Source: an uncultured Phycisphaerales bacterium
Lineage (GTDB): Bacteria; Planctomycetota; Phycisphaerae; Phycisphaerales; UBA1924
Direction of reading: 5' to 3'
Length of the DNA: 64,000 nt
Assembly: GCA_937995595.1 (NCBI GenBank)
Contig: CALKJW010000003.1
Location: forward strand, 1-64,000
Shown here: piece by piece, positions 1-64,000 of the stretch
Numbering within the stretch: position 1 is the first letter of the stretch
How the letters are laid out: every line of letters starts with the position of its first letter
Translations under genes and position numbers: made by a program
Notes under the pieces: generated by a model
What the model saw: only the letters and a program-made list of their open reading frames with translations
Database searches by the model: none
Told to the model about the DNA's origin: nothing

Positions 1-36
1 GCCCGCCAGCGTGCGTCCCGACGCAGGAGCCCGACC

Positions 37-843
37 ATGCCCCGCCGCGGGTTCACGCTGATCGAACTGCTGATCGTGATCGTGATCATCGCGCTGCTGA
101 TCGGACTGCTCCTGCCGACGCTGGGCAAGGCGCGGGAGACGAGCCGCCAGACGGTCTGCATGTCCAACGTGCGGCAGATCATGGTCGGCTTCCACGCCTA
201 CGCCAACGACTACAAGGTCATCCCGGGGGCGTACTGGCAGGGGCCGATCGACCTCGACTGGGTCGGACGCAACAACGCGCTGTACGCGGCCAACCCCACG
301 CTCTACACCCACCCGTTCCAGACCAGCGTCCTGCGCGAGTACCTCCAGACGGCCGACAAGATCATGGAGTGCCCCTCGGCGCGGCGTGAGGCCAACCGGT
401 TCTTCGACTACACCATGATCATCCGCATGGCCGGCGCGCGCATCGACCTGGAGTGGAAGGTCAGTTACCCCGAGCGGCCCGAGCAGGCCAACTCGGTGCG
501 CCGGTACTTCCAGGGCGTGCCGCTGCTGATCGAGGAGCACGACGAGTTCTACAACCGATCGTTCGACGACGGCTCGTTCGCGGGCAACGACCAGTGGTCG
601 ACCCGGCACGGCACGCGGAAGGCCGGCTCGGCCGCGGGCGGCCGCGGCGGGGGGTGCCACATGGGCTACCTCGACGGCGCGGTCGCGCTCTTCAAGGCGC
701 CCGTGGGCGGCAACGACCGGGCCATCGAACCGCAGGACCTGAACGCCACGCACCTGCGCATGACCAAGGCGCCGGGAACGTCGTACATGCTCAACTCGTC
801 CGCCGCCAGCGAGTGGGGCTGGGTCAACCGCTCGCGCAACTGA
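37..843 (+). CDS. Prepilin-type N-terminal domain protein (pseudopilin-like)
   Basis: The 268-residue protein opens with a class III signal: basic MPRRG, then the cleavage point before FTLIELL, then a hydrophobic helix to about residue 30. This is the signal for a prepilin peptidase, after which the Phe would be methylated and the helix would pack into a pilus or pseudopilus. The globular part has a conserved SNVRQI stretch and a Tyr-rich region, as in the large planctomycete families of pilin-like proteins with a DUF1559-type architecture. The exact family is uncertain. An AGGAG site 7 bases upstream supports the ATG. No secretion or pilus assembly genes are visible nearby, so its partner machinery is unknown. 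It may be extracellular or periplasmic. Confidence 0.8.
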   Translation: MPRRGFTLIELLIVIVIIALLIGLLLPTLGKARETSRQTVCMSNVRQIMVGFHAYANDYKVIPGAYWQGPIDLDWVGRNNALYAANPTLYTHPFQTSVLREYLQTADKIMECPSARREANRFFDYTMIIRMAGARIDLEWKVSYPERPEQANSVRRYFQGVPLLIEEHDEFYNRSFDDGSFAGNDQWSTRHGTRKAGSAAGGRGGGCHMGYLDGAVALFKAPVGGNDRAIEPQDLNATHLRMTKAPGTSYMLNSSAASEWGWVNRSRN

Positions 844-856
844 CCCGTTCGCTCCG

Positions 857-1417
857 TCACATCCCGTGCACAAGCATGCTCTGGCCGACCTTGAGCGCGG
901 TCGGCGCGCCGACCAGATGCTCGGCGATGCGCAGCGAGAAGGCCATCGCCGTGCCCGGCCCGCGAGAGGTGATCACGTGCCCGTCGACCACCACCTCCGA
1001 CTCGCACCCCTTCACGTCGCCCCCGAAGCGCCGCTCCATGCCGGGGTAGCACGTCGCGTGCTTGCCGCTGAGCACCCCCAGCGGCGCAAGCACCACCGCC
1101 GGCGCGGCACAGATCGCCGCGATGACCTTCCCCGCCTCGTAGTGCCGCCTGATCAGCGCCCGCGCGCCGTCGCTGTGGGCGATGTTCTCCGCGCCCTTCC
1201 CGCCGCCGGGCACGATCACCGCGTCGAAGAGAATCTCGCCGAGGTCCTCCACTTCGCACTCGGCGCGCAGGGGCACGTGGTGGCCCCCCATGAGTTCCGT
1301 CCCGCCCACCCCGGCGTAGGTCACGTCCACCCCGCAGCGGTTGAGCACGTCGCCGGGGGTGATTGCCTCGATCTCCTCCGTCCCGTTGGCCAGCAGCACG
1401 ACCGCGGTCTTGGACAT
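857..1417 (-). CDS. DJ-1/PfpI family protein
   Basis: The 186-residue protein matches the DJ-1/YajL/PfpI class I glutamine amidotransferase-like fold. The N-terminus VVLLANGTEEIE carries the acidic residue next to the active site. The middle has VPGGGKGAENI, and the nucleophile elbow AAICAAP places the probable catalytic Cys. Characterised members act as glyoxalase III/deglycase enzymes, chaperones or proteases, and the sequence does not decide among these. The ATG at 1417 was chosen because a GGAAGGGAG site lies just upstream and the family core begins right after it. Further upstream in-frame codons are low complexity. It is divergent from the decarboxylase gene at 1576. Confidence 0.85.
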   Translation of the reverse strand: MSKTAVVLLANGTEEIEAITPGDVLNRCGVDVTYAGVGGTELMGGHHVPLRAECEVEDLGEILFDAVIVPGGGKGAENIAHSDGARALIRRHYEAGKVIAAICAAPAVVLAPLGVLSGKHATCYPGMERRFGGDVKGCESEVVVDGHVITSRGPGTAMAFSLRIAEHLVGAPTALKVGQSMLVHGM

Positions 1418-1507
1418 GTCCGCTCCCTTCCGGCGCGATGCGCCGCTGCCCCCTTGCCCCGAACCCCGGGCCGCCGCGGCGAGAGAACCCCGCCGCTGGC
1501 ATAACCC

Positions 1508-1537
1508 ATTATGATGCGCAAACCGCCTGCCCCGCAA
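1508..1537 (-). promoter_or_regulatory. Candidate promoter for the DJ-1/PfpI gene, overlapping a plus-strand -10
   Basis: Reading the minus strand, TTGCGG is followed after 18 bases by CATAAT (plus-strand 1508-1513). The plus-strand hexamer TATGAT at 1510-1515 overlaps it and could serve the divergent decarboxylase, though no matching -35 is seen for that. The -10 is good but the -35 is only partial. Confidence 0.35.
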
Positions 1538-1575
1538 CCGCTCGCCCCGATTCTCTCGCCCGCCAACCATCGCCC

Positions 1576-3084
1576 ATGGCCGACCCGACGCGCGCGCCCG
1601 AGCACATGTCCCCTGACGAGTTCCGCCGCCGCGGCCGCGAGGTTGTGGACTTCATCGCCGACTACATGCAGCGCGTGGACACTCTGCCCGTGCTGCCGGA
1701 CGTGCGGCCGGGCGAGGTCGCGGGCCTGCTCCCTGATGCCGCGCCCGAAGAGCCCGAGCCGTGGGAGCGCCTCTTCGCCGACGTCGGCCGCGTTGTCATG
1801 CCGGGCCTGACGCACTGGCAGTCGCCTAACTTCTTCGCGTTCTTCCCCGCCAACTCGTCGGGCCCGGCGATCCTGGCCGACCTTCTGAGCACGGGCCTGG
1901 CGGTGCAGGGCATGCTCTGGCAGACCTCGCCCGCGTGCACCGAGATCGAGACCCGCGTGATGGACTGGCTGGGGCGGGCCATCGGCCTGCCCGAGCCGTT
2001 CCTCGCGGCGAGCGGGACCGGCGGCGGCGTGATCCAGGGCACCGCCAGCGAGGCGACGCTGGTCGCCATGCTCGCCGGTCGCCAGCGTGCGCGGCGGTTG
2101 CTCGCGGCCGGCGCGTCGCACGACCCGGCGTTCACCGTCTACACCTCCACGCAGGCGCACTCGTCGGTCATCAAGGCCGCGATGATCGCGGGCATCGCGC
2201 GCGGCCCGGACGACCGAACCGCGGTTCGGCTGATCGGCACCGACAGCTCGTACCGCGTGGACTGCGCCGCGCTCGAGGCCGCGCTGCGCGAGGACCTCGC
2301 CGCGGCAAGGGTCCCGTGCTGCGTCGTCGCGACCGTCGGCACGACCGGCTGCGGCGCGGCGGATTCGGTCGAGGACGCCGCGGGGGCGATCGCCCGCGCG
2401 TGCGGCGCCAGCGCGCCGTGGCTGCACGTCGACGCGGCGTGGGCCGGGGCCGCGGCGGTCTGCCCCGAGCACCGCGGCCTGCTGCGCGGCGTCGGTCGGG
2501 CCGACTCGTTGTGCTTCAACCCGCACAAGTGGCTGCTGACCAACTTCGACTGCAGCGCGATGTGGGTGCGCGACCGCGGCCCGCTGCTGGGCGCGCTGAG
2601 CATCACACCCGACTACCTGCGCAACGCCGCGAGCGAGTCGGGCGCCGTCATCGACTACCGCGACTGGCAGGTGCCGCTGGGCCGCCGCTTCCGCGCGCTC
2701 AAACTGTGGTTCGTGATGCGGGCCTACGGCCTGCGCGGCCTGCGCGAGCACGTCCGCGCGCACGTGCGGCTGGGCGAACTCTTCGAGTCGCTGGTGCGCG
2801 CCGACCCGCGCTTCGAGGTCGCCGCGCCGCGCTCGCTGAGCCTGGTCTGCTTCCGGCAGGTGCGCGACTCGCTCGGCGCGCCGCTGCCCGACCCCGACGG
2901 CGCGAACCGCGCCCTGTTGGACCGCGTCAACGCGACGGGCCGCGCGTACCTGGTGCACACGGTGCTGCCCGCCGCGGGAGGCGAGCCGGCCCGGCTGGTG
3001 CTGCGCATGGCCGTCGGCGGCACGCGCACCGGCGAGGCGCACGTCCGCGCCGCGTGGGAGTTGCTGCAATCCGCCGCGGAGTGA
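1576..3084 (+). CDS. Pyridoxal-phosphate-dependent amino acid decarboxylase (group II, aromatic type)
   Basis: This 502-residue protein is a fold-type I PLP enzyme of the aromatic-L-amino-acid/tyrosine/tryptophan decarboxylase group. The HWQSPNFFAFFP segment near residue 75 is the typical substrate-pocket region. LHVDAAWAGAA contains the Asp that contacts the PLP ring nitrogen. FNPHKW near residue 315 contains the Schiff-base lysine. The length fits the family, and the protein should be cytosolic and act as a dimer. The likely reaction is decarboxylation of an aromatic amino acid to the amine, but the substrate cannot be read from the sequence. The ATG at 1576 starts just before the family's conserved MSPDEFRRRGREVVDFI helix. 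No transporter gene is adjacent. Confidence 0.88.
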   Translation: MADPTRAPEHMSPDEFRRRGREVVDFIADYMQRVDTLPVLPDVRPGEVAGLLPDAAPEEPEPWERLFADVGRVVMPGLTHWQSPNFFAFFPANSSGPAILADLLSTGLAVQGMLWQTSPACTEIETRVMDWLGRAIGLPEPFLAASGTGGGVIQGTASEATLVAMLAGRQRARRLLAAGASHDPAFTVYTSTQAHSSVIKAAMIAGIARGPDDRTAVRLIGTDSSYRVDCAALEAALREDLAAARVPCCVVATVGTTGCGAADSVEDAAGAIARACGASAPWLHVDAAWAGAAAVCPEHRGLLRGVGRADSLCFNPHKWLLTNFDCSAMWVRDRGPLLGALSITPDYLRNAASESGAVIDYRDWQVPLGRRFRALKLWFVMRAYGLRGLREHVRAHVRLGELFESLVRADPRFEVAAPRSLSLVCFRQVRDSLGAPLPDPDGANRALLDRVNATGRAYLVHTVLPAAGGEPARLVLRMAVGGTRTGEAHVRAAWELLQSAAE

Positions 3085-3090
3085 TACGCT
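3085..3090 (+). promoter_or_regulatory. TANNNT element 6 nt before the 3097 start (putative leaderless -10)
   Basis: TACGCT ends six bases before the ATG and is preceded by TGA, an extended -10 pattern. No Shine-Dalgarno sequence is present in the six-base gap. Transcription from this element would begin at or next to the start codon. Confidence 0.5.
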
Positions 3091-3096
3091 TGCGCC

Positions 3097-3744
3097 ATGC
3101 CGCGAACGCCGCTCCTGCTCGCCGCGCTGCTCGTGCTCCCCGCCTGCGCCGCCCCGCGCGCCGACCGCGCGCCCGTCGGCGCGACGCTGGAGGACCCGAC
3201 CACCGCGCGCATCCCCGCGGGGCAGTACGCCGCGGCGTTCGACGCCGCGCGGCGCGAACTCCGCGACGCGGGCTTTGTCCTCGAGCGCGTCGACGCGTGG
3301 TCGGGCGTCATCACCACGCGCCCGGCCACGTCGGCCGGGTTCATGACCCCGTGGATCGGCCATCAGTCCGGCATCGAGCAGGAACTGGGCGACTTCGCGC
3401 ACCGGCACCAGCGCACCGTGCGCGTGACGTTCGAGCCCGCCGCGCCGGCGACGGACCCCGGCGACCTGCGCGCCCTCGACGCGGATCTGCTCATGCGCAC
3501 GAGCGTCGTCGTCGAGCGCGTCTACCAGCCGCTCTGGCGGATCGACCACTCGACCATCCGCCAGTCGTCCTACGCGACCGACCCCGCGCTCGTCGCCCGC
3601 GGCATGCAGCCGTCGTACGCCGTCGCGCGCGAGGAGGACACGCTGCTGGCCGCGCGGCTCGTGCGACGCATCGTCGCGAGCGACGCGCCCGCGCCATCCG
3701 AAGCCCGCGCCGACCGCGCGCCGGCCGACTCAGCCCCCCACTGA
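3097..3744 (+). CDS. Putative lipoprotein of unknown function
   Basis: The 215-residue protein begins with a short lipoprotein signal peptide: MPRTP, a Leu-rich core and the lipobox LPAC at about residues 13-16. The Cys would be lipidated and anchor it to a membrane. The mature region holds an alpha/beta segment with a Tyr-rich patch (RVYQPLWRIDHST) and no family I recognise. The tail is Ala/Pro rich. The gene follows the decarboxylase by 12 bp but has its own TANNNT element. Its last 15 bp overlap tail-to-tail with the oppositely oriented oxidoreductase gene. Confidence 0.75.
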   Translation: MPRTPLLLAALLVLPACAAPRADRAPVGATLEDPTTARIPAGQYAAAFDAARRELRDAGFVLERVDAWSGVITTRPATSAGFMTPWIGHQSGIEQELGDFAHRHQRTVRVTFEPAAPATDPGDLRALDADLLMRTSVVVERVYQPLWRIDHSTIRQSSYATDPALVARGMQPSYAVAREEDTLLAARLVRRIVASDAPAPSEARADRAPADSAPH

Positions 3745-4800
3745 CACCGGCAGGCGCGACGCCTGGCTCTCGCGCTCGGCCTCCAGAAGCCGTGTGACCG
3801 CCACCGCCTCGTCGATCGTCGCCGGCGTGTCGGTTCGTCCCGCGGCGATCGTCTCCACCAGCCGGCGCACCTGCCCGTCGTACCCCGTGCGCACGCCCGG
3901 CTCGCCCGCCTCCACCGCGCTGGCGCCCGCGTCGGTGTGCAGCACCAGCGCGGGCGTGCGCGAGAGGTCAAACTCCGCCGTGCCGCGCTCGAAGCTCACC
4001 AGAAACCGCATGCGGAAGCCCGCGCCGGGCGCAAGGTCCCACGCGCCCTCGGCCGTCACATGGCGCGGCCCGCCCGCGCCGTAGACGTACGACGCCGTCA
4101 CGTGCTGCGCATCGCCCACGGCGAACACCTCGCGCGGCGGGCCGAAGCACCAGTGCACAAAGTCCGCGTCGTGCACGTGCAGGTCGAACAGCGCGCCCCC
4201 GCTCCGCGACGGGTCGCGATAGAACGCGGCCGACCACGCCGGCCCGCTGCCCAGCCGCTGGAACGTCGCGCTCCGCACTGCGCCAAGCGAGCCGTCGCGC
4301 ACGCGCTCCCGCAGCCACGACCACCCCGGCCAGAATCGCATGCACATCGCGGGCATGCAGCACAGGCCGCGCTCCGCCGCCGCGGCCCGCGCCGCCAGCG
4401 CCAGACTCTGCGCCTCGGCCGACCGCAGCGCGACCGGCTTCTCGACCAGCACGTGCTTGCCCGCCGCGAGCGCGGCCAGCGCAAGGTCCACGTGCGAGTC
4501 GGTGTACGTGCAGACGCTCACAAGGTGCACGGCCGGGTCTGCGAGCAGACCCTGCGCCGTTTCGTGCCCGCGCACCTGCGCGGGGTCGAACAGGCGCTCC
4601 CCCGCCGCGCCGGTCGAGATGTTCCCAGACTCCGCCGGCACAAGGCCCGCGCGCCGCGCCGGGTCGGGGTCGCACACCGCGACCACGCGGCACGGGAACC
4701 CGTCGCGCGCCGCGGCCTGGTACGCCGCGACGTGCGTCCGGCCCATGAACCCAAGGCCGATCACGCCGACGCCGATCGTCTGGCTGCGCGCGGCCGTCAT
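3730..4800 (-). CDS. Gfo/Idh/MocA family oxidoreductase
   Basis: This is a 356-residue NAD(P)-dependent dehydrogenase. The Rossmann motif GVIGLGFMGRTH is at residues 10-25. The family signature LVEKPVA, whose Lys lies in the active site, is near residue 125. A substrate-domain HVHDADFVHW segment follows near residue 220. Enzymes of this family oxidise or reduce sugars, inositols and related compounds, and the substrate here is unknown. The ATG overlaps the stop of the isomerase gene at 4797 (ATGA), so the two are translationally coupled and probably work in one carbohydrate pathway. It overlaps the convergent lipoprotein gene by 15 bp. Confidence 0.88.
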   Translation of the reverse strand: MTAARSQTIGVGVIGLGFMGRTHVAAYQAAARDGFPCRVVAVCDPDPARRAGLVPAESGNISTGAAGERLFDPAQVRGHETAQGLLADPAVHLVSVCTYTDSHVDLALAALAAGKHVLVEKPVALRSAEAQSLALAARAAAAERGLCCMPAMCMRFWPGWSWLRERVRDGSLGAVRSATFQRLGSGPAWSAAFYRDPSRSGGALFDLHVHDADFVHWCFGPPREVFAVGDAQHVTASYVYGAGGPRHVTAEGAWDLAPGAGFRMRFLVSFERGTAEFDLSRTPALVLHTDAGASAVEAGEPGVRTGYDGQVRRLVETIAAGRTDTPATIDEAVAVTRLLEAERESQASRLPVSVGG

Positions 4801-5666
4801 GCCCGGGCCTCCCTCACCCGCACGCGCCCCGGCAGGTGCCGCGCCAGCACGTCCGCCGCGGCGAGAATGTCCGCCGAACGGTCCGCGCCCGCTTCGCGCT
4901 CGATGACCAGCGCGACGTCGGGCAGCCGCCGATCGACTTCGGCCAGGAACCGCGCCCAATCGACCGCGCCGGTGCCGACGACGACCTCTCGCCCCCACGT
5001 GCCCGCAACGGCCGTCGGCACTGCGTCCTTGACGTGCACCTGCCGAACGTGCGGCGCGAGCAGCGACAACGCCGCGACCGGGTCGCCCATGCCGTACAGG
5101 ATCATGTTCGCAGGGTCGAAGTTCACGCCCGGCGCAAACCCTTTCGGGCACGCCGCGGCCAGTTCCTCCAGCACGCCCAGCAGCGTGGGCGCGTCCTCCT
5201 GCCCGGTCTCGAAGGCGACGCGCACGCCCTCGTCGGCAAAGGCGCACACCATCTGCCGGACGCGGTCGAGCATCACCGCGCGCAGCGGGTCGGCGGCGTC
5301 GTGCGGCAGGAAGCCCGCGTGAAACGTCACCAGGTCCAGCCCCCACGCACGCGCCAGCCGCGCGTTGCCGCTCGCTGCGCCGAGATTCGCGGGCCAGTGC
5401 TCATCGAGCCGCACGCCGCCGGTGGCGCGGATGGTGTCGAGCGTCGAGTAGTCCTCGCCGCGCGTGCCCATCATGCCCGACAACACGCGTACGCCCGCCG
5501 CGGCCAGCGCGCCGCGGGTCGCGTGCTCGTCCCAGCGCGCCTCGCGGATGGGGTCGAGCGCGACCTGCACCGCGCGGCCCGCCGGGCCGCAGGCGCGCAG
5601 CCGCTCGACCAGTTGCGCCGGTCCATCGGGCTTGAGCGACCATGAACACACGCCGACATCGTGCAC
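4797..5666 (-). CDS. Sugar phosphate isomerase/epimerase (xylose-isomerase-like TIM barrel)
   Basis: The protein of about 289 residues has the AP endonuclease 2/xylose-isomerase-like TIM barrel pattern. VGVCSWSLKP is on the first strand. Metal and active-site strands include LVTFHAGFLPH, VAFETGQED, VNFDPANMI, VRQVHVKDA and LVIEREAG. These place the Glu, Asp, His and Glu ligands of a divalent metal centre at the usual strand ends. I chose the GTG at 5666 because a GGAG site lies 7 bases upstream and the family begins there. The upstream in-frame region is Arg/Ser-rich and probably untranslated. It is coupled to the downstream oxidoreductase gene. Confidence 0.82.
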   Translation of the reverse strand: MHDVGVCSWSLKPDGPAQLVERLRACGPAGRAVQVALDPIREARWDEHATRGALAAAGVRVLSGMMGTRGEDYSTLDTIRATGGVRLDEHWPANLGAASGNARLARAWGLDLVTFHAGFLPHDAADPLRAVMLDRVRQMVCAFADEGVRVAFETGQEDAPTLLGVLEELAAACPKGFAPGVNFDPANMILYGMGDPVAALSLLAPHVRQVHVKDAVPTAVAGTWGREVVVGTGAVDWARFLAEVDRRLPDVALVIEREAGADRSADILAAADVLARHLPGRVRVREARA

Positions 5667-5681
5667 GGGAAGACTCCGGGA

Positions 5682-5700
5682 GCCCGCCGTGGCGGCGGGC
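5682..5700. other. Perfect hairpin in the leader of the sugar isomerase gene
   Basis: GCCCGCCG, a three-base loop, then CGGCGGGC form an 8-bp perfect stem just upstream of the ribosome-binding site of the 5666 gene. No T-run follows on either strand, so it is not a classical terminator. A TACGCT -10-like hexamer for the minus strand lies upstream at 5708-5713. Confidence 0.4.
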
Positions 5701-5769
5701 CGCACAGAGCGTACACGATCCGGCGGTGATCGACACGACCGGCACATACGGGCAAAGCCCTGCCGTCCT

Positions 5770-6444
5770 CTACGGGCATCCCGCGAACCACGCCGAGAGG
5801 AACGCGAAGATCGCCGGCACGCCGGGCGTGCCGCCGAAGTTGACCGCGCGCGGCACGCCGGCGAACCAGTCGGTCAGGAACGCGAAGATGTCGGGCACGT
5901 CGCGCACGCCGTCGCCGTTGTAGTCGGCCGCGCAGCCGACGGCGACGAAGTGTTCGTCGTCGTCGAGGTTGATCCACCCGACGTTCTCGCCCCACGCGTA
6001 CCCGCGGAGGCGCTGGGCCGCGCTGTCCCACCGGGTCTGCTGGCCGAAGGGGGCCAGTGCCGCGCGGGTGTCGAAGTTGATCCATCCGACGGCCTCGCCC
6101 CAGGCCAGGCCGAACAGGTCGCCGGTGGCGGCGTCGATGTTCACGCCGCAATCCGCGCCGTCGGTGTTGGCGTAGTGCGTGCCGTTGGCGGGCGAGCCGT
6201 CGCCGAGGTTGACCCAGCCGATGCTCTCGCCCCAGACAAAGCCGGAGAGGAACGCCGCGCCGATGCGCGCGCCCTGCGCGCCCGCGGGCGAGCCCGCGTC
6301 GCGCCAGTTCAACCAGCCGACGTTCTCGCCCCAGCAGTATTTGTGTACCGGACTTATGTTGGTCGGCTGGGCCGGCGCGGCCGCGCACGGCGCGAGCGCG
6401 GCCAACACCGAACCGGCGACAGTGCCCAAGCGTCTGTGGGTCAT
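5770..6444 (-). CDS. Secreted WGEN-repeat protein with GC-type dockerin tail
   Basis: The 224-residue protein has an N-terminal signal peptide (MTHRRLG, then an Ala/Val/Leu core ending near APAQP). It then has four copies of a WGEN-x-GWxN motif: CWGENVGWLNW, VWGESIGWVNL, AWGEAVGWINF and YAWGENVGWINL, spaced roughly 30-40 residues. The C-terminal 60 residues are the GC-type dockerin tail: a Ca-loop-like DYNGDGVRDV segment, IFAFLTDWFAG, then [15 protein letters not shown]. The repeats resemble those in other bacterial surface proteins but have no assigned function. It lies 26 bp downstream of the Cys-rich beta-helix gene on the same strand and is probably co-transcribed with it. Confidence 0.78.
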   Translation of the reverse strand: MTHRRLGTVAGSVLAALAPCAAAPAQPTNISPVHKYCWGENVGWLNWRDAGSPAGAQGARIGAAFLSGFVWGESIGWVNLGDGSPANGTHYANTDGADCGVNIDAATGDLFGLAWGEAVGWINFDTRAALAPFGQQTRWDSAAQRLRGYAWGENVGWINLDDDEHFVAVGCAADYNGDGVRDVPDIFAFLTDWFAGVPRAVNFGGTPGVPAIFAFLSAWFAGCP

Positions 6445-6470
6445 GCGTTGGCTCCCGCGGGTCGGGCCGC

Positions 6471-8951
6471 TCAGTGCACCAGGTTCGCGCGCCCGTCGCA
6501 GTCGCCCGCGTTGAGCGAGCCCGCGTCGATGATCCGCCCGACGGCGTTGTTGCCGGCGACGACGACCGCGCCCAGCGGGCCGATCGAGCAGGTGTTGGAG
6601 ATCACCAGGTTGTTCTGGCCCTGCACCAGCACGCCGCCGGCGTTGCCCGTGCACGAACAGGCCTCGATCTTGCCGCCGACCGAGTCGGCGCCGCAGCGCA
6701 CGGCCCAGTCGCCGTTGTTGCTGCACACGCACCGGAGCACCTGCGCGCCGAAGGTGTTGCTGAGCCGGATGCCGTCGCCCGTGTTGCTCGAGCACACGCA
6801 CTCGACCGACGACCACGCGCACGCCACGCCCGAGGACGAGGCGCAGAGCAGGCCCGGCCCGGTGTTGTTGCCGGCCACGCACCGCAGCAGCGAGACCGAG
6901 GTGCAGTCGAAGAACGCCGCGCCCGCCGCCGTCACGCCCGCGCTCGCGCCGTTGAGTTCGAAGACGCAGTCGCGGCAGACGCACTGACCGCCCGAGCACA
7001 CCGCGCCGCTGCCGCCGTTGCGGCGCAGCGAGCTGCCCGTCGCCGTCAGCGTGCCGACCACGCGCAGGCCGTCGCCGCCGTTGCGGTTGCAGACACAGGA
7101 ATCGACGATCAGGCAGCCCTCGGTCAGGTACATGCCGTGCCCGCCGTTGTCGCTCGAATCGCACCGGAACGAGCTGTACCTGCCCCGATCGCAGAGCAGG
7201 CCGTTCCCGGCGTTGCGGTGGAAGGTCGAGTCCTGCATCGAACCCGCCGAATCGAACGGGCTGGCCACCGCGACGTCGACACCGTTGCCGCCGTTCTGCG
7301 AGAACACGCAACGCCGGCCGTCCAGCGGGCACCGGCACCGCACGCCCGATCCGACGTTGCCGCCGCACACGCACGAATCCAGCGACACCATCGCGTGCAG
7401 GAGCGTCGAGACCGGGTCGGTGCTCGAAACCGAGATGCCGTCGCTGCCGTTGTGCATGCACCGCAGGTGCGAGCAGGTGCACTGGACGCTCGAGGCCGGG
7501 CCGCACAGCAGGTCCACGCCCCTGCCCGCGTTGCCGCTGCACACGCACCGGTCCAGCACGCACCGCACCTGCCCCGACCCGGGGCACACGACGCGCAGGC
7601 CGGCCCCGAAGTTGTCCGACAGCGCGCACGACACGCACGCGAAGTCGACCGACATTGGGTGGTTCGGGCAATCGCACTGGATGCCGCCGCGGCACTGCAC
7701 CACGTGCGCCGCCTCGTGCGCCGCCGTGAACAGGTCGGGCGGGACACCGAAGGCGTGCAGCACGCCCGGCCCGTCCACGCACGCGCTGACGTGCAGCCCG
7801 CGCGTCGAGACGTCCGGGCAGTCGAGCATGTAGACGCCGCTGCCGCCGCAGGCGTGAACGCGGGCGCTCTTGTGGTTGACAGTCCCGGCCAGTTCAGCGC
7901 CGGCCTTGAACTTCACGACCTTGCGCGCCGAGACGCCGTGCCCGCCGCAGAACGACACGTCGAACGACGCGAGGTCGCACAGCGTCAAGTCGGTCAGGCG
8001 GATGCCGTCCTCGTCGCACCGCTCAACCGTGCACCGGGCGATGTCGCAGGTGGACCCGGCCCAACCCTGCTCACACTCGCAGCGGATGCCGTTGCGACAT
8101 CCGGAAACGTGCACGTCCTGCATCTGCACCTTGCCCGCACCCCCGCCTCCGCCCGCGGCGTACGCCTCCACGGTCAGGCCGTCGCCGGGGCAGTTCATCA
8201 CCACGCAGCGTTCGATGCTCACGTCGCACACCGCGCTCGTCGGGCAGCGCACCCGGATGCCGTCGCCCCCGCACGCAAGCACGCTGCAGTTCGAGATGCC
8301 GATCTTGCCCGGACCGCCGCCGTGCTGGGAACCCTGCGGCGCGAGGTGATCCACCAGCACGCCGCCGCCCCCGCACGACACGGCGCGGACGTTCTGGATC
8401 GCCGCGTGGATCGCGTCGTGCCGCATCGTCAGGACCAGCGCCGCCCCATCGCAATCGCTGATCGAGACTCCGGCGACCGAGCACTCGTCCACGCTCGCGA
8501 TGTGCAGGCCGTCGCCGCCCCAGTTGCTGATGCGGCCCTTCTCATCAAAGACGTGCGGCATGGCGAACGACCGCCGGCCGCTGGCCTGACCCGACCCCGA
8601 CGCGGGCCGGTACACCCCGTGCAGCGAGCCCGGCACCCCGACCAAAGAGAATCCGTTCAGGTCCAGCGAAACGTCGCCGTCGCAGGTGATCAGGATTCCG
8701 TGCCGCCCCGGCTGGCCGACCACGTCCGCCGTCAGCACGTAGACACCCGGCTGGCTGATGACGTGCACCGCTTCGGCCGAACCCGGCAGGCTGCCGACCG
8801 TGCGGCGCGGGTCGATCTGGTCGAGCCGCTTCATCGACGGCGCGACCGGCCCCGGGGGCGGGTCGATCTGCCCCGACGCGGGCGACACGCCGATTACCGC
8901 CGCGAACACCGCACACAATGACCAGAGCGCGCCAACACCGATGCGAGCCAT
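6471..8951 (-). CDS. Secreted cysteine-rich right-handed beta-helix protein
   Basis: The 826-residue protein has a signal peptide (MARIGVGALWSL to about ASGQ). A start module (VHVISQPGVYVLTADV and LDLNGFSLVG) is typical of parallel beta-helix proteins. From residue 180 to the end it consists of short coils with recurrent NxGxG and CVC or CxC turns, such as CVCSNNGDW and CVCNRNGGDG. I count about 62 cysteines, often two per coil at matching positions, which suggests a ladder of disulfides or metal-linked residues along the helix. It has no dockerin tail. Function is unknown; the fold is used for polysaccharide binding or cleavage. An AGGAG site precedes the ATG. Confidence 0.8.
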   Translation of the reverse strand: MARIGVGALWSLCAVFAAVIGVSPASGQIDPPPGPVAPSMKRLDQIDPRRTVGSLPGSAEAVHVISQPGVYVLTADVVGQPGRHGILITCDGDVSLDLNGFSLVGVPGSLHGVYRPASGSGQASGRRSFAMPHVFDEKGRISNWGGDGLHIASVDECSVAGVSISDCDGAALVLTMRHDAIHAAIQNVRAVSCGGGGVLVDHLAPQGSQHGGGPGKIGISNCSVLACGGDGIRVRCPTSAVCDVSIERCVVMNCPGDGLTVEAYAAGGGGGAGKVQMQDVHVSGCRNGIRCECEQGWAGSTCDIARCTVERCDEDGIRLTDLTLCDLASFDVSFCGGHGVSARKVVKFKAGAELAGTVNHKSARVHACGGSGVYMLDCPDVSTRGLHVSACVDGPGVLHAFGVPPDLFTAAHEAAHVVQCRGGIQCDCPNHPMSVDFACVSCALSDNFGAGLRVVCPGSGQVRCVLDRCVCSGNAGRGVDLLCGPASSVQCTCSHLRCMHNGSDGISVSSTDPVSTLLHAMVSLDSCVCGGNVGSGVRCRCPLDGRRCVFSQNGGNGVDVAVASPFDSAGSMQDSTFHRNAGNGLLCDRGRYSSFRCDSSDNGGHGMYLTEGCLIVDSCVCNRNGGDGLRVVGTLTATGSSLRRNGGSGAVCSGGQCVCRDCVFELNGASAGVTAAGAAFFDCTSVSLLRCVAGNNTGPGLLCASSSGVACAWSSVECVCSSNTGDGIRLSNTFGAQVLRCVCSNNGDWAVRCGADSVGGKIEACSCTGNAGGVLVQGQNNLVISNTCSIGPLGAVVVAGNNAVGRIIDAGSLNAGDCDGRANLVH

Positions 8952-8971
8952 GAGCGAGTCTCCTGATGTCT

Positions 8972-9004
8972 GCGGACCGAGTCCGCGGCCGCGAGATCGG
9001 CCGC
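8972..9004. other. Two tandem hairpins in the leader of the beta-helix gene
   Basis: GCGGAC-CGA-GTCCGC (8972-8986) is followed directly by an inverted repeat GCGGCC/GGCCGC with an 8-base loop (8985-9004, sharing two bases). Both lie between the candidate promoter at 9050-9078 and the ribosome-binding site, so they would be in the 5' untranslated RNA of the minus-strand gene. Confidence 0.35.
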
Positions 9005-9049
9005 GAGCGGCGACCCGCGTTCATGGCGGGAGACCTGTCTCGGGAATCC

Positions 9050-9078
9050 AGAATACCTCGCGGCGGGAGACTCTGCAA
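9050..9078 (-). promoter_or_regulatory. Candidate sigma-70-type promoter for the beta-helix gene
   Basis: On the minus strand TTGCAG (plus 9073-9078) is followed after exactly 17 bases by TATTCT (plus 9050-9055). It sits about 100 bp upstream of the ATG at 8951. The same GTATTCTG core also occurs upstream of the dockerin gene at 57479. Confidence 0.45.
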
Positions 9079-9183
9079 ACGGAGTGGCGTCCCCACGGCT
9101 CTTCATGACGCGGCAAGACGTTCAAACTGCGGGGTTTGCAACGCCTGCGCCAGACCGGAGCGCAGCGACCGAGCACCGTTGAA

Positions 9184-9200
9184 CGCCCGAGCAACGGGCG
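9184..9200. other. GC hairpin just downstream of the 9219-12554 gene
   Basis: CGCCCG and CGGGCG flank a five-base loop, 18 bp past the stop codon of the minus-strand gene. There is no T-run, so it is at most a Rho-dependent stop or an RNA-stabilising stem. Confidence 0.3.
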
Positions 9201-9218
9201 CGCGTCCGCCGGCGATGG

Positions 9219-12200
9219 TCACGGGCACCCCGCGAACCACGCGGAGAGGAACGCGAAGATCGCCGGCACGCCGGCCGTGCCGCCGAAGTTGAACGCGCGC
9301 GGCACGCCCGCGAACCAGTCGCTCAGGAACGCGAAGATGTCCGCCACCTCGCGCTGGCCGTTGCCGTCGTAATCGGCCGGGCAGCAGTCGGCCACCTGCA
9401 GCACCGCCGGCGCGCTGGTCGCGCTGCCGCAGGGGTTGGTCACCGTGCAGGTGTAACTGCCCGCGTTGCCCGGCGCGGCCGCGGCGATGGTGTACACCCG
9501 CGCCGTCGCGCCGGGGATGGGCGTGCCGTTGCGCCGCCACTGGTAACTCCGCGGTGACGAGCCCTGCGCCTGCACCTCCAGCACGACCGGGTCGCCGATG
9601 CAGACCGACTGGCTCTGCGGCGGCGCGGTGATCGACGGCTCCTGCACGTTGAGCGCCCAGCAGACCGCGCGCTCCATCAGCGTGCGCGCATCGGCGCTCG
9701 AGACCTGCCAACTGGTGTCCTCGAAGAACATGAAGACCCGCCGCGCCGGCGTGACGTACCCGCCCGCGACCGTCGCGCCCGCGTCGGCAACGACGACGGC
9801 GCCGTCGGTCGAGCCCGAGCGGCGCGCAAGAATCTGCGTTCCGGGCCCGGTCGCGCCGGTCGCGACGCTCATGTTCGCGGCGGTCGTGAAGACGACGCGG
9901 TCGCCCGCGGCGAAGCCCTGCGTGATCGGGTGCGCGGTGTTCACGATGTTGATCGACATGGCCGAGACGACGGTGCCGTTGTCGGTCAGCGACTCGCGGC
10001 CCGGGCGCAGCAGCGCGTTCTCCCAGAAGATCATCGGCGTCGCGACGGTGCGGAACTCGCCGGCCACGTTGGCCGAGGTGATCGTCGACGACACGACGAT
10101 CAGGTCGTGCTGCGCGGCGAGCGCGGCCGCGCCGGGCCGGTTGGCCGGCTCGTCGTCGTAGTACGACACCTCGAAGCCCAGGTCCTCGAAGAAGTGCTCG
10201 ACGGCGTGGTCCGCCGCGGAGGCCGACGCGGACCCGCCGATGAACGCGATGCTCGGCACGTCGCCGACCTTGATGTACGCGTTGCGCTGCCGCACCACCG
10301 GCCCCCCGCTGCCGGTCACCGTGAGGCGGACGGTGTAGACGCCGTCCTCGGCGTAGGTGTGCGCCGGGTTCTGCTGCGTGCTGGTCGCGCCGTCGCCGAA
10401 CTCCCAGAGCCACGCCGTCGGCGCGGGCACGGTGGATTGGTCGGTGAACTGCACAGCCAGCGGCGCGGGGCCGCCGGTGACGCTGGCGACAAAGTCCGCG
10501 TCGCCGACGAAGCGCACACGCAGGACGTTCGCGCCCGGGTCGATGGGCGAGGTGTAGCCCAGGTCGCGGTACAGGTCGGTGAAGTAGAGCCCGTCCGGGC
10601 CCGCCGCGAGTCCGCAGACCGTCGCGCGCCCCGCCCCGACGTACTGCACGAACGTCGCGGGGCCGGAGGTGACGGTCCCCGCGCTGTTGATGACAAACTC
10701 GGTGATGCGCTTGCCGATGGCCTGCGGGCCGTTGGCCCACGTCGCGCCCGACTCGGTGACGAACGCGCTGTTCTGCTTGGACGCGGGGAACCCGCTGCCG
10801 CCGAAGACGCTCGGCTGGATGAACGCGATGTTGACCGGCCCCGAGGCGGGGTTCCAGTTGTACATCGCGAAGTTCTGCATGCTCGCATCGGTACCGTTCC
10901 ACAGGTAGTTGCGTCCGGCGACGACGTGGATGAGCCGGTCGACGCTCGGCCCGTTCTCGACGCTGTAGAGCCGGTTGTCGCTGAATCGCCACGCGCCGCC
11001 GAAGGGGTTGCGCAGGCCGTAGGCAAACACGTAGTCGCGCGACGTGATGCCGTCCCCCGCGTTGTAGAACGGGTTGTCCACCGGCGCGGCGCCCTGCCGC
11101 GTCAACCGGAGGACCTTGCCGCGGTACGAGCCGAGGTTCTGGCCCGTCGAGGCGTTGAATCCGTCGCCCATGTGCACGTACAGGAGGTTGTCGGGGCCGA
11201 AACTGATGCTGGAAATCTGGTGCGACTGCCCCTGCGTCTCGCCTGGCATGTCGAGGATCGTGATCTGCTCCGACGCGGTGCGCCCGCCGTCCTCGCTGCG
11301 GAAGCGCACAACCCTGGGGTAGTGCGGCACGTTCTCCACGCCCGGCACGCTGCTGTAGAGCATGGTCGCGTACACGTCGCCGTTCTGCGGGTCCACCACC
11401 ACGCCGGTCACGCCCTGCTCGCCCGAGCCGGGGAACAGGCCCGTGGGCGTGAAGTTCAGCAGGTTGCTCGCGTAGTCCTGCACCGTCCCGTTGCGCAGCA
11501 CGACCTTGATCGTCCCGTACAACTCGGTCACGTAGTACACCGGCGCATCGGCCTGCGGCCCGGGGTTGGGCACGAACGCGATGTTCACCGGCAGTCGGAA
11601 CCCCGACGCCACCACCTCGACGCGGTAGCCCGGTTCGGTCACGACCCACGGAACCGCGCTGCCGCGTGCCAGCGACGAGAAGTCCGGCTCGGTCTGACCG
11701 ATCTGCCCGTTGTAAGTCGATCCGCTGGTCGTCACCCAGAAGACCTTCTGGTTGCTCTCGCCGGGCTGCACGATCATCGCCGGCAGGTAGATCGTGATGT
11801 TGGCACCCTCGTGCGTCGTGAACCGCAGATCGGTCTCGGGCAGTTGCAGCGGCGAAGCCAGGGACCCCGCGCTCACGCGCACCCGCACCGGCGAGTGCCC
11901 CGTGAGCGACGGGGGGTTGTGCACGTGGTTCTCGATCCCGTTCTCGCCCTCGATCTCCAGCAGCAGGCCGCCCGCGGCGGTCTCGACGATCACCCGCGGC
12001 TGCCCGCCCGGCGCGGCGGGGAGCACGACGGCCACGCCGGGCACGTCCGTCCACTGCGGCGCGGGGTCGTCCACGATGTCGTCCGTCTCCAGCGGGAAGA
12101 TGCTGCTGGCCGCGCCGGTGTCGAACACCCGCTCGCTCCACGGGCTCCACCACGTGCTCGGGTCGCTGCTCGAATCGCGGTGCCGCACGCGCAGCGTGTA

Positions 12201-12554
12201 GCGCGTGTGCGGCAGCATGTCGGTGCGGAAGGCGTGCGAGCCGATAAACAGCCCGTCGCCCAGGTGCGTGTGCAGCCGCTCGACCCCGCCCAGGCAACTG
12301 GCCACCCACACGCGCTCGACCAGCGCGGGCGGGTTCGGCGAGGTCCAGATCTCCCAGTCGGTGCAGACGTGCTCGTCGCCCGGGTCGGGGTCGAAGAACG
12401 GGCCCGTCTCCATGTGCACGTCCGCCGGGTTCAGCGTCCGACCCGGCGCGGGCTCGGTGATCACCGGCGCCGCCGGGGGCGTGTTCGCAAACGCCGCCAC
12501 GCACAGACAAAGCGTCGTGGCGACCACCGCGGCCCGCTTGAGCATCAGCATCAT
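9219..12554 (-). CDS. Secreted multidomain protein: sugar dehydrogenase (GSDH), PKD, Ig and GC-type dockerin
   Basis: The 1,111-residue protein has a signal peptide ([10 protein letters not shown] to about AAFANT) and an Fn3-like module. From roughly residue 310 to 640 it has a six-bladed glucose/sorbosone dehydrogenase-like propeller ([56 protein letters not shown]). Next come a PKD domain ([20 protein letters not shown]), a flavodoxin-like/ThuA-like segment starting [11 protein letters not shown], an Ig-like domain ([13 protein letters not shown]) and the GC-type dockerin tail. Soluble relatives oxidise sugars with PQQ or act as secreted carbohydrate-binding proteins. I cannot assign PQQ ligands with certainty. 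A GGAG site precedes the ATG. Confidence 0.83.
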
Positions 12555-12721
12555 CCCGCTCCTGCCTGTTCTCCGCCGCGGCAGATCCCGCGGCGTCGAG
12601 GAACCAGTCCATTCGTGCCCGGCTTCGCGCGGTTGCCGGGCTCATTCAACATACACGCACCGACGCGCAACGCCACTTCCAAACTCCCGGCAAGCCAAAC
12701 ATTCGCCAGCCAAGGACCCTG

Positions 12722-14866
12722 TCATTCCGGCCGGCCAAGACCAAAGACCGCGGCGGTCCGCGGCGGCACAACCGTCCCTCGGCTTTCGGCGTGCGGGTCC
12801 ATTCGAACGGCGGACGTATCGGCCGCCGTCTCCCACCAGTCAAGAACTGCGCGTGCGTCGAACGACTCGTCGGCGCGATTGGCGATCACGAGCACGCGCA
12901 GCCCGTTCAGGCCGCGCTCGACGGCGAAGACGTCGGGCGACGCCGCGTCGATCACGCGGCAGTCGCCGTAGCGCAACGTCGGACCGATGATGGGGTCGTG
13001 CCGCAGGCGCAGCCACGCGCGGAACCGCCCGCGGAGCGCGGGGTCGGGGGCGTCGGCGGGGTTGTCCATAGGGCCGAGGTCGGGCCAGGGCAGGGGCTTG
13101 CGGCAGTGCGGGTCGTTCTCGCCGTGCATGCCGTACTCGTCGCCGTAGTAGACCATGGGCGCGCCGGGCCACGCGACCTGCAGCGCGACGCCGAGCACGA
13201 CCAGGTCGTAGGCGCGGGCGTCGGGGCGGCGGCCGCGCAGGCGCGCGGGGGTCGGCGCGTTGTACTCGCGCACGCCCGCCGCGCCGGCGTGCAGCATGGT
13301 CGCGAGCCGCGCCGTGTCGTGCGAGGCGAGCATGTTCATGTGCACCAGTTCGTGCTGCGGCGGGCGCGAGAGGAGCGCGGCCAGTTGCGCGCCCAGCCGC
13401 GCGGCGGGGTACGACACGTCGCCGAGCCACCGCACGACCGGCATCGCGAACGGGTAGTTCATCTGCCCGTCGAAGACGGCGGCCGACCCGTCGGTCGAGA
13501 AGAACTCGCGCGCGTCGAACCAGTACTCGCCGATCAGCAGCGCGTCGGGGTTGAGCGACCGCGCGTGGGCGCACCACGCCTCCCAGAACGGGCGCGGCAG
13601 GTCGGGCGCGACGTCGAGCCGCCAGCCGTCGATGCCGCGTCCGCCGTCGGGCGCCATCCACCGGCGGGTGACCTCGAACACGTGCCGCTCGACGCCCGCG
13701 TGCAGGCGGCCGTCGGCCCCGCGCGCAAACGTCGGCAGCGAGCCGTTGCGGCCGTTCCACGACGCCCAGCCGACCAGCGCGCCGGGGCGCACGACCGCCC
13801 CGGCCAGCCGCGCATCGGCGCCCGGGTCGTCGTCGGCGTACACGCCCCGGAACCACGGCGCGTACGGCGACTCGCGCCCGCGCCGCCGCACGTCCTCGAA
13901 CGCCCAGAATCGCGTGCCGACGTGGTTCCACAAACCGTCGAAGACGATGCGCAGGCCGCGCGCGCGGGCCGCGGGCAGCAGCGTGTCGAGCACGTAGCGG
14001 TCGGCGCGCGTCCAGACCCACGTCGCCGGGTCCTCGGTCTCGCCGGGCCGCTCGCACGCGCGCCCGTCGCCGGCCAGCGCCGGGTCGACGTGGCGGAAGT
14101 CGGTCGCGTCGTACTTGTGGTGCGAGTGCGCGTGGAACACGGGGTTGAGGTACACCGCCGTCACGCCGAGATCGGTCAGTTCGTCGAGTTTCTCCGTCAG
14201 CCCCTGCAGGTCGCCGCCGTACCGCCGCGCCTGGATCGCCGCGCTGCGCGGGTCCGGCAGCGCGCGGTGCTCGTGCGGGTGGTGCATCGCGACCCGCGCC
14301 CGCGCGGCCTCGATCTCCTCGATTCCCATCGCCCGCCAGTCCGAGGTCCACCGCGCCGCGAAGAACTCCGACCCGCGCGGGTCGTTGGCGGGCTCGCCGT
14401 TCCGGAATCGCTCCGGAAAGACCTGGTACCACACCGCGCCCTTGGCCCAATCGGGCGTCGAGCGTCCCTCGCCGGGCGAAGCGGGCATCGCGAACGGGCC
14501 GAGCACGTCGGGCACGCCGCGCGCCGCACCGCGCAGAACGATCGAGAACCGCACGCGCTCCGAATCCGGTCCCTCGCCGGCCATGACCCGCGCCGTGAAC
14601 AGCCGCGACCGCGGGGTCGAATCCGGCACGTCCTCGGCGCGCATCGCGACCTCCACGTGCCCTCCGGCGCGGAGCGCCAGCCGCACCACCGCGCCGCCCG
14701 CGGCCGATTCGGGCGCGCGCAGCGCGACGTCGCCCAGCCCCAGCCCCCCGGAGATCGGCGTCCAGCGCAGTTCGAACCCCGGCGGCAGGTCCGCGGCCAC
14801 CGCCCGACCCGCCGCGAGCGCGGCGAGCAGGCACAGGCGCCGGGCGCTTGAGCGCAGGGATCGCAT
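12722..14866 (-). CDS. Secreted alpha-amylase family protein (GH13)
   Basis: The 714-residue protein has a signal peptide (MRSLRSSARR and an Ala/Leu core, cleavage near AVA) and an N-terminal beta domain to about residue 130. The GH13 barrel then starts at KGAVWYQVFPERF. Conserved regions are present: DGLWNHVG (region I), GWRLDVA with the nucleophile Asp (region II), LIGEYWF with the acid/base Glu (region III) and ASHDTAR with the transition-state Asp (region IV). YYGDEYGMHG and the C-terminal beta domain complete the enzyme. It resembles neopullulanase/cyclomaltodextrinase enzymes acting on short alpha-glucans, here exported to the periplasm or outside. It is divergent from the sugar permease gene at 14972. 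Confidence 0.88.
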   Translation of the reverse strand: MRSLRSSARRLCLLAALAAGRAVAADLPPGFELRWTPISGGLGLGDVALRAPESAAGGAVVRLALRAGGHVEVAMRAEDVPDSTPRSRLFTARVMAGEGPDSERVRFSIVLRGAARGVPDVLGPFAMPASPGEGRSTPDWAKGAVWYQVFPERFRNGEPANDPRGSEFFAARWTSDWRAMGIEEIEAARARVAMHHPHEHRALPDPRSAAIQARRYGGDLQGLTEKLDELTDLGVTAVYLNPVFHAHSHHKYDATDFRHVDPALAGDGRACERPGETEDPATWVWTRADRYVLDTLLPAARARGLRIVFDGLWNHVGTRFWAFEDVRRRGRESPYAPWFRGVYADDDPGADARLAGAVVRPGALVGWASWNGRNGSLPTFARGADGRLHAGVERHVFEVTRRWMAPDGGRGIDGWRLDVAPDLPRPFWEAWCAHARSLNPDALLIGEYWFDAREFFSTDGSAAVFDGQMNYPFAMPVVRWLGDVSYPAARLGAQLAALLSRPPQHELVHMNMLASHDTARLATMLHAGAAGVREYNAPTPARLRGRRPDARAYDLVVLGVALQVAWPGAPMVYYGDEYGMHGENDPHCRKPLPWPDLGPMDNPADAPDPALRGRFRAWLRLRHDPIIGPTLRYGDCRVIDAASPDVFAVERGLNGLRVLVIANRADESFDARAVLDWWETAADTSAVRMDPHAESRGTVVPPRTAAVFGLGRPE

Positions 14867-14924
14867 GGGCGTGACCGTGCGGAACGAACGATGCGGCCGT
14901 GCCTTTGGAGCACGGTTCGCGTGG

Positions 14925-14934
14925 ACTGTACACT
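14925..14934. promoter_or_regulatory. Overlapping divergent -10-like hexamers (TACAGT / TACACT)
   Basis: The palindrome TGTACA is shared by TACACT on the plus strand (14929-14934) and TACAGT on the minus strand (14925-14930). It lies between the divergent amylase and permease genes, about 40-60 bp from each start. No good -35 is visible for either direction. Confidence 0.3.
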
Positions 14935-14971
14935 GCCCGCCCGACCGGACGCATTCTGCCGGACGCTGCCG

Positions 14972-16204
14972 ATGCCCCCCCACCCCCCCGCACATCCCCT
15001 CCCACCACCCGCCGGCGCCCACGGCGACCGCGGCCCGCGCCCGCTGTGGAAGCGCCTGCTCTCGGCGCAGGAGAGCGGCCTGGTGCTGGTGATCGCGCTG
15101 CTGATGGCCGGGCTCACGATCTTCGGCGGCACCAAGGAAGCGCCGGTGCGCGTGCCGATCCCGCCGGGCGCGAGCGTGCAGGAACTCGAAGGCGGCGTGC
15201 TCGTCGTCGCGCACGCGGGGCGCGAGCGGCGGCACGTGTCGGAGTCGGGCTGGCGCATCCGCGAGTCCGACGACGGCTCGCGCACCGCGCTGGGCCGGCG
15301 CACCACCAGCAAGTTCTTCGACAAGGACAACCTGATCGTGCAGACGACCACGGCGAGTTTCATCGCCGTCATCGCCGTCGGCATGACCGCGATCATCGTG
15401 CTCGCGGGGATCGACATCTCGGTCGGGTCGATCTACGCGCTGGCCGCGCTGGCCGCCGCGGCGTCGATCTCGGCCCTCTGCCGCGACCCCGGCTCGGCGT
15501 GGCACTCGGGCCTGCTGGCGGTGCCGCTGGTGATCGCGGTGGCGTGCGCGGTGGGCGCGTCGTGCGGGCTGGCCAACGGCGCGCTGAGCGTGGGGCTGCG
15601 CGTGCACCCGTTCGTCATCACGCTGGGCACCATGGCGATCTTCCGCGGGATCGTCTTCGTCGGCGGGCAGGGGCAGACGGTCGGCGGCCTGCCCGAATCG
15701 ATCCAGAAGGGCTTCTTCAAACTCGAGTACGCGGGCGTGTACCCGGTGCCGACGGTGATCATGCTGCTGGTCGCGTGCGCGGGGGCGGTGGTGCTGAGCC
15801 GGACCGTGTTCGGCCGGCGCGTGTACGCGATCGGCGGCAACGAGACCGCCGCGCGGTACGCGGGCGTGCCCGTGGGACGCGTCAAGATCATGGTCTACAC
15901 CATCGCCGGCGCGCTCGCCGGCCTGTCGGCCGCGATGTACATCGGCTACTTCGGCGCCGCGGAGAGCGCGGCGGGTCGCGGGTACGAACTCAAGGTGATC
16001 GCCGCGGCGGTGATCGGCGGGGCCTCGCTCTCGGGCGGGCGCGGCTCGGCGCTGGGCGCGGTGCTGGGGGCGGTTCTGGTGCAGTTGATCGACAACGGGA
16101 TGATCATCCTGGGGATCGACCAGGCGTACAACGAGATCGTGATGGGCTCGGCGATCATCCTCGCGGTGGCGATCGATCAGGCCAAGTCGCGGTGGTCGCG
16201 GTGA
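14972..16204 (+). CDS. Sugar ABC transporter permease (RbsC-like) with an unusual insertion
   Basis: The 410-residue membrane protein matches the ribose/xylose ABC permease family. Typical segments are IIVLAGIDISVGSIYAL, GLRVHPFVITLGTMAIFRGI, FGRRVYAIGGNETAARYAGV and GGASLSGGRGSALGA. About nine hydrophobic helices are visible. Between the first helix and the second there is a soluble insertion of about 80 residues (EAPVRVPIPPGASVQELEGG to TSKFFDKDN), absent from classical RbsC. The ATG at 14972 gives a Pro-rich N-terminus; an earlier ATG at 14891 would overlap the promoter region. No ATPase or binding-protein gene is adjacent, so its partners must lie elsewhere. Confidence 0.8.
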   Translation: MPPHPPAHPLPPPAGAHGDRGPRPLWKRLLSAQESGLVLVIALLMAGLTIFGGTKEAPVRVPIPPGASVQELEGGVLVVAHAGRERRHVSESGWRIRESDDGSRTALGRRTTSKFFDKDNLIVQTTTASFIAVIAVGMTAIIVLAGIDISVGSIYALAALAAAASISALCRDPGSAWHSGLLAVPLVIAVACAVGASCGLANGALSVGLRVHPFVITLGTMAIFRGIVFVGGQGQTVGGLPESIQKGFFKLEYAGVYPVPTVIMLLVACAGAVVLSRTVFGRRVYAIGGNETAARYAGVPVGRVKIMVYTIAGALAGLSAAMYIGYFGAAESAAGRGYELKVIAAAVIGGASLSGGRGSALGAVLGAVLVQLIDNGMIILGIDQAYNEIVMGSAIILAVAIDQAKSRWSR

Positions 16205-16215
16205 GCGTCAGAAAC

Positions 16216-16246
16216 GCCGCGGACGCCCTTTCGGGCGTCCGGCGGC
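16216..16246. terminator. GC-rich hairpin between convergent permease and sigma genes
   Basis: GGACGCCC and GGGCGTCC form an 8-bp stem around a TTTC loop, extended on both sides by GCCGC/GGCGGC with one bulge. It sits 12 bp after the permease stop and 69 bp after the convergent sigma gene's stop. It has no T-run, so terminator function is plausible but not secure. Confidence 0.4.
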
Positions 16247-16314
16247 TGTTGCGCGAGAGAGAGTGAAGGGCCGCGGCGCGTGTGCGCCGCGCGTGGTGCG
16301 CGCGGCGCGCGGGG

Positions 16315-17250
16315 TCAGGTGGTCCTGGCCAGCCGCCTGCGCGTGCGCTTGCGCTTCTCGGGCGTCGGGGCGGGCTGGGTAAAGAACCGCGTGGGGCGCG
16401 CGTCGTTGATCTGGGCGTTGAGTTTGGCCAGCGCCTCGTCGGCGATCTGCCGGACGCGCTCGCGCGAGATGCCGACCTCGGCCGCGATCTGCTTGAGCGT
16501 GAGGGGCTCCTGACCGTCGAGCCCGAACCGGAGGCGCAGCACGCGGGCCTCGCGCTCGTCGATGGCGTCGAGCAGCCGGCGGATGGTCTTGAGTTCGTCG
16601 TCGCGCAGGACCGAGTCCTCGGGCGGGCCGGCCCGCTCGTCGGCGACCAGATCGCTGATGTTCATCACGTCGCCGTTGTCGTCCAGCGGGGCCTGCGCCG
16701 GGGCGCGGAAGGCCTTGACGGCGCGCTTGATGATGCGGAGTTTCTTGACCGGGAGTTGCATCTCCTCGGCCAGTTCGGGCATCGAGGGCGGGCGGCCCAG
16801 AACGCGCTCGAGTTTCTGCGAGGCCTGCTTCCAGCGCGCGATCAGTTCGACCATGTACGCCGGGACGTGGATCGGCTGCACCGCGTTGATCAGCGCTCGC
16901 TTGATCGCCTGCTTGATCCACCACGACGCGTAGGTGCTGAACCGCGCGCCCTGTGCCGGGTCGAAGCCCTCGACCGCGCGCAGCAGACCCACGTTGCCCT
17001 CCTCGATCAAGTCCTGCAGGTGCAGGCCGCGGTTGGCGTAGTTCTTCGCGATCGACACCACCAGCCGCAGGTTCGCGCGGATCATCCGCTCGCGCGACCG
17101 GGGGCAGTTGTCGTTGATGATGGCCCAGCCGAGCTGCTTCTCTTCCTCCGCGCTCAGCAGCGGAACCTCGTTGATCTGCTTGAGGTACAACTGCAGACCG
17201 GATTGCAACTCCGCCCGGGACGGCTGCCTGGAGAGTTTTACGCCTCGCAC
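16315..17250 (-). CDS. RNA polymerase sigma factor, RpoD/SigA family
   Basis: The 311-residue protein has sigma region 1.2 ([17 protein letters not shown]) and region 2 ([54 protein letters not shown]), which binds core polymerase and the -10 element. Region 3 follows ([20 protein letters not shown]), then region 4 with its helix-turn-helix ([20 protein letters not shown]) for the -35. It lacks region 1.1 and the long non-conserved insert, so it could be a compact group 1 or a group 2 factor. I chose the GTG at 17250 because GAAGGG lies 8 bases upstream and the conserved part begins soon after. It is divergent from the UVR-motif gene. Confidence 0.88.
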
Positions 17251-17615
17251 TGTGGGTACCCTTCGCTTCGACGCGAACGCGCCGAGGGAAAGGAACGCCG
17301 GCGTGCACGGACACCCGACCTCCCGTCCGACAAGCGGTTCGCCGCCTCGTTGACGAAGGTTGCATCGACCGTGCAAGTTTTGGCCTTGTCAAACACGCCC
17401 TGTTTAGGTGGTCGGCGGCCGGACCGCCGGGCAAACCCAACCCAGCCCGCGCAGGCCGCGCCGATTATCGGGCGGGCGCGCCGAAAAAGCGGGGCCCCGA
17501 ACCCTGCCACAATACGAACAGTGCGACCTTGTGGTTGCCTCCGTACGTATAGAATCGGTACCTTAGAGCATCGTTGAGCGGTGGGAGTCCCCCACCCTTT
17601 GGACTGGGACCGAAC
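17251..17615. promoter_or_regulatory. 365-bp divergent intergenic region between sigma factor and UVR-motif gene
   Basis: No gene is seen here. On the minus strand a perfect -35, TTGACA, lies at plus 17387-17392, about 140 bp upstream of the sigma start, but only weak -10 matches follow at 16-18 bp. On the plus strand CTTGTG (17528-17533) and TAGAAT (17550-17555) form a weak promoter for the UVR gene. A hairpin GGTGGG-AGTCC-CCCACC at 17580-17596 lies in the leader, 19 bp before the GTG. GC-rich inverted repeats around 17412-17428 are also present. Confidence 0.4.
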
Positions 17616-18368
17616 GTGAGCGCCGACATCACCCCCATCCTCAACCAGTGGCCGTACGAGCCGGGCAAGATCAACGTCCGGCTCATCGACGGCGACGACG
17701 GCGAGCCGCGGATCCAACTCCGGCTCGACTTGGGCGTGCTGCAGATGCGGACCTCGGGCCGGCCCGACGGGCAGCGCCCGCACGGGTTTGAGAGTCTGCT
17801 GGAGTACCACGAGTCGCGGCTCGACGAGCACACCGACGAGAAGGGCTCGGCCTCGGGCTTTGCGCTGTCCGAGGAAGACTGCCGCGAACTCCGCGAAGAG
17901 GCGGTCCAGTACTACCACCGCTACGTCTGCCTGATGGTGCTGGAGGACTACGACGGCGTGGTGCGCGACACCACGCGGAACCTGCGGCTGCTGGATTTCT
18001 GCTCGCGCCACGCGGCCAACGAGGGCGACCGGCACATCCTCGAGCAGTTCCGGCCGTACATCACGATGATGCGCGCCCGGGCGCTGGCGAGCCAGGCGCT
18101 GAGCGACAACGAGCCCAAGGCCGCGATCCACGCCATCGACGAGGGCCTTGCCGCGCTCCACCAGTACTTCCAGGAACAGGGCGAGGCCGAGACGTTCGAG
18201 CAGGCCGCGGAGGTGCAGATCCTCAAGGGCATGCGCGACGCGCTCACGCCCAAACTGCCCGTCAGCCAGCAGGCCGAACTGCGCCAGCGCCTCGAGTCGG
18301 CGTTGAAGCAGGAGAACTACGAACTCGCGGCGATCCTGCGCGACGAACTCAAGGCGATGAAGGAGTGA
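17616..18368 (+). CDS. UvrB/UvrC (UVR) motif-containing protein
   Basis: The 250-residue soluble protein starts at GTG (VSADITPILNQWPYEPG). An N-terminal alpha/beta region (INVRLIDGDDGEPRIQLRLD) is followed by a long helical, TPR-like middle with many Ala/Arg/Glu residues (residues 90-210). The C-terminal 30 residues, LESALKQENYELAAILRDE, are a UVR motif, the helical hairpin by which UvrB and UvrC contact each other and which also occurs in McsA and Clp proteins. It lacks nuclease or helicase domains. A role as an adaptor in repair or protein quality control is an inference. The same architecture is common among planctomycetes. Confidence 0.72.
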   Translation: MSADITPILNQWPYEPGKINVRLIDGDDGEPRIQLRLDLGVLQMRTSGRPDGQRPHGFESLLEYHESRLDEHTDEKGSASGFALSEEDCRELREEAVQYYHRYVCLMVLEDYDGVVRDTTRNLRLLDFCSRHAANEGDRHILEQFRPYITMMRARALASQALSDNEPKAAIHAIDEGLAALHQYFQEQGEAETFEQAAEVQILKGMRDALTPKLPVSQQAELRQRLESALKQENYELAAILRDELKAMKE

Positions 18369-18408
18369 CCCGCGGCGTGCGGGGCCGCGTTGTCGCCGGC
18401 TGCGGGGC

Positions 18409-18414
18409 TATGCT
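18409..18414 (+). promoter_or_regulatory. TANNNT element 6 nt before kdsA (putative leaderless -10)
   Basis: TATGCT, six bases, then ATG. No Shine-Dalgarno sequence lies in between, and the surrounding intergenic DNA is otherwise almost pure G+C. Confidence 0.5.
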
Positions 18415-18420
18415 GCGCGC

Positions 18421-19269
18421 ATGAGCAGAACGTGCAGAGCCGGGTCGATCACCATCGGCGATGGCCATCCGCTGTGCGTGATCGCCGGCCCGTGCGTGCT
18501 GGAGAGCCGCGAACTGGGCATTGAGGTGGGGCGCTCGGTGCGCGACGTCTGCCGCGAACTCGGCCTGTCCTACGTCTTCAAGGCCAGTTTCGACAAGGCC
18601 AACCGCACCAGCATCGACTCGCCGCGCGGCCCGGGATTGGAGCGGGGCCTTTCGTGGATCGCCGAGATCGGGCACAAACTGGGCGTGCCGACGACGACCG
18701 ACATCCACGACCCCGCGCAGGCCGAGCCCGCCGCGCGCGCGGTCGACCTGTTGCAGATCCCCGCGTTCCTGTGCCGCCAGACGGATCTTCTTGTCGCCGC
18801 GGGGCGCGCAGCGGCGAAACACGGCCGCGGCGTGAACGTGAAGAAGGGCCAGTTCGTCTCGCCGGGCGAGATGGCCGGCCCCTTGGGCAAACTCGCCGAG
18901 GCCGGGTGCGGCAACGCGATGCTCACCGAGCGCGGCACGTTCTTCGGCTACGGCCGACTGGTCAACGACTTCCTCGGCGTCGCGGAGATGATGGACCTGG
19001 GCGCGCCGGTCTGCTTCGACTGCACGCACTCGACCCAGCGACCCGGCAAAGGCGAAGGCGGGAAGGTGACCGGCGGTGAGCCGCGGTTTGCGCCCATGCT
19101 CGCCCGCGCGGCGACCGCCGCGGGCGTGCACGCGCTGTTCATCGAGTGCCACCCCGAGCCGGCTCGGGCGCTCTCCGACGCGGCGACGATGCTGCGGCTG
19201 TCGGAGATGCCGCGCGTGCTGTCGGATGCCGCGTCGATCCGGCGTACGCTCGCGGCAAACCGTTCGTAG
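18421..19269 (+). CDS. kdsA: 3-deoxy-8-phosphooctulonate synthase (Kdo-8-phosphate synthase)
   Basis: The 282-residue TIM-barrel enzyme condenses phosphoenolpyruvate with arabinose 5-phosphate to make Kdo 8-phosphate, the first committed step to the Kdo of lipopolysaccharide. Visible signatures are CVIAGPCVLESRE, YVFKASFDKANRTS (PEP and phosphate binding), TDIHDPAQAEPAA, LLQIPAFLCRQTDLLVAAG, VNVKKGQF and TERGTFFGYGRLVND. FDCTHSTQ and FIECHPEPA follow near the C-terminus. Cys and His/Glu/Asp positions fit the metal-dependent subgroup. Its presence argues for an outer membrane containing Kdo. It stands alone, preceded by a TANNNT element rather than a ribosome-binding site. Confidence 0.95.
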   Translation: MSRTCRAGSITIGDGHPLCVIAGPCVLESRELGIEVGRSVRDVCRELGLSYVFKASFDKANRTSIDSPRGPGLERGLSWIAEIGHKLGVPTTTDIHDPAQAEPAARAVDLLQIPAFLCRQTDLLVAAGRAAAKHGRGVNVKKGQFVSPGEMAGPLGKLAEAGCGNAMLTERGTFFGYGRLVNDFLGVAEMMDLGAPVCFDCTHSTQRPGKGEGGKVTGGEPRFAPMLARAATAAGVHALFIECHPEPARALSDAATMLRLSEMPRVLSDAASIRRTLAANRS

Positions 19270-19348
19270 TTTGAATGGAATCGCCGAACCGAGGGCCCCC
19301 GTCCGGCTTTGGGCCGTCGCGCGCGCTCCGGATCGGAAGGTCCGTGAT

Positions 19349-19407
19349 TTGACCGATAACCACCTGAAAAGGTTACTTGCACATTGACTTGATCCACCTG
19401 TTTTGGT
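19349..19407 (+). repeat. Tandem imperfect direct repeat upstream of the 19529 surface-protein gene
   Basis: Two units about 35 bp apart share the layout TTGAC, 4-5 bases, CCACCTG, four A or four T, then GGT. Unit 1 is at 19349-19373 and unit 2 at 19384-19407. The second unit contains the -35 of the promoter at 19384-19412, so the repeat may be a tandem promoter or a duplicated operator. Confidence 0.45.
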
Positions 19408-19412
19408 GTAAT
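19384..19412 (+). promoter_or_regulatory. Strong sigma-70-type promoter for the 1,439-residue surface protein
   Basis: TTGACT and TGTAAT are separated by exactly 17 bases. This is the best consensus-like promoter in the window and lies in an unusually A+T-rich stretch. It is followed by a leader of about 110 bases with a GGGAGG ribosome-binding site at its end. Confidence 0.65.
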
Positions 19413-19528
19413 CGCGATTCGGCCTTGCCGGTCGTTCCACGCATGTGCTGCCCGCCGCGAAGGTTGCGCTGGGCAAGTGGGAACGAGCAGGCGCAGCGCG
19501 AGGGCGATTCCGGAATGGGAGGCAGTCC

Positions 19529-22500
19529 ATGGTCCGCGCATGTATCAGATCCCAAGTGGTCGCGGCGGTCGCCGGCGCGCTGTGTCTGTCGCAGACGGCG
19601 GCGCAGGCGCAGACAGTGACGATGACCAACCCGACGCCGATCGCGATCCCCGGCGGGGGTGGCGGCTCGCCGGGCGATCCGTACCCGTCATCGATCACGA
19701 TGAGCGGTCTGACGGGGCCGGTGTGCAAGGTCGTGGTGACGCTTCACGGGCTTTCGCACACCTGGACGGGCGACATCGACATCCTGCTTGTGGCCCCGAA
19801 CGGGCAGACGTGCGTGCTCCTGAGCGACGTCGGCGACCCCCACTCCGTGGTCAACGCCACGCTGGTCTTTGACGACAACGCACCATCGGTCCCTTCAACG
19901 TTTGCGAGCGGCACGTTCCGGCCCACGAACGAGGAGGGGTTTGATGGGGACGCCTTTGAAACCCCCGCGCCGCCGGGCCCCTATGGGTCTGTGCTCGACA
20001 GTTTCAACGGCATGTCCGCCGCGACGGCGAACGGCCAGTGGCGGCTCTTCGTACGGGACGACTATGTCCCCGATGACCACGGTCTGCTTGCCGGCGGCTG
20101 GTCGCTCTCGATCACGCAGGGCATTGTGGTCACCAACACCAACACGTCCGGCGCGGGCTCGCTGCGCCAGGCGATCCTCGACGCCAACGCGAACGCGGAC
20201 CTGAGTTTCATCTGCTTCAACATCCCCGGCGCGGGCCCGCACACGATCTCGCCCGGCTCCGGCGGCAACAGCCTGCCGGCGATCACCCAACCGGTCGTCA
20301 TCGACGGCCTGAGCCAGCCCGACGCGTTCTGCGACGGGACCTGGCCGCCGACCATCCAGATCATCCTCGACGGGTCGAGCGCGCCGGGCGGCGCGGTCGG
20401 GCTGAACATCACCGGCGGCGGTTCCACGGTGCGCGGCCTGCAGATCCAGAACTTCCCGATGGACGGCATCCGCCTCGCCACCGGCGACGGCAACAAGGTG
20501 CAGTCCTGCTTCGTGATCGGCAACGGGCGCGACGGCGTGTGCGTCGAGTCCGGATCCGAAGACAACCTCATCGGCGTCGAGAGCAAACTCGAAGCCAGCG
20601 CGTGCCAGCGCAACCTGATCTCGAACAACGCGCGGGCGGGCGTCCTGCTCGACACCGCTGGCAACATCGTCGCGGGCAACTACATCGGCACCAGTGCCAG
20701 CGGCCTGGAGGCAATGGGCAACGCGCGCGAGGGCGTCTTCATCAGCGGCAACTGCAACCGCGTGGGGACCGACGGCGACGGCTTTGCCGACGACCTTGAA
20801 CGCAACATCATCTCGGCCAATCTGAGGGACGGCGTCGTGATCGATCAGGCCGAGGGCAACGTCGTCGCCGGCAACTTCATCGGCGTCGGCGCCGACGGCA
20901 CGACGCCTCTGGGCAACGGCACGATGGCGACGCACAACGGCGTGATGTTCTCGCCCAGTTCGCCCAACAACCGCGTCGGCACAAAGGCCTGCACGCCCAA
21001 TCCCGCCGAGGGCAACATCATCGCGTTCAACGCGGGCAACGGCATCGACATGACCGGCGGCGGAAGCGCATCGATCCGCAACGCGTTCCTGATGAACAGC
21101 ATCCACAGCAACGGCGGCCTGGGCATCTGCTTCGTGCCGCCGGGGCCCACGCCCAACGACCCGCAGGACGCCGACATCGGCGCCAACATGCGCCAGAACC
21201 ATCCGATCATCACGTCGGCCGACGGCGTGACGATCGACGGGACGTTCAACTCGCGCCCGAACTACCTGTACCGCCTCGAGTTCTTCGCCAACTCCGTCGG
21301 CGACCCCAGCGGCTTCGGCGAGGGCGAGACGTTCGTGGCGGCGACGGTGGTGATGACGGACGCCAGCGGCGACGCGACGTTCAGCGTCGCGTACACGCCG
21401 GCGCCGGGCAAGCCGATCATCACCGCGACGGCGACGAACATCGGACGCGCCGCGTGCGACCCGCCGCACGTGTTCTGCATCTTCGAGGGGCGGGGCGCGA
21501 TCGACAACGAGATCTACAACACGTCCGAGTTCTCGCCCTGGGTCGAAGAGGCCCGCTCGTCGTGCGAACTGACCTGCACGGACATCGAGGTCTATGCCAA
21601 CACCGACCGGTGCGAGGCCGAGGTGGACTTCGGACAGATCGTGCCCGAGGCCTGCCTCGAGAACGGCTACTTCCTCGTGTGCACCATCGACGACGGCATG
21701 GGCGGGACGATGCAGGTCGAATCCGGCGACACGTTCCCGGTCGGCGACACGACCGTGACGTGCGTGCTGTACGACTCCGAAGAGAACGTCGTGGACGAGT
21801 GCACGTTCGTCGTGACGGTCATCAACGTCGACATGCCCACGATCGTCTGCCCCGACGATATCGTGACAGCGACCGATCCCGGCGTCTGCCGCGCGACGGT
21901 GGCCTTCGCCCCGACGATCGTCGAGCCGTGCGACTCGACCCCCGGCGTCTACGACCTGATCTGCACCGTCAACGGCGTCGAGATCACCTCGCCGCACTTC
22001 TTCCCGGTCGGAACGACCACGGTCCAGTGCTGCATCTACCCGACGGCGCTCGGCGGTAACGGTGAGCCGGGCGCGGCGATCGACTGCTGCACGTTCACCG
22101 TGACGGTCGAGGACCGCGAGGCGCCGACCTTTACCTGCCAGAACTTGCAGGTCCTGGTGCGCGACTGCGAACCGATCGTGCTCGACCCCGAGGCCATCTT
22201 CGAACAGGGCATCTCCGACAACTGCTGCGACCAGTTCACGATCAACCTCTCTCCCGTCACGTTCGTCTGCCCGCCGCTGGGCCCGGACAACGCCGTGACC
22301 GTGACGGTCACGGTCACCGACTGCAACGGCAACACCGCGACGTGCTCCATCGAGGTCACGTTCGTCGGCCCCGATTGCAACAACAACGGCCTGAGCGACT
22401 ACTGCGACATCTGCCAGGGCACCAGCCTTGACTGCAACAACAACTGGGTGCCGGACGAGTGCGAGTGCTACTGGTGCCAGGGCGATCTCGGCGAGAGCCG

Positions 22501-23848
22501 GGGAACCGTGATCATCCCCGACGTCAACGCGCAACTCAGCCACGTCGGCGGCGGCGCGCCCGACGGCGCCCGCGTCGCCGACGACTTCTACCTCGAGCCC
22601 GGCTGCCTGCACCGCATCTCCGCCTTCCGCGGCCGCCTGCTCAACAACTCCATCCCGCAACTCCGCCGCGCACGGCTGGAGTTCTACGAGGACTGCAACG
22701 GCAAACCCGCGGCGACGCCGTTCGCCACGTACCTCTCCGCCGAGGTCGCGACCATCACCGACGTGCAGCCCGCCCAGGACGGCTTCTACGTCCTGACCTA
22801 CCGCTTCGACCTGTGCGACAAGTGCCTGTGGCTCGAGGGCGGCAGGACCTACTGGGTCTCGCTGGTCGGACTGTCGGACAACATCACCGACGACCTGTCC
22901 TACTGGATCGCGACCGAGCCGGACGTGCCCATCATGGGCTCGGTGCCCTGCAAGGCCGACGGCACGCGCATCAGTTGGACCCAGTGGACCTGGGGCCCGT
23001 GGATGACCATCGAGGAGTGCTGCATCGGCTGCGTCAACTTCGAGTTCTGCCTCGACGGCTACCGCTGCCCGATCATCTGGGACAACGGCGGGCCCAACCT
23101 CGGCGCCGGACGCGGCGGCTCGGCCTCGGGCGCGCACCAGGCCGGCGAGACCCGCACCGCCGACAGTTTCCTAACCAAGACCCAGTGCCCCGACGGGGGC
23201 ATCATCCGCGGCGGAGAGACACCCGCTCCGATCCCGGGCATCTGCCCCGGCGAGCAGGAGATCTGCCTGATCGAGGCGTGGATCTGGACCAACTGCGACC
23301 CGGTCCACGGGTTCATCGAACTCTACCGCGACCTGCCCTGCGGCCCGCCCGAACTGGAGAACGCGCCGTTTGTCGTGTACTCCGGCGACCAGATCGAGGC
23401 CACCCGTTTCGACGAGACATGGGTCGCCAACAACCAGACGCACCGCCTCTGGCGGCTGCGCGTCAAGGACCCCAACATCTCGCTGTGCTACTGCACCAAC
23501 TACTGGGTCAGCGCGGGCGCCTACAGCACCGGCAGTTTCGTGGTCAACAGTTACTTCGCCAACGCGGTCCGCGGCTGCGACCCGTGCGCCACCCCGCACG
23601 CGTTCCGCATCACCCCCGGGCAGTTCCGTTCGATCCGCCCGCAGAGCACGCAGTGGGCCGACGTGAACCCCAAGCGCGACTTCGCGTTCCGCATCGCCGG
23701 ACGCGACCCGGGCATGATCCTGTCCGACACCATCGGGCAGGGCCCGACCGCCACGCCCGCGTGCGTCGCCGACGCCAACAACGACGGGCAGGTCACCGTC
23801 GAGGACATCTTCGCCTTCCTCTCCGCGTGGTTCGCGGGCTGCCCGTAA
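19529..23848 (+). CDS. Large secreted protein: P-domain, beta-helix, HYR repeats, lectin-like region, dockerin
   Basis: The 1,439-residue protein starts at the ATG after GGGAGG, with a signal peptide (MVRACIRSQ to about AAQAQ). Residues about 28-205 resemble a proprotein-convertase P domain (LSHTWTGDIDILLVAPNGQ). A NosD-like beta-helix follows to about 680 (SGAGSLRQAILDANAN; repeated NIVAGNYIG-type coils). Two to three hyalin-repeat (HYR) modules lie at about 680-945 (VGDTTVTCVLYDSE, VGTTTVQCC). A DCNNNG-type calcium-loop pair is near 948, then a Cys/Trp-rich lectin-like region, then a single dockerin repeat [21 protein letters not shown] ending GCP. It looks like an adhesin or matrix protein. 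It sits between a strong promoter and terminator as its own unit. Confidence 0.85.
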   Translation: MVRACIRSQVVAAVAGALCLSQTAAQAQTVTMTNPTPIAIPGGGGGSPGDPYPSSITMSGLTGPVCKVVVTLHGLSHTWTGDIDILLVAPNGQTCVLLSDVGDPHSVVNATLVFDDNAPSVPSTFASGTFRPTNEEGFDGDAFETPAPPGPYGSVLDSFNGMSAATANGQWRLFVRDDYVPDDHGLLAGGWSLSITQGIVVTNTNTSGAGSLRQAILDANANADLSFICFNIPGAGPHTISPGSGGNSLPAITQPVVIDGLSQPDAFCDGTWPPTIQIILDGSSAPGGAVGLNITGGGSTVRGLQIQNFPMDGIRLATGDGNKVQSCFVIGNGRDGVCVESGSEDNLIGVESKLEASACQRNLISNNARAGVLLDTAGNIVAGNYIGTSASGLEAMGNAREGVFISGNCNRVGTDGDGFADDLERNIISANLRDGVVIDQAEGNVVAGNFIGVGADGTTPLGNGTMATHNGVMFSPSSPNNRVGTKACTPNPAEGNIIAFNAGNGIDMTGGGSASIRNAFLMNSIHSNGGLGICFVPPGPTPNDPQDADIGANMRQNHPIITSADGVTIDGTFNSRPNYLYRLEFFANSVGDPSGFGEGETFVAATVVMTDASGDATFSVAYTPAPGKPIITATATNIGRAACDPPHVFCIFEGRGAIDNEIYNTSEFSPWVEEARSSCELTCTDIEVYANTDRCEAEVDFGQIVPEACLENGYFLVCTIDDGMGGTMQVESGDTFPVGDTTVTCVLYDSEENVVDECTFVVTVINVDMPTIVCPDDIVTATDPGVCRATVAFAPTIVEPCDSTPGVYDLICTVNGVEITSPHFFPVGTTTVQCCIYPTALGGNGEPGAAIDCCTFTVTVEDREAPTFTCQNLQVLVRDCEPIVLDPEAIFEQGISDNCCDQFTINLSPVTFVCPPLGPDNAVTVTVTVTDCNGNTATCSIEVTFVGPDCNNNGLSDYCDICQGTSLDCNNNWVPDECECYWCQGDLGESRGTVIIPDVNAQLSHVGGGAPDGARVADDFYLEPGCLHRISAFRGRLLNNSIPQLRRARLEFYEDCNGKPAATPFATYLSAEVATITDVQPAQDGFYVLTYRFDLCDKCLWLEGGRTYWVSLVGLSDNITDDLSYWIATEPDVPIMGSVPCKADGTRISWTQWTWGPWMTIEECCIGCVNFEFCLDGYRCPIIWDNGGPNLGAGRGGSASGAHQAGETRTADSFLTKTQCPDGGIIRGGETPAPIPGICPGEQEICLIEAWIWTNCDPVHGFIELYRDLPCGPPELENAPFVVYSGDQIEATRFDETWVANNQTHRLWRLRVKDPNISLCYCTNYWVSAGAYSTGSFVVNSYFANAVRGCDPCATPHAFRITPGQFRSIRPQSTQWADVNPKRDFAFRIAGRDPGMILSDTIGQGPTATPACVADANNDGQVTVEDIFAFLSAWFAGCP

Positions 23849-23896
23849 GGCTCCATCTACCGCCTCACGACGCTCGCCCTCGGTCTCCTCTCACAC

Positions 23897-23932
23897 GCGG
23901 CCCCGGGACTCACCTCCCGGGGCCGCTTTCTT
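23897..23932 (+). terminator. Rho-independent terminator after the 19529-23848 gene
   Basis: A perfect 12-bp stem GCGGCCCCGGGA / TCCCGGGGCCGC encloses a six-base loop and is followed by TTTCTT. It lies 49 bp past the stop codon. Confidence 0.85.
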
Positions 23933-24050
23933 GCCCTCGCACGCCGGCGCTGCGCGGCCACTCGCCACCTATCATCCGCGCTTGTCCCGCACGACCCGAT
24001 CAACCAAGCGCCCGCAGCGCGACGAACGCCCCGCCGCGAAGGACCAGCCG

Positions 24051-25667
24051 GTGCGGTCGGTGGCGTTTGTCTCGCTGGGCTGCCCGAAGAACCTGGTCGA
24101 CTCGGAGAAGATGCTCGGCCTGCTGGCCGAGGACGGGCTGGCGGTGGTCTCGGCCGACGCCGAGCGCGGCGGGGCGGACGCGATCGTGATCAACACGTGC
24201 GGGTTCCTCGAAGCGAGCAAGGACGAATCGCTGGAGGTGATCCACGACGCGATCCGGGCCAAGCAGGCGGGGAAGGTCCGGCGCGTCGTCGTGGCCGGGT
24301 GCCTCGTGCAGCGGCACCGGGCCAAGATGCTCGAGTGGGCGCCGGGCATCGACGCGCTGGTCGGCGTGTTCGACCGCGACAGGATCGTGGAGGCCGTGCG
24401 CGGCGGCGCGCCGGCGCGCGAGCGGCCCGAGGAGAACAACGCCCCGAAGTACTGGATCGCGGGCAACGCGCTGGTCGCCGCGAAGGAGCGCGGGCTCAGG
24501 ACCACCGGCCTGACCGTCAACGGCAGGGACGGGACGGGCATCGGCTACTTCGAGGACGACTCGGCGCGGCTGCGGATCACGCCGCGGCACTACGCCTACC
24601 TGCGTGTGAGCGAGGGGTGCAACCAGAACTGCGCGTTCTGCACCATCCCGTCGATCCGCGGGAAGATGCGGAGCAAGCCTCTGGGGCGCGTCGCGGCCGA
24701 GGCGCGGGAACTGATCGCCGACGGGGCGTTCGAACTGAACCTGATCGGGCAGGACACGACCAGTTACGGCGACGACATCGGGTCGGGCATGAAGGGCGGG
24801 GGCGGGCTGCCCGCGCTGCTGCGCGCGGTGTCGGAGACCATCGGGCGCGAGGGCGGGTCGGGCGGCGGGTGGGCCCGGCTGATGTACGCCTACCCGTCGA
24901 ACTTCTCGGACGCCTGCATCGACGCGATCGCGGAACTCAACTGGCTGGAGCGCTCCGGCGGGCGCGGCGGTTATATCTTACCTTATATCGACATCCCGCT
25001 GCAGCACGCCTCCGACGCGGTACTTACATCGATGCGGCGCAACGTAACGGCCGAACAGCAGCGCGACCTGCTGCTCAGGCTCCGGCGGCGCGTGCCGGGC
25101 ATTGCCGTCCGCACGACGTTCATCTCGGGCTTCCCCGGCGAGACCGAGGACGACCACCGGCGCCTGCTGGATTTCGTCGGCGAGATGAACTTCGAGAACA
25201 TGGGCGTGTTCGAGTATTCGCACGAGGAAGGGACGGTCGCGGGAACGATGGAACAGGACCCCGCGCTGGCCGTTCCGGCGGAGGTCAAGGCCCGCCGCAG
25301 GTCCGAACTCATGGCCCTGCAGCAGAAGATCGCCTTTGCGCGCAACGCGGCGATGGCCGCGGAGTTCGACGGGTCGCGCCCCGCGGCGGGCGGTCGGCGG
25401 CTGGACGTGCTCATCGACCAGGCCACCCGGACCCGCGGGCGGAAGACCAGCGGCGTGAGCGCGGGCGGCGGGCTCTACACCGGGCGGACGTACTTCCAGG
25501 CCCCGCAGATCGACGGCGTCACCTTCGTGCACTCCCGGCGCGACCTTTCGCCGGGCGAACTGGTGCGGTGCGTGATCGTCGGCAGCGACGGGTACGACCT
25601 TGTCGCGCGGCCGGCAGACGAGCTCGACAGGAAGGTCGTGCTCAATGTCCTTGCCGCCAAGCACTGA
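24051..25667 (+). CDS. rimO: Ribosomal protein S12 methylthiotransferase
   Basis: The 538-residue radical-SAM enzyme methylthiolates an Asp of ribosomal protein S12. The N-terminal UPF0004 domain opens with FVSLGCPKNLVDSE, with further cluster cysteines in NTCGFLE and AGCLVQRH. The radical-SAM motif is CNQNCAFC. The RimO-type sequence PYIDIPLQHASD, FISGFPGETEDDH and a C-terminal TRAM domain are present. It is longer than the usual ~440 residues because of two insertions, near residues 125-165 (before the radical-SAM motif) and 245-265. I prefer the GTG at 24051 because GAAGGA lies 7 bases upstream. A TTG at 23982 preceded by TATCAT-6 is an alternative leaderless start. A cluster of A+T-rich codons occurs at about 24970-24991. 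Confidence 0.9.
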   Translation: MRSVAFVSLGCPKNLVDSEKMLGLLAEDGLAVVSADAERGGADAIVINTCGFLEASKDESLEVIHDAIRAKQAGKVRRVVVAGCLVQRHRAKMLEWAPGIDALVGVFDRDRIVEAVRGGAPARERPEENNAPKYWIAGNALVAAKERGLRTTGLTVNGRDGTGIGYFEDDSARLRITPRHYAYLRVSEGCNQNCAFCTIPSIRGKMRSKPLGRVAAEARELIADGAFELNLIGQDTTSYGDDIGSGMKGGGGLPALLRAVSETIGREGGSGGGWARLMYAYPSNFSDACIDAIAELNWLERSGGRGGYILPYIDIPLQHASDAVLTSMRRNVTAEQQRDLLLRLRRRVPGIAVRTTFISGFPGETEDDHRRLLDFVGEMNFENMGVFEYSHEEGTVAGTMEQDPALAVPAEVKARRRSELMALQQKIAFARNAAMAAEFDGSRPAAGGRRLDVLIDQATRTRGRKTSGVSAGGGLYTGRTYFQAPQIDGVTFVHSRRDLSPGELVRCVIVGSDGYDLVARPADELDRKVVLNVLAAKH

Positions 25668-25735
25668 GGCGGTAGCCGTTCGGGGTCCGTCCCCGGTTTG
25701 ATCCCGGGCTTGGCCGGCTGCCGATAAACCCGGCG

Positions 25736-27415
25736 ATGCTGCGCTACGGACACATCGTCTTCCTGTGCGTTCTCGCCCTGCTGACGCTCGGCGTGGTCAT
25801 GGTCAACTCGGCGGGCATGAGCGTCGACCCGCGCGAGGCCGTGACCGTCAAGTCGATCCTGCTCTCCCGCTCGACGGCGTACATGGCGCTGGCGGTCGCG
25901 GCGATGGCGTGCTGCGCCATGCTGCCGATCCGGCGGATGATGCCGCGGGCGTGGCTGGCCTCGGGCGACGGCGTGCAACCCGAGACCGAGCCCGACGGCC
26001 CGCTGGTGTCGGGCGACTTTGCACGCAACCTGCTGCGCACCGTCCGCGACCTGTGGCCGATGTGGCTGATCGTCGGCGCGCTGCTGGCGGTGCTGGCGAC
26101 GGTGTACATCCCCGGCCTTGGCCGGACGGTCAACGGCTCGTCGCGGTGGATCAGCCTCCGCGCGCCCGGCCTCGAGTCGATCCAGCCCAGCGAGCTGGCC
26201 AAGTGGGCGCTGGTCGGCCTGCTGGCGTGGTACGGCGCGACGAACATGCACCGGCTGCACAAGTTCTGGCGCGGGCTCCTGCCGGGCCTGTGCGCGGCGG
26301 GGGCGGTCGCCGCGTTCATCGTCGTCGAGGACCTGGGCACCGGCGTGCTGCTGGGCCTGGTGACGTGCGTGGTCCTGGTCGCGGCGGGGGCGCGGGTGTG
26401 GCACCTGGTGGTGCTCGCGCCGCTGCCGCTGACGATGGTCGCCCTGGCGATCTCGACCAGCCAGTACCGGCGCGACCGCCTGCTGGCGTTCATGAACCCG
26501 TACGCCGACGCCGACGGCATCGGCTACCACATGATCCAGTCGATGGTCGCCGTCGCCAACGGCAACCTCGCCGGGCGCGGCCTCGGGCACGGCCTGCAGA
26601 AGTTCGGCTACCTGCCGGAGGACCGGACGGACTTTCTCTTCGCCGTCATCTGCGAGGAACTCGGCGTCGCCGGCGCGTTCATGGTGGTCGCGCTGTACGG
26701 GCTGATGTTCTACGCCTGCTGGGTCATCATCCGGCGCGAACAGTCGGCGATGCTGAAACTGCTCGGCCTGGGCGTGACGGCCACCGTCGCGATCCAGGCG
26801 ATCATCAACCTCGCGGTGGTCACCGGCCTGGGGCCGACCAAGGGCATCGCCCTCCCGCTGCTCTCCAGCGGCGGAACGGGGTGGATCCTCACCGCCGCGT
26901 CGCTGGGCCTGATCGTCGCCATGGACCGCACGCAGGACGGGTGGACCGCGCCCGTCGTCGCGCCCGCGGCACTCGCCGACGATGAGGACGCCGAGCCCGA
27001 AATCCCCGCGGCGGAGGCTGAGCCGCTCCCGCTGGGCGCGGAGTCGGACGAGTCGCGCTTCGCGCCGCCGGGGTACGCCGCGGCGGCCGCGCCCGTGGCG
27101 CTCGCCGCGGCGGTCGCGCACGACGACTCGGCGGCCATGGCGCTCGACGACGACGGCGAGCAGGGTTTGCTGTTTGCGCCGGCGATGGAGATCGATGCGG
27201 GGCCTGTCGTTGTTGTCGAGGAACAAATCAGCGTTGATCCCGCGGCCACGGAAACGACGGACGACGACGAGTCCGGCGGACCTGACGAACAGGACTTCGC
27301 CGCGACCGACGACGACCCCGGCGCGCCGGAGATCGAAGCCGAATCGGCCGAGGCAACCTCGGAGATCGTCGTGCGTCCGATCGACGCCGAAGCGCCGCGC
27401 GAGCTCGCGGAGTGA
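25736..27415 (+). CDS. ftsW: FtsW/RodA/SpoVE family cell-cycle protein with acidic tail
   Basis: The 559-residue membrane protein is a SEDS-family peptidoglycan glycosyltransferase. The first helix begins at residue 6. Diagnostic segments are NGSSRWISL, IQPSELAKWALV, VVEDLGTGVLLGLV, GIGYHMIQSMVAVANG, GLGHGLQKFGYLPEDRTDFLFAVICEE (family motif, read in two parts) and PLLSSGGTGWI. A soluble Ala/Asp/Glu-rich tail of about 150 residues follows, which is absent from standard FtsW and may be a protein-interaction region. murG follows directly, as in dcw-type clusters, so I call it ftsW rather than rodA, with some reserve. Its stop overlaps an alternative GTG of murG. Confidence 0.85.
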   Translation: MLRYGHIVFLCVLALLTLGVVMVNSAGMSVDPREAVTVKSILLSRSTAYMALAVAAMACCAMLPIRRMMPRAWLASGDGVQPETEPDGPLVSGDFARNLLRTVRDLWPMWLIVGALLAVLATVYIPGLGRTVNGSSRWISLRAPGLESIQPSELAKWALVGLLAWYGATNMHRLHKFWRGLLPGLCAAGAVAAFIVVEDLGTGVLLGLVTCVVLVAAGARVWHLVVLAPLPLTMVALAISTSQYRRDRLLAFMNPYADADGIGYHMIQSMVAVANGNLAGRGLGHGLQKFGYLPEDRTDFLFAVICEELGVAGAFMVVALYGLMFYACWVIIRREQSAMLKLLGLGVTATVAIQAIINLAVVTGLGPTKGIALPLLSSGGTGWILTAASLGLIVAMDRTQDGWTAPVVAPAALADDEDAEPEIPAAEAEPLPLGAESDESRFAPPGYAAAAAPVALAAAVAHDDSAAMALDDDGEQGLLFAPAMEIDAGPVVVVEEQISVDPAATETTDDDESGGPDEQDFAATDDDPGAPEIEAESAEATSEIVVRPIDAEAPRELAE

Positions 27416-27477
27416 GGCGCGCGAACAATGCGGCCGCGCGGGGCGCTTCGCGCCGCGGCGACTCTCACTCCGGCACC

Positions 27478-28659
27478 ATGCAGCGATGCACGTTCATCTT
27501 TGCCGGCGGCGGAACGGGCGGGCACCTGTACCCGGGCCTGGCGATCGCGCGTGAACTGCACGAAATCGCCGCGGCGAGGGGCGACCACGACTCGGCGCGG
27601 TGCGTGTTCGTCTGCTCGGACAGGCCGCTGGATGCACGCATACTGAGCGAGGCGGGCGCTGCGTACTTCGCCGGCCCGGCCAGGCCGCTGTCGGCCCGGC
27701 CGCTGGGACTGCTGCGGTTTCTCGCCGGTTGGGGCGCGGCGGTCCGGCACGCGCGGGGCGTGATCGCGCGCGAGCGCAACGACGCGGACGGGGCGCGCCG
27801 CGTGGTCATGGCGGCGATGGGCGGGTTCGTCGCCGCGCCGGCGGTGCAGGCGGCGCGCGTCGAGCGCGTGCCGGTGCTGATGGTGAACCTCGACGCGACG
27901 CCGGGCAAGGCCAACGCGTGGATCGCGCGCCGCGCGCTCCGCAGCGGCGGGTGCGTGACGGCCGCGCCGGTCGCCGGCTCGGCGGGCGCGCGCTGGGAGC
28001 GCATCCCGCCGATCGTTCGGCGCGAGGTGCTCGCGCCGCGCGACCCCGCCGCGTGCAAAGCAGGACTCGGGCTCGACCCGGCGCGGCCGGTGCTGATGGT
28101 GACCGGCGGCAGCCAGGGCGCGCGGTCGGTCAACGAGTTCGTGCAGCAGTTCGCCGCGTCGCCCGAGGGCCGCGGCGTACTGCTGGCCGGTCGGTGGCAG
28201 GTGCTTCACCAGACCGGACCATCGGCGGACGACGCGGCGCGGGCGGCCTACGCCGCGGCGGGCGTCGATGCGGTTGTACAACCGTTCACAACCGACATGG
28301 GAACGTGGTGGGGCGCGGCGGACGTGGCCATCGCCCGCTCAGGCGCGGGAAACGTCGCCGAAGTCTGGGCCACCCGCACACCGACGCTCTTTCTTCCCTA
28401 CCCCTTCCACAAGGACGAACACCAGAAGCACAACGCCCGAACCGTCGTCGAAGCGGGCGGGGCGGTGCTGGGGCGCGACCTGATCGACGCGTCGGCGAAC
28501 ATCCGGGAGAACGGGCCCGCCCTCGTGCGGCTCCTGTCGGATGCGGGCGCTCGCAGCGCGATGCGTTCCGCGCTGGCCTGCCTCGGCCCCGCCGATGGAG
28601 CGTCGCGCGTCGCCCGGCGGCTGTGGGAACTTGGGCAAACCCGCAACAACGGGGGATAG
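27478..28659 (+). CDS. murG: UDP-N-acetylglucosamine--N-acetylmuramyl-(pentapeptide) pyrophosphoryl-undecaprenol GlcNAc transferase
   Basis: The 393-residue GT-B enzyme (family GT28) makes lipid II from lipid I at the inner membrane face. The N-terminal glycine loop GGGTGGHLYPGLA is at residues 9-21. The C-domain loop is GGSQGARSVNEF. The UDP-GlcNAc site is ARSGAGNVAEVWA, followed by PTLFLPYPFHKDEHQKHNA. The ATG at 27478 gives the standard N-terminus. The alternative GTG at 27412, overlapping the ftsW stop, adds a basic 22-residue leader and would couple translation. Neither has a clear ribosome-binding site. It lies in the ftsW-murG pair, but murC, murB and ftsQ do not follow. Confidence 0.9.
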   Translation: MQRCTFIFAGGGTGGHLYPGLAIARELHEIAAARGDHDSARCVFVCSDRPLDARILSEAGAAYFAGPARPLSARPLGLLRFLAGWGAAVRHARGVIARERNDADGARRVVMAAMGGFVAAPAVQAARVERVPVLMVNLDATPGKANAWIARRALRSGGCVTAAPVAGSAGARWERIPPIVRREVLAPRDPAACKAGLGLDPARPVLMVTGGSQGARSVNEFVQQFAASPEGRGVLLAGRWQVLHQTGPSADDAARAAYAAAGVDAVVQPFTTDMGTWWGAADVAIARSGAGNVAEVWATRTPTLFLPYPFHKDEHQKHNARTVVEAGGAVLGRDLIDASANIRENGPALVRLLSDAGARSAMRSALACLGPADGASRVARRLWELGQTRNNGG

Positions 28660-28721
28660 CGGCAAGGTGGCAAGCGTTGGGACAACGCGCAAAATCGGCA
28701 ACGCGCCAGCCCGACATGGTT

Positions 28722-28727
28722 TAGACT
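28722..28727 (+). promoter_or_regulatory. TANNNT element 6 nt before the 28734 start (putative leaderless -10)
   Basis: TAGACT is followed by six bases and the ATG. The six-base gap TGGGGC is not a Shine-Dalgarno sequence. Confidence 0.45.
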
Positions 28728-28733
28728 TGGGGC

Positions 28734-29435
28734 ATGGAGGGAGACGGCAAGAGCAACGGGGCGGCGGCGGGCGGCGGGAGCGGGCTGTTGTGCGTGGTGC
28801 TGCATGCGCCGGAGGTGGCGGTCCCCGCGGACCTGCTGGCCTCGCTCTCCAAGCGCATCCGGCGCGTGATCGCGATGACCGATTCGTACACGGCGTTTGC
28901 CGAGGTCTGCGCGACCGCGCGCGAGCGGCGCATGTTCGCCAAGACGCCCGTGGTGCTGGTGCTGGTCGAGCCGATGCAGATCCCCGACGCCGCGCAGGTG
29001 GTGGAGGCGGCGCGCCGGCACGCCCCCAACGCCGCGCTGTGGTGGTACTCGGGCGCGGTGAACCCGCGCCTGCGGGCCGTGGCCGACGGGGACACGGGCG
29101 CGTGGGCGGCGGCCCGGCGGCGGGTCTCCAATCAGGACACGCTGGTGGCGGGCCTGGCGGTCGCGGGCCCGTCCCGCAGGCCGGTGTTCGGCGCGAACGA
29201 CGCTCCGCGCGTGGTCGTACGAAACGCTGGGCCGGGGCAGCGGCTGCGGCTGGTCGGGCATGAGCACGAGTCGCGGTCGTCGGGTGGACGCTCTTCCGGC
29301 TCAAGCAAGAGCGGGGAGGACCCCGGCCACCGGACCATGACGCCGCTGCTTTCGGAGGAGGAGATGCGGATGCTGCTGGCCGAGCGCAAGGCCCGGCCGC
29401 CCGGCGGGGCCGGGCAAGATCGGAGCGACCGGTGA
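28734..29435 (+). CDS. Conserved-looking protein of unknown function, coupled to diguanylate cyclase
   Basis: The 233-residue cytosolic protein is unrecognised. Residues 18-110 read as an alternating alpha/beta domain (LLCVVLHAPEVAV, TPVVLVLVEPMQI, ALWWYSGAV) that could be a degenerate receiver-like fold, without a clear phospho-acceptor Asp. A Ser/Gly/Arg-rich linker at about 180-200 follows, then a short amphipathic C-terminus, TPLLSEEEMRMLLAER, that resembles a docking helix. Its TGA overlaps GTGATG at the next gene's start, so translation is coupled to the diguanylate cyclase. A regulatory partnership is inferred from that coupling only. Confidence 0.65.
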   Translation: MEGDGKSNGAAAGGGSGLLCVVLHAPEVAVPADLLASLSKRIRRVIAMTDSYTAFAEVCATARERRMFAKTPVVLVLVEPMQIPDAAQVVEAARRHAPNAALWWYSGAVNPRLRAVADGDTGAWAAARRRVSNQDTLVAGLAVAGPSRRPVFGANDAPRVVVRNAGPGQRLRLVGHEHESRSSGGRSSGSSKSGEDPGHRTMTPLLSEEEMRMLLAERKARPPGGAGQDRSDR

Positions 29436-31168
29436 TGGTTCGGCACGAAGACCCGTGGAACGGCGGCCCGTCGGAGCGCGATGGCGCGGGCGTGCGCGTC
29501 GTGCTGGTGGGCGCCAGCGACTTGGAGCGCCCGCTGCGCCGCGTGCCGGGCATGGAACTGATCCGCGCTCGGGAGCCGCTGGGCGCGCTGGGCGAGGTCG
29601 CCAACCCGATCGACACGGATTCGCCGGCGCGGACGGTGGTCGTCGTCGCGCCCGGCGCGGTGGCGACCGATCGGGCCGAACACTTCGCCGCGGGCGTGCG
29701 GCGCATCGACGGCGCGGCGCGCGTGCTCAACATCGGGACGTACGCGCTGCGCGGGTTCGACGCGGCCCTGCCTGAAGTGGTCGAGGACCTCGCGCCGACC
29801 GACCTGCTGGGCAAACTCACCGGAGTCGAGCACTCGCGCAAGCCCGAGTCGGCCGACACGGTGGACATCGACGCCGACCCGGTGACGGTGAGCGAGGAAG
29901 TCCCGCCGATCGCCGCGCCGCACGCGGACGAGCATGAAGACGCGCCGCCCGCGCAGGTCGATGCGCCGGCTCGGAGCGACGAAGCGCGCACGTCGTTGAG
30001 CCTCAACGGGCACGGGCCCGCGGTCGTCCAGGCCGCCGCGGCGGACGAGCGTCCCGCGCTCGGCCTTGCGCCCGAGGCCGACGAGCCGGCCACGCCGCCC
30101 TCGACGCACTACAGCGCGTTCGAGGCGACCGAGGGCATCGCCGCGGCGGCGCAGGCGGATGAACCCGCTCGCGTCGAGACAACGCACGAGCCGGTGGCGG
30201 TCGCGCACACTTGCGAGCCCGTGGCCGTCCCCGCTGGGCCGGTCCACGGCGCACCCGTCGAACCGGCCGCCGCGGCGGAGCCACCGTCGGCGCCCGCGCC
30301 CCCGCCCAGCGGCCCGGGTGGGCCGGCCGACGCGGAGCGCGTCGTGCAGGCCCTGCTGCACGGTCAGGACCCGATCGAGGCCGTGATGGCCCCGCTGCGG
30401 GCGCGGCTGGGCGTGCCCAACGCGGCGTTCGTGCCGGCGCGCGAGGGCGACGACGTCATGCCCCCGACCGGCGGCGTGCCCGTGCGGTTCGGCGAGCGCA
30501 CGCTCGGGCACCTGGTCGCGCCGCGCGTGCCGCGCGAGGTCGTCGAGGCCGAGGCGGCCCAACTGGGCGTGTGGATCGCGCTGTCGACGCAGCACCAGCA
30601 ACTCAAGGCCGCGGCGTTCGCCGACGAACTCACGGGCGCCTGGAACCGCCGGTACTTCGCGCGGTTCCTGAGCGCGGCTCTGGAGAAGGGCCGGGCGCTG
30701 CGCCGGCCCGTCACGCTGCTCTACTTCGACATCGACGACTTCAAGGTGTACAACGACAAGTACGGGCACGCGGCGGGGGACGAGATCCTGGTCGAGGTCG
30801 TGAAACTGCTGCGGAGCGTGATCCGCCCGACCGACCGCGTGTGCCGCGTGGGCGGCGACGAGTTTGTCGTGGTGTTCTTCGACCCCGACGGCCCGCGCGA
30901 CCGCAGCAAGGAGCAGGCCCCGGACGACATCATGCCGATCGCGCGCCGCTTCCAGCAGCAGATCTGCGAGCACCGGTTCCCCAAACTCGCCGAGGAGGCG
31001 CGAGGGACGCTGACGATCTCGGGCGGCATGGCCTCGTTCCCGTGGGACGGTCACGACGTGCAGACGCTGCTGGACCGGGCCGACGAACTCGCCCTGCAGA
31101 GCAAGCGCGCGGGCAAGAACGCGATCACGCTCGGGCCGGGCGCCGAACTGGTCTGCCGGACGCTCTGA
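29435..31168 (+). CDS. Diguanylate cyclase (GGDEF domain)
   Basis: The 577-residue protein has an N-terminal alpha/beta region (VRVVLVGASDLERPL to about residue 120) that again looks receiver-like. A long low-complexity Ala/Pro/Glu linker runs to about 290 and a GAF-like segment from about 295 to 390. The GGDEF domain follows: DELTGAWNRRYF, LLYFDIDDFKVYND and RVGGDEFVVVFF. The catalytic motif is intact, and RPTD sits five residues before GGDEF, matching the inhibitory c-di-GMP I-site. It should make c-di-GMP from two GTP with product inhibition. No EAL domain is present. GGAG 9 bases upstream supports the ATG at 29435; a GTG at 29432 is possible. Confidence 0.88.
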   Translation: MVRHEDPWNGGPSERDGAGVRVVLVGASDLERPLRRVPGMELIRAREPLGALGEVANPIDTDSPARTVVVVAPGAVATDRAEHFAAGVRRIDGAARVLNIGTYALRGFDAALPEVVEDLAPTDLLGKLTGVEHSRKPESADTVDIDADPVTVSEEVPPIAAPHADEHEDAPPAQVDAPARSDEARTSLSLNGHGPAVVQAAAADERPALGLAPEADEPATPPSTHYSAFEATEGIAAAAQADEPARVETTHEPVAVAHTCEPVAVPAGPVHGAPVEPAAAAEPPSAPAPPPSGPGGPADAERVVQALLHGQDPIEAVMAPLRARLGVPNAAFVPAREGDDVMPPTGGVPVRFGERTLGHLVAPRVPREVVEAEAAQLGVWIALSTQHQQLKAAAFADELTGAWNRRYFARFLSAALEKGRALRRPVTLLYFDIDDFKVYNDKYGHAAGDEILVEVVKLLRSVIRPTDRVCRVGGDEFVVVFFDPDGPRDRSKEQAPDDIMPIARRFQQQICEHRFPKLAEEARGTLTISGGMASFPWDGHDVQTLLDRADELALQSKRAGKNAITLGPGAELVCRTL

Positions 31169-31174
31169 CGCCGC

Positions 31175-33232
<2,058 letters not shown>

Positions 33233-33267
33233 CGTCCCCATCGTACGCACGGCGCAACAATCCGCCG
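33233..33267. promoter_or_regulatory. 35-bp divergent promoter region with back-to-back -10-like elements
   Basis: TACGAT on the minus strand (plus 33240-33245) ends 7 bases before the ABC-exporter ATG. AACAAT on the plus strand (33256-33261) ends 6 bases before the DUF3293 ATG. The whole space between the two start codons is 35 bp, too short for normal leaders, and it lacks ribosome-binding sites. Confidence 0.5.
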
Positions 33268-33735
33268 ATGCGCACCGCGCCACAGGAGTGGGAACTCGCG
33301 CCCGCGTACGTCGGCGCGTGGTACCGCGCCACCGTCGCGGGCCGGCCGCTGGCGTTCACGTTCTCGCGCAGCGCGGGCGACGCGCTCCTGTCGCGCGAAC
33401 TCCCGAGCGGGCCGTGGGCGATCGTCGCCGCGGCCAACCCGTTCTCGGTCGCGCTGGGCGACGAAGAGAACGCGGCCCGGACGCGCCGGCTGCGCGACCA
33501 ACTGCGTGCGGCGGGCGCGCGATGGTCGCCCGCGCGAAACGCCGCGCCCGACGGCGCGTGGGCCGAGGAGGCGTTCATCGTCGAGAACCTGTCGCGCCAG
33601 GAGGCGCTGTCGCTCTGCCGCCGGTTCGGTCAGGCCGCGGCGGTCTTCGCCATCGGCGAGAAGGTCGGCCTGTTGTGGGCGCGCAGCGAGCGTTGGGTCG
33701 TGCTGCCGGCGCGGCGGGCGCTCGACGCCGCGTGA
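33268..33735 (+). CDS. DUF3293 domain-containing protein
   Basis: The 155-residue soluble protein matches DUF3293. It has an early Tyr-rich strand (APAYVGAWYRATV) and a central WAIVAAANPFSVALGDEEN segment, corresponding to the family's AWNP and EN motifs. RLRDQLRAAG and AEEAFIVENLSRQEAL follow, then a final FGQAAAVFAI strand. The family's function is unknown. It forms a divergent pair with the ABC exporter and is followed 43 bp later by the dicarboxylate symporter. Confidence 0.75.
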   Translation: MRTAPQEWELAPAYVGAWYRATVAGRPLAFTFSRSAGDALLSRELPSGPWAIVAAANPFSVALGDEENAARTRRLRDQLRAAGARWSPARNAAPDGAWAEEAFIVENLSRQEALSLCRRFGQAAAVFAIGEKVGLLWARSERWVVLPARRALDAA

Positions 33736-33766
33736 ACGGTCCGGCGCACGCCCGCGCTCGCGGCGT

Positions 33767-33772
33767 TACACT
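33767..33772 (+). promoter_or_regulatory. TANNNT element 6 nt before the 33779 start (putative leaderless -10)
   Basis: TACACT, then CCGCCG, then ATG. No ribosome-binding site is present. Confidence 0.5.
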
Positions 33773-33778
33773 CCGCCG

Positions 33779-35092
33779 ATGCGCATCCCGTTCCACATCA
33801 AGATCCTGCTGGCGATGGCGCTGGGCATCGGCGTCGGGCTGGCGGTCCACGCCGCGTCGCCGTGGCTGGCACGCGTGGGCGAGCAGGCCCCCGCGCTGGG
33901 GTGGGTGTTCGGGTTCGTCGCGTCGGTGGTCGAGGCGGCGGGCCGGCTGTTCGTCCGCGCGCTGCGGTTCATCGCCGTGCCGATCATCCTGTGCTCGCTG
34001 ATCGCCGGCGCGGCGGCGATGTCGGACTTCGGCAAGTTGCGCCGGATCGCGCTGCGCACGATCCTCCTGTTCCTGCTCACCACGATGGTCGCGACGGTGA
34101 TCGGCCTGACCGTCGCCAACGTGGTCCGGCCGGGTCGTTTCGTGAGCGCCGAGGCGCGCGAGGCGCTGCTGGCGCGGTCGCAGTCGGTCGCCGAGGAGCG
34201 CATCCGCGCGGCGGGCGCGGCGCGGTCCATCGGCGACACGCTGATGGAGTCGGTCTCGCTCAACCCGTTCGACTCGCTGGCCCGCGGCGACATGCTGCAG
34301 ATCGTCGTCGGCGCGCTGGCGATCGGCGTCGCGCTGGCGTGGCTGCCCAGGGAGAAGAGCGCGCCGGTGGTCGCGTTCTTCGACGGGCTGAGCGCGGCCT
34401 TCCAGGCGATCGTCACGTTCATCATGCGCTACGCGCACTGGGCCGTGTTCGCGCTGCTGGCCCCCATCGTCGGCGCCGTGGGGTGGGACGCGATCACGTC
34501 GCTGCTGGTGTACTGCCTGTGCGTCGTCGGCGGGCTGAGCGTGATCCTGTTCATCGAGTATCCCATCCTGATCCGCGCCCTCTCGCCGTACAGACTCGGC
34601 GAGTTGTTCCGCGCCATCGCGCCGGCGCAGGCGCTGGCCTTCAGCGCTTCGAGTTCGGCCGCCACCCTGCCCGTGACGCTCAAGTGCGTGCAGAACCTCG
34701 GCGTGCCGAGGGAGACCGCGTCGCTGGTCTGCTCGCTGGGAACGACGATCAACATGGACGGGACCGCGCTCATGCAGTCGGTCGCGGCGGTGTTCATCGC
34801 GCAGGTCTTCGGCGAGCACCTGACCATCGCCGAGCAGATCGCCATCGTTGTCACGGCGACGCTCGCGTCGATCGGCGCGCCGGGCATCCCCAGCGGCGGC
34901 ATCGTGCTCCTCGTCGCCGTCCTGCAGGCCGCGCACATCCCGATCGAGGGCATCGGCCTGGTGCTGGCCGTCGACCGCCTGCTCGACATGGCCCGTACGG
35001 TCGTGAACGTCTCGGGCGACGCGATGACCGCGGCGATCGTCGGCGGGCGAGCGCCCTTTGCCGATCAATCGCCACCCGGTCCGGACTCCTGA
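33779..35092 (+). CDS. Dicarboxylate/amino acid:cation symporter (DAACS family)
   Basis: The 437-residue membrane protein has the glutamate/aspartate transporter (GltP/DctA) fold with about eight helices. Conserved features are the first helix (FHIKILLAMALGIGVGL), RALRFIAVPIILCSLIAG, the serine-rich re-entrant loop AFSASSSAATLPVTL, the sodium-site segment TTINMDGTALMQ, and IGAPGIPSGGIVLL. The last conserved helix is DRLLDMARTVVNVSGD, whose Asp/Arg/Asn contact substrate and sodium. It probably imports C4-dicarboxylates or acidic amino acids with Na+ or H+. An inserted soluble loop of about 35 residues around 125-160 is longer than in GltP. Confidence 0.9.
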   Translation: MRIPFHIKILLAMALGIGVGLAVHAASPWLARVGEQAPALGWVFGFVASVVEAAGRLFVRALRFIAVPIILCSLIAGAAAMSDFGKLRRIALRTILLFLLTTMVATVIGLTVANVVRPGRFVSAEAREALLARSQSVAEERIRAAGAARSIGDTLMESVSLNPFDSLARGDMLQIVVGALAIGVALAWLPREKSAPVVAFFDGLSAAFQAIVTFIMRYAHWAVFALLAPIVGAVGWDAITSLLVYCLCVVGGLSVILFIEYPILIRALSPYRLGELFRAIAPAQALAFSASSSAATLPVTLKCVQNLGVPRETASLVCSLGTTINMDGTALMQSVAAVFIAQVFGEHLTIAEQIAIVVTATLASIGAPGIPSGGIVLLVAVLQAAHIPIEGIGLVLAVDRLLDMARTVVNVSGDAMTAAIVGGRAPFADQSPPGPDS

Positions 35093-35112
35093 TCCCCGAA
35101 AGCGTCAGGGAT

Positions 35113-35547
35113 TCACAGGTTCCAGTCGCGCAGGATGCGCCGCGTCTCGTCGCGGTGCCCCGTCTCGTCGCGGACCATCTCCTCGAGTTGCACCTGCAGG
35201 CCCTTTTCCCCGACCTCCTCGGCCCGACGCGCGCGGACCGTGTACCGCTTCGCGGCGTCCGTCTCGGCTTCGAGGATCGCCCGGTTCGTGCGCGCCCGCG
35301 CCACCGGCTTGGGCGTCGTGACCGGCTCACCCCCGAGCGCGACGATCTTGTCCGCCAGGAACCGGGCGTGCCCGGTCTCCTCGGGCACCTCGGCGAGCAT
35401 CCACTTGCTCAGTTCGGGCCGGTACGGCCCGCTCACCTTGGCCGCGTAGGTCAGGTACTGAACGACCGACGAAAGCTCGTAGGCCAGATCGTCGTTGAGC
35501 GCGTCGATCAGCGCCGACAGTTTCTTGCCGTTCTTCTTCTCACCCAT
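35113..35547 (-). CDS. Ferritin-like (bacterioferritin/Dps-type) protein
   Basis: The 144-residue four-helix-bundle protein has a basic start (MGEKKNGKKL). Its iron ligands match the ferritin-like di-iron pattern: Glu in DDLAYELSSVVQYL, the ExxH of EVPEETGHARFLAD, a Glu in RAILEAETDAAKRY and the ExxxxETGHRDE motif near the end. It may store iron or protect against oxidants. Related small ferritin-like proteins are often annotated bacterioferritin, but no haem ligand Met is obvious. A textbook AAAGGAG site lies 5 bases before the ATG, so this gene is clearly leadered. Confidence 0.85.
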   Translation of the reverse strand: MGEKKNGKKLSALIDALNDDLAYELSSVVQYLTYAAKVSGPYRPELSKWMLAEVPEETGHARFLADKIVALGGEPVTTPKPVARARTNRAILEAETDAAKRYTVRARRAEEVGEKGLQVQLEEMVRDETGHRDETRRILRDWNL

Positions 35548-35648
35548 GGGGACTCCTTTGTCTCTGCGACCGGGCGCGGGATGGCGTCGCGGATCGCGAG
35601 CGTCGCCGACGCCGCTCCGCGGCGGCACGGACGGCCGATGCGCTGAGT

Positions 35649-38600
35649 CTACGTCTGCACCGGGGGCACGGCGTGGAGAGGCACGACCGCCTGCACCTCG
35701 CACTCGCCTTCGAGCGTTGCGCAGAAGCCCCACCCGCCCCCGCCGTCGCTGGTCTTGACGAGCAGCAGGCTCTCGCCCTCGGGCAGTTCGATCTCGGCCC
35801 CGCCCGCCGCGGCGGCGGGCGTGTCGAACCCGTCCTGACTGAACACCTTCGCGCCGTTGAGCCATGCCTCGATCTTGTCGCCGCTGTCCAGGCGGAGGAA
35901 CGACCGCTGCGTGCGCGGCGAGACGATGCGCGTCGCCGCGTAGGCCATGCCGCGCGGACCCGGGATCGTGGCGCGAAGGTCCACGGGCCAGCGCTCGCCG
36001 CCGCGTGCCTGCACCCACGACACTGCTTCTCCGTGCGCGCCGACGAACTGCCGCGACGGGTCAAGCGGCGCATGCTCGGGCTCGGCGCGCTGTTCGTGGA
36101 TGGGCGTGCGCCAATCCCACGCGAACGGTCCGACCGCGAGGAACTGCGTGATCGGTCGCGCCCGACTCTCGGCGACGGCCTCCAGATCGCGCGGCCTGCC
36201 GCCGATCTGGAACGACGCCCGCACCAGCCGCGTCGCGCGCAGACCGACGGGGGGCTCCTCGAGCGGCTCGGCCGGCAGGTCGATGCGAGCCGACGCGTCC
36301 CGAGTCGGTCGCACCCCGGCGCGGAGCCGTTCGCGCTCGGCCGCGCCGGCGCGGTCGCTCACCACGACCAGAACGTCCTGCCCTTCGAGAACCCCGAGCG
36401 GGTCACAGACCCGCGCCGAGTCGGGCCTGCCGACGCCCGCCGGCGCGCCCGCCTCGACCCACAACCCGACTGCGTGCGTTGCGGCGAGCGCGACCGCGCG
36501 GCATCGGGGCGACTGCGCGCCAGGTTGCTCAGCCGCCGCGGCCCGGCGTGCACGCGCCGCCGCGTCGCGCGCCGCCTGCTCCTGATCGGACCACGGCCGC
36601 ACGGCCGCGCTGATCACAACCCCTTGTTCACACCGCGCGCCATCAAGGCGGATGGTCCATGTTCCCGCCGCGTCGTCGTGCGTCGCCTGCGCGGGAGCGT
36701 CGTTGACGCGGGCGTCCTCGACGCCTGCCGCCGCGGCGATGATCAGCGACACGTCACGCCGCCCGGGCGCGCCCGCGAAACCCGTGCCCTCCGGCGCGCC
36801 GATGCGGACAACCAGATTCACGCGCCCGCCCTCGCCGGCGGCCCACTCGGCGACGACGGGCGTGCGCCGGAACTCGCCGCGGCGGTAGCCCGTGGTCCGG
36901 CCGTCGTCCTCGTGCAGCGCACGGGCGTGCGACTCGCCCGGCTCGCCGGGCCAGAGGCGCACGACCAACTCGCGAACCGGGTCGGTCGCGGGCCGGTGCG
37001 TGAACTCGCGCGTGACGATCGGCACACCCGCGGCGGCAAACAACGGGACCTCGTCGATCGTCGCCGCGACCACGGCCTCCGCCCCCGGCTCGAACCGCTC
37101 GTTGGTGAAACAGTTGTACCAGGCGTGCACCTGTTCGTCGCCGCCGGCACACGCCAGCAGGCGCGGGAACCACACCCGCGCCGTCGCGACGCGGCGCGGG
37201 CCGATGCCCGGCCCCGTCGCAGGCGCGGCCAGCAGGTCGGAACCGAGCGTGTACTGGCCGTGGGCGCGTTGGGCGCGCTCGTCGCGCGGGTGCGCCAGCC
37301 ACGCGGGCCGGAGCAGCGGCAGCGCGTGCGACTCGCACTCGTGCGCCGCGCCGTCGATCAGCGGCATCAGCGTCGCCCGCAAGGCGAACGCCGCGCGCAT
37401 CGCCGAGCAGTACGGCTCGGCGTGCGTCCACGGCCGACGGTCCAGCGCGGCGGTGCGGGCCGAGTGCAGCCGAAGCGCGGCCGAGAGCGCGCCGAACCAC
37501 ACCCAGCGCGCCGCGCACTCCTCGTTCCGCGGGCCGAAGTGGCCCCCGATGTCGTGCGACCAGAAAAAGCATCCGGCGTTGCCCGCGGCGACGGTGAACG
37601 GGACCTGGAACGCCAGCATCTCCCACCCCGCGTGCGCATCGCCCGAGAAGTGCACCGGGTGCCGGTGGTCGCCGAAGGCCAGCCCCGCCCAGCGTGAGAG
37701 CACCTGCCCGCGGAGCCCGCCGCGCGACGCGTGCTCGTGGAACAGGTGGTTCAGCCACGCGAGATTGGTCAGGTCGGGGATCGACGGGACGAAAGGCTCC
37801 TGCTGCCAGTCCACCCACCAGAAGTCCACCCCGCCGCACTCCCCGTCCGGCGAGGCGACCTCCGACGGCTCGCCGCGCTGGCACGTCTCGAGCGGCCCGA
37901 GCACCTGCGAGAACAGCGCGTTCATCATGGACCGGTTGCCCGCGTCGAAGGCCAGTCGCTGGCCGGTGCGCGGGTCGGCCCCCTGGGCGCGCATGAACGC
38001 CCCGTAGCGGTCCTCGTGCGGGCCCACGCCGTCGGCCGGGTGCAGGTTGAGCGTGACCGCCAGCCCGTGCGCGTGCATCCACGCCAGCAGGTGCTCGGCG
38101 TCGGGCAGCAGTTCACGGTTCCACGACCAGCCCGTCCACTCGCCGCGGGCCGAGGCCGAGTGCCAGTCCATGTCGAGCACGACCACGTCGAGCGGGAAGC
38201 CGTGCGTGTGATAGTCGGCCACGATGCCGCGGTATTCGGCCGAGGTGTGCGGCCAGTAGCGCGAGTACCACGAGCCCAGCGCGCAGCGGCGCGGCGTTGG
38301 GACGGGGCCGAACACGCGCGCCATCGCGCAAAGCGCGGCGCGGTAGTCGTGCCCGTAGAGGAACAGGTACCAGTCGGTGTTCTCGCGCGGCACGCCGCGC
38401 CAGTCTCGGGCCGCGGCCCAGCCATCGACCAGCAGCACGCCGCGCGAGTCGTCGACCAGCGCCCAGCCGCTGCGCGACAGCAGGCCCGCGCCGATCGGCG
38501 CCGGCCCGCGGAGGCCGTCGAGCGTCTCGAGCGTCCCGCCGAGGTTGAGGTCGTCCGCGTCGCCGGGGTGCCAGAAGACGCGCGACCGCCCGTTGTCCGT

Positions 38601-38861
38601 GTCACCGTCGAAGCGCACCTGTGCCGTGAGGTTGCCCGCGTGCAGCGGCCGCCCGTCGGGCCGGAAGTCGATGCGCCCGCGCGGCGTCGAGACCGTGATC
38701 GGCGCCCCGCCGCGCGCCGCATCGGCGATCGTCGTGCGCCTCGGGCGCGGTCGGGCCGGCGACAGGAGCGACGACTCGTCCACGAACCGCCCGGAAGGCG
38801 ACCACTCGATGCGCACGCACTCGTCGCACAGGACCGTGAAGCGCGCGGCGGGGGAACTCAC
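35649..38861 (-). CDS. Glycoside hydrolase family 31 enzyme with C-terminal extension
   Basis: The protein of about 1,070 residues has an N-terminal beta-sandwich (PITVSTPRGRIDFRPDGRPL) and then the GH31 barrel. LGSWYSRYWPHT and VVVLDMDWHSA mark early strands. VDFWWVDWQQE holds the likely nucleophile Asp, and VHFSGDAHAGWEML the likely acid/base Asp. GGHFGPRNEE and the C-terminal beta domain complete the enzyme. Family members cleave alpha-glucosides or alpha-xylosides. A further 300-residue tail with Ala/Arg-rich and beta-rich parts ends the protein. It has no signal peptide, so it is probably cytosolic. The GTG at 38861 overlaps the stop of the SRAP gene (GTGA). Confidence 0.87.
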   Translation of the reverse strand: MSSPAARFTVLCDECVRIEWSPSGRFVDESSLLSPARPRPRRTTIADAARGGAPITVSTPRGRIDFRPDGRPLHAGNLTAQVRFDGDTDNGRSRVFWHPGDADDLNLGGTLETLDGLRGPAPIGAGLLSRSGWALVDDSRGVLLVDGWAAARDWRGVPRENTDWYLFLYGHDYRAALCAMARVFGPVPTPRRCALGSWYSRYWPHTSAEYRGIVADYHTHGFPLDVVVLDMDWHSASARGEWTGWSWNRELLPDAEHLLAWMHAHGLAVTLNLHPADGVGPHEDRYGAFMRAQGADPRTGQRLAFDAGNRSMMNALFSQVLGPLETCQRGEPSEVASPDGECGGVDFWWVDWQQEPFVPSIPDLTNLAWLNHLFHEHASRGGLRGQVLSRWAGLAFGDHRHPVHFSGDAHAGWEMLAFQVPFTVAAGNAGCFFWSHDIGGHFGPRNEECAARWVWFGALSAALRLHSARTAALDRRPWTHAEPYCSAMRAAFALRATLMPLIDGAAHECESHALPLLRPAWLAHPRDERAQRAHGQYTLGSDLLAAPATGPGIGPRRVATARVWFPRLLACAGGDEQVHAWYNCFTNERFEPGAEAVVAATIDEVPLFAAAGVPIVTREFTHRPATDPVRELVVRLWPGEPGESHARALHEDDGRTTGYRRGEFRRTPVVAEWAAGEGGRVNLVVRIGAPEGTGFAGAPGRRDVSLIIAAAAGVEDARVNDAPAQATHDDAAGTWTIRLDGARCEQGVVISAAVRPWSDQEQAARDAAARARRAAAAEQPGAQSPRCRAVALAATHAVGLWVEAGAPAGVGRPDSARVCDPLGVLEGQDVLVVVSDRAGAAERERLRAGVRPTRDASARIDLPAEPLEEPPVGLRATRLVRASFQIGGRPRDLEAVAESRARPITQFLAVGPFAWDWRTPIHEQRAEPEHAPLDPSRQFVGAHGEAVSWVQARGGERWPVDLRATIPGPRGMAYAATRIVSPRTQRSFLRLDSGDKIEAWLNGAKVFSQDGFDTPAAAAGGAEIELPEGESLLLVKTSDGGGGWGFCATLEGECEVQAVVPLHAVPPVQT

Positions 38862-39667
38862 GCCGCGCCCCCGTCGCCGGCAAAGAGCGAACCCGGATCG
38901 GACGCTCGGCGCGGCTTGGCCCGCCCCGGATGCGCCCCCGCCGCCGCGGGCGCGGCGTCGCCCTCCGGTGGTGCGAGGCACGACGCGTCGTCGTTGCGCG
39001 GGGAGTTGACGCGGCGCGACACGGGCCGCACGTCCAGCGCGCTGTCCGGGTCATCGGCAAGCGGACGCAGCAGCGCCTTGGCCGCCGCGGGGTCCGTCGC
39101 GGGGTCGAGCCACGCGTCCCAGTCCCTTCGTGGAAGGATGGCGGGCATCCGGTCGTGCAGCGATGCGAGAATCGGGTTCGCCGGCGTCGTCAGGATGACG
39201 CACGTCTCAAGAGGATCACCGCCCTTGCGCGGCGTCCAACGATCCCACAGCCCCGCCATCGCGAACAGCCCCGAGCGCGACGTGACGAGGTGCGGCTGCT
39301 TGCCCTTGCCGCCATCCGGCGCGGCCTTCCATTCGTAGAAACCGTCGGCGGGGATCAGGCACCGCCGGTGCCTGAACGCCTCGCGGAACATCGGCTTGGT
39401 ATCGACGGTCTCGCTCCGCGCGTTGATGGGCGGCGGCGGGCCGTCGCCCGAACCCCCATCCTTGGACCAGAAGGGAACAAAGCCCCAACGAACGACCGCC
39501 AGTTCGTTCCCCCGGCCCGTCGACGCGCGACGGACGATGGGCACGTTCTGCGAGGGCGCGATGTTGTACCGCGCCGGAAAGAGCGGCAGTTCCCCCGGCG
39601 CGGCGGCCACGCGCAGCACCGAGGCCACGACCTCGAACGGCGTTGACAGCACGTAGCGCCCGCACAT
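38858..39667 (-). CDS. SRAP/HMCES-type protein (YedK family, abasic-site DNA-protein crosslinker)
   Basis: The 269-residue protein is an SOS-response-associated peptidase. The catalytic Cys is residue 2 (MCGRYVL), exposed after Met removal, and would form a thiazolidine crosslink with abasic sites in single-stranded DNA. Other hallmarks are RYNIAPSQNVPIV, RWGFVPFW, NARSETV, RRCLIPADGFYEW with the active-site Glu, and LHDRMPAIL with the His. The last 60 residues are an Ala/Pro-rich tail beyond the domain. TACCAT ends 7 bases before the ATG. It is the first gene of a two-gene unit with the GH31 enzyme, an odd functional pairing. Confidence 0.9.
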   Translation of the reverse strand: MCGRYVLSTPFEVVASVLRVAAAPGELPLFPARYNIAPSQNVPIVRRASTGRGNELAVVRWGFVPFWSKDGGSGDGPPPPINARSETVDTKPMFREAFRHRRCLIPADGFYEWKAAPDGGKGKQPHLVTSRSGLFAMAGLWDRWTPRKGGDPLETCVILTTPANPILASLHDRMPAILPRRDWDAWLDPATDPAAAKALLRPLADDPDSALDVRPVSRRVNSPRNDDASCLAPPEGDAAPAAAGAHPGRAKPRRASDPGSLFAGDGGAA

Positions 39668-39674
39668 CGTCACG

Positions 39675-39680
39675 ATGGTA
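39675..39680 (-). promoter_or_regulatory. TANNNT element 7 nt before the SRAP start (putative leaderless -10)
   Basis: On the minus strand TACCAT, seven bases, then ATG. No Shine-Dalgarno sequence is present. A conserved Cys at position 2 makes the ATG start itself very secure. Confidence 0.5.
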
Positions 39681-39794
39681 TGAGTGCGGTGCAAGCAACG
39701 CGGCTGCACTCGGAATCAGCCCGTGCCGGACGCATCGATCGCGGTGTGGCGCGTGGGGGTCTCCCGTACACTCCCTCAGGCATCGGCCGAGCAC

Positions 39795-41450
39795 ATGGGT
39801 GCCGACGACACCATCTCCCTGACGCGCACCACCGACCTCGCCTTCGGCGAGCCGGGGCAGATGGTGACCGTGCCGCGCCAGGTCGGCTCCGTCCGGCTCG
39901 AGCGGCAGATCGGGCAGGGCGCGATGGGCGTCGTGTGGCTGGGCGCCGACGAGTTGCTGCGCCGGCGCGTGGCCGTGAAGTTTCTGCTCACCGCCGTGCA
40001 GGGTCCGGACGACCCGCGGCTCGCGGCGTTTCTCGAAGGCGCGCGGGCCGCCGCGGCGGTGCGGCACCCCAACCTCACCAACATCCTGCACGCCGCGGCC
40101 GTCGAGAACGTGCCGTACCTGGTGATGGAGTACGTCGACGGCCCTTCGCTGAGCGCGGTGCTCCGCAACACCGGCCCGCTCTCGCCGCTGGAACTGCTCG
40201 CCGTGATGACCGACGTGTGCGGCGCGGTGAACCACCTGCACGATCAGCAGCGCGTGCACCGGGACATCAAGCCCTCGAACATCCTGCTCGACGACAAGGG
40301 CCACGCCTTCGTGACCGACTTCGGCCTGTCGAAGGAACTTTCGGCGCGCCCCGGCGCGCTGCGCGAGGGCGGCGCGCCGATCGCCGGCACCCCCGCCTAC
40401 ATGGCCCCGGAGATGTTCGAGGGGCAGATCTCGGGCCGGTCCGACGTGTACGCGCTGGGCGTCTCGGCGTGGGAACTGCTCACCGGCAGGACCCCCTTCG
40501 GCGGCGCGCTCGAGGAGGTCCGGCGGGCGCACGCCGAGTCTCCGCCGCTGACCGAGGCGCTCAGGGAGCGCGACGTGCCCGACGCGCTGGCCGACGCGGT
40601 CGAACGCGCGATCAACAAGGCCGCGGTCTTCCGCCACAAGTCGCCTGCGCACTTCCTCGCGGCGATCGAGTCGGCCTGCGGCGGCGCGGGGGCCGTCGAG
40701 CGCGGCCGGCAGTTGCTGTGGGACCGGATCATCCGGCACGGCGCAAGCGGCGGCGCGCCGGTGCCCGCCGCGCCCGCGTCGGACGCACCGCCCGGTCCGC
40801 CGCCGATGACGCCGGGTCAGACCTACTACGACCGCCTCGGCACCATCGCCGAACAGAAACGCCGCGAGGACCACGCACTCGAAACGCCGCGCGCCGCCGA
40901 GCCCGCCCAGCCCACGCGCTTCGTGCCGGTGCCCGTCCGAACAACCATCGGCACGATCGACTCGGGCGCGCCGATCTGGCACGCGGCGGTCGGCATCGGC
41001 ATGGCCGGCATGGGCGCGCTGCACGCGCTGGCCGGGCCGGTGTTGCTGTTCGGCGTGCTCGCCGCGCCGTCGCTCGGCTGGTTCGGCCTGAGGGCCGCGC
41101 ACCCGGAGCACGCGGGATTGTGGATAACTTTTGGCATCGCCGCGGCGGCGCTCAGCGCCGCGCTCGGCGTTGCGCTGCTCATCGCCGGAGTCGGCGTGTG
41201 CCGGCAGAAGCGCCGCGCGGTGCGCTCGGCGCGCATCTGGGCGGCGGCCAAGATCGTCTTCGCGCTCGCGTGCGCGGTGCTGGTGTACGCGGCGGCGCGC
41301 TCCGGCCAGACCATCATCGCACGCAGCGAGCCCGACACCGTGCTCGTGCTCGCCGTCGCGCTGTTGTGGGACCTTGCGCTGCCCGCCCTGGTAATCGCCG
41401 CCTTCGCCGCGTCGAGCGTGCGCCGCGAGGTCGCGGCGTGGCACGATTGA
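39795..41450 (+). CDS. Membrane-anchored Ser/Thr protein kinase (PknB-like)
   Basis: The 551-residue protein has a Hanks-type kinase domain at about residues 30-300: glycine loop IGQGAMGVVWLG, ATP Lys in VAVKFLL, catalytic loop HRDIKPSNIL, DFGLSKE, and the APE segment GTPAYMAPE. All key residues are intact. A Pro-rich linker and four hydrophobic helices (about 395-545) follow, unlike the single helix of PknB, and no PASTA domain is present. The kinase would face the cytosol. The ATG at 39795 was chosen as the last Met before conserved sequence. A TACACT hexamer lies 22 bases upstream. Confidence 0.88.
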   Translation: MGADDTISLTRTTDLAFGEPGQMVTVPRQVGSVRLERQIGQGAMGVVWLGADELLRRRVAVKFLLTAVQGPDDPRLAAFLEGARAAAAVRHPNLTNILHAAAVENVPYLVMEYVDGPSLSAVLRNTGPLSPLELLAVMTDVCGAVNHLHDQQRVHRDIKPSNILLDDKGHAFVTDFGLSKELSARPGALREGGAPIAGTPAYMAPEMFEGQISGRSDVYALGVSAWELLTGRTPFGGALEEVRRAHAESPPLTEALRERDVPDALADAVERAINKAAVFRHKSPAHFLAAIESACGGAGAVERGRQLLWDRIIRHGASGGAPVPAAPASDAPPGPPPMTPGQTYYDRLGTIAEQKRREDHALETPRAAEPAQPTRFVPVPVRTTIGTIDSGAPIWHAAVGIGMAGMGALHALAGPVLLFGVLAAPSLGWFGLRAAHPEHAGLWITFGIAAAALSAALGVALLIAGVGVCRQKRRAVRSARIWAAAKIVFALACAVLVYAAARSGQTIIARSEPDTVLVLAVALLWDLALPALVIAAFAASSVRREVAAWHD

Positions 41451-41587
41451 TCGACGAGCACTCCACGCGTTCACGCGAATCTGCCGCGATTGTTCGCGAA
41501 CTCGAGGCGATCTTGACGTTCGCATGATCCCGGTCCGACCGCTGATCTTGCGCGAACCGGCGGGTATCTTGGGCGATCATCGCGCGA

Positions 41588-42340
41588 TCAGGCGGACAAC
41601 CCCAGCGCGTCCTCGATGGTGTACTCGCCCGCGGGCTTGCCGTCGAGCCACTTCGCGGCGCGGAGGGCGCCCAGCGCGAACAGGTCGCGTGTCGTCGCGC
41701 GGTGCGTGATCTCGATGTACTCGCCCGGACCGGCGAACCGCACCGTGTGCTCGCCGATCACGTCGCCGCCGCGGATGGCGACGATCTGGTCGTCGCGCAG
41801 CGCGTGGCCCGCGGCGCGCACCGCACCGGCCAGTCGCAGCGCGGTGCCCGACGGCGCGTCCTTCTTCCGGCTGTGGTGCGCCTCGACGATGGAGCACTCG
41901 AAGGCGGGTCCGAGAGCGCGGGCCGCGTCGCGCGCGAGCATCGCGACCACCGCGACGCCCATGGACGTGTTGGGCGCGACGACCACCGCGACCGACCGCG
42001 CCGCGTCGCGGAGCCGCTGCCGCGTGCCGTCGCTCAGGCCGGTCGTTCCGACCAGCAGCGCGGCGCGCAGCGCGACCGCCAGGTCGGCCGCGGCGCTCGC
42101 GCCCTCGTCGGAGGAGAAGTCGATCACGACCCGCGCCAAAACCCCGGTTTTACTGAGGTTTTCTGCGGTCTGCAGCGCGACGGCCGGCGCGCCGCTCTCG
42201 CCTCCGATGCGCGGCGAATCCGGCGCGACGGCCGCGCCAACGACGCGCACCGACGGGTCGAGCGCCGCCAGCGCGACGACGCGCGAGCCCATGCGACCGG
42301 TCGCGCCGTGGACGATGATCGGTGTGGATGAATCGCTCAT
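41588..42340 (-). CDS. dapB: 4-hydroxy-tetrahydrodipicolinate reductase
   Basis: The 250-residue enzyme reduces hydroxy-tetrahydrodipicolinate with NAD(P)H in the diaminopimelate/lysine pathway, which feeds peptidoglycan and protein synthesis. Signatures are VHGATGRMGSRVV at the N-terminus, VIDFSSDEG, LVGTTGLSDG, VVVAPNTSMGV and the family motif VEAHHSRKKDAPSGTA with the catalytic His and Lys. The ATG at 42340 has AAGGAG about 11 bases upstream, a slightly long spacing. It is divergent from the lysine-rich microprotein locus. No other dap gene is adjacent. Confidence 0.93.
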   Translation of the reverse strand: MSDSSTPIIVHGATGRMGSRVVALAALDPSVRVVGAAVAPDSPRIGGESGAPAVALQTAENLSKTGVLARVVIDFSSDEGASAAADLAVALRAALLVGTTGLSDGTRQRLRDAARSVAVVVAPNTSMGVAVVAMLARDAARALGPAFECSIVEAHHSRKKDAPSGTALRLAGAVRAAGHALRDDQIVAIRGGDVIGEHTVRFAGPGEYIEITHRATTRDLFALGALRAAKWLDGKPAGEYTIEDALGLSA

Positions 42341-42385
42341 CGACTTGCAATCTCCTTGGACGGCAGTGTATGGTGCGCAACGTTT

Positions 42386-42470
42386 GCTCAAGCATCGTGC
42401 TTGGGCGCACCGATAGAGGCTGTGCCTCTGTCAAGCGGCAAACGACAGCAAGTGGTGCTTCAGAGCCGCT
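42386..42470 (+). ncRNA. Hairpin-rich leader upstream of the lysine-rich microprotein
   Basis: Three structures occur in a row. CAAGCA-TCG-TGCTTG is at 42389-42403, extendable by GC/GC at both ends. AGAGGC-TGT-GCCTCT is at 42415-42429. A nested pair has AGCGGC/GCCGCT (42434-42439 with 42465-42470) enclosing AGCA/TGCT (42447-42450 with 42456-42459). The region is also less G+C-rich than its surroundings. It would be the 5' untranslated RNA of the 42511 gene. I recognise no known riboswitch consensus; it may be a novel structured leader or part of an operator. Confidence 0.45.
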
Positions 42471-42510
42471 CACATTCCAAATGCTCCGTTGGGAGTTCGA
42501 GGAGAACATC

Positions 42511-42588
42511 ATGGCCAAGAAGGCAAAGAAAGCTGCGAAGAAGTCCGCCAAGAAGTCCAAGAAGGCCGCCAAGAAGGCTCGCCGCTGA
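42511..42588 (+). CDS. 25-residue lysine-rich microprotein (histone H1-tail-like)
   Basis: An open frame from ATG to TGA encodes 12 Lys, 8 Ala, 2 Ser, 2 Arg and Met, in the form MAKKAKKAAKKSAKKSK followed by KAAKKARR. GAGGAG lies 7 bases before the ATG. Eleven of 12 lysine codons are AAG. The AKKA pattern is that of eukaryotic H1 tails and of chlamydial and planctomycete histone-like proteins, so binding to DNA or RNA by charge is a reasonable inference. A lysine-sensing leader peptide is the alternative, since hairpins and a terminator follow. It is transcribed away from dapB. Confidence 0.65.
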   Translation: MAKKAKKAAKKSAKKSKKAAKKARR

Positions 42589-42646
42589 TCGCTGAGCGAG
42601 TCTCGAAGTCGCCAATCCTCTACACACCTACAAGCGTTTCGTACCA

Positions 42647-42708
42647 CGCCGCGAAAGCGGCGCTCTGAAGCACGGATCGGGGTTCTCTGGGCGGTGTAGC
42701 CCGAACCC
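42647..42708 (+). ncRNA. Structured trailer: GNRA-tetraloop hairpin and long bulged stem
   Basis: CGCCGC-GAAA-GCGGCG at 42647-42662 is a perfect six-pair stem with a GNRA tetraloop. GGGTTC, a TCT bulge, GGGC, a six-base loop, then GCCCGAACCC at 42680-42708 make a ten-pair bulged stem. The decamer CTCGAAGCAC is then repeated (about 42710-42733). This lies between the microprotein stop and the terminator. It may be a separate small RNA or the 3' untranslated region. Confidence 0.4.
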
Positions 42709-42734
42709 TGCTCGAAGCACCACTCGAAGCACGT

Positions 42735-42771
42735 CGGGGCTGGCCCATCGGGCCGGCCCCGTGCTCGTTTT
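42735..42771 (+). terminator. Rho-independent terminator ending the microprotein transcript
   Basis: CGGGGCTGGCCC, an ATC loop, then GGGCCGGCCCCG form a 12-bp stem with one T-G pair, followed by TGCTCGTTTT. It separates the microprotein locus from the gene at 42832. Confidence 0.75.
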
Positions 42772-42831
42772 GGGACGCGCGGCCCCCCGCCCGGTGGACC
42801 CCGCGCCGCGCCGGGCCCACAATCCCGCGAC

Positions 42832-43473
42832 ATGGGCCACGACCCCGACGCCGAACGCTGCCTCCGCCTGCTGCGCCGCCACCGCGCCGGCACGCTCGGC
42901 TTCGGCGAACGCCGGGCCGCGGTCGCCTTCGTGCTCGACCCCGCCGACGGACGCGTCGTCATGCCCGTCGAGCCCGGCGCGGCGGCGTTCGAGGAGTTCG
43001 TGCTCTACCTCCCGTCCGAGTGCGACTGCGACGCCACCGCCCTGCTCGCACCCGCGACCATCGACCGCCCCGAGTCTTCCGCCGAGGCCGACCGATGGGC
43101 CGCGTACCACGGCCCCGCGCCCGCCGCGGCGGTGTGGACGGCCTCGCGCGTCCTGGGCGTCAAGAGCGAACACGACGCGGCCGACACGCTGATGGACGAG
43201 CACGCCCTGACCGTCGCCAACGAACTCGGCCGTGACGAGGGCCGGCTCATCCGCGCCGCCAACGCCGACCGCGTGCTGCTCGCCGCGGCGGTCCGCGCCA
43301 TCGCCGGCGCAGACGCGCCCGCCCCGCTGTGCGTCGGCGCCGATGCGCACGGCGTCGACGTCCGCGCGCCCTTCGGCATCATCCGGCTGGAGTTTCCCGA
43401 GCGCGCGGCCGACGCCGCGCACGCCGAGCGGATGCTGCGCGAGGCGATCCTGTCGCGAGGGGCGCGGCCGTGA
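42832..43473 (+). CDS. DUF2470/HugZ-like protein (tentative)
   Basis: The 213-residue protein has an N-terminal part (ERCLRLLRRHRAGTLGFG, AVAFVLDPADGRVVMPVEPG) reminiscent of the split-barrel pyridoxamine-oxidase fold seen in haem-degrading HugZ-type proteins. The C-terminal half has NELGRDEGRLIRAANADRV and GADAHGVDVRAPFGIIRLEF, which fit the DUF2470 pattern. The assignment is weak because the flavin- and haem-binding residues are not obvious. CACAAT lies 8 bases before the ATG. Its TGA overlaps the GTG of the amidohydrolase gene, so the two are coupled. Confidence 0.55.
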   Translation: MGHDPDAERCLRLLRRHRAGTLGFGERRAAVAFVLDPADGRVVMPVEPGAAAFEEFVLYLPSECDCDATALLAPATIDRPESSAEADRWAAYHGPAPAAAVWTASRVLGVKSEHDAADTLMDEHALTVANELGRDEGRLIRAANADRVLLAAAVRAIAGADAPAPLCVGADAHGVDVRAPFGIIRLEFPERAADAAHAERMLREAILSRGARP

Positions 43474-44747
43474 GAGAAGCCCACGCCCATCTCGCCGCGC
43501 TCGGCCAGTCGCTGGCGATGCCCTCGCTGGAGTCGTGCGCGAACCTGGCCGAGTGCCTCGACCACGTGCGAACAGCCGCCGCGGCGGCCGCGCCGGGCGC
43601 GTTCGTCCGCCTGCACAGCGCACGCCCGGAGGGCTGGCCCGAGGCGCGCTGGCCGAGCATCGACGAGCTCGACCGGGCCGCGCCCGCCAACCCGTGCGTG
43701 CTGATGTCCTTCGATCACCACGCCGCGGCGGCGAACCGTGCCGCGCTCGCCGCGGCGGGCGTGGCGCCCGGGCAGCGCATCGAACCCAACGGCGTGGTGG
43801 TCGTGGATGACGCCGGGCGCGCCACCGGGCTGCTGCTCGAGGGCGCGGCGTACGCGGTGTGGGGCGCAGCGCCCGAACCTACACCGACCGAGCGGCGCGA
43901 CCTGCTGCGCGCCGCGCTCCAGCACCTGCGCTCGCTCGGATTTTCCGAGGTGCACGACCTGCACTCGCAGGACTGGCTTGGCCCGGAGCTGGCCGCGCTG
44001 GAGCGGACCGGACACCTGCCGATGCGCGTCCACCTCTACCCCCCCGCGGCGAGGCTCGAAGCCGAACACGCCGCGCGCGGCGCGTGGGAGTCGCCGCACC
44101 TCCGACTCGCCGGCGGCAAACTCTTCGCCGACGGCACGCTCAACAGCCGGACCGCGGCCGTGCTCGTCGGCTATCGCGAGCCCATGCCCGACATGCCGCG
44201 AGGCCAGATCATGCTCGACGCCGGCACGCTGCGCGAGCGGCTGACCGTCGCGGAGCGCCTCGGCCTGCACCTGGCCGTGCACGCCATCGGCGATGGCGCG
44301 GTGCGCTTCGTGCTCGACGCCATCGAAGAGGTCTCCAAGGGCCGCCGGCGCGACAGCCGCAGCGGGCATCGGATCGAGCACTGCGAACTGATCGACGCGG
44401 CCGACGTGCCGCGGTTTGCCCGGATCGGCGTTGTGTGCAGCGTCCAGCCCTGTCACTTGTTGTCGGATGTCGAGGCGCTGCGGCGGTACCTCCCCCACCG
44501 TCTCGACCGTGTGCTGCCGCTGCGCGAACTGATCGACTCCGGCCTGCGGCCGGGCGACGACCTGATCTTCGGAAGCGACGTGCCGATCGTCCGGGCCGAC
44601 CCCGCCGACAGCATCCGCGCCGCCGTGCAACGCCGACGCGATGGCACGCCCGAGTCCGACGCCATCGCGTGGTCGCAGCGCATCAGCGAGCAGGAAGCCC
44701 GCGCGGCGTTCGGCGAGCGCGGCCGCGCGGCCCCGGCCGCGCAATGA
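43470..44747 (+). CDS. Amidohydrolase family protein (YtcJ-like) lacking the N-terminal sandwich
   Basis: The 425-residue protein is a metal-dependent TIM-barrel hydrolase of the amidohydrolase-3/YtcJ type. It begins VREAHAHLAALGQSL, so the HxH metal motif is at residues 4-6, and the usual ~60-residue beta-sandwich in front is missing. VLMSFDHHAAAANRAAL, the metal-Lys region RLAGGKLFADGTLNSRT, the strand LAVHAIGDGA, HRIEHCELI and FGSDVPIVRADP (final Asp) are all present. It should hydrolyse an amide or imide, substrate unknown. The GTG start overlaps the upstream stop. An earlier in-frame start would run antiparallel through the upstream gene with Arg-rich sequence. Confidence 0.82.
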   Translation: MREAHAHLAALGQSLAMPSLESCANLAECLDHVRTAAAAAAPGAFVRLHSARPEGWPEARWPSIDELDRAAPANPCVLMSFDHHAAAANRAALAAAGVAPGQRIEPNGVVVVDDAGRATGLLLEGAAYAVWGAAPEPTPTERRDLLRAALQHLRSLGFSEVHDLHSQDWLGPELAALERTGHLPMRVHLYPPAARLEAEHAARGAWESPHLRLAGGKLFADGTLNSRTAAVLVGYREPMPDMPRGQIMLDAGTLRERLTVAERLGLHLAVHAIGDGAVRFVLDAIEEVSKGRRRDSRSGHRIEHCELIDAADVPRFARIGVVCSVQPCHLLSDVEALRRYLPHRLDRVLPLRELIDSGLRPGDDLIFGSDVPIVRADPADSIRAAVQRRRDGTPESDAIAWSQRISEQEARAAFGERGRAAPAAQ

Positions 44748-44757
44748 TTGGGCCTTC

Positions 44758-45756
44758 ATGCCCCCCACCCCCCCCACCTCCCTCACGACCTCCATCGCAC
44801 CGCTCGTCGCCGTCACGCGCGCCGTGCCCGGCGAGGTCGACATCCCCGGCGCCGAGGTGCGCATCGCCCCCGCCGAGCCGCAGATGTCCCGCGATCAACT
44901 CCTGGAGTTCGTCCGCGGCAGCACCGTCGTCGTCTCGATGTTCCACGACCGCGTCGACGCCCAGTTCCTCGACGCCGCGGGCCCGCAACTCCGCGGTGTG
45001 TGCAACTTCGCCGTCGGCGTCGACAACTTCGACCTGGCCGAGTGCCGCCGGCGCGGCGTCGCCGTCACCAACACGCCCGACGCCGTGACCGAGGGCACCG
45101 CGAACATCGCGCTGGCCCTCATGCTCGCCGCGGCACGGCGCGTGGGCGAGGGCGACCGGTTCGTCCGCGCCGGCCGCTTCGAGAAGCAGGGCAACATCTT
45201 CCCGACGGGCTGGCTGGGCGTGCACACGACGGGCCAGACGCTGCTGATCGTCGGCGCAGGGCGGATCGGGCGCGCCGTCGCGCTCCGAGCGCTCGGCTTC
45301 GGCATGCGCGTGCTGTACGTCGCGCGGACTTCGCACCCGGACTTCGAACAGGCCCCGATCGCCGCGGAACGCGTCGAACTCGACGAGGGCCTGCGCCGGG
45401 CGGACTTTGTCAGCATCCACACGCCGCTGACGCCCGACACGCGCCACCTGATCGACGCCCGCCGGCTGGGCCTGATGAAGCCGACGGCGGTGCTGGTCAA
45501 CACGTCGCGCGGGCCGGTGGTGGACGAGGCCTCGCTGGCCGCGGCCCTGCGCGCGGGAGTCATCTTCGGGGCGGGGCTGGACGTCTTCGAGTTCGAGCCG
45601 CGCGTCCTGCCCGAACTGCTGGAGTGCGAGAACGCCGTCTTCACCCCGCACATCGGCTCGGGCGAGCGGAAGTACCGCGAGATGATGACGGCGATGGCCT
45701 GCGCCAACGCCCGCGCGATCCTCGCCGGACAACGGCCGCCGAACCTCGTCGAATAG
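44758..45756 (+). CDS. D-2-hydroxyacid dehydrogenase (glyoxylate/hydroxypyruvate reductase type)
   Basis: The 332-residue NAD(P)-dependent enzyme has the substrate-domain start LVAVTRAVPGEVDIPG and NFAVGVDNFDLAECRRRGV. The Rossmann motif is VGAGRIGRAVALRALGFGM. The catalytic set is present: Arg in VNTSRGPVVDE, Glu in LDVFEFEP and His in FTPHIGSGE. It resembles GyaR-type glyoxylate reductases, which make glycolate or glycerate, but the substrate is not proven. It starts 10 bp after the amidohydrolase and is likely in the same transcript. Confidence 0.88.
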   Translation: MPPTPPTSLTTSIAPLVAVTRAVPGEVDIPGAEVRIAPAEPQMSRDQLLEFVRGSTVVVSMFHDRVDAQFLDAAGPQLRGVCNFAVGVDNFDLAECRRRGVAVTNTPDAVTEGTANIALALMLAAARRVGEGDRFVRAGRFEKQGNIFPTGWLGVHTTGQTLLIVGAGRIGRAVALRALGFGMRVLYVARTSHPDFEQAPIAAERVELDEGLRRADFVSIHTPLTPDTRHLIDARRLGLMKPTAVLVNTSRGPVVDEASLAAALRAGVIFGAGLDVFEFEPRVLPELLECENAVFTPHIGSGERKYREMMTAMACANARAILAGQRPPNLVE

Positions 45757-45765
45757 CGGGGCCGA

Positions 45766-46722
45766 TCAGGCCCGCCCCAGCGCCCGCCGCGCCGCGGCGA
45801 CAACCCGCGCGCGCAGCGGCGGGTGCAGCACGGCCTCGAGCCGGGACAGCGTCGCCGCGTCGGGCTCGCACTCCCACGGCTCACCGATCAGGCCGCGCAG
45901 GCACGCCGCGTCGAACCGCTCGCCCGGCACACGCTCCGGCAGGCGGACGGCACCGATGTTCGGCACCGCGCCGCCCCCCGCGATCTTCTCGTGCGGCCAC
46001 GCGTCGTAGAGCCGTTGCGCCCCGCGCTCGCCCCAGTGCACGCTCTCGCCCGTCCGCGCCGCGTAGTCGGCCGCGCGCGCGGGCAGGTTGATGTCGTGCA
46101 GGATCACCCACGCCCCCGGCGCCAGCGCGGGCAGGACGCCGAGCAGGTCAGCCACGGGGTACGGGTGCTTGTGGCACGCGTCGATGAACACCAGCGACAG
46201 GAGCGCCCCGCGGCGCGCCCCGCGCGGGCCGAACTCCCGCCCGATGTCCGCCGCCACCCGGCCCGCGTGAATCGCCACGCGGTCGGCCAGCGACGGCGCC
46301 ATCCGCGCCGCGGCATAACCGACCGGCACGCGCGCGTCCCAGTACACATGCGACAGCAGGTCGAACGTCTCGACCCGCCACGGCGCGTCGGCGTGCGCAT
46401 CGGCCATCGCGCGCAGCAGAACCGCCGTCGAGACGCCCGACGCCGTGCCCAGTTCGACCATCGTGCGGGGACGGACGCAACGAACCATGTCCCACAGGAA
46501 CAACGCGTCGTCCAACAGCACCGCGCCGCGCGCATCGGCCGGCGGCGTGTACCACGCGGCCAGCGCAGCCAGCCCGTCGGGGTCCTCCGCGACGCCGAAC
46601 CGCGTCGCGATCCGCCGGTGCGCGGCAAGGTACTCCGCCAGCACGGCCTCTCGCTGCGCGCGGTCCGGCGCGCCCACCAGCGGGCTGGTCGTGGGGATGA
46701 CAGGTGCGGGTTCCACGCTCAC
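45766..46722 (-). CDS. Class I SAM-dependent methyltransferase (Methyltransf_24-like)
   Basis: The 318-residue protein has a glycine-rich SAM motif, TMVELGTASGVSTAVLLRA, near residue 100. The acidic motif WRVETFDLLSHVYWD follows. LLSLVFIDACHKHPYPVADLL and GAWVILHDINLPARA then give a metal/substrate-binding ending typical of the CmcI/Methyltransf_24 group. A C-terminal helical region completes it. Its target may be a sugar, since the adjacent divergent gene is a glycosyltransferase, but this is inference. I chose the GTG at 46722 because TACGAT lies exactly 6 bases upstream. The upstream in-frame extension would overlap the divergent gene. Confidence 0.78.
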   Translation of the reverse strand: MSVEPAPVIPTTSPLVGAPDRAQREAVLAEYLAAHRRIATRFGVAEDPDGLAALAAWYTPPADARGAVLLDDALFLWDMVRCVRPRTMVELGTASGVSTAVLLRAMADAHADAPWRVETFDLLSHVYWDARVPVGYAAARMAPSLADRVAIHAGRVAADIGREFGPRGARRGALLSLVFIDACHKHPYPVADLLGVLPALAPGAWVILHDINLPARAADYAARTGESVHWGERGAQRLYDAWPHEKIAGGGAVPNIGAVRLPERVPGERFDAACLRGLIGEPWECEPDAATLSRLEAVLHPPLRARVVAAARRALGRA

Positions 46723-46728
46723 TCGGCC

Positions 46729-46734
46729 ATCGTA
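46729..46734 (-). promoter_or_regulatory. TANNNT element 6 nt before the 46722 GTG start (putative leaderless -10)
   Basis: On the minus strand TACGAT, GGCCGA, then GTG. No ribosome-binding site is present. Confidence 0.5.
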
Positions 46735-46804
46735 GTCCGCGGCCGCAGTTTCTCCCACAAAACGCGGCACCGCGGCCCACCCGGCCCTACTCTTGCCGTT
46801 GCCC

Positions 46805-49324
46805 ATGCCGACGCCGGACGCGACCGAGGTTCCCGCCCTTTCGACCGCCGCGCCGGGGCTGCGCGACGCGGTCGGCCAACTCGCCCCGACGCGTCCGGTC
46901 GAGGTGCTCTGGCGGCCCGGCCCGAAGCCGGCGCTGCGGCCTGTCCGCGTCGCGGCCGTCGTTCCCTGTTACAACCGGCGCGCCGACGCCGAGGCCGTGC
47001 TGGCTGACCTGGCCGCGATCGAACCGCAGGCTGATCTCGGCGGCGTGCAGCGCGCCATCGACCTCCGCGTGCTGCTGGTCGACAACGCCTCGGACCAGCC
47101 GCTCTCGACCATCACCGGGCCGTGGGACGGCAAACTGCCCGGCCTCGGCGGACTGGCGCTCGAACACCTGCGGTCCGAGACCAACACCGGCGGCAGCGGC
47201 GGCTACAACGCCGGCATGGCGCGAGTCCTGTCGTGGTGGAACGACGCCGCGCCCGGCGACGAGCCGTGGGACCCCGACTACGTCTGGCTGGTCGACAGCG
47301 ACGCGCGCGTCGCGCCGACCACGCTCACGCGGCTGCTGGAAGTCCTCGCGGCGGACGACGGCATCGCCGCCGCGGGGAGCGTCATCTGCGACCCGCTGAC
47401 CGGCCAAGCCTTCGAACTCGGGGGCAACCAGAACCCGCTGACCGGGCACTTCGAGCCGATGGTGCTCGGCGGCGTGGGCGTCGTCGGCTCGCGCGGCGGG
47501 CTGGTGGACTGCGACTACGTCGCGGCGTGCTGCGCACTGGTGCGGACCGACGCCATACGCGCAACAGGCCTGTTCCCCGACCGTTTCCTCAACGCCGACG
47601 ACGTCGAGTGGTTCATCCGCATGAAGCAGCGGACCGGCGGACGGGTGGTCGGCGTGCCATCATCGGTCGCGATGCATCCGCGCTTCGACCGCTTCCCGAC
47701 GTGGACGCGCTACTACGCCTGCCGCAACGCTTTCGGCCCGCTGGAGGCCGTCGGCGCGGGCGTCTACGGGCGCGCGGTCCGCGCCTACCGAGAGTCTCTC
47801 CGCGCGGTGCAGCAGGCGATCAACGGCCGGACCGACCTGGCCCGCCTGCACGTCCGCGGCCTCGCCGACGCCGCGGCGAAGCGCGCCATCGGCCCCGCGC
47901 CCAAGGGAACGATCGACCTGCTGCCCACGCGCCCGTGGGGCGCGCTGGCCGACGATCTGCGCGGCGCGCTGGGCGCGCGGGCACGCAGCGCGACGCTGTA
48001 CGTGCTCAGCGACCTGCAACTGCCCGCCGCGGCGACACGGGCCATGCACGCGCAACTGGCCGCGCTCGATCTCTCGCGTCCGTGGCCCACGCCGCGGCGC
48101 GAGGCGGGTTTCCTGCCGTCGCTGGCCCGCGCGGCGTGGCGGTTCGCCTTCGGCCCGCGCGCCACGGTGGCGGTCGCGCCCGCGCGCGGCCGTCCGTCGT
48201 CGTGGCACGCGGGCAGGTTCGTCGTGCAGGTCAGCGCACAGGGGTACGTTCTGCACCGGCCGCGTCGGCTGCGCACCGTCTGGAACGCCGCGCGAACGCT
48301 CGCCGCGTGCCTGTGGCACTCGGCCCGGGTCGCGCTGCGCGAGCCGGAGTACGCCGAACTGCCGCCCGCGCCGCAGGGCCCGCCCGGGGCGCACCCCACC
48401 GCGGGCTCCGCGGCACACGCCGGCGATGAAGGCCGGCCCCGCGCGTCGGTCGCCGCGGTCGTGCTGAGTTTCAACCGATGGCGCGTGCTGCAGCGCACGC
48501 TCGCGTCGCTCGTCGACGGACGCGCTCCCGACCGCCAGATCATCGTCGTCGACAACGCCTCGACCGACGGAACCCCCGATCGCGTGCGCGCCGAGTTCCC
48601 GACTGTCCGGCTCATCTCGATGGACCAGAACCTCGGCGTCGCGGCGTTCAACCGCGCCGTGGCGCAGACCGACGCGGACCTGCTCCTGATCCTCGACGAC
48701 GACGCGTCCGTCCCGCCGCGCGTCCTCGACGCCGCGGCCGCGCTGCTGGACCGCCGGCCCGACCTCGCGGCCGTCGCCCTGCACCCGCTGCACCCGCGCA
48801 CGGGCCGGAGCGAGTGGCCCTTCGCCCGGGCCGACGACGCCCCGCGCGACGACTGGCCGGTCATGGGGTGCGCCAACCTCGTCCGCCGCGCCGACTGGAC
48901 CGCCGTCGGCGGGTACGAAGAGGCCTTCTTCCTCTACCGCAACGACGCGGACCTGGCGCTCAAACTCCTCGCGGCCGGGCGCGGCGTGCACTTCGACCCC
49001 TCGCTCATCGCCCTGCACGACACGCCCGCCGGCGCCGGCGCGCGCAAGAGCGCTCGCTGGCACACCCTCGCGACGCGCAACTGGATCTGGCTCGCGCGCC
49101 GGCACGCGCACGGACGGCTCTCGGTCGCAGCCGCGATGCTCGGGTGGGCGTGGGCGCACCGGCTGGCCGGGCTCAGCCCGTCGCGCCACTGGGCGACGCT
49201 CCGCGGCGGGTTCTCGGGCCTTTTCCGCGACCCACCGGCCCTCCCCGCCGACCTGCCGCGGCCCGACGGCACGCACCTGCTGCGCCTGCTGAACCTGCGC
49301 TTCGGCGCGGGCCGGCGCGGATAG
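46805..49324 (+). CDS. Glycosyltransferase with two GT2 domains (GlfT-like)
   Basis: The 839-residue protein has two GT-A family 2 modules. The first (about 40-320) shows RVAAVVPCYNRRADA, LLVDNASDQP, TGGSGGYNAGM, the DxD-like VWLVDSDARV and FLNADDVEWFIRMK. This module resembles rhamnosyl and galactofuranosyl transferases. The second (about 545-780) shows VAAVVLSFNRWRVLQ, IIVVDNASTDGTP, NLGVAAFNRAV, LLLILDDDASVPP and FFLYRNDADLALKL. The middle and the C-terminus carry helical or amphipathic regions. Both modules keep their catalytic carboxylates, so one polypeptide may add two different or alternating sugars to an extracellular polysaccharide. The ATG at 46805 is preferred over two upstream TTG codons. 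Confidence 0.87.
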   Translation: MPTPDATEVPALSTAAPGLRDAVGQLAPTRPVEVLWRPGPKPALRPVRVAAVVPCYNRRADAEAVLADLAAIEPQADLGGVQRAIDLRVLLVDNASDQPLSTITGPWDGKLPGLGGLALEHLRSETNTGGSGGYNAGMARVLSWWNDAAPGDEPWDPDYVWLVDSDARVAPTTLTRLLEVLAADDGIAAAGSVICDPLTGQAFELGGNQNPLTGHFEPMVLGGVGVVGSRGGLVDCDYVAACCALVRTDAIRATGLFPDRFLNADDVEWFIRMKQRTGGRVVGVPSSVAMHPRFDRFPTWTRYYACRNAFGPLEAVGAGVYGRAVRAYRESLRAVQQAINGRTDLARLHVRGLADAAAKRAIGPAPKGTIDLLPTRPWGALADDLRGALGARARSATLYVLSDLQLPAAATRAMHAQLAALDLSRPWPTPRREAGFLPSLARAAWRFAFGPRATVAVAPARGRPSSWHAGRFVVQVSAQGYVLHRPRRLRTVWNAARTLAACLWHSARVALREPEYAELPPAPQGPPGAHPTAGSAAHAGDEGRPRASVAAVVLSFNRWRVLQRTLASLVDGRAPDRQIIVVDNASTDGTPDRVRAEFPTVRLISMDQNLGVAAFNRAVAQTDADLLLILDDDASVPPRVLDAAAALLDRRPDLAAVALHPLHPRTGRSEWPFARADDAPRDDWPVMGCANLVRRADWTAVGGYEEAFFLYRNDADLALKLLAAGRGVHFDPSLIALHDTPAGAGARKSARWHTLATRNWIWLARRHAHGRLSVAAAMLGWAWAHRLAGLSPSRHWATLRGGFSGLFRDPPALPADLPRPDGTHLLRLLNLRFGAGRRG

Positions 49325-49485
49325 CCGCACTCCGGCGGCGCGTTATCGGCGATCGCGCGGCACGCTGTGCGGTTCGCGCCGGTTGACGCCGCGAACGGGG
49401 TATCGGCTCGGGGCCGATCGGTCACGACCCGCGCAAGAACGGGCGATTCTCCCTCCCGGGCGAGGCCCTCGGGGAAAGGAGGATC

Positions 49486-52038
49486 ATGGCGCGGAGCCTT
49501 CGACGCCTTGGCGCAGCACGCCGCGAAAGCCGCGGCGTCGCCGCGCAGTTCTCGGTCGAAGCGCTCGAGGCCCGCGTCCTGATGTTCGCGTGGACCGCGC
49601 AGGAGGTCTATCTGGCCGAACTGGTCAACCGCGCGCGGGCCAACCCGGCCGCGGAGGGCCAGCGGCTGGGGCTCGACCTGGCCGCGGGGCTCAGCGGCGC
49701 GGAACTGGCGCGGCTGGTCCCGCAGGAGCCGCTGGCGCTCAACCCGGCGCTGACGCTCGCCGCGCGGGCCCACAGCCTCGACATGGGGGCCAACAACTAC
49801 TTCAGCCACACGTCGCTCAACGGCATGAGCCCGACGCAGCGCGCCCAGGCCCAGGGCTACGGCGGCACCGTGGGCGAGAACATCGCCGCGGGCTACTCGA
49901 GCATCGACGTGCTGCACCGCGCGTGGCTGGAATCGGTCGGCCACCGCAAGAACGTGCTCTCGCTGCACGCCTCGTTCGACGCCGACTTCCACTACGACGA
50001 ACTGGGCGTGGGGCTGGCCTTCAACGCCGGCGGCACGTACCAGCACTACTTCACGCAGAACTTCGGATACCAGGGCGCAAGCCCGGTCCGCTACGTCCTC
50101 GGCGTCGTCTACGACGACGCGAACGGCAACAACTTCTACACCATCGGCGAGGGCGCGGCGAACATCCGGATCGACGTGCTGTCGGGCCAGACGGTGATCG
50201 GGACGTACACGACCGACGCCGCGGGCAACTACCAGATCGTCGTCCCCAGCGGGTCGTACACGCTCCGCTTCACGAGTCTGGCGACGAACAACTTCATCGA
50301 GCAGGCGCTGACGGTCACGACGTACAACGTCAAGGCCGATGCGCTGCTGGCGCAGATCGACCCGCCCCCCCCGCCGCCCCCGCCTCCACCGCCCCCCCCG
50401 CCGCCGGACGATCACGCCAACGCCGGCAACTGGGCCAACGCGACGTCCTTCCTCACCGATCCGCAGACCGGCAACGGGACGCAGATCGGCATGATCGGCA
50501 CCAGCGACGACTCGGACCTGTTCCGCTTCGTCGCGCCCGTGGCGGGCGCACACACATTCTCGGCGAGCAACCTCGGCGCTGGCACGCTGCGCATCCGCGT
50601 CTACAGCGCCGGCGGCGCGCTGCTGACGACGCTGACGGCCGGGCCCGCGGGCAGCACGCCCGCGTACGTGCTGACCGCGTCGATCAACCAGACCTTCTTC
50701 TTCCTCGTTGACGCGACAACCTTTGTTTCGGCCAGCAACTACCTCCTGCTCGTGCAGGGCCCGACCGACAGCGGCGGGGGCGGCGGCGGTGGTGGGGGCG
50801 GCGGTGGTGGTGGAGGCGGCGGTGGTGACGGGGGTGGCGATGGCGGCGGCGCCGGTGGTGGTAGTGGTGGTGGTGGGGATGGGGGCGGGGGGAGCGGTGG
50901 CGGCTCAGAGGCCGGCGTGCCCGGCCCCGGTGAACTGGCCGAGCCTTCGCTCCCGATCATGGGAACCACGCTGCTCGACGGCCGCACCGGGTACGCCTTC
51001 CTGAACGCCGCGCTGCGCCCGGTCTTCGCCGTGCGCAACACCGACGGCACGTGGGAGAGCATCGACATCCTGTCCGTCGCGGGCGGGCTCGACGCCTCCA
51101 GCCGCGTGATCTCGTGGACCGACACGCGCGACGGCGTGACGTACGTCGCCGCGACCTCGAACACGGGCCTCCTGCTCTTCACCCAGCGCATCGACGGCAC
51201 GTGGTCGGCCCGCAACCTCAGCGCCGAACTGAACAAGCCGGTCATCAACGGCCCGCTGACCGTCTTCGTCGAGACCAACGGGCGGGCGCACATCGCCGGG
51301 CTCAACCGGCAGGGCAAACTGCTCGACTACCGCATGCTGGCGCAGTCCAACGACGACGGCTCGGCGCGCTGGGCCTTCCAGAACGTCTCGAACACGCACC
51401 TGCGCGCCCGCGGCAAGCCGATGCCCAGCCTGCAGGGCGAACTCGTCTCGTTTGTCACCACCAACAACACCTGGAACATCGCCGCGCTCGACCGGCAGGG
51501 CCGCATCCAGTTGTTCTTCAAGCAGCGCAACCTCCGCTGGGACGTGCAGAACGTCTCCGCCGTCGCCGGCACGCCCGCGCTGGTCGGCACGCTCACGGCC
51601 TACCAGTTGCCCGACCGCTCGATCTCGATCATCGGCGCCGCCGCGAACGGCAACCTCTGGCGCACCGGCGTCGAGCCCGGCGGCGAGTGGACCAGCGAGA
51701 ACATCTCGCGCGGGCTGGCCAACAACCGCAAGCCCCGCGCCGGCGGCGTCACCTCGGTCGTCAACGCCGACGGCGTGCCGCACATCGCCGGGCTCAACGC
51801 CGCCGGCCGCATCGTGCTCTACCGCTTCAACGCCAACAACGGCCGCTGGGTCGTCACGGTCCCTTCGAACCTCGCGGGCGGCCCGAACCTCGCCGGCCCG
51901 CTCACGCTCATGACCGGGGCCGACGGCACGTCGCTGAGCATCGCCGGTCAGGACGCCAACGGCCACGTGATCCGCTTTGCGTGGAGCGCCGGCGGCGGAT
52001 GGTCGTTCGAGGACGTGTCGGTCGCCCTCGCCGCGTAG
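49486..52038 (+). CDS. LEPR-XLL surface protein with CAP, SdrD-B-like, PPC and propeller-like regions
   Basis: The 850-residue protein starts after AAAGGAGG. Residues 20-34 (AQFSVEALEARVLMF) are an LEPR-XLL motif, a planctomycete N-terminal tag on large surface proteins. A CAP/SCP domain spans about 35-195 (NNYFSHTSLNG, VGENIAAGYSS, HRAWLESVGHRKNVL). A Cna/SdrD-B-like module follows at 200-285 (YDDANGNNFYTIGEG), then 15 prolines (293-307). Next are a PPC-type domain (308-428) and a 44-residue Gly-rich hinge (430-473). Six or so repeats read as a beta-propeller (WSARNLSAELNKPVINGPL). It is probably extracellular. Promoter elements were not resolved in the 160 bp upstream. Confidence 0.82.
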   Translation: MARSLRRLGAARRESRGVAAQFSVEALEARVLMFAWTAQEVYLAELVNRARANPAAEGQRLGLDLAAGLSGAELARLVPQEPLALNPALTLAARAHSLDMGANNYFSHTSLNGMSPTQRAQAQGYGGTVGENIAAGYSSIDVLHRAWLESVGHRKNVLSLHASFDADFHYDELGVGLAFNAGGTYQHYFTQNFGYQGASPVRYVLGVVYDDANGNNFYTIGEGAANIRIDVLSGQTVIGTYTTDAAGNYQIVVPSGSYTLRFTSLATNNFIEQALTVTTYNVKADALLAQIDPPPPPPPPPPPPPPPDDHANAGNWANATSFLTDPQTGNGTQIGMIGTSDDSDLFRFVAPVAGAHTFSASNLGAGTLRIRVYSAGGALLTTLTAGPAGSTPAYVLTASINQTFFFLVDATTFVSASNYLLLVQGPTDSGGGGGGGGGGGGGGGGGGDGGGDGGGAGGGSGGGGDGGGGSGGGSEAGVPGPGELAEPSLPIMGTTLLDGRTGYAFLNAALRPVFAVRNTDGTWESIDILSVAGGLDASSRVISWTDTRDGVTYVAATSNTGLLLFTQRIDGTWSARNLSAELNKPVINGPLTVFVETNGRAHIAGLNRQGKLLDYRMLAQSNDDGSARWAFQNVSNTHLRARGKPMPSLQGELVSFVTTNNTWNIAALDRQGRIQLFFKQRNLRWDVQNVSAVAGTPALVGTLTAYQLPDRSISIIGAAANGNLWRTGVEPGGEWTSENISRGLANNRKPRAGGVTSVVNADGVPHIAGLNAAGRIVLYRFNANNGRWVVTVPSNLAGGPNLAGPLTLMTGADGTSLSIAGQDANGHVIRFAWSAGGGWSFEDVSVALAA
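50362..50406 (+). repeat. Poly-proline tract (15 Pro codons) in the CAP protein
   Basis: Fifteen consecutive proline codons (CCN) separate the SdrD-B-like and PPC modules. Such a run would act as a rigid spacer and would need EF-P for translation. It is prone to slippage during replication. Confidence 0.9.
50773..50904 (+). repeat. Gly-rich low-complexity tract in the CAP protein
   Basis: Forty-four codons, mostly GGN with a few Asp, Ser and Ala, form a flexible hinge between the PPC domain and the propeller-like region. Confidence 0.9.
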
Positions 52039-52062
52039 GCCGCGCGCGGCCAACAATCGGGC

Positions 52063-52719
52063 ATGATCAAGCCATTGCTGACGTTCGCGCTGCCCGCGGC
52101 CGCGCTGGTGCTTCCCGGGTGCGTGACGGGCCACGACGGCCCGCCGCGAGGAGGCCTGACAACGCTCACGCACTACATGGTCGGCTCCTACTCCAGCGCC
52201 AAACTGGCTGAGAAGGACCCCGAGAACTTCCGCGACATCCGGCTGGAGATGGTCCGCATCTGGCCGCAGCGCAACGACGGCGTGTGGCTCTACGTCGAGC
52301 AGGCCGCGGCCGACGCGCTCGACCGACCCTACCGCCAGCGCGTCTACCGGCTGACCGCCAACACCGACGGCACGCTGCGCTCCGACGTGTACACGCTGCC
52401 GGAGCCGGCGCTGCGCTTCGCCGGCGCGTGGCGCGAACCCGAGAAACTCGCGGGCGTCACGCCCGACGCGCTCACGCTCAAGGACGGCTGCGCCATCACG
52501 CTCACGTGGCACAACTGCCGCGAGATCTTCACCGGCTCGACCACCGGCACCGGCTGCGAGAGCACGCTGCAGGGCGCGACCTACGCCACCAGCGAGGTGA
52601 ACATCAGCCCCTACGGGATGATCACGTGGGACCGCGGCTACGACCGCGCGGGCAACCAGGTCTGGGGCTCGACCGCGGGCGGGTACGTGTTCGTCAAGCA
52701 GGGTGGCGCGGAGCAATAG
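52063..52719 (+). CDS. CpcT/CpeT-like lipoprotein
   Basis: The 218-residue protein has a lipoprotein signal (MIKPLLTFALPAAALVLPGC, Cys at residue 20). The mature part fits the CpeT/CpcT (DUF1001) fold: HYMVGSYSSAKLAEKDPENF, LEMVRIWPQRNDGVWLYVEQ, PYRQRVYRL and LKDGCAITLTWHNCREIFTG. In cyanobacteria this family attaches bilins to phycobiliprotein, but no phycobiliprotein is expected here. Similar lipoproteins occur in non-photosynthetic bacteria with unknown roles. AACAAT lies 5 bases before the ATG, and the gene follows the CAP protein by 24 bp. Confidence 0.78.
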   Translation: MIKPLLTFALPAAALVLPGCVTGHDGPPRGGLTTLTHYMVGSYSSAKLAEKDPENFRDIRLEMVRIWPQRNDGVWLYVEQAAADALDRPYRQRVYRLTANTDGTLRSDVYTLPEPALRFAGAWREPEKLAGVTPDALTLKDGCAITLTWHNCREIFTGSTTGTGCESTLQGATYATSEVNISPYGMITWDRGYDRAGNQVWGSTAGGYVFVKQGGAEQ

Positions 52720-52739
52720 CCGCGCAGGACCGCGGCCAC

Positions 52740-53222
52740 TCATCCGACCAGCAGGTTCAGCATCGACCGCCACTCGCCGTAGCGGTACTCGACGCCGTGC
52801 CGGTCGTGGAGAGCGCGGATCTCGGCCAGCAGGCGCTCGCTCAGGTCCTGCTGCCACCGCTGCGCCGAGCGGTCGCAGAAGTACACGCGGCAGCCGAGCG
52901 GCTTGATCTCGTGCACGCCGCAGAGGTTCCGGACCTGGAACGGGCACGGCCCCCTGTCCCCTCCCGCGGCGGCCGGCGGGGGCGACACGCTCACCGGCCG
53001 CTCACGCGCGCCCAGCACCGTGTACGCCGCCTCCAGCCCCGACACGTAGAGCAGGTGCCCGGCCTTCTCGAAGTTGCAGCACCGCCCCGAGGCCCAGCAC
53101 GCCGGCCCGCGCTCGGCGATCGCGCGCGCCGCGTCGGCGTACACGGCTCCGAGGTCGCGCCGCACCTCCGGCCGCGCCGCGGCGTCGAGCCAGTGCCGCG
53201 CCAGGTGAGCCCCGTCGGTCAT
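52740..53222 (-). CDS. YkgJ-type cysteine-cluster protein (second in operon)
   Basis: The 160-residue protein has Cys groups ACWASGRCCNFE, GPCPFQ and LCGVHEIKPLGCRVYFCD, the arrangement of the YkgJ/CxxCxxCC zinc- or iron-chelating family often labelled Fe-S oxidoreductase. The function of the family is not established; metal binding is expected. GGAG lies 7 bases before the ATG. It is the last gene of a minus-strand set that also encodes another such protein. Confidence 0.78.
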   Translation of the reverse strand: MTDGAHLARHWLDAAARPEVRRDLGAVYADAARAIAERGPACWASGRCCNFEKAGHLLYVSGLEAAYTVLGARERPVSVSPPPAAAGGDRGPCPFQVRNLCGVHEIKPLGCRVYFCDRSAQRWQQDLSERLLAEIRALHDRHGVEYRYGEWRSMLNLLVG

Positions 53223-53247
53223 TCGATCGCTCCGAGGTCAATATAAG

Positions 53248-53736
53248 TTAGATATCGCAGGCGTCGCGCTGCACGCGGATCTGCACCAGCGTGTGCTTCC
53301 GGCCCTTGTCGATGCCCGGGCAGACGCGCTTGGCCCGCTCCCACGTCTGGCGCGAGCGCACCACGCTCGGCCAGAACGGCCACGTGCGGCACTGCAGCGG
53401 CCGGTCCTCGTACACCCCGCACACCGCCTTGCCGGGGACCGACTCGCGGTCGAGAAACTCGCAGTCCAGCCCGTGCGCCGTGCGCTTCTCGCGCAGCGAC
53501 CGGCCCTCGCTGGTCACGTGCGTGTGTCTCTTTGTGAACTCCGCGACCGACAGGCCCAGCCGCCCGGCCAGCGCGGCGATCTCGTCGTCGCTCACCAGCA
53601 CGTAGCCCTCCGGGCCCGAGCAGCAGTTCCCGCACATCGTGCACGAAAAGCGCAGGCCCGTCCCGTCGCGCCCCGACTCGGGGTCGGGCACGGCGAACCA
53701 CTCCGGCTCGGTCGGCCTGGCTGCGCCCCGGCTCAC
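53248..53736 (-). CDS. YkgJ-type cysteine-cluster protein (first in operon)
   Basis: The 162-residue protein has FSCTMCGNCCSGPEG near residue 35, the canonical CxxCxxCC motif. VPGKAVCGVYEDRPLQCRTW carries two further cysteines, and a last Cys lies in KRVCPGID. These should bind an Fe-S cluster or zinc. The GTG at 53736 overlaps the stop of the phosphatase gene (GTGA). The reading frame ends at 53248, 25 bp before the next start. A different frame stays open past this point to a TGA at 53219 that overlaps the next ATG, which is curious (see findings). Confidence 0.82.
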   Translation of the reverse strand: MSRGAARPTEPEWFAVPDPESGRDGTGLRFSCTMCGNCCSGPEGYVLVSDDEIAALAGRLGLSVAEFTKRHTHVTSEGRSLREKRTAHGLDCEFLDRESVPGKAVCGVYEDRPLQCRTWPFWPSVVRSRQTWERAKRVCPGIDKGRKHTLVQIRVQRDACDI

Positions 53737-55064
53737 GCGCCCTGCCCCCCTTTGGCCGCCCCGTCCTCCCCCGCCACCTTGAACACCACCAGCGTCTGGT
53801 CGTCGTCGCGCGTACGCGAGTTGGTGTGGCGGAACAGCGCGGCGTGCACGCTGTCCACCACGCAATCCGGCTCGCCCGAGCACAACCGCAGCGCGGCGTC
53901 GAGCCCATCGGTGCCGAACATCTCGCGCTTCGCGTTGAACGCCTCCGTCACCCCGTCGGTGTACAGCACGACCGTCTGCCCGGCCCGCAGCGCGACTTGG
54001 TGCTGGGCGTACCGCTCGCCGGACGCGATCCCCAGCGGGATGCCCGCGTCGCCGTCGAGAATGCTCACCTCGCCCGAGCGCGTGTCCTTGATCCGCGGCG
54101 GCGGGTGCCCGGCCAGCGCGTAACTCAGCACGCGCGTCGCCGGGTCGTACACGCCGAAGAACGCGGTGACGAACGACCGCTCCATCTCCGCCGCGGCGAG
54201 GCGGTCGTTGGCGTAGGCCAGCACCCGCGCGGGGCCGTCGGCCAGCCCCGGGTGCCCGTGCAGGATGGCGTGGAGCATCGCCATGACCGTCGCCGCGCCC
54301 GGCCCGTGCCCGGCGACGTCGGCGATCAGGATCCCCCACTTCCCGTCGGGCAGGTCGAAGAAGTCGTAGTAGTCGCCGCCGGCCTGCTCGCTGGTCAGGT
54401 AACTGGTCGCGAAGACCAGGCCGGGAATCTGCGGGTTGGCCTTGGGCAGCAGCGCCTGCTGCACGCGCGCCACTTCCTCGAACTGCTGGTGCAGGCGGTC
54501 GTTGAGTTTGCGGATCTGGTCGATCGAGACCAGGTTCTTGGTCATCGCGCCGAACAGGTTGACCGACAGCAACTGCTGCTCAAGGTCGGTCTCGGTGAAC
54601 CCCTCCGCGTCGCGCTTGAACTGAAAGACCCAGTTCAGCACCTTCCCGCCGTCGAAGATCGGGATCGCCAGGCAACTCCGCATGTCGGCCAGGTCGCTCC
54701 CGAGCACCGGGTCGTCGGAGAGGTCCAAGGGGCTGATGACCCGCGGCTCCTCCGCGGCGATCAGCCCGCCCAGGAACCCGCCCGACCGCGCCGGCAGCCT
54801 CGCCCAGTTCTTCCAAGGGTCGATGATCCGGTGGCGGAACGGCCCGCCGGGCTCCAGCGTCCGGCCCATGCGCGTGATCTTGTACTGCCCCGGCGGCATG
54901 TTCCGCACCGACACCGAGACCACCGCGTCGATCGGCCGCAGACGGCCGATCCGCGCGCTGTACGCCTGCACCGCCTGCTCCGGCTCGGTGGCGCGGCTCA
55001 CCTCCTCGAGCATCTCAAGAAGGATCGCGATCCGCAGGTTCGATTGGACGGACGCCTCGGGCAC
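53733..55064 (-). CDS. SpoIIE/RsbU-type PP2C serine phosphatase with GAF-like sensor
   Basis: The 443-residue protein has an N-terminal GAF-like domain (about 20-185: RSCLAIPIFDGGKVLNWVFQF), a coiled-coil linker (IDQIRKLNDRLHQQFEEV) and a SpoIIE phosphatase domain. The latter starts ALLPKANPQIPGLVFA and shows metal-binding GGDYYDFFDLPDG, LIADVAGHGPGAA, LAGHPPP and LYTDGVTEAFN. All acidic metal ligands are kept. Members dephosphorylate anti-anti-sigma factors in partner-switching systems, but no STAS or anti-sigma gene is visible here. TACACT lies 5 bases before the GTG and there is no ribosome-binding site. Confidence 0.88.
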   Translation of the reverse strand: MPEASVQSNLRIAILLEMLEEVSRATEPEQAVQAYSARIGRLRPIDAVVSVSVRNMPPGQYKITRMGRTLEPGGPFRHRIIDPWKNWARLPARSGGFLGGLIAAEEPRVISPLDLSDDPVLGSDLADMRSCLAIPIFDGGKVLNWVFQFKRDAEGFTETDLEQQLLSVNLFGAMTKNLVSIDQIRKLNDRLHQQFEEVARVQQALLPKANPQIPGLVFATSYLTSEQAGGDYYDFFDLPDGKWGILIADVAGHGPGAATVMAMLHAILHGHPGLADGPARVLAYANDRLAAAEMERSFVTAFFGVYDPATRVLSYALAGHPPPRIKDTRSGEVSILDGDAGIPLGIASGERYAQHQVALRAGQTVVLYTDGVTEAFNAKREMFGTDGLDAALRLCSGEPDCVVDSVHAALFRHTNSRTRDDDQTLVVFKVAGEDGAAKGGQGA

Positions 55065-55069
55065 GGGGG

Positions 55070-55075
55070 AGTGTA
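55070..55075 (-). promoter_or_regulatory. TANNNT element 5 nt before the 55064 GTG start (putative leaderless -10)
   Basis: On the minus strand TACACT, five C residues, then GTG. Confidence 0.5.
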
Positions 55076-55098
55076 GGGACGCGGCAATCTGTCCGAAC

Positions 55099-55713
55099 TC
55101 AGGCCGTCCCGCACGCCTTCTCCACCCGCTCCCGCGCGCCCGCCGCTTCGGCGCACGCGCGGCCGCCCTCGGCCTCCAGCCGCGTCCGCTCGGCCCCGTC
55201 CGTCTCCAGCGACAGGTTGATGCGCACGTTCCACCACGCGCCGCGCGCCGCGGCCTCGGCCAGCACCGCCGCGATGGCCAGATCCGACCGCAGGTGCGCG
55301 TTGCTCCGCCCCGCGAGGCTCTCGATCGTCCGCAACATCTCGACGCACAGCGCCAGCGCGGCGCGCGGGGCCGCGACCGCCGCGGCCGCCGCGCCCGGCA
55401 GTTCCGCCGCGCGCCGCGCGTCGCCCTCGGGCAGGCGCTGCAGTTCGTTCACCAGCGCGTACGCCGCGGCGTCCTCGTCGGCCAGTTGCAGCAGCATGGC
55501 GCGGGTGCGCTGCAGCGCAGCGCCGGCCGATTCCAGATGCGACTGATGCTCGGCGAGGTTCTTCCTGCCGATCGAGTACGCAACGACCATGTGCGCCAGC
55601 GCCGCGGCGGTCGCGCCCGCGACGCACGCCGCCGCGCCCCCGCCCGGCGCGGGGCTCTTGGCCGCGAGTTGATCCAGAAAACCGCCGAGCGTCATCGCCG
55701 CGAACTGCGTCAT
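55099..55713 (-). CDS. Cyclodeaminase/cyclohydrolase family protein (FTCD C-terminal type)
   Basis: The 204-residue helical protein matches the FTCD_C/FchA family: MTLGGFLDQLAAKSPAPGGGAAAC at the N-terminus (read in two parts), then long Ala-rich helices and SNAHLRSDLAIAAVLAEAA. Such enzymes convert formimino- or methenyl-tetrahydrofolate. The PAPGGG loop and the SDL segment that contact folate are present. GGAGG four bases before the ATG shows a leadered start. It is the first gene of the minus-strand set that continues with the phosphatase. Confidence 0.85.
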   Translation of the reverse strand: MTQFAAMTLGGFLDQLAAKSPAPGGGAAACVAGATAAALAHMVVAYSIGRKNLAEHQSHLESAGAALQRTRAMLLQLADEDAAAYALVNELQRLPEGDARRAAELPGAAAAAVAAPRAALALCVEMLRTIESLAGRSNAHLRSDLAIAAVLAEAAARGAWWNVRINLSLETDGAERTRLEAEGGRACAEAAGARERVEKACGTA

Positions 55714-55778
55714 GGGACCTCCGCCGCACAGCCTATGCGGAGACGGCGCGCCCCGCCGGGCAGGCCGGGCCCGTCCGC

Positions 55779-55784
55779 TACCAT
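55779..55784 (+). promoter_or_regulatory. TANNNT element 6 nt before the 55791 start (putative leaderless -10)
   Basis: TACCAT, CGCGCC, then ATG. No ribosome-binding site is present. Confidence 0.5.
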
Positions 55785-55790
55785 CGCGCC

Positions 55791-56168
55791 ATGGTGCTGC
55801 TCTACGACGGCGACTGCGCCCTGTGCACGCGGGCCGCGTCGCGCCTGCGGCGCTGGGGCGCGCCGGGCTCGGTCGAGGTCGTCTCGTTCCGCTCGTCCGG
55901 CGTGCTCGACCGGTTCCCGCAGGTTTCCGCCGCGGCGTGCGAGCGGGCGATGCAGTTGATCCTGCCCGACGGGCGCGTGATCTCGGGCGCTGAGGCCGGG
56001 TTCCGAATCCTCGCGACGCGCCGCTGGCTGCGGCCGCTCCTGTGGATCTACCACGTGCCGGGCGTGCGGCAGGCGATCGACGCCGCGTACCGCGTCATCG
56101 CCCGGAACCGGATGCGCTTCGGCCGAGCCGGCGCGTGCCGCCACGGCGCCTGCGCGCGCGATCGGTAG
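55791..56168 (+). CDS. DCC-family thiol-disulfide oxidoreductase (DUF393)
   Basis: The 125-residue protein opens with VLLYDGDCALCTRAASRL, the DxxCxxC signature of the DCC/DUF393 family, which has a thioredoxin-like fold. VEVVSFRSSGV and the later AMQLILPDGRVISGAEAGFRIL are also typical. A hydrophobic stretch RWLRPLLWIYHVPGV may touch the membrane. A redox role is likely but the substrate is unknown. It is divergent from the cyclodeaminase gene. Confidence 0.87.
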   Translation: MVLLYDGDCALCTRAASRLRRWGAPGSVEVVSFRSSGVLDRFPQVSAAACERAMQLILPDGRVISGAEAGFRILATRRWLRPLLWIYHVPGVRQAIDAAYRVIARNRMRFGRAGACRHGACARDR

Positions 56169-56183
56169 CCGGTCGCGGCGCCT

Positions 56184-57479
56184 TCAGCACCCCGCGAACC
56201 ACGCCGCCAGAAACGCGAAGATGGCCGGCACCCCCGGCGTGCCGCCGAAGTTGAACGCCGCGGGCGCGCCGGCGAACCAGTCGGTCAGGAACGCGAAGAT
56301 GTCCGCCACCTCGCGCGTGCCGTTGCCGTCGTAGTCCGCCGCGCACGGCATCGGGATCGTCGCGACCCACGCCTCCTGCTGGCCATCGGGGTTGATGCCG
56401 AAACCGACCAGCACCGTGCCGTCGTCGCTCATCGCCGTCACGCTCTGCAGGTGCCAGAGCGACATGCTCACGCCGCCGTTGACGAGCGCGGCGCGCACCG
56501 AGATCGCCGGCGCGCCAGCGTCCCACAGCATCGCCGTGTTGCCCGTGCCGCTGAGAAGGCACAGACCGACCGCGCGCCGGCCGCCGTTGGTCACGTCAAA
56601 CGCGCCGCCCGAGTCGAACCCGACGGGGATCTCCAGATCGGTGCGGCCGTCGGCGGCGTTCCAGAGAAACGGCTTGCTCACGCCGAACTCGGTGAACGAG
56701 CCGACCACCGTCTGCCCATCGGGCGAGACACCGCGCGCGATGCCGACCCACTGGCCCGCCGAGATGTCCACCATGCCGCCGCCGTCGGTCCACCTCCACG
56801 GCCGGTTGACGAACGTCGCGTCGTTGGCGTTGCCGACAATCACCGAGCCATCCGCCGACATCGCTCGCGCGATGGTCTGGTGCCCCGGCCCCGCGACGAC
56901 ACCGGGGATCGTTCCCAGATCCACCATGCCCGTGCTCAAGGACCAGCGGAACGCACGGGTGATCGGGAGCGGAGGGGGGACGCCGATCGGCGACTCCTGA
57001 AACTCGCCGCACGCGACCCCCGCATAGGCAGCGCACGCGTGCACAACCCCGCTGTAGCCGCCCGGTACCGGATACGGAATCGGCCCGGGCGGACCCGTCG
57101 GATCGCCCGGCGAGATCGTCCACACCACAGGCTGACGGAACCCCGCGCCATTGGTCGCCTCACCGAAGGCCACCCCTCCCCCGATATCCACCGCGCGGGC
57201 CTCCGCGGAGGTTCCGCCATCCAGTCGCGGCAGCCTCATCGGGCCGGACCACGTGCCGTCCGGCTGCCGGATCCAGATGACGCCGCTCTCGGCCCCGTCG
57301 TTCGAACGCCCGACGATCGCCGACCCGTCCGCGGCGACACCGCTGGCGCGGCTCGAAAACGTCCCGCCCGGCAGGTCGCCCAGTCCGACAAACGAGTACG
57401 ACGTCTGCGCCCTCCCCGCGACGGGCAGGAGCGACATCGCCAAGCACGACACCGCCGCACAAGCGCGCTCGGATCGCAT
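56184..57479 (-). CDS. Secreted HAF-repeat protein with GC-type dockerin tail
   Basis: The 431-residue protein has a signal peptide (MRSERACAAVS to about AGRAQ). Repeats typical of HAF extracellular repeat proteins follow: YSFVGLGDLPGGTFSSRASGV, AMSADGSVIVGNAND, GVSPDGQTVVGSFTE and AMSDDGTVLVGFGIN, each with a nearby FRW or LW dipeptide. These probably form a beta-propeller-like array. The last 60 residues are the GC-type dockerin tail ([17 protein letters not shown] to FAFLAAWFAGC, lacking the usual final Pro). GGAGG precedes the ATG. A TATTCT -10-like element on the minus strand lies at 57500-57505. Confidence 0.85.
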   Translation of the reverse strand: MRSERACAAVSCLAMSLLPVAGRAQTSYSFVGLGDLPGGTFSSRASGVAADGSAIVGRSNDGAESGVIWIRQPDGTWSGPMRLPRLDGGTSAEARAVDIGGGVAFGEATNGAGFRQPVVWTISPGDPTGPPGPIPYPVPGGYSGVVHACAAYAGVACGEFQESPIGVPPPLPITRAFRWSLSTGMVDLGTIPGVVAGPGHQTIARAMSADGSVIVGNANDATFVNRPWRWTDGGGMVDISAGQWVGIARGVSPDGQTVVGSFTEFGVSKPFLWNAADGRTDLEIPVGFDSGGAFDVTNGGRRAVGLCLLSGTGNTAMLWDAGAPAISVRAALVNGGVSMSLWHLQSVTAMSDDGTVLVGFGINPDGQQEAWVATIPMPCAADYDGNGTREVADIFAFLTDWFAGAPAAFNFGGTPGVPAIFAFLAAWFAGC

Positions 57480-57576
57480 GGACAGCCTCCGCTCGGTTCA
57501 GAATACAGCCTACCGCGCGTTGCCCGCTCGCACCAGAACGTTGTTCGTCAATCGAACGCGGAACCCGCCGCCGCCC

Positions 57577-59265
57577 CTACGGACAACCCCCGAACCACGC
57601 GCTCAGAAACGCGAAGATGGCCGGCACGCCGACCGTGCCGCCAAAGAAGTACGCCTGCGCAAGCCCGCCGTGCCAGTCCGCAAGGAACGCGAAGATGTCC
57701 GCGACCTCGACGGCCCCGTTGGCGTCGTAGTCCGCCGGGCAGGGCGCGGTCACGGAGAGGTTCGCCGCGTTGCTCTGCACGTTCGAGCACGCGTTGGCGA
57801 CCGTCACGCGGTACGCGCCCGCGTCGGTGGTCTGCACGTTCGTGATCGTGAGCGTCGGGCCGGTTGCGCCGCCGACGCGACCGCCGTTGACCAGGTTCAC
57901 GCCGTTGCGCGTCCACTGGTAGGTCTCGGCGTTCGTCGCCGTCACCGCCAGCACCGCCGTCTGCCCGGTCTGCAGGCTCAGCGGCTGCGGGTGCGCCGAG
58001 ATCGACGGCCCCTGCACCTCGCCGCTGTTGCGGAAGTTGGCGATCACGTACGCCGAGTTGTTGATGGTCAGCGCGTTGTGCGCGGCGTTGGGCTGCCCGG
58101 GCGCGACACCCGTCGGCGTCCCCTGGTACAGCACGTCGGGGTTCGAGAACCGCGCCACGCGCGCGCCCGGCGAGTACGCCATGACCGACCGGTACGTCGT
58201 GCCGTTGGCGCCCACCCAGCGGTGACCGTAGGAGTACGCGTACAGCGCGCTGCCCGCGTTGTCGCGGTCGTGCGCGCAGCCCATGTTGTGCCCCAGTTCG
58301 TGCGCGAACGTCAGGTTCCCCACCGCGCACGAGTAGTGCGTCACGCTGAACGCCGACGTCGCGAACGACGGCGAGAGGTTCGTCATCAGGTACGCGATCC
58401 CGCACGCGCCCGAGTTGGAGTTCAGCAGCGCGACCATGTCGGCGTTGTACTGGTTCCGCAGGGCGTGCACCTCGTCCATGAACCCGTCGCTGGTCGATCG
58501 AAGTCGCGACAGGTCCTGGCTGAAGCCGCTGCCCTCGACATAGTCCACCTCGGCCCGGTGCGCCAGCCGCAGCCGTGTCGAGATGCCGCTGGCCTGGTAC
58601 GCGTTGTTCGCCGACGTGATGCACGAGTTACACATCGCGATGATCGCGTTGGTCCCGCCCGCGCCGGCCCGCGCGGCGGGCGTGTAGACGATCAGCACGT
58701 CGATCCACTCCCCCGTGTCGGCGCAGCCGCCGCGGAGCGCAAAGCCGCCGTCGTCGTCCCCGTCTCCCGGCCGCACGACCTGCTCGCGCCCGGTCGCGCA
58801 GGGCGGGAACTTGCCCGGCTCCAGTTCGCGCGCCCAGGGCACGCCGTCGGGCGCGGGCCGCGCCTCGAACGAGCGGCCGTCCGTCGTCCACAGGTTCAGC
58901 ACCACCGCGTCCTGCTCGACGCTCAGCACGAACCACCCCTCGCTGCGGCCGTCGGCTTCGTCCTCGGGCAACGCGCCGCACCACGTGAAACTCAGCGCGT
59001 CGCGGAACTCGAGTTGATCGAACCGCGCCTCGATCCGCGCGTCATCAAACAGGTTGAACACCACGCGCCCGCCCGGCGCCGCCGCGACCAGCTGGTCCAT
59101 CCGCACGCTCACCGGCCGCGCACGCCGCACCGTCGGCTCGCTCGGGCGCGCCGCGCCCGCCCCGGCGGGTCCGAACAACTCTTGAACATCCGCCGACGCG
59201 GCGGGCAGCACAGCCCCGCACACCGCCGCGCCGAACACCATCACGCCGCGCCAAACTGCCCGCAT
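57577..59265 (-). CDS. Secreted reprolysin-like zinc metalloprotease with Ig domain and GC-type dockerin
   Basis: The 562-residue protein has a signal peptide (MRAVWRGVMVF to about ASADV), an N-terminal prodomain-like region and a metzincin catalytic domain from about residue 190 (IDVLIVYTPAARAG). The zinc site is HELGHNMGCAHD near residue 325, the full HExxHxxGxxHD motif. The Met-turn is probably SVMAYSPG. An Ig-like domain follows (TYQWTRNGVNL, DAGAYRVTVANAC), then the GC-type dockerin tail [17 protein letters not shown] to [12 protein letters not shown]. It should be an active secreted or surface peptidase. GGAGG lies 7 bases before the ATG. Confidence 0.9.
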   Translation of the reverse strand: MRAVWRGVMVFGAAVCGAVLPAASADVQELFGPAGAGAARPSEPTVRRARPVSVRMDQLVAAAPGGRVVFNLFDDARIEARFDQLEFRDALSFTWCGALPEDEADGRSEGWFVLSVEQDAVVLNLWTTDGRSFEARPAPDGVPWARELEPGKFPPCATGREQVVRPGDGDDDGGFALRGGCADTGEWIDVLIVYTPAARAGAGGTNAIIAMCNSCITSANNAYQASGISTRLRLAHRAEVDYVEGSGFSQDLSRLRSTSDGFMDEVHALRNQYNADMVALLNSNSGACGIAYLMTNLSPSFATSAFSVTHYSCAVGNLTFAHELGHNMGCAHDRDNAGSALYAYSYGHRWVGANGTTYRSVMAYSPGARVARFSNPDVLYQGTPTGVAPGQPNAAHNALTINNSAYVIANFRNSGEVQGPSISAHPQPLSLQTGQTAVLAVTATNAETYQWTRNGVNLVNGGRVGGATGPTLTITNVQTTDAGAYRVTVANACSNVQSNAANLSVTAPCPADYDANGAVEVADIFAFLADWHGGLAQAYFFGGTVGVPAIFAFLSAWFGGCP

Positions 59266-59366
59266 GTCCACGCCTCCGGCCGCGAATAAGGGAGCGGCCA
59301 CCAACCCGGCCCGAACGGGCCGCTGCCGAATACTGGCTGTTCGCTCACAGGGGGCGGTGGTTCCCC

Positions 59367-59385
59367 CCGCAAGGCGGGTTTTTTG
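59367..59385 (+). terminator. Short hairpin plus T6, plus-strand oriented
   Basis: CCCGC-AAG-GCGGG followed by six T. It lies between two minus-strand genes, so its T-run suits transcription opposite to both. Confidence 0.5.
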
Positions 59386-59423
59386 GTTCCGCGACGGGCA
59401 GGCCCAGACTCGCGCGATCGGGC

Positions 59424-60404
59424 CTACGGGCACCCCGCGAACCACGCCGCGAGAAATGCGAACACGTCCGCGACGTCGGTCCCGCCCGCGCCGTTGTAGT
59501 TCGCGGCCGGATTCGCCGCAAACCACGCCGCGAGGAACGCGAAGATGTCGCCCACGTCCAGCACGCCGTCGTGGTTGAAGTCGGCCCGGCACGCCCGCTC
59601 GAAGATGAACATGCGCGGCGTCTCGTCGACGACGTAGATCACGCCGCGCTCGTCGATCGTCACGCCCTCGGCGGTCGCCGAGATCCCCGCCAGATCCAGC
59701 GTCCCGAGCACCACGCCGGCGCGCGTGCACTTGACCACCCGCGCCGATTCCTGGCTGATGATCAGCAGGTTGTCCTGATCGGCCGTGCCGACCAGCGAGG
59801 GCACCGACGTCAGCGCCGCGACATCGGAGAGGTCCAGCAGCCCCAGCGACGCGGCAAGGAACAGGTCGGACACGCCCGCGCCGCCCGCGTCAAAGTCCGC
59901 CGTCACGCGCAGCGCGCGCTGTGGCGTTCTCTCCTTGACCGCGATGTACACGCCCTGCAGCGCGTCGAAACTCACGCCCTCGATGCCGTTGTTGCCCGTC
60001 TCGGCCCCGAGCGAAACCCACGGCAGCAGCGCGCGGTTGACGCTCCCGAACCGCGCGTACGTCAGCAGGTAGAGGTTCTGCAGACGCTCCTCGGCGATCA
60101 CGAACCGGCCGCCGCCCGCGTACGCGATGCCCTCGGTGTCCTGAAAGCCCGTGAACGTCATCGCGCCGACGTACGCCCCGGCCCGCGTGAACTCCCCGAT
60201 GCCGCCCCCGCCGTCGCCGATGACGTACAGGTTGCCCGTGTCGGGGTTGTACGCAACCGCCGAGGCCTCCACGACGAACGCCGGCAGGTTCACCGTCGCG
60301 GCCAGTCGGTACTCGGACAGGTCCACCCGCGCCGGCTGCGCCAAGACGGGCGCGGCCACCGGCAGGCACGCGCACACGAACGGACTGATTATGGATCGGA
60401 GCAT
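59424..60404 (-). CDS. Secreted SdiA-regulated/YjiK-like propeller protein with dockerin
   Basis: The 326-residue protein has a signal peptide (MLRSIISPFVCACLP to about VLAQP). The propeller fits the SdiA-regulated (YjiK/phytase-esterase-like) family: VEASAVAYNPDTGNLYVIGD, TEGIAYAGGGRFVIAEERL, IEGVSFDALQGVYIAVKE and AEGVTIDERGVIYVVDE. The end is a dockerin with two intact loops, FNHDGVLDVGDIFAFLAAWF and GGTDVADVFAFLAAWFAGCP. That differs from the degenerate second half in its neighbours. A TATGCT hexamer lies 11 bases before the ATG. Confidence 0.84.
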   Translation of the reverse strand: MLRSIISPFVCACLPVAAPVLAQPARVDLSEYRLAATVNLPAFVVEASAVAYNPDTGNLYVIGDGGGGIGEFTRAGAYVGAMTFTGFQDTEGIAYAGGGRFVIAEERLQNLYLLTYARFGSVNRALLPWVSLGAETGNNGIEGVSFDALQGVYIAVKERTPQRALRVTADFDAGGAGVSDLFLAASLGLLDLSDVAALTSVPSLVGTADQDNLLIISQESARVVKCTRAGVVLGTLDLAGISATAEGVTIDERGVIYVVDETPRMFIFERACRADFNHDGVLDVGDIFAFLAAWFAANPAANYNGAGGTDVADVFAFLAAWFAGCP

Positions 60405-60643
60405 GTGGGGTGTGCAGCATACCCGCGCATCGCAGGCGGTCCACGAATCTGGGGCGGATTCAGCGGCCGTTCGAGGCAGGAACACGGGCGTTGCGGATGC
60501 GCAACGGCTCAGACGGATCCACACTCCCGAGTCCGGATCGTCCGCGCGTGACCAGATGGGCCCGAGTCCCGCTTGGGCCTCAGTGCGACCCCGCGCGACC
60601 CCGTGGTTGGTGCCAGAGCCGAACCGGGGCGGCGCGCAGGGCG

Positions 60644-62203
60644 TCACTTCCCCGGCTTCCAGCCCGCCTTGAACACCCCGATCGCGTCGACCAGTTTCTT
60701 CTCCAGGTCGTTGTCCAGGGCCTTCTTCTGCGCCAGTTCGTCGCGAACGGCCTTGCCCGTCGTCGTGAAGAAGTTCAGCAGGCCCTTCTCGAAGTCCGCG
60801 ACATGCCGGATCTCCACGTCGTCCATGAAGCCCTTGCTCGCGGCGAAGATCGAGATGACCTGATCGACCACCGTCATGGGGACGTACTGCGGCTGCTTGA
60901 GCAGTTCCACCATCCGCGCGCCCCGGTCGAGTTGCTTCTGCGTGGCCTTGTCCAGTTCGGTGCCGAGCTGGGCGAAGGCTTCGAGTTCGCGGTACGCCGC
61001 GAGGTCGAGTCGCAGCGAGCCGGCGATCTTCTTCATCGCCTTCACCTGCGCGTTGCCGCCCACGCGCGACACCGAGATGCCGACGTTCACCGCCGGGCGC
61101 ACGCCCGCGAAGAACAGCTCGGGCTCCAGGTAGATCTGCCCGTCGGTGATCGAGATCACGTTCGTCGGGATGTACGCCGACACGTCGCCCTCCTGCGTCT
61201 CGATCACGGGCAGCGCGGTGAGCGAGCCCGCGCCGTTCTCGTCCGACAGTTTCGTCGCGCGCTCCAGCAGGCGCGAGTGGAGGTAGAACACGTCGCCGGG
61301 GTACGCCTCGCGTCCCGGCGGGCGACGCAGCAGCAGCGACAACTGGCGGTACGCCACGGCCTGCTTCGACAGGTCGTCGTAGATGCACAGCGCGTGCTTG
61401 GGGCCCTTGCCGCCGTTCTTGCCGCGCCACATGAAGTACTCGCCCATCGCGCAGCCCGAGTAGGGCGCGATGTACTGCATCGGGGCCGGGTCCGAACTCG
61501 ACGCGTTCACCACGATCGTGTAGTCCATCGCCCCGTACTTGCGGAGCGTCTCGACCACGCCCGCCACCGTCGATTCCTTCTGGCCGACGGCGACGTAGAT
61601 GCACACCACCGCGTCGGGCGTGCCCCAGTACTGCTTCTGGTTGATGATCGTGTCGATCGCGACCGCCGTCTTGCCCGTCTTGCGGTCCCCGATGATCAGT
61701 TCGCGCTGGCCGCGACCGATCGGGATCATCGCGTCGATCGCCTTGATCCCCGTCTGCATCGGCTCGTGCACCGGCTGACGCTCCGCGATGCCCGGGGCGA
61801 TGATGTCCACCTTGCGGAACTCGGTCGCCTGGATCGCCGGGCCGTTGTCCAGCGGCCGGCCCAGCGGGTCGACCACGCGGCCCAGCATCGCCTCGCCCAC
61901 AGGCACTTCCAGCAGGCGGCCGGTCGCCTTGACCAGGTCGCCCTCCTTCACCGACAGGTAGTCCCCGTAGATGACCGCGCCGACCGTGTCCTCTTCGAGG
62001 TTGAACACCTGTCCCATGACCGCACCCTCGTGCGTCTGGAACTCGAGCATCTCCCCCGCCATCGCCTTGGACAGCCCGTAGATGCGGGCGATGCCGTCGC
62101 CCACTTCCACCACGCGGCCGACCTCGGAGACTTCCAACTCCGCGGCGTACTGCTGGATCTCCTGCTTGATGATGCTCGTGATCTCGTCGGTCTTGATCTT
62201 CAT
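60644..62203 (-). CDS. atpA: ATP synthase F1 subunit alpha
   Basis: The 519-residue protein is a full-length F1 alpha subunit. It starts [16 protein letters not shown]. The P-loop [15 protein letters not shown] carries the non-catalytic nucleotide site. The conserved [24 protein letters not shown] (two parts) holds the alpha arginine finger region. PALPVIET-like and [19 protein letters not shown] follow, with a normal C-terminus. It should form the alpha3beta3 head. Neither atpH (delta) upstream nor atpG downstream is present; the upstream neighbour is a YbbR gene 135 bp away and the downstream one a dockerin protein. This gene is therefore separated from the usual operon. No clear ribosome-binding site is seen. 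Confidence 0.96.
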
Positions 62204-62338
62204 GGCTCGCTCGGTGGGGCTGATCGGGAACGCGGACACGACCCGGGCCGGGCCGTCCCGCTCCCTGCGGAGCAGGCGGCCGGTTCGCCGGTCGAACAGG
62301 GGCGGAAGGGTAGCCGGGAGAGGGTCAAAAGTCGCGGT

Positions 62339-63478
62339 TCACAGGCCCGCCGCGGGCCGGTCCGCACCCTCGGCCCCCGCCCGGCCCGTCCGAGTCACGC
62401 GGACCCGGACCACCGGATTGGCCGCCGCGGCGGTCACGCCCGGAGGCAGGCCTAGGAACGTCACCGGCCGGGAAATCACCCCGGTTGCGGCGGTATCGGC
62501 CCCCGGTACCGCGGGGTCCGAGGCCGGCCGATCCGTCCGAACCGCCCGTTGCAGGTCGTCGGAAGCCAGTTCCACCAGCGCCTTGAGCGTGATCTCGCCG
62601 GAGCGGATCCGGGCCACCTGATCGGCCGGGCCGGTCAGCGTCACGTCGTTGACGAACTTGTCGAGCACCTCGACGGCCCACTGCGCAGCGTCCTCGGTCG
62701 GCGGCAGGCCGAACCACACCGGCACCGCCGCGACGCGGAACGTGTCCACTTCCTTCCGCACGCGGAACGTCACCGTGACGGTCTCGGGCGCGATCACCAG
62801 CGGCTCGATCCCCGCCAGCCACGAGGGCGTGCGGATGGTCGCGACGGCGGTGCGGGCGCCCGTCGCCGCGGCGCCGTCGCCGCGAACGCGGTCGAGTTCC
62901 TCCGCCGAGACAAAGGCGACGGCCTGCGCGCCGTCGGGGACGAGGACCGAGTCGGGCATCCGGACGCTGACCGCGGCGGGCGAGGGCGCGGGCTCGCCGT
63001 CGAGCAGCAGCGTGCGGCCGAGTTCGACGCGGACGGGCAGGTCGCGCGTGACCATGCGCATCACCCGCACCGGAACCTCCGACGGCTCGCACGACACGAC
63101 GACGACCCCCAGGCGCGAGAGTTCCGGGATCGCGGCGATCGCCTCGCGCAGCCGCGCGACCCGGTTCGGGCCGGGCTCGACCGGCATCCCCGCAAGGCCC
63201 GCCGTCAGCCGCAGCGTCTGCCCGCGGAGTTCGCGCGCCGCGGCGATCCCCGCCGCCGAACCCTCGACCTGGAAGGTCACGTTGCCGCGCCACTCCGGGT
63301 CGTCGCTCCGATAGACCAGGTCGCCCGCCGGGTCGGCCTGCAGTTCCACGCGGCAGGTGATCGAGACGCGCGACACGCTCTCGCCCTCGGCCCAGACCCA
63401 GATCAGCACGGCCATGAGCGTGGTGAGCGCGGCGGTCTTGAAGAACTCGCGGCTGTTCCATCGCGCGCCGGCGCTCAT
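62339..63478 (-). CDS. YbbR-domain protein, CdaR-like regulator of diadenylate cyclase
   Basis: The 379-residue protein has one N-terminal transmembrane helix (FFKTAALTTLMAVLIWVWAEG). An extracytoplasmic region of repeating beta modules follows (LVYRSDDPEWRGNVTFQVEG, LVIAPETVTVTFRVRKE, NDVTLTGPADQVARIRSGE), as in YbbR/CdaR proteins, which control CdaA in Firmicutes. Its ATG overlaps the cdaA stop (ATGA), so translation is coupled, supporting the pair. The C-terminal 60 residues are Ala/Pro/Thr-rich. Confidence 0.82.
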   Translation of the reverse strand: MSAGARWNSREFFKTAALTTLMAVLIWVWAEGESVSRVSITCRVELQADPAGDLVYRSDDPEWRGNVTFQVEGSAAGIAAARELRGQTLRLTAGLAGMPVEPGPNRVARLREAIAAIPELSRLGVVVVSCEPSEVPVRVMRMVTRDLPVRVELGRTLLLDGEPAPSPAAVSVRMPDSVLVPDGAQAVAFVSAEELDRVRGDGAAATGARTAVATIRTPSWLAGIEPLVIAPETVTVTFRVRKEVDTFRVAAVPVWFGLPPTEDAAQWAVEVLDKFVNDVTLTGPADQVARIRSGEITLKALVELASDDLQRAVRTDRPASDPAVPGADTAATGVISRPVTFLGLPPGVTAAAANPVVRVRVTRTGRAGAEGADRPAAGL

Positions 63479-64000
63479 GTCGCGCTCCTTTCCGCCACGC
63501 GCCTCACGGCGGCGCCGCCCGCCGCGGCCGAGCGCGTCAGCCGCGCCTCGATCTCGGCCCGCAACTGGTCGGGCGTGAAGCCCGGCTCCAGCCGGCCGCG
63601 CTCGGCGATGCTGATCGTGCCCGTCTCCTCGCTCACCACCACGACCAGCGCGTCGCACTCCTTGCTCACGCCCAGCGCGGCCCGGTGACGCGAACCCAGC
63701 GACGGGTCGGGCATCTCGTCGGCCTCGGCCAGCGGCAGTTGCACGCCCGCGGCGACGATCTCCGCGTCCTTGATGATGACCGCCAGGTCGTGCAGCGCCG
63801 AGCCGGGGAAGAAGATCGTCTGCAGCAGCCGCGCCGACAGACGCCCGTGGATCGGCGTCCCGCCCTCGACAATGCCCTTGAGCGGCGTCTCGCGCTCGAT
63901 AACCATGATCCCGCCGAACCGCGCCTTGCTCAGGTAGCCCGCGGCCTGCGCGATCATCGCGGCGATCTCGCCCGCGTTGCCGTGGTGCGCCCGGCGGAGG
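63475..64000 (-). CDS. cdaA: Diadenylate cyclase CdaA (DisA_N domain), partial at window edge
   Basis: The frame runs off the end of the window; 174 codons plus the stop are visible. They hold the DisA_N catalytic domain: ARFGGIMVIERETPLKGIVEGG, TIFFPGSALHDLAVIIKDAEI, PLAEADEMPDPSLGSRHRAALG and VVVVSEETGTISIAERG. The RHR motif is intact. The usual DGA motif reads DLA here. The missing N-terminus should contain the membrane helices of CdaA. The product would be c-di-AMP, a regulator of potassium and turgor. It overlaps the YbbR gene by 4 bp. Confidence 0.85.
   Translation of the reverse strand, partial: LRRAHHGNAGEIAAMIAQAAGYLSKARFGGIMVIERETPLKGIVEGGTPIHGRLSARLLQTIFFPGSALHDLAVIIKDAEIVAAGVQLPLAEADEMPDPSLGSRHRAALGVSKECDALVVVVSEETGTISIAERGRLEPGFTPDQLRAEIEARLTRSAAAGGAAVRRVAERSAT

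Follow-up and report, generated by a model that had tools for sequence, protein, structure and literature searches.

A lysine-rich, H1-tail-like microprotein gene behind a flagellar-type promoter in Phycisphaerales

The closest described counterpart of the gene reported here is hctB, encoding the histone H1-like protein Hc2 of Chlamydia, a genus that has no flagella. Hc2 is composed of repeats rich in lysine, alanine, threonine and arginine, as is the lysine-rich protein treated below. A second group is formed by the Burkholderia-type histone H1-like proteins, such as BpH1 of Bordetella, for which no flagellar promoter is known to us. Among ribosomal proteins, bTHX (S31) is a free basic peptide of fixed length, similar in size to our 25-mer. 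According to the portion of a ChIP-seq study of Chlamydia trachomatis sigma28 drawn on here, hctB and tsp are the only targets of this sigma factor (PMC12282069). Knock-down of the chlamydial histones, in the available part of the respective report, changed visible compaction only modestly and harmed the next infection cycle (PMC13317200), which cautions against equating "H1-like" with plain compaction. For FliA of E. coli, the consulted sections of two papers give TCAAG-N15-CCGATAA as the sites at fliL and flgK, with the fliM operon among the targets (PMC4183435), and TAAAGTTT-N11-GCCGATAA as the consensus (PMC2859248). The agent of nucleoid condensation in Planctomycetes and their relatives is named as open in the accessible text of a 2011 review (PMC3177640), and a search of open-access papers on lysine-rich, histone-like and flagellar-sigma genes of planctomycetes and Phycisphaerae gave none that was recognisable as describing such a gene.

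The open reading frame and its orthologues

The window analysed here is a stretch of 64,000 nucleotides from an uncultured member of the Phycisphaerales (contig CALKJW010000003.1, forward strand). Positions 42511-42588 of its plus strand form an open reading frame (ORF) for MAKKAKKAAKKSAKKSKKAAKKARR, a protein of 25 amino acids (ATG at 42511, TGA at 42586-42588). The initial annotation had described an ORF of 25 residues with 48% lysine and GAGGAG at good spacing, and this is confirmed: 12 residues are lysine, two are arginine and none is acidic, alanine is the sole hydrophobic residue past Met1, and six bases separate GAGGAG (42499-42504) from the ATG. Such a lysine-alanine 25-mer would be easily missed by gene callers. 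The locus is composed as follows.

41588..42340, minus strand: dapB-like gene, divergent neighbour (kept in 19 of 48 orthologous loci)
42341..42510, plus strand: divergent intergenic region and 5' leader (94.7% identity to the sister genome)
42387..42415, plus strand: flagellar-type promoter CTCAAG-N17-CCGATA, putative -35 at 42387-42392 and -10 at 42410-42415 (shared element)
42451..42461, plus strand: 5' arm (AGTGGTGCTTC) of the leader/3'-UTR stem enclosing the ORF (paired occurrence across loci)
42499..42504, plus strand: Shine-Dalgarno GAGGAG, 6 nt 5' of the ATG (sequence; SD-like motif in relatives)
42511..42588, plus strand: ORF of the 25-aa lysine-rich microprotein, ATG to TGA (ORF call and orthologues)
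42589..42734, plus strand: 3' UTR with predicted hairpins (42589-42770 with 92.9% identity to the sister genome)
42714..42724, plus strand: 3' arm (GAAGCACCACT) of the leader/3'-UTR stem (paired occurrence across loci)
42735..42771, plus strand: intrinsic terminator, 12-bp hairpin and T-tract (terminator scan)
42832..43473, plus strand: uncharacterised 213-aa gene, downstream neighbour (kept in 27 of 48 orthologous loci)

The further proposal that the ORF sits in its own transcription unit with a terminator is also supported. The ORF is preceded by an exact copy of the promoter element (42388-42415) and followed by a terminator-like site (42735-42761) with a 12-bp stem of 11 GC pairs and the tail TGCTCGTTTT. 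The terminator scan of the region returned two sites, the second being weak and on the minus strand, against 0.6 expected from shuffled sequences; no promoter of the sigma70 type was found in the region of the ORF. The divergent gene is presumably dapB-like, a name given from its sequence features. The 213-aa neighbour protein has no match in Pfam or NCBIfam; nor has the 25-mer, for which PDB likewise gave none up to E 10, a test limited by low complexity. A reading of the locus as tmRNA was rejected with ARAGORN, which predicted zero genes in the window.

Upstream of the ATG the frame stays open as far as a GTG at 42322 (88 aa), and this longer version was rejected because the extension is common only to the window and the sister genome G001. 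In the relatives L005, L006, L009, L024 and L032 the ORF starts at the ATG, and in L007, L008, L011, L021, L023 and L030 the frame is open upstream with residues that appear unrelated by eye; the ATG is therefore taken to be the right start. Identity to G001 amounts to 96.2% in the ORF, 94.7% in the leader and 92.9% in the 3' UTR, and among the flanks to 85.2% at the start of dapB, 70.5% just after the terminator and 63.6% at the start of the next gene.

Orthologues were sought with a pattern consisting of a ribosome-binding site, ATG-Ala-Lys-Lys (MAKK) and a later Lys-Lys, which matched in 112 of the 120 genomes of the family and never in the reversed control. A sample of 112 stretches, hand-picked from the family matches listed with their sequence unseen, and 8 stretches from other families contained 113 matches. 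These come from 56 genomes, of which 55 belong to the family and one, G042, to family f2. Three matches at contig ends (7, 11 and 11 aa) were dropped. With limits of length and composition that were set after inspection of the list, the 110 usable matches divide into 31 short forms, 17 long forms and 62 other genes, the 48 short and long forms being wholly Lys/Arg-rich. The short forms are free-standing proteins of 17-25 aa from 31 genomes; the long forms, from 17 genomes, are longer or cut and span 25-151 aa, the one of 25 aa (L106) being cut at a contig end. No genome has both forms, the gene thus occurring once per genome in 48 of 56 genomes. Eight genomes have neither under the limits used: G008, G183 and G206 contain a candidate cut at a contig end, G034 has a 66-aa MAKR.. 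gene (L028), and the remaining four are G179, G198, G219 and G227. The 62 other genes served as controls, although 8 of them are themselves 30-37% Lys+Arg; judged by eye, they include ribosomal protein S11 and an HU that has a Lys-rich arm. By eye, these genomes repeatedly contain HU-like proteins whose N-terminal arm is rich in Lys, Ala and Pro (L141, L146, L148, L173 and others), and also a small protein family (L152, L097, L083, L140 and L145) in which a Lys-rich N-terminal arm is followed by a conserved SS.G.KLYAVR..DG.F.

The dapB gene in divergent orientation and/or the 213-aa gene downstream, at the right place and on the right strand, accompany the gene in 35 of 48 loci (23 of 31 short forms, 12 of 17 long forms), compared to none of the 62 controls. 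Given these shared neighbours, short and long forms are most simply one gene at different lengths. The initial annotation's image of an isolated H1-tail-like peptide survives with regard to the likeness to H1 tails; isolated the peptide is not, being present in most of the sampled genomes and in five families of the order. It is not the smallest of its kind either, since orthologues measure 17-151 aa in the sampled stretches and 13-150 aa in named genomes.

The 639 codons of the 31 short orthologues specify, after the initial Met, nothing but K, A, S, T, G and R, and no acidic residue occurs; all four Ala codons are in use, and AAG makes up 352 of 382 Lys codons. Of 61 genomes searched at the DNA level, 41 gave matches; beyond the genus the similarity corresponds to the ORF and in a few cases runs up to about 50 bases into the leader. 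Loss of the frame with retention of the RNA structure had been named beforehand as the result that would speak against a protein-coding gene. This was not seen: from family to family the codons, lengths and flanks differ, and the ATG, Shine-Dalgarno sequence, frame and composition are maintained. A profile built from 11 aligned peptides detected almost nothing (14 of 151 genomes), probably because such proteins are lost to the low-complexity correction; the patterns at the DNA level, in contrast, were effective. We conclude that the 25-aa ORF is a genuine small coding gene with its own transcription unit.

The upstream element and its distribution

The bipartite motif TCAAG-N17-CCGATA at 42388-42415 is the sole exact match in the window, and CCGATA recurs about 100 bases 5' of the ATGs of the orthologues. 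In upstream regions of 300 bases, which were available at full length in all loci, CCGATA is present for 29 of 31 short and 16 of 17 long forms (45/48) versus 3 of 62 controls, and the longer motif TCAA-N18-CCGATA for 26 of 31 and 13 of 17 (39/48) versus none of 62. Position by position, the 48 loci have T48 C41 A45 A48 G44, 17 variable bases, and C47 C48 G48 A48 T48 A46; these figures are biased by the choice of the best -10/-35 pair in each locus, and the 39 of 48 represents the unbiased count. The conserved spacer is 17 bases, and a pattern with spacers of 14-16 failed to match the window's own site. CTCAAG-N17-CCGATA occurs at 32 sites in 20 genomes, of which 19 belong to the family and one to family f2, and the backwards pattern at 4; in 14 genomes TCAAG-N17-CCGATA occurs at 51 sites and the reversed pattern at 5. 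The element also had predictive value: in G175 and G200, which the ORF pattern had missed, it is followed by a MAKRRAKKRATKK.. gene.

A combined pattern of promoter, 72-102 bases and ATGGCNNNNAAR matched in 34 of 65 genomes of the order, from five families, and in 6 of 233 elsewhere in the class, with no match in the reversed control. Twelve of the 34 were read (families f2, f4, f5 and f6), and 10 of these encode Lys-rich proteins of 31-110 aa (f4 2/2, f5 1/1, f6 6/6, f2 1/3); the other two loci, in G097 and G100, encode no Lys-rich protein. Among the six matches outside the order one is Lys-rich (G307) and five are not. The locus of G307 (L487), from another family of the class, combines a 28-aa MAKKVAKKVAKKAPAKK.. 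ORF with the promoter element, so that the system of gene and promoter may reach beyond the order. In a collection of named genomes, a stricter combined pattern was found in at least 118 stretches, 72 of the 80 match titles listed being Planctomycetes or Phycisphaerae. Of the 118 matches listed, 110 begin a protein with more than 40% Lys+Arg and 8 do not; a loosely defined SD-like motif lies 5' of all 110 Lys-rich ORFs among these listed matches, and 95 of them have their stop within the locus, 42 encoding at most 25 aa (minimum 13) and 38 more than 60 aa. Carriers with a complete chromosome include the strains ZRK32 (L367, 102 aa) and ZRK34 (L358, 97 aa). The gene is thus present in a cultured strain, Poriferisphaera ZRK32, which bears one polar flagellum and reproduces by budding according to the part of its description used here (PMC10945688).

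The element is not confined to the microprotein gene. The window's own genome contains four exact sites, upstream of the microprotein, fliM, a beta-propeller lipoprotein and a ParA-like ATPase, and all four recur in the sister genome G001 alongside an additional site (L212/L343). Of the 51 sites in 14 genomes, 41 could be assigned to a recurring gene: 14 to the Lys-rich gene (14 of 14 genomes), 11 to fliM, 7 to the lipoprotein, 7 to the ParA-like ATPase and 2 to a TPR membrane protein, with 10 sites left over. FliM was identified with PF02154, and lipoprotein, ATPase and TPR protein with Pfam/NCBIfam on one member each; blastp was used to check the orthology of 8 lipoproteins and 4 ATPases, and the remaining members, including the lipoprotein of the window's genome (L467), were judged by eye. 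FliM is present in 30 of 30 genomes, and after removal of seven in which no start codon could be placed, 14 of 23 fliM upstream regions have the exact element and 18 of 23 a copy with at most one mismatch. The spacer at fliM is 17 in all 18, although 16-18 were allowed. Random 250-base windows of the fliM loci contain such a copy in 14 of 600 cases, some of which are likely to overlap the true site.

The lipoproteins with the element are PD40/TolB-like beta-propeller proteins (L335, L203, L211, L221, L334, L340, L328, L329 and L467), and in G016, G020, G030, G099 and G185 the gene lies about 5-11 kb from fliA on the same contig. The ATPases are ParA/MinD-like (L344 on contig 23 of G000, L326, L341, L323, L468, L470 and L471), L326 having a C-terminal match to glycogen-binding domains (CBM48/AMPK1_CBM). 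The element at these ATPase genes possibly links the flagellar programme to the positioning of the chromosome or of cell poles.

The TCAAG and CCGATA boxes of the element are the same as in the E. coli FliA sites at fliLMNOPQR and flgKL. The spacer, in contrast, is 15 bases in E. coli and 17, two bases longer, in the planctomycete element, fliM included. In contrast to the FliA promoters of E. coli, flagellin genes and fliA are without the element in the planctomycete family. The expectation that they share it had to be given up: the exact element is present in none of 29 flagellin upstream regions, two of which have a copy with one mismatch and spacers of 15 and 19, and no copy with fewer than two mismatches was found in 16 fliA upstream regions (fliA was located in 16 of 20 loci). 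In families f5 and f6, moreover, TTGAC lies downstream of CCGATA in 8 of 8 sequences listed, like a housekeeping promoter added in tandem, which, judged from these sequences, may contribute to transcription in the f5 and f6 carriers. Because of the spacer, the absence from flagellin genes and fliA and the TTGAC of f5 and f6, we refer to a flagellar-type promoter.

FliA is the likeliest, though unproven, reader of the element as judged from the DNA. The genomes encode a FliA/WhiG protein above the TIGR02479 cut-off in 20 of 20 and 51 of 52 cases (two genomes are in both sets). G058, with gene and promoter present, gave no FliA match at E 1e-45, perhaps owing to a gap in the assembly. FliA is nearly universal in the order, and therefore its presence or absence cannot test whether the gene depends on it. 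It is quite possible, if less probable than our preferred explanation given below, that another sigma factor or regulator reads the element and that the gene lies outside the FliA regulon. The 17-base spacer and the flagellin and fliA genes without the element speak for this, whereas the FliA-like sequence of both boxes and the frequency of the element at fliM speak against it; condensation of DNA would still be possible, and this alternative overlaps the preferred explanation except for the sigma factor.

Two further observations concern FliA itself. G149, a member of the order, has a strong FliA match and no flagellin match; Chlamydia has likewise kept FliA without flagellin. Outside the order, in G370 (L490), the element appears by eye before a FliA/WhiG-like gene, possibly reflecting autoregulation or chance; the 16 fliA genes located in the family show no such arrangement.

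Function of the lysine-rich protein

That the protein binds nucleic acid is inferred from its composition. With about half Lys plus Ala, Thr and Arg, no acidic residue in the short forms and a variable number of repeats, the protein recalls the C-terminal tails of H1, protamines and Hc2. We best read it as a minimal H1/protamine-like protein that condenses nucleic acid and is made with the flagellar programme, its likeliest activity, from this composition, being to condense DNA by charge or to coat RNA. The promoter class suggests expression in the flagellated stage, and the two together suggest repackaging of DNA or RNA when swimming cells are made.

The best overall explanation, to which we assign a probability of roughly 0.55, is an H1-tail/protamine-like gene under a flagellar-type sigma factor whose product would condense the nucleic acid of the flagellated stage. 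Of this, the existence of the gene, the orthology and composition of its product and the common promoter element are shown by the sequences. The ORF would be a translated gene, one per genome, for a minimal histone-H1-tail/protamine-like protein. RNA polymerase with a flagellar-type sigma factor, most likely FliA (sigma28), would transcribe it from TCAAG-N17-CCGATA, and the same polymerase would transcribe the genes of fliM, the beta-propeller lipoprotein and the ParA-like ATPase. The polycation would attach to nucleic acid through its charge, largely irrespective of sequence, and would condense or re-organise the nucleoid, possibly also RNA, of the flagellated cell stage. The gene would then be a candidate nucleoid condenser, present as a single copy in the majority of the genomes read from a planctomycete order and overlooked by the family libraries searched, and its promoter hints at the time of production.

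A basic peptide associated with the ribosome or with RNA, comparable to bTHX/S31, in place of a nucleoid protein is unlikely. Size and charge are alike, and polylysine-alanine is generally known to bind RNA as well as DNA. A range of 17-151 aa among the orthologues is odd for a part of the ribosomal subunit, however, and the gene differs from bTHX in this variable length and in its flagellar-type promoter. The element is moreover common to fliM and ParA-like genes and not to genes of the S11 or HU type (0/62 controls), and no PDB entry matched up to E 10, low complexity limiting this test.

Rather improbable, too, is an accessory role in the flagellar programme with a target other than nucleic acid, such as a polyanionic component of the envelope or a flagellar assembly factor. 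The element common to fliM and an envelope-type lipoprotein would fit such a role. The restriction to K, A, S, T, G and R after the Met in 31 of 31 short forms makes a signal peptide or hydrophobic segment impossible in these, however, and the ParA-like ATPase with the element points rather to the chromosome or the cell poles.

The RNA of the locus deserves separate consideration. Within the genus, the conservation of leader and 3' UTR is close to that of the ORF and exceeds that of the coding flanks. The leader motif GTGGYGC, mostly about 59 bases 5' of the ATG, can pair with GCRCCAC in the 3' UTR, and in the window's genus a T-A exchange for C-G compensates within this stem. Of 47 loci, 12 have both arms, 7 only the 5' arm, 1 only the 3' arm and 27 neither (Fisher P 1e-5 for co-occurrence, ignoring the relatedness of the loci). 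The stem, which may stabilise the short message, is therefore a feature of a clade and not what defines the gene, as it is absent from most loci. A structured regulatory RNA with an incidental ORF could account for the conservation of the untranslated parts, the recurring stem with its compensatory exchange and the folding z-score of -2.0, but it is very improbable: Rfam has no family matching the locus at the gathering threshold or up to E 10, the DNA similarity outside the genus is that of the ORF with at most 50 bases of leader in a few cases, and the protein persists in the 27 loci without the stem. Hardly credible is a lysine-sensing leader peptide (attenuator) of the lysine-biosynthesis gene dapB, suggested by a Lys-rich ORF adjoining a dapB-like gene and contradicted by strand and length, since dapB is divergent on the opposite strand, the next gene on the same strand has no Pfam or NCBIfam match and follows a terminator-like site, and orthologues reach 151 aa.

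Relation to chlamydial and other H1-like proteins

The nucleic-acid-condensing protein with a flagellar-type promoter that we favour is most similar to Hc2. The hctB product is a lysine-rich H1-like protein, transcribed by sigma28 in a PVC host; the Lys-rich gene, likewise in a PVC host, has sigma28-like boxes in common with fliM, at a spacer of 17. Chlamydia has no flagella, whereas carriers of the Lys-rich gene have fliM, flagellin and FliA, and Hc2 is roughly ten times as large as the short forms. Pfam PF07382 (HC2) gave 16.5 and 14.3 bits for long forms against a cut-off of 40, and no match for a 98-aa form and the 25-mer; low complexity alone can yield such scores, here and for the H1-like model below. 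As the scores lie under the cut-off, the protein is not a member of the HC2 family, and we suppose by analogy that it may work like Hc2 and H1 tails from outside that family as delimited by the cut-off tested. Hc2 differs in size between species and, in the available part of PMC1403754, has been seen only in Chlamydiaceae; common descent with the Lys-rich gene is therefore unproven, as far as this source reaches.

Tentatively, and as an idea we consider more doubtful than the function proposed above, the flagellar sigma factor of the PVC group could have an old second job, in which an H1-like polycation packages the chromosome of the dispersing cell. Phycisphaerales would have kept both jobs on one type of promoter (microprotein and fliM), and Chlamydiae would have lost the flagellum but not sigma28, of whose only two targets hctB is one. 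If this were true, no smaller proteins dedicated to chromosome condensation than the 13-25-mers would be known. It offers a testable reason why Chlamydia, lacking a flagellum, still has a flagellar sigma factor at work on an H1-like gene.

The Burkholderia-type H1-like proteins stand further apart. Their model (NF038053) is the best NCBIfam match of three long forms and covers nearly their whole length, but the scores of 23.5, 21.0 and 17.7 bits compare with a cut-off of 80, and the 25-mer has no match to it.
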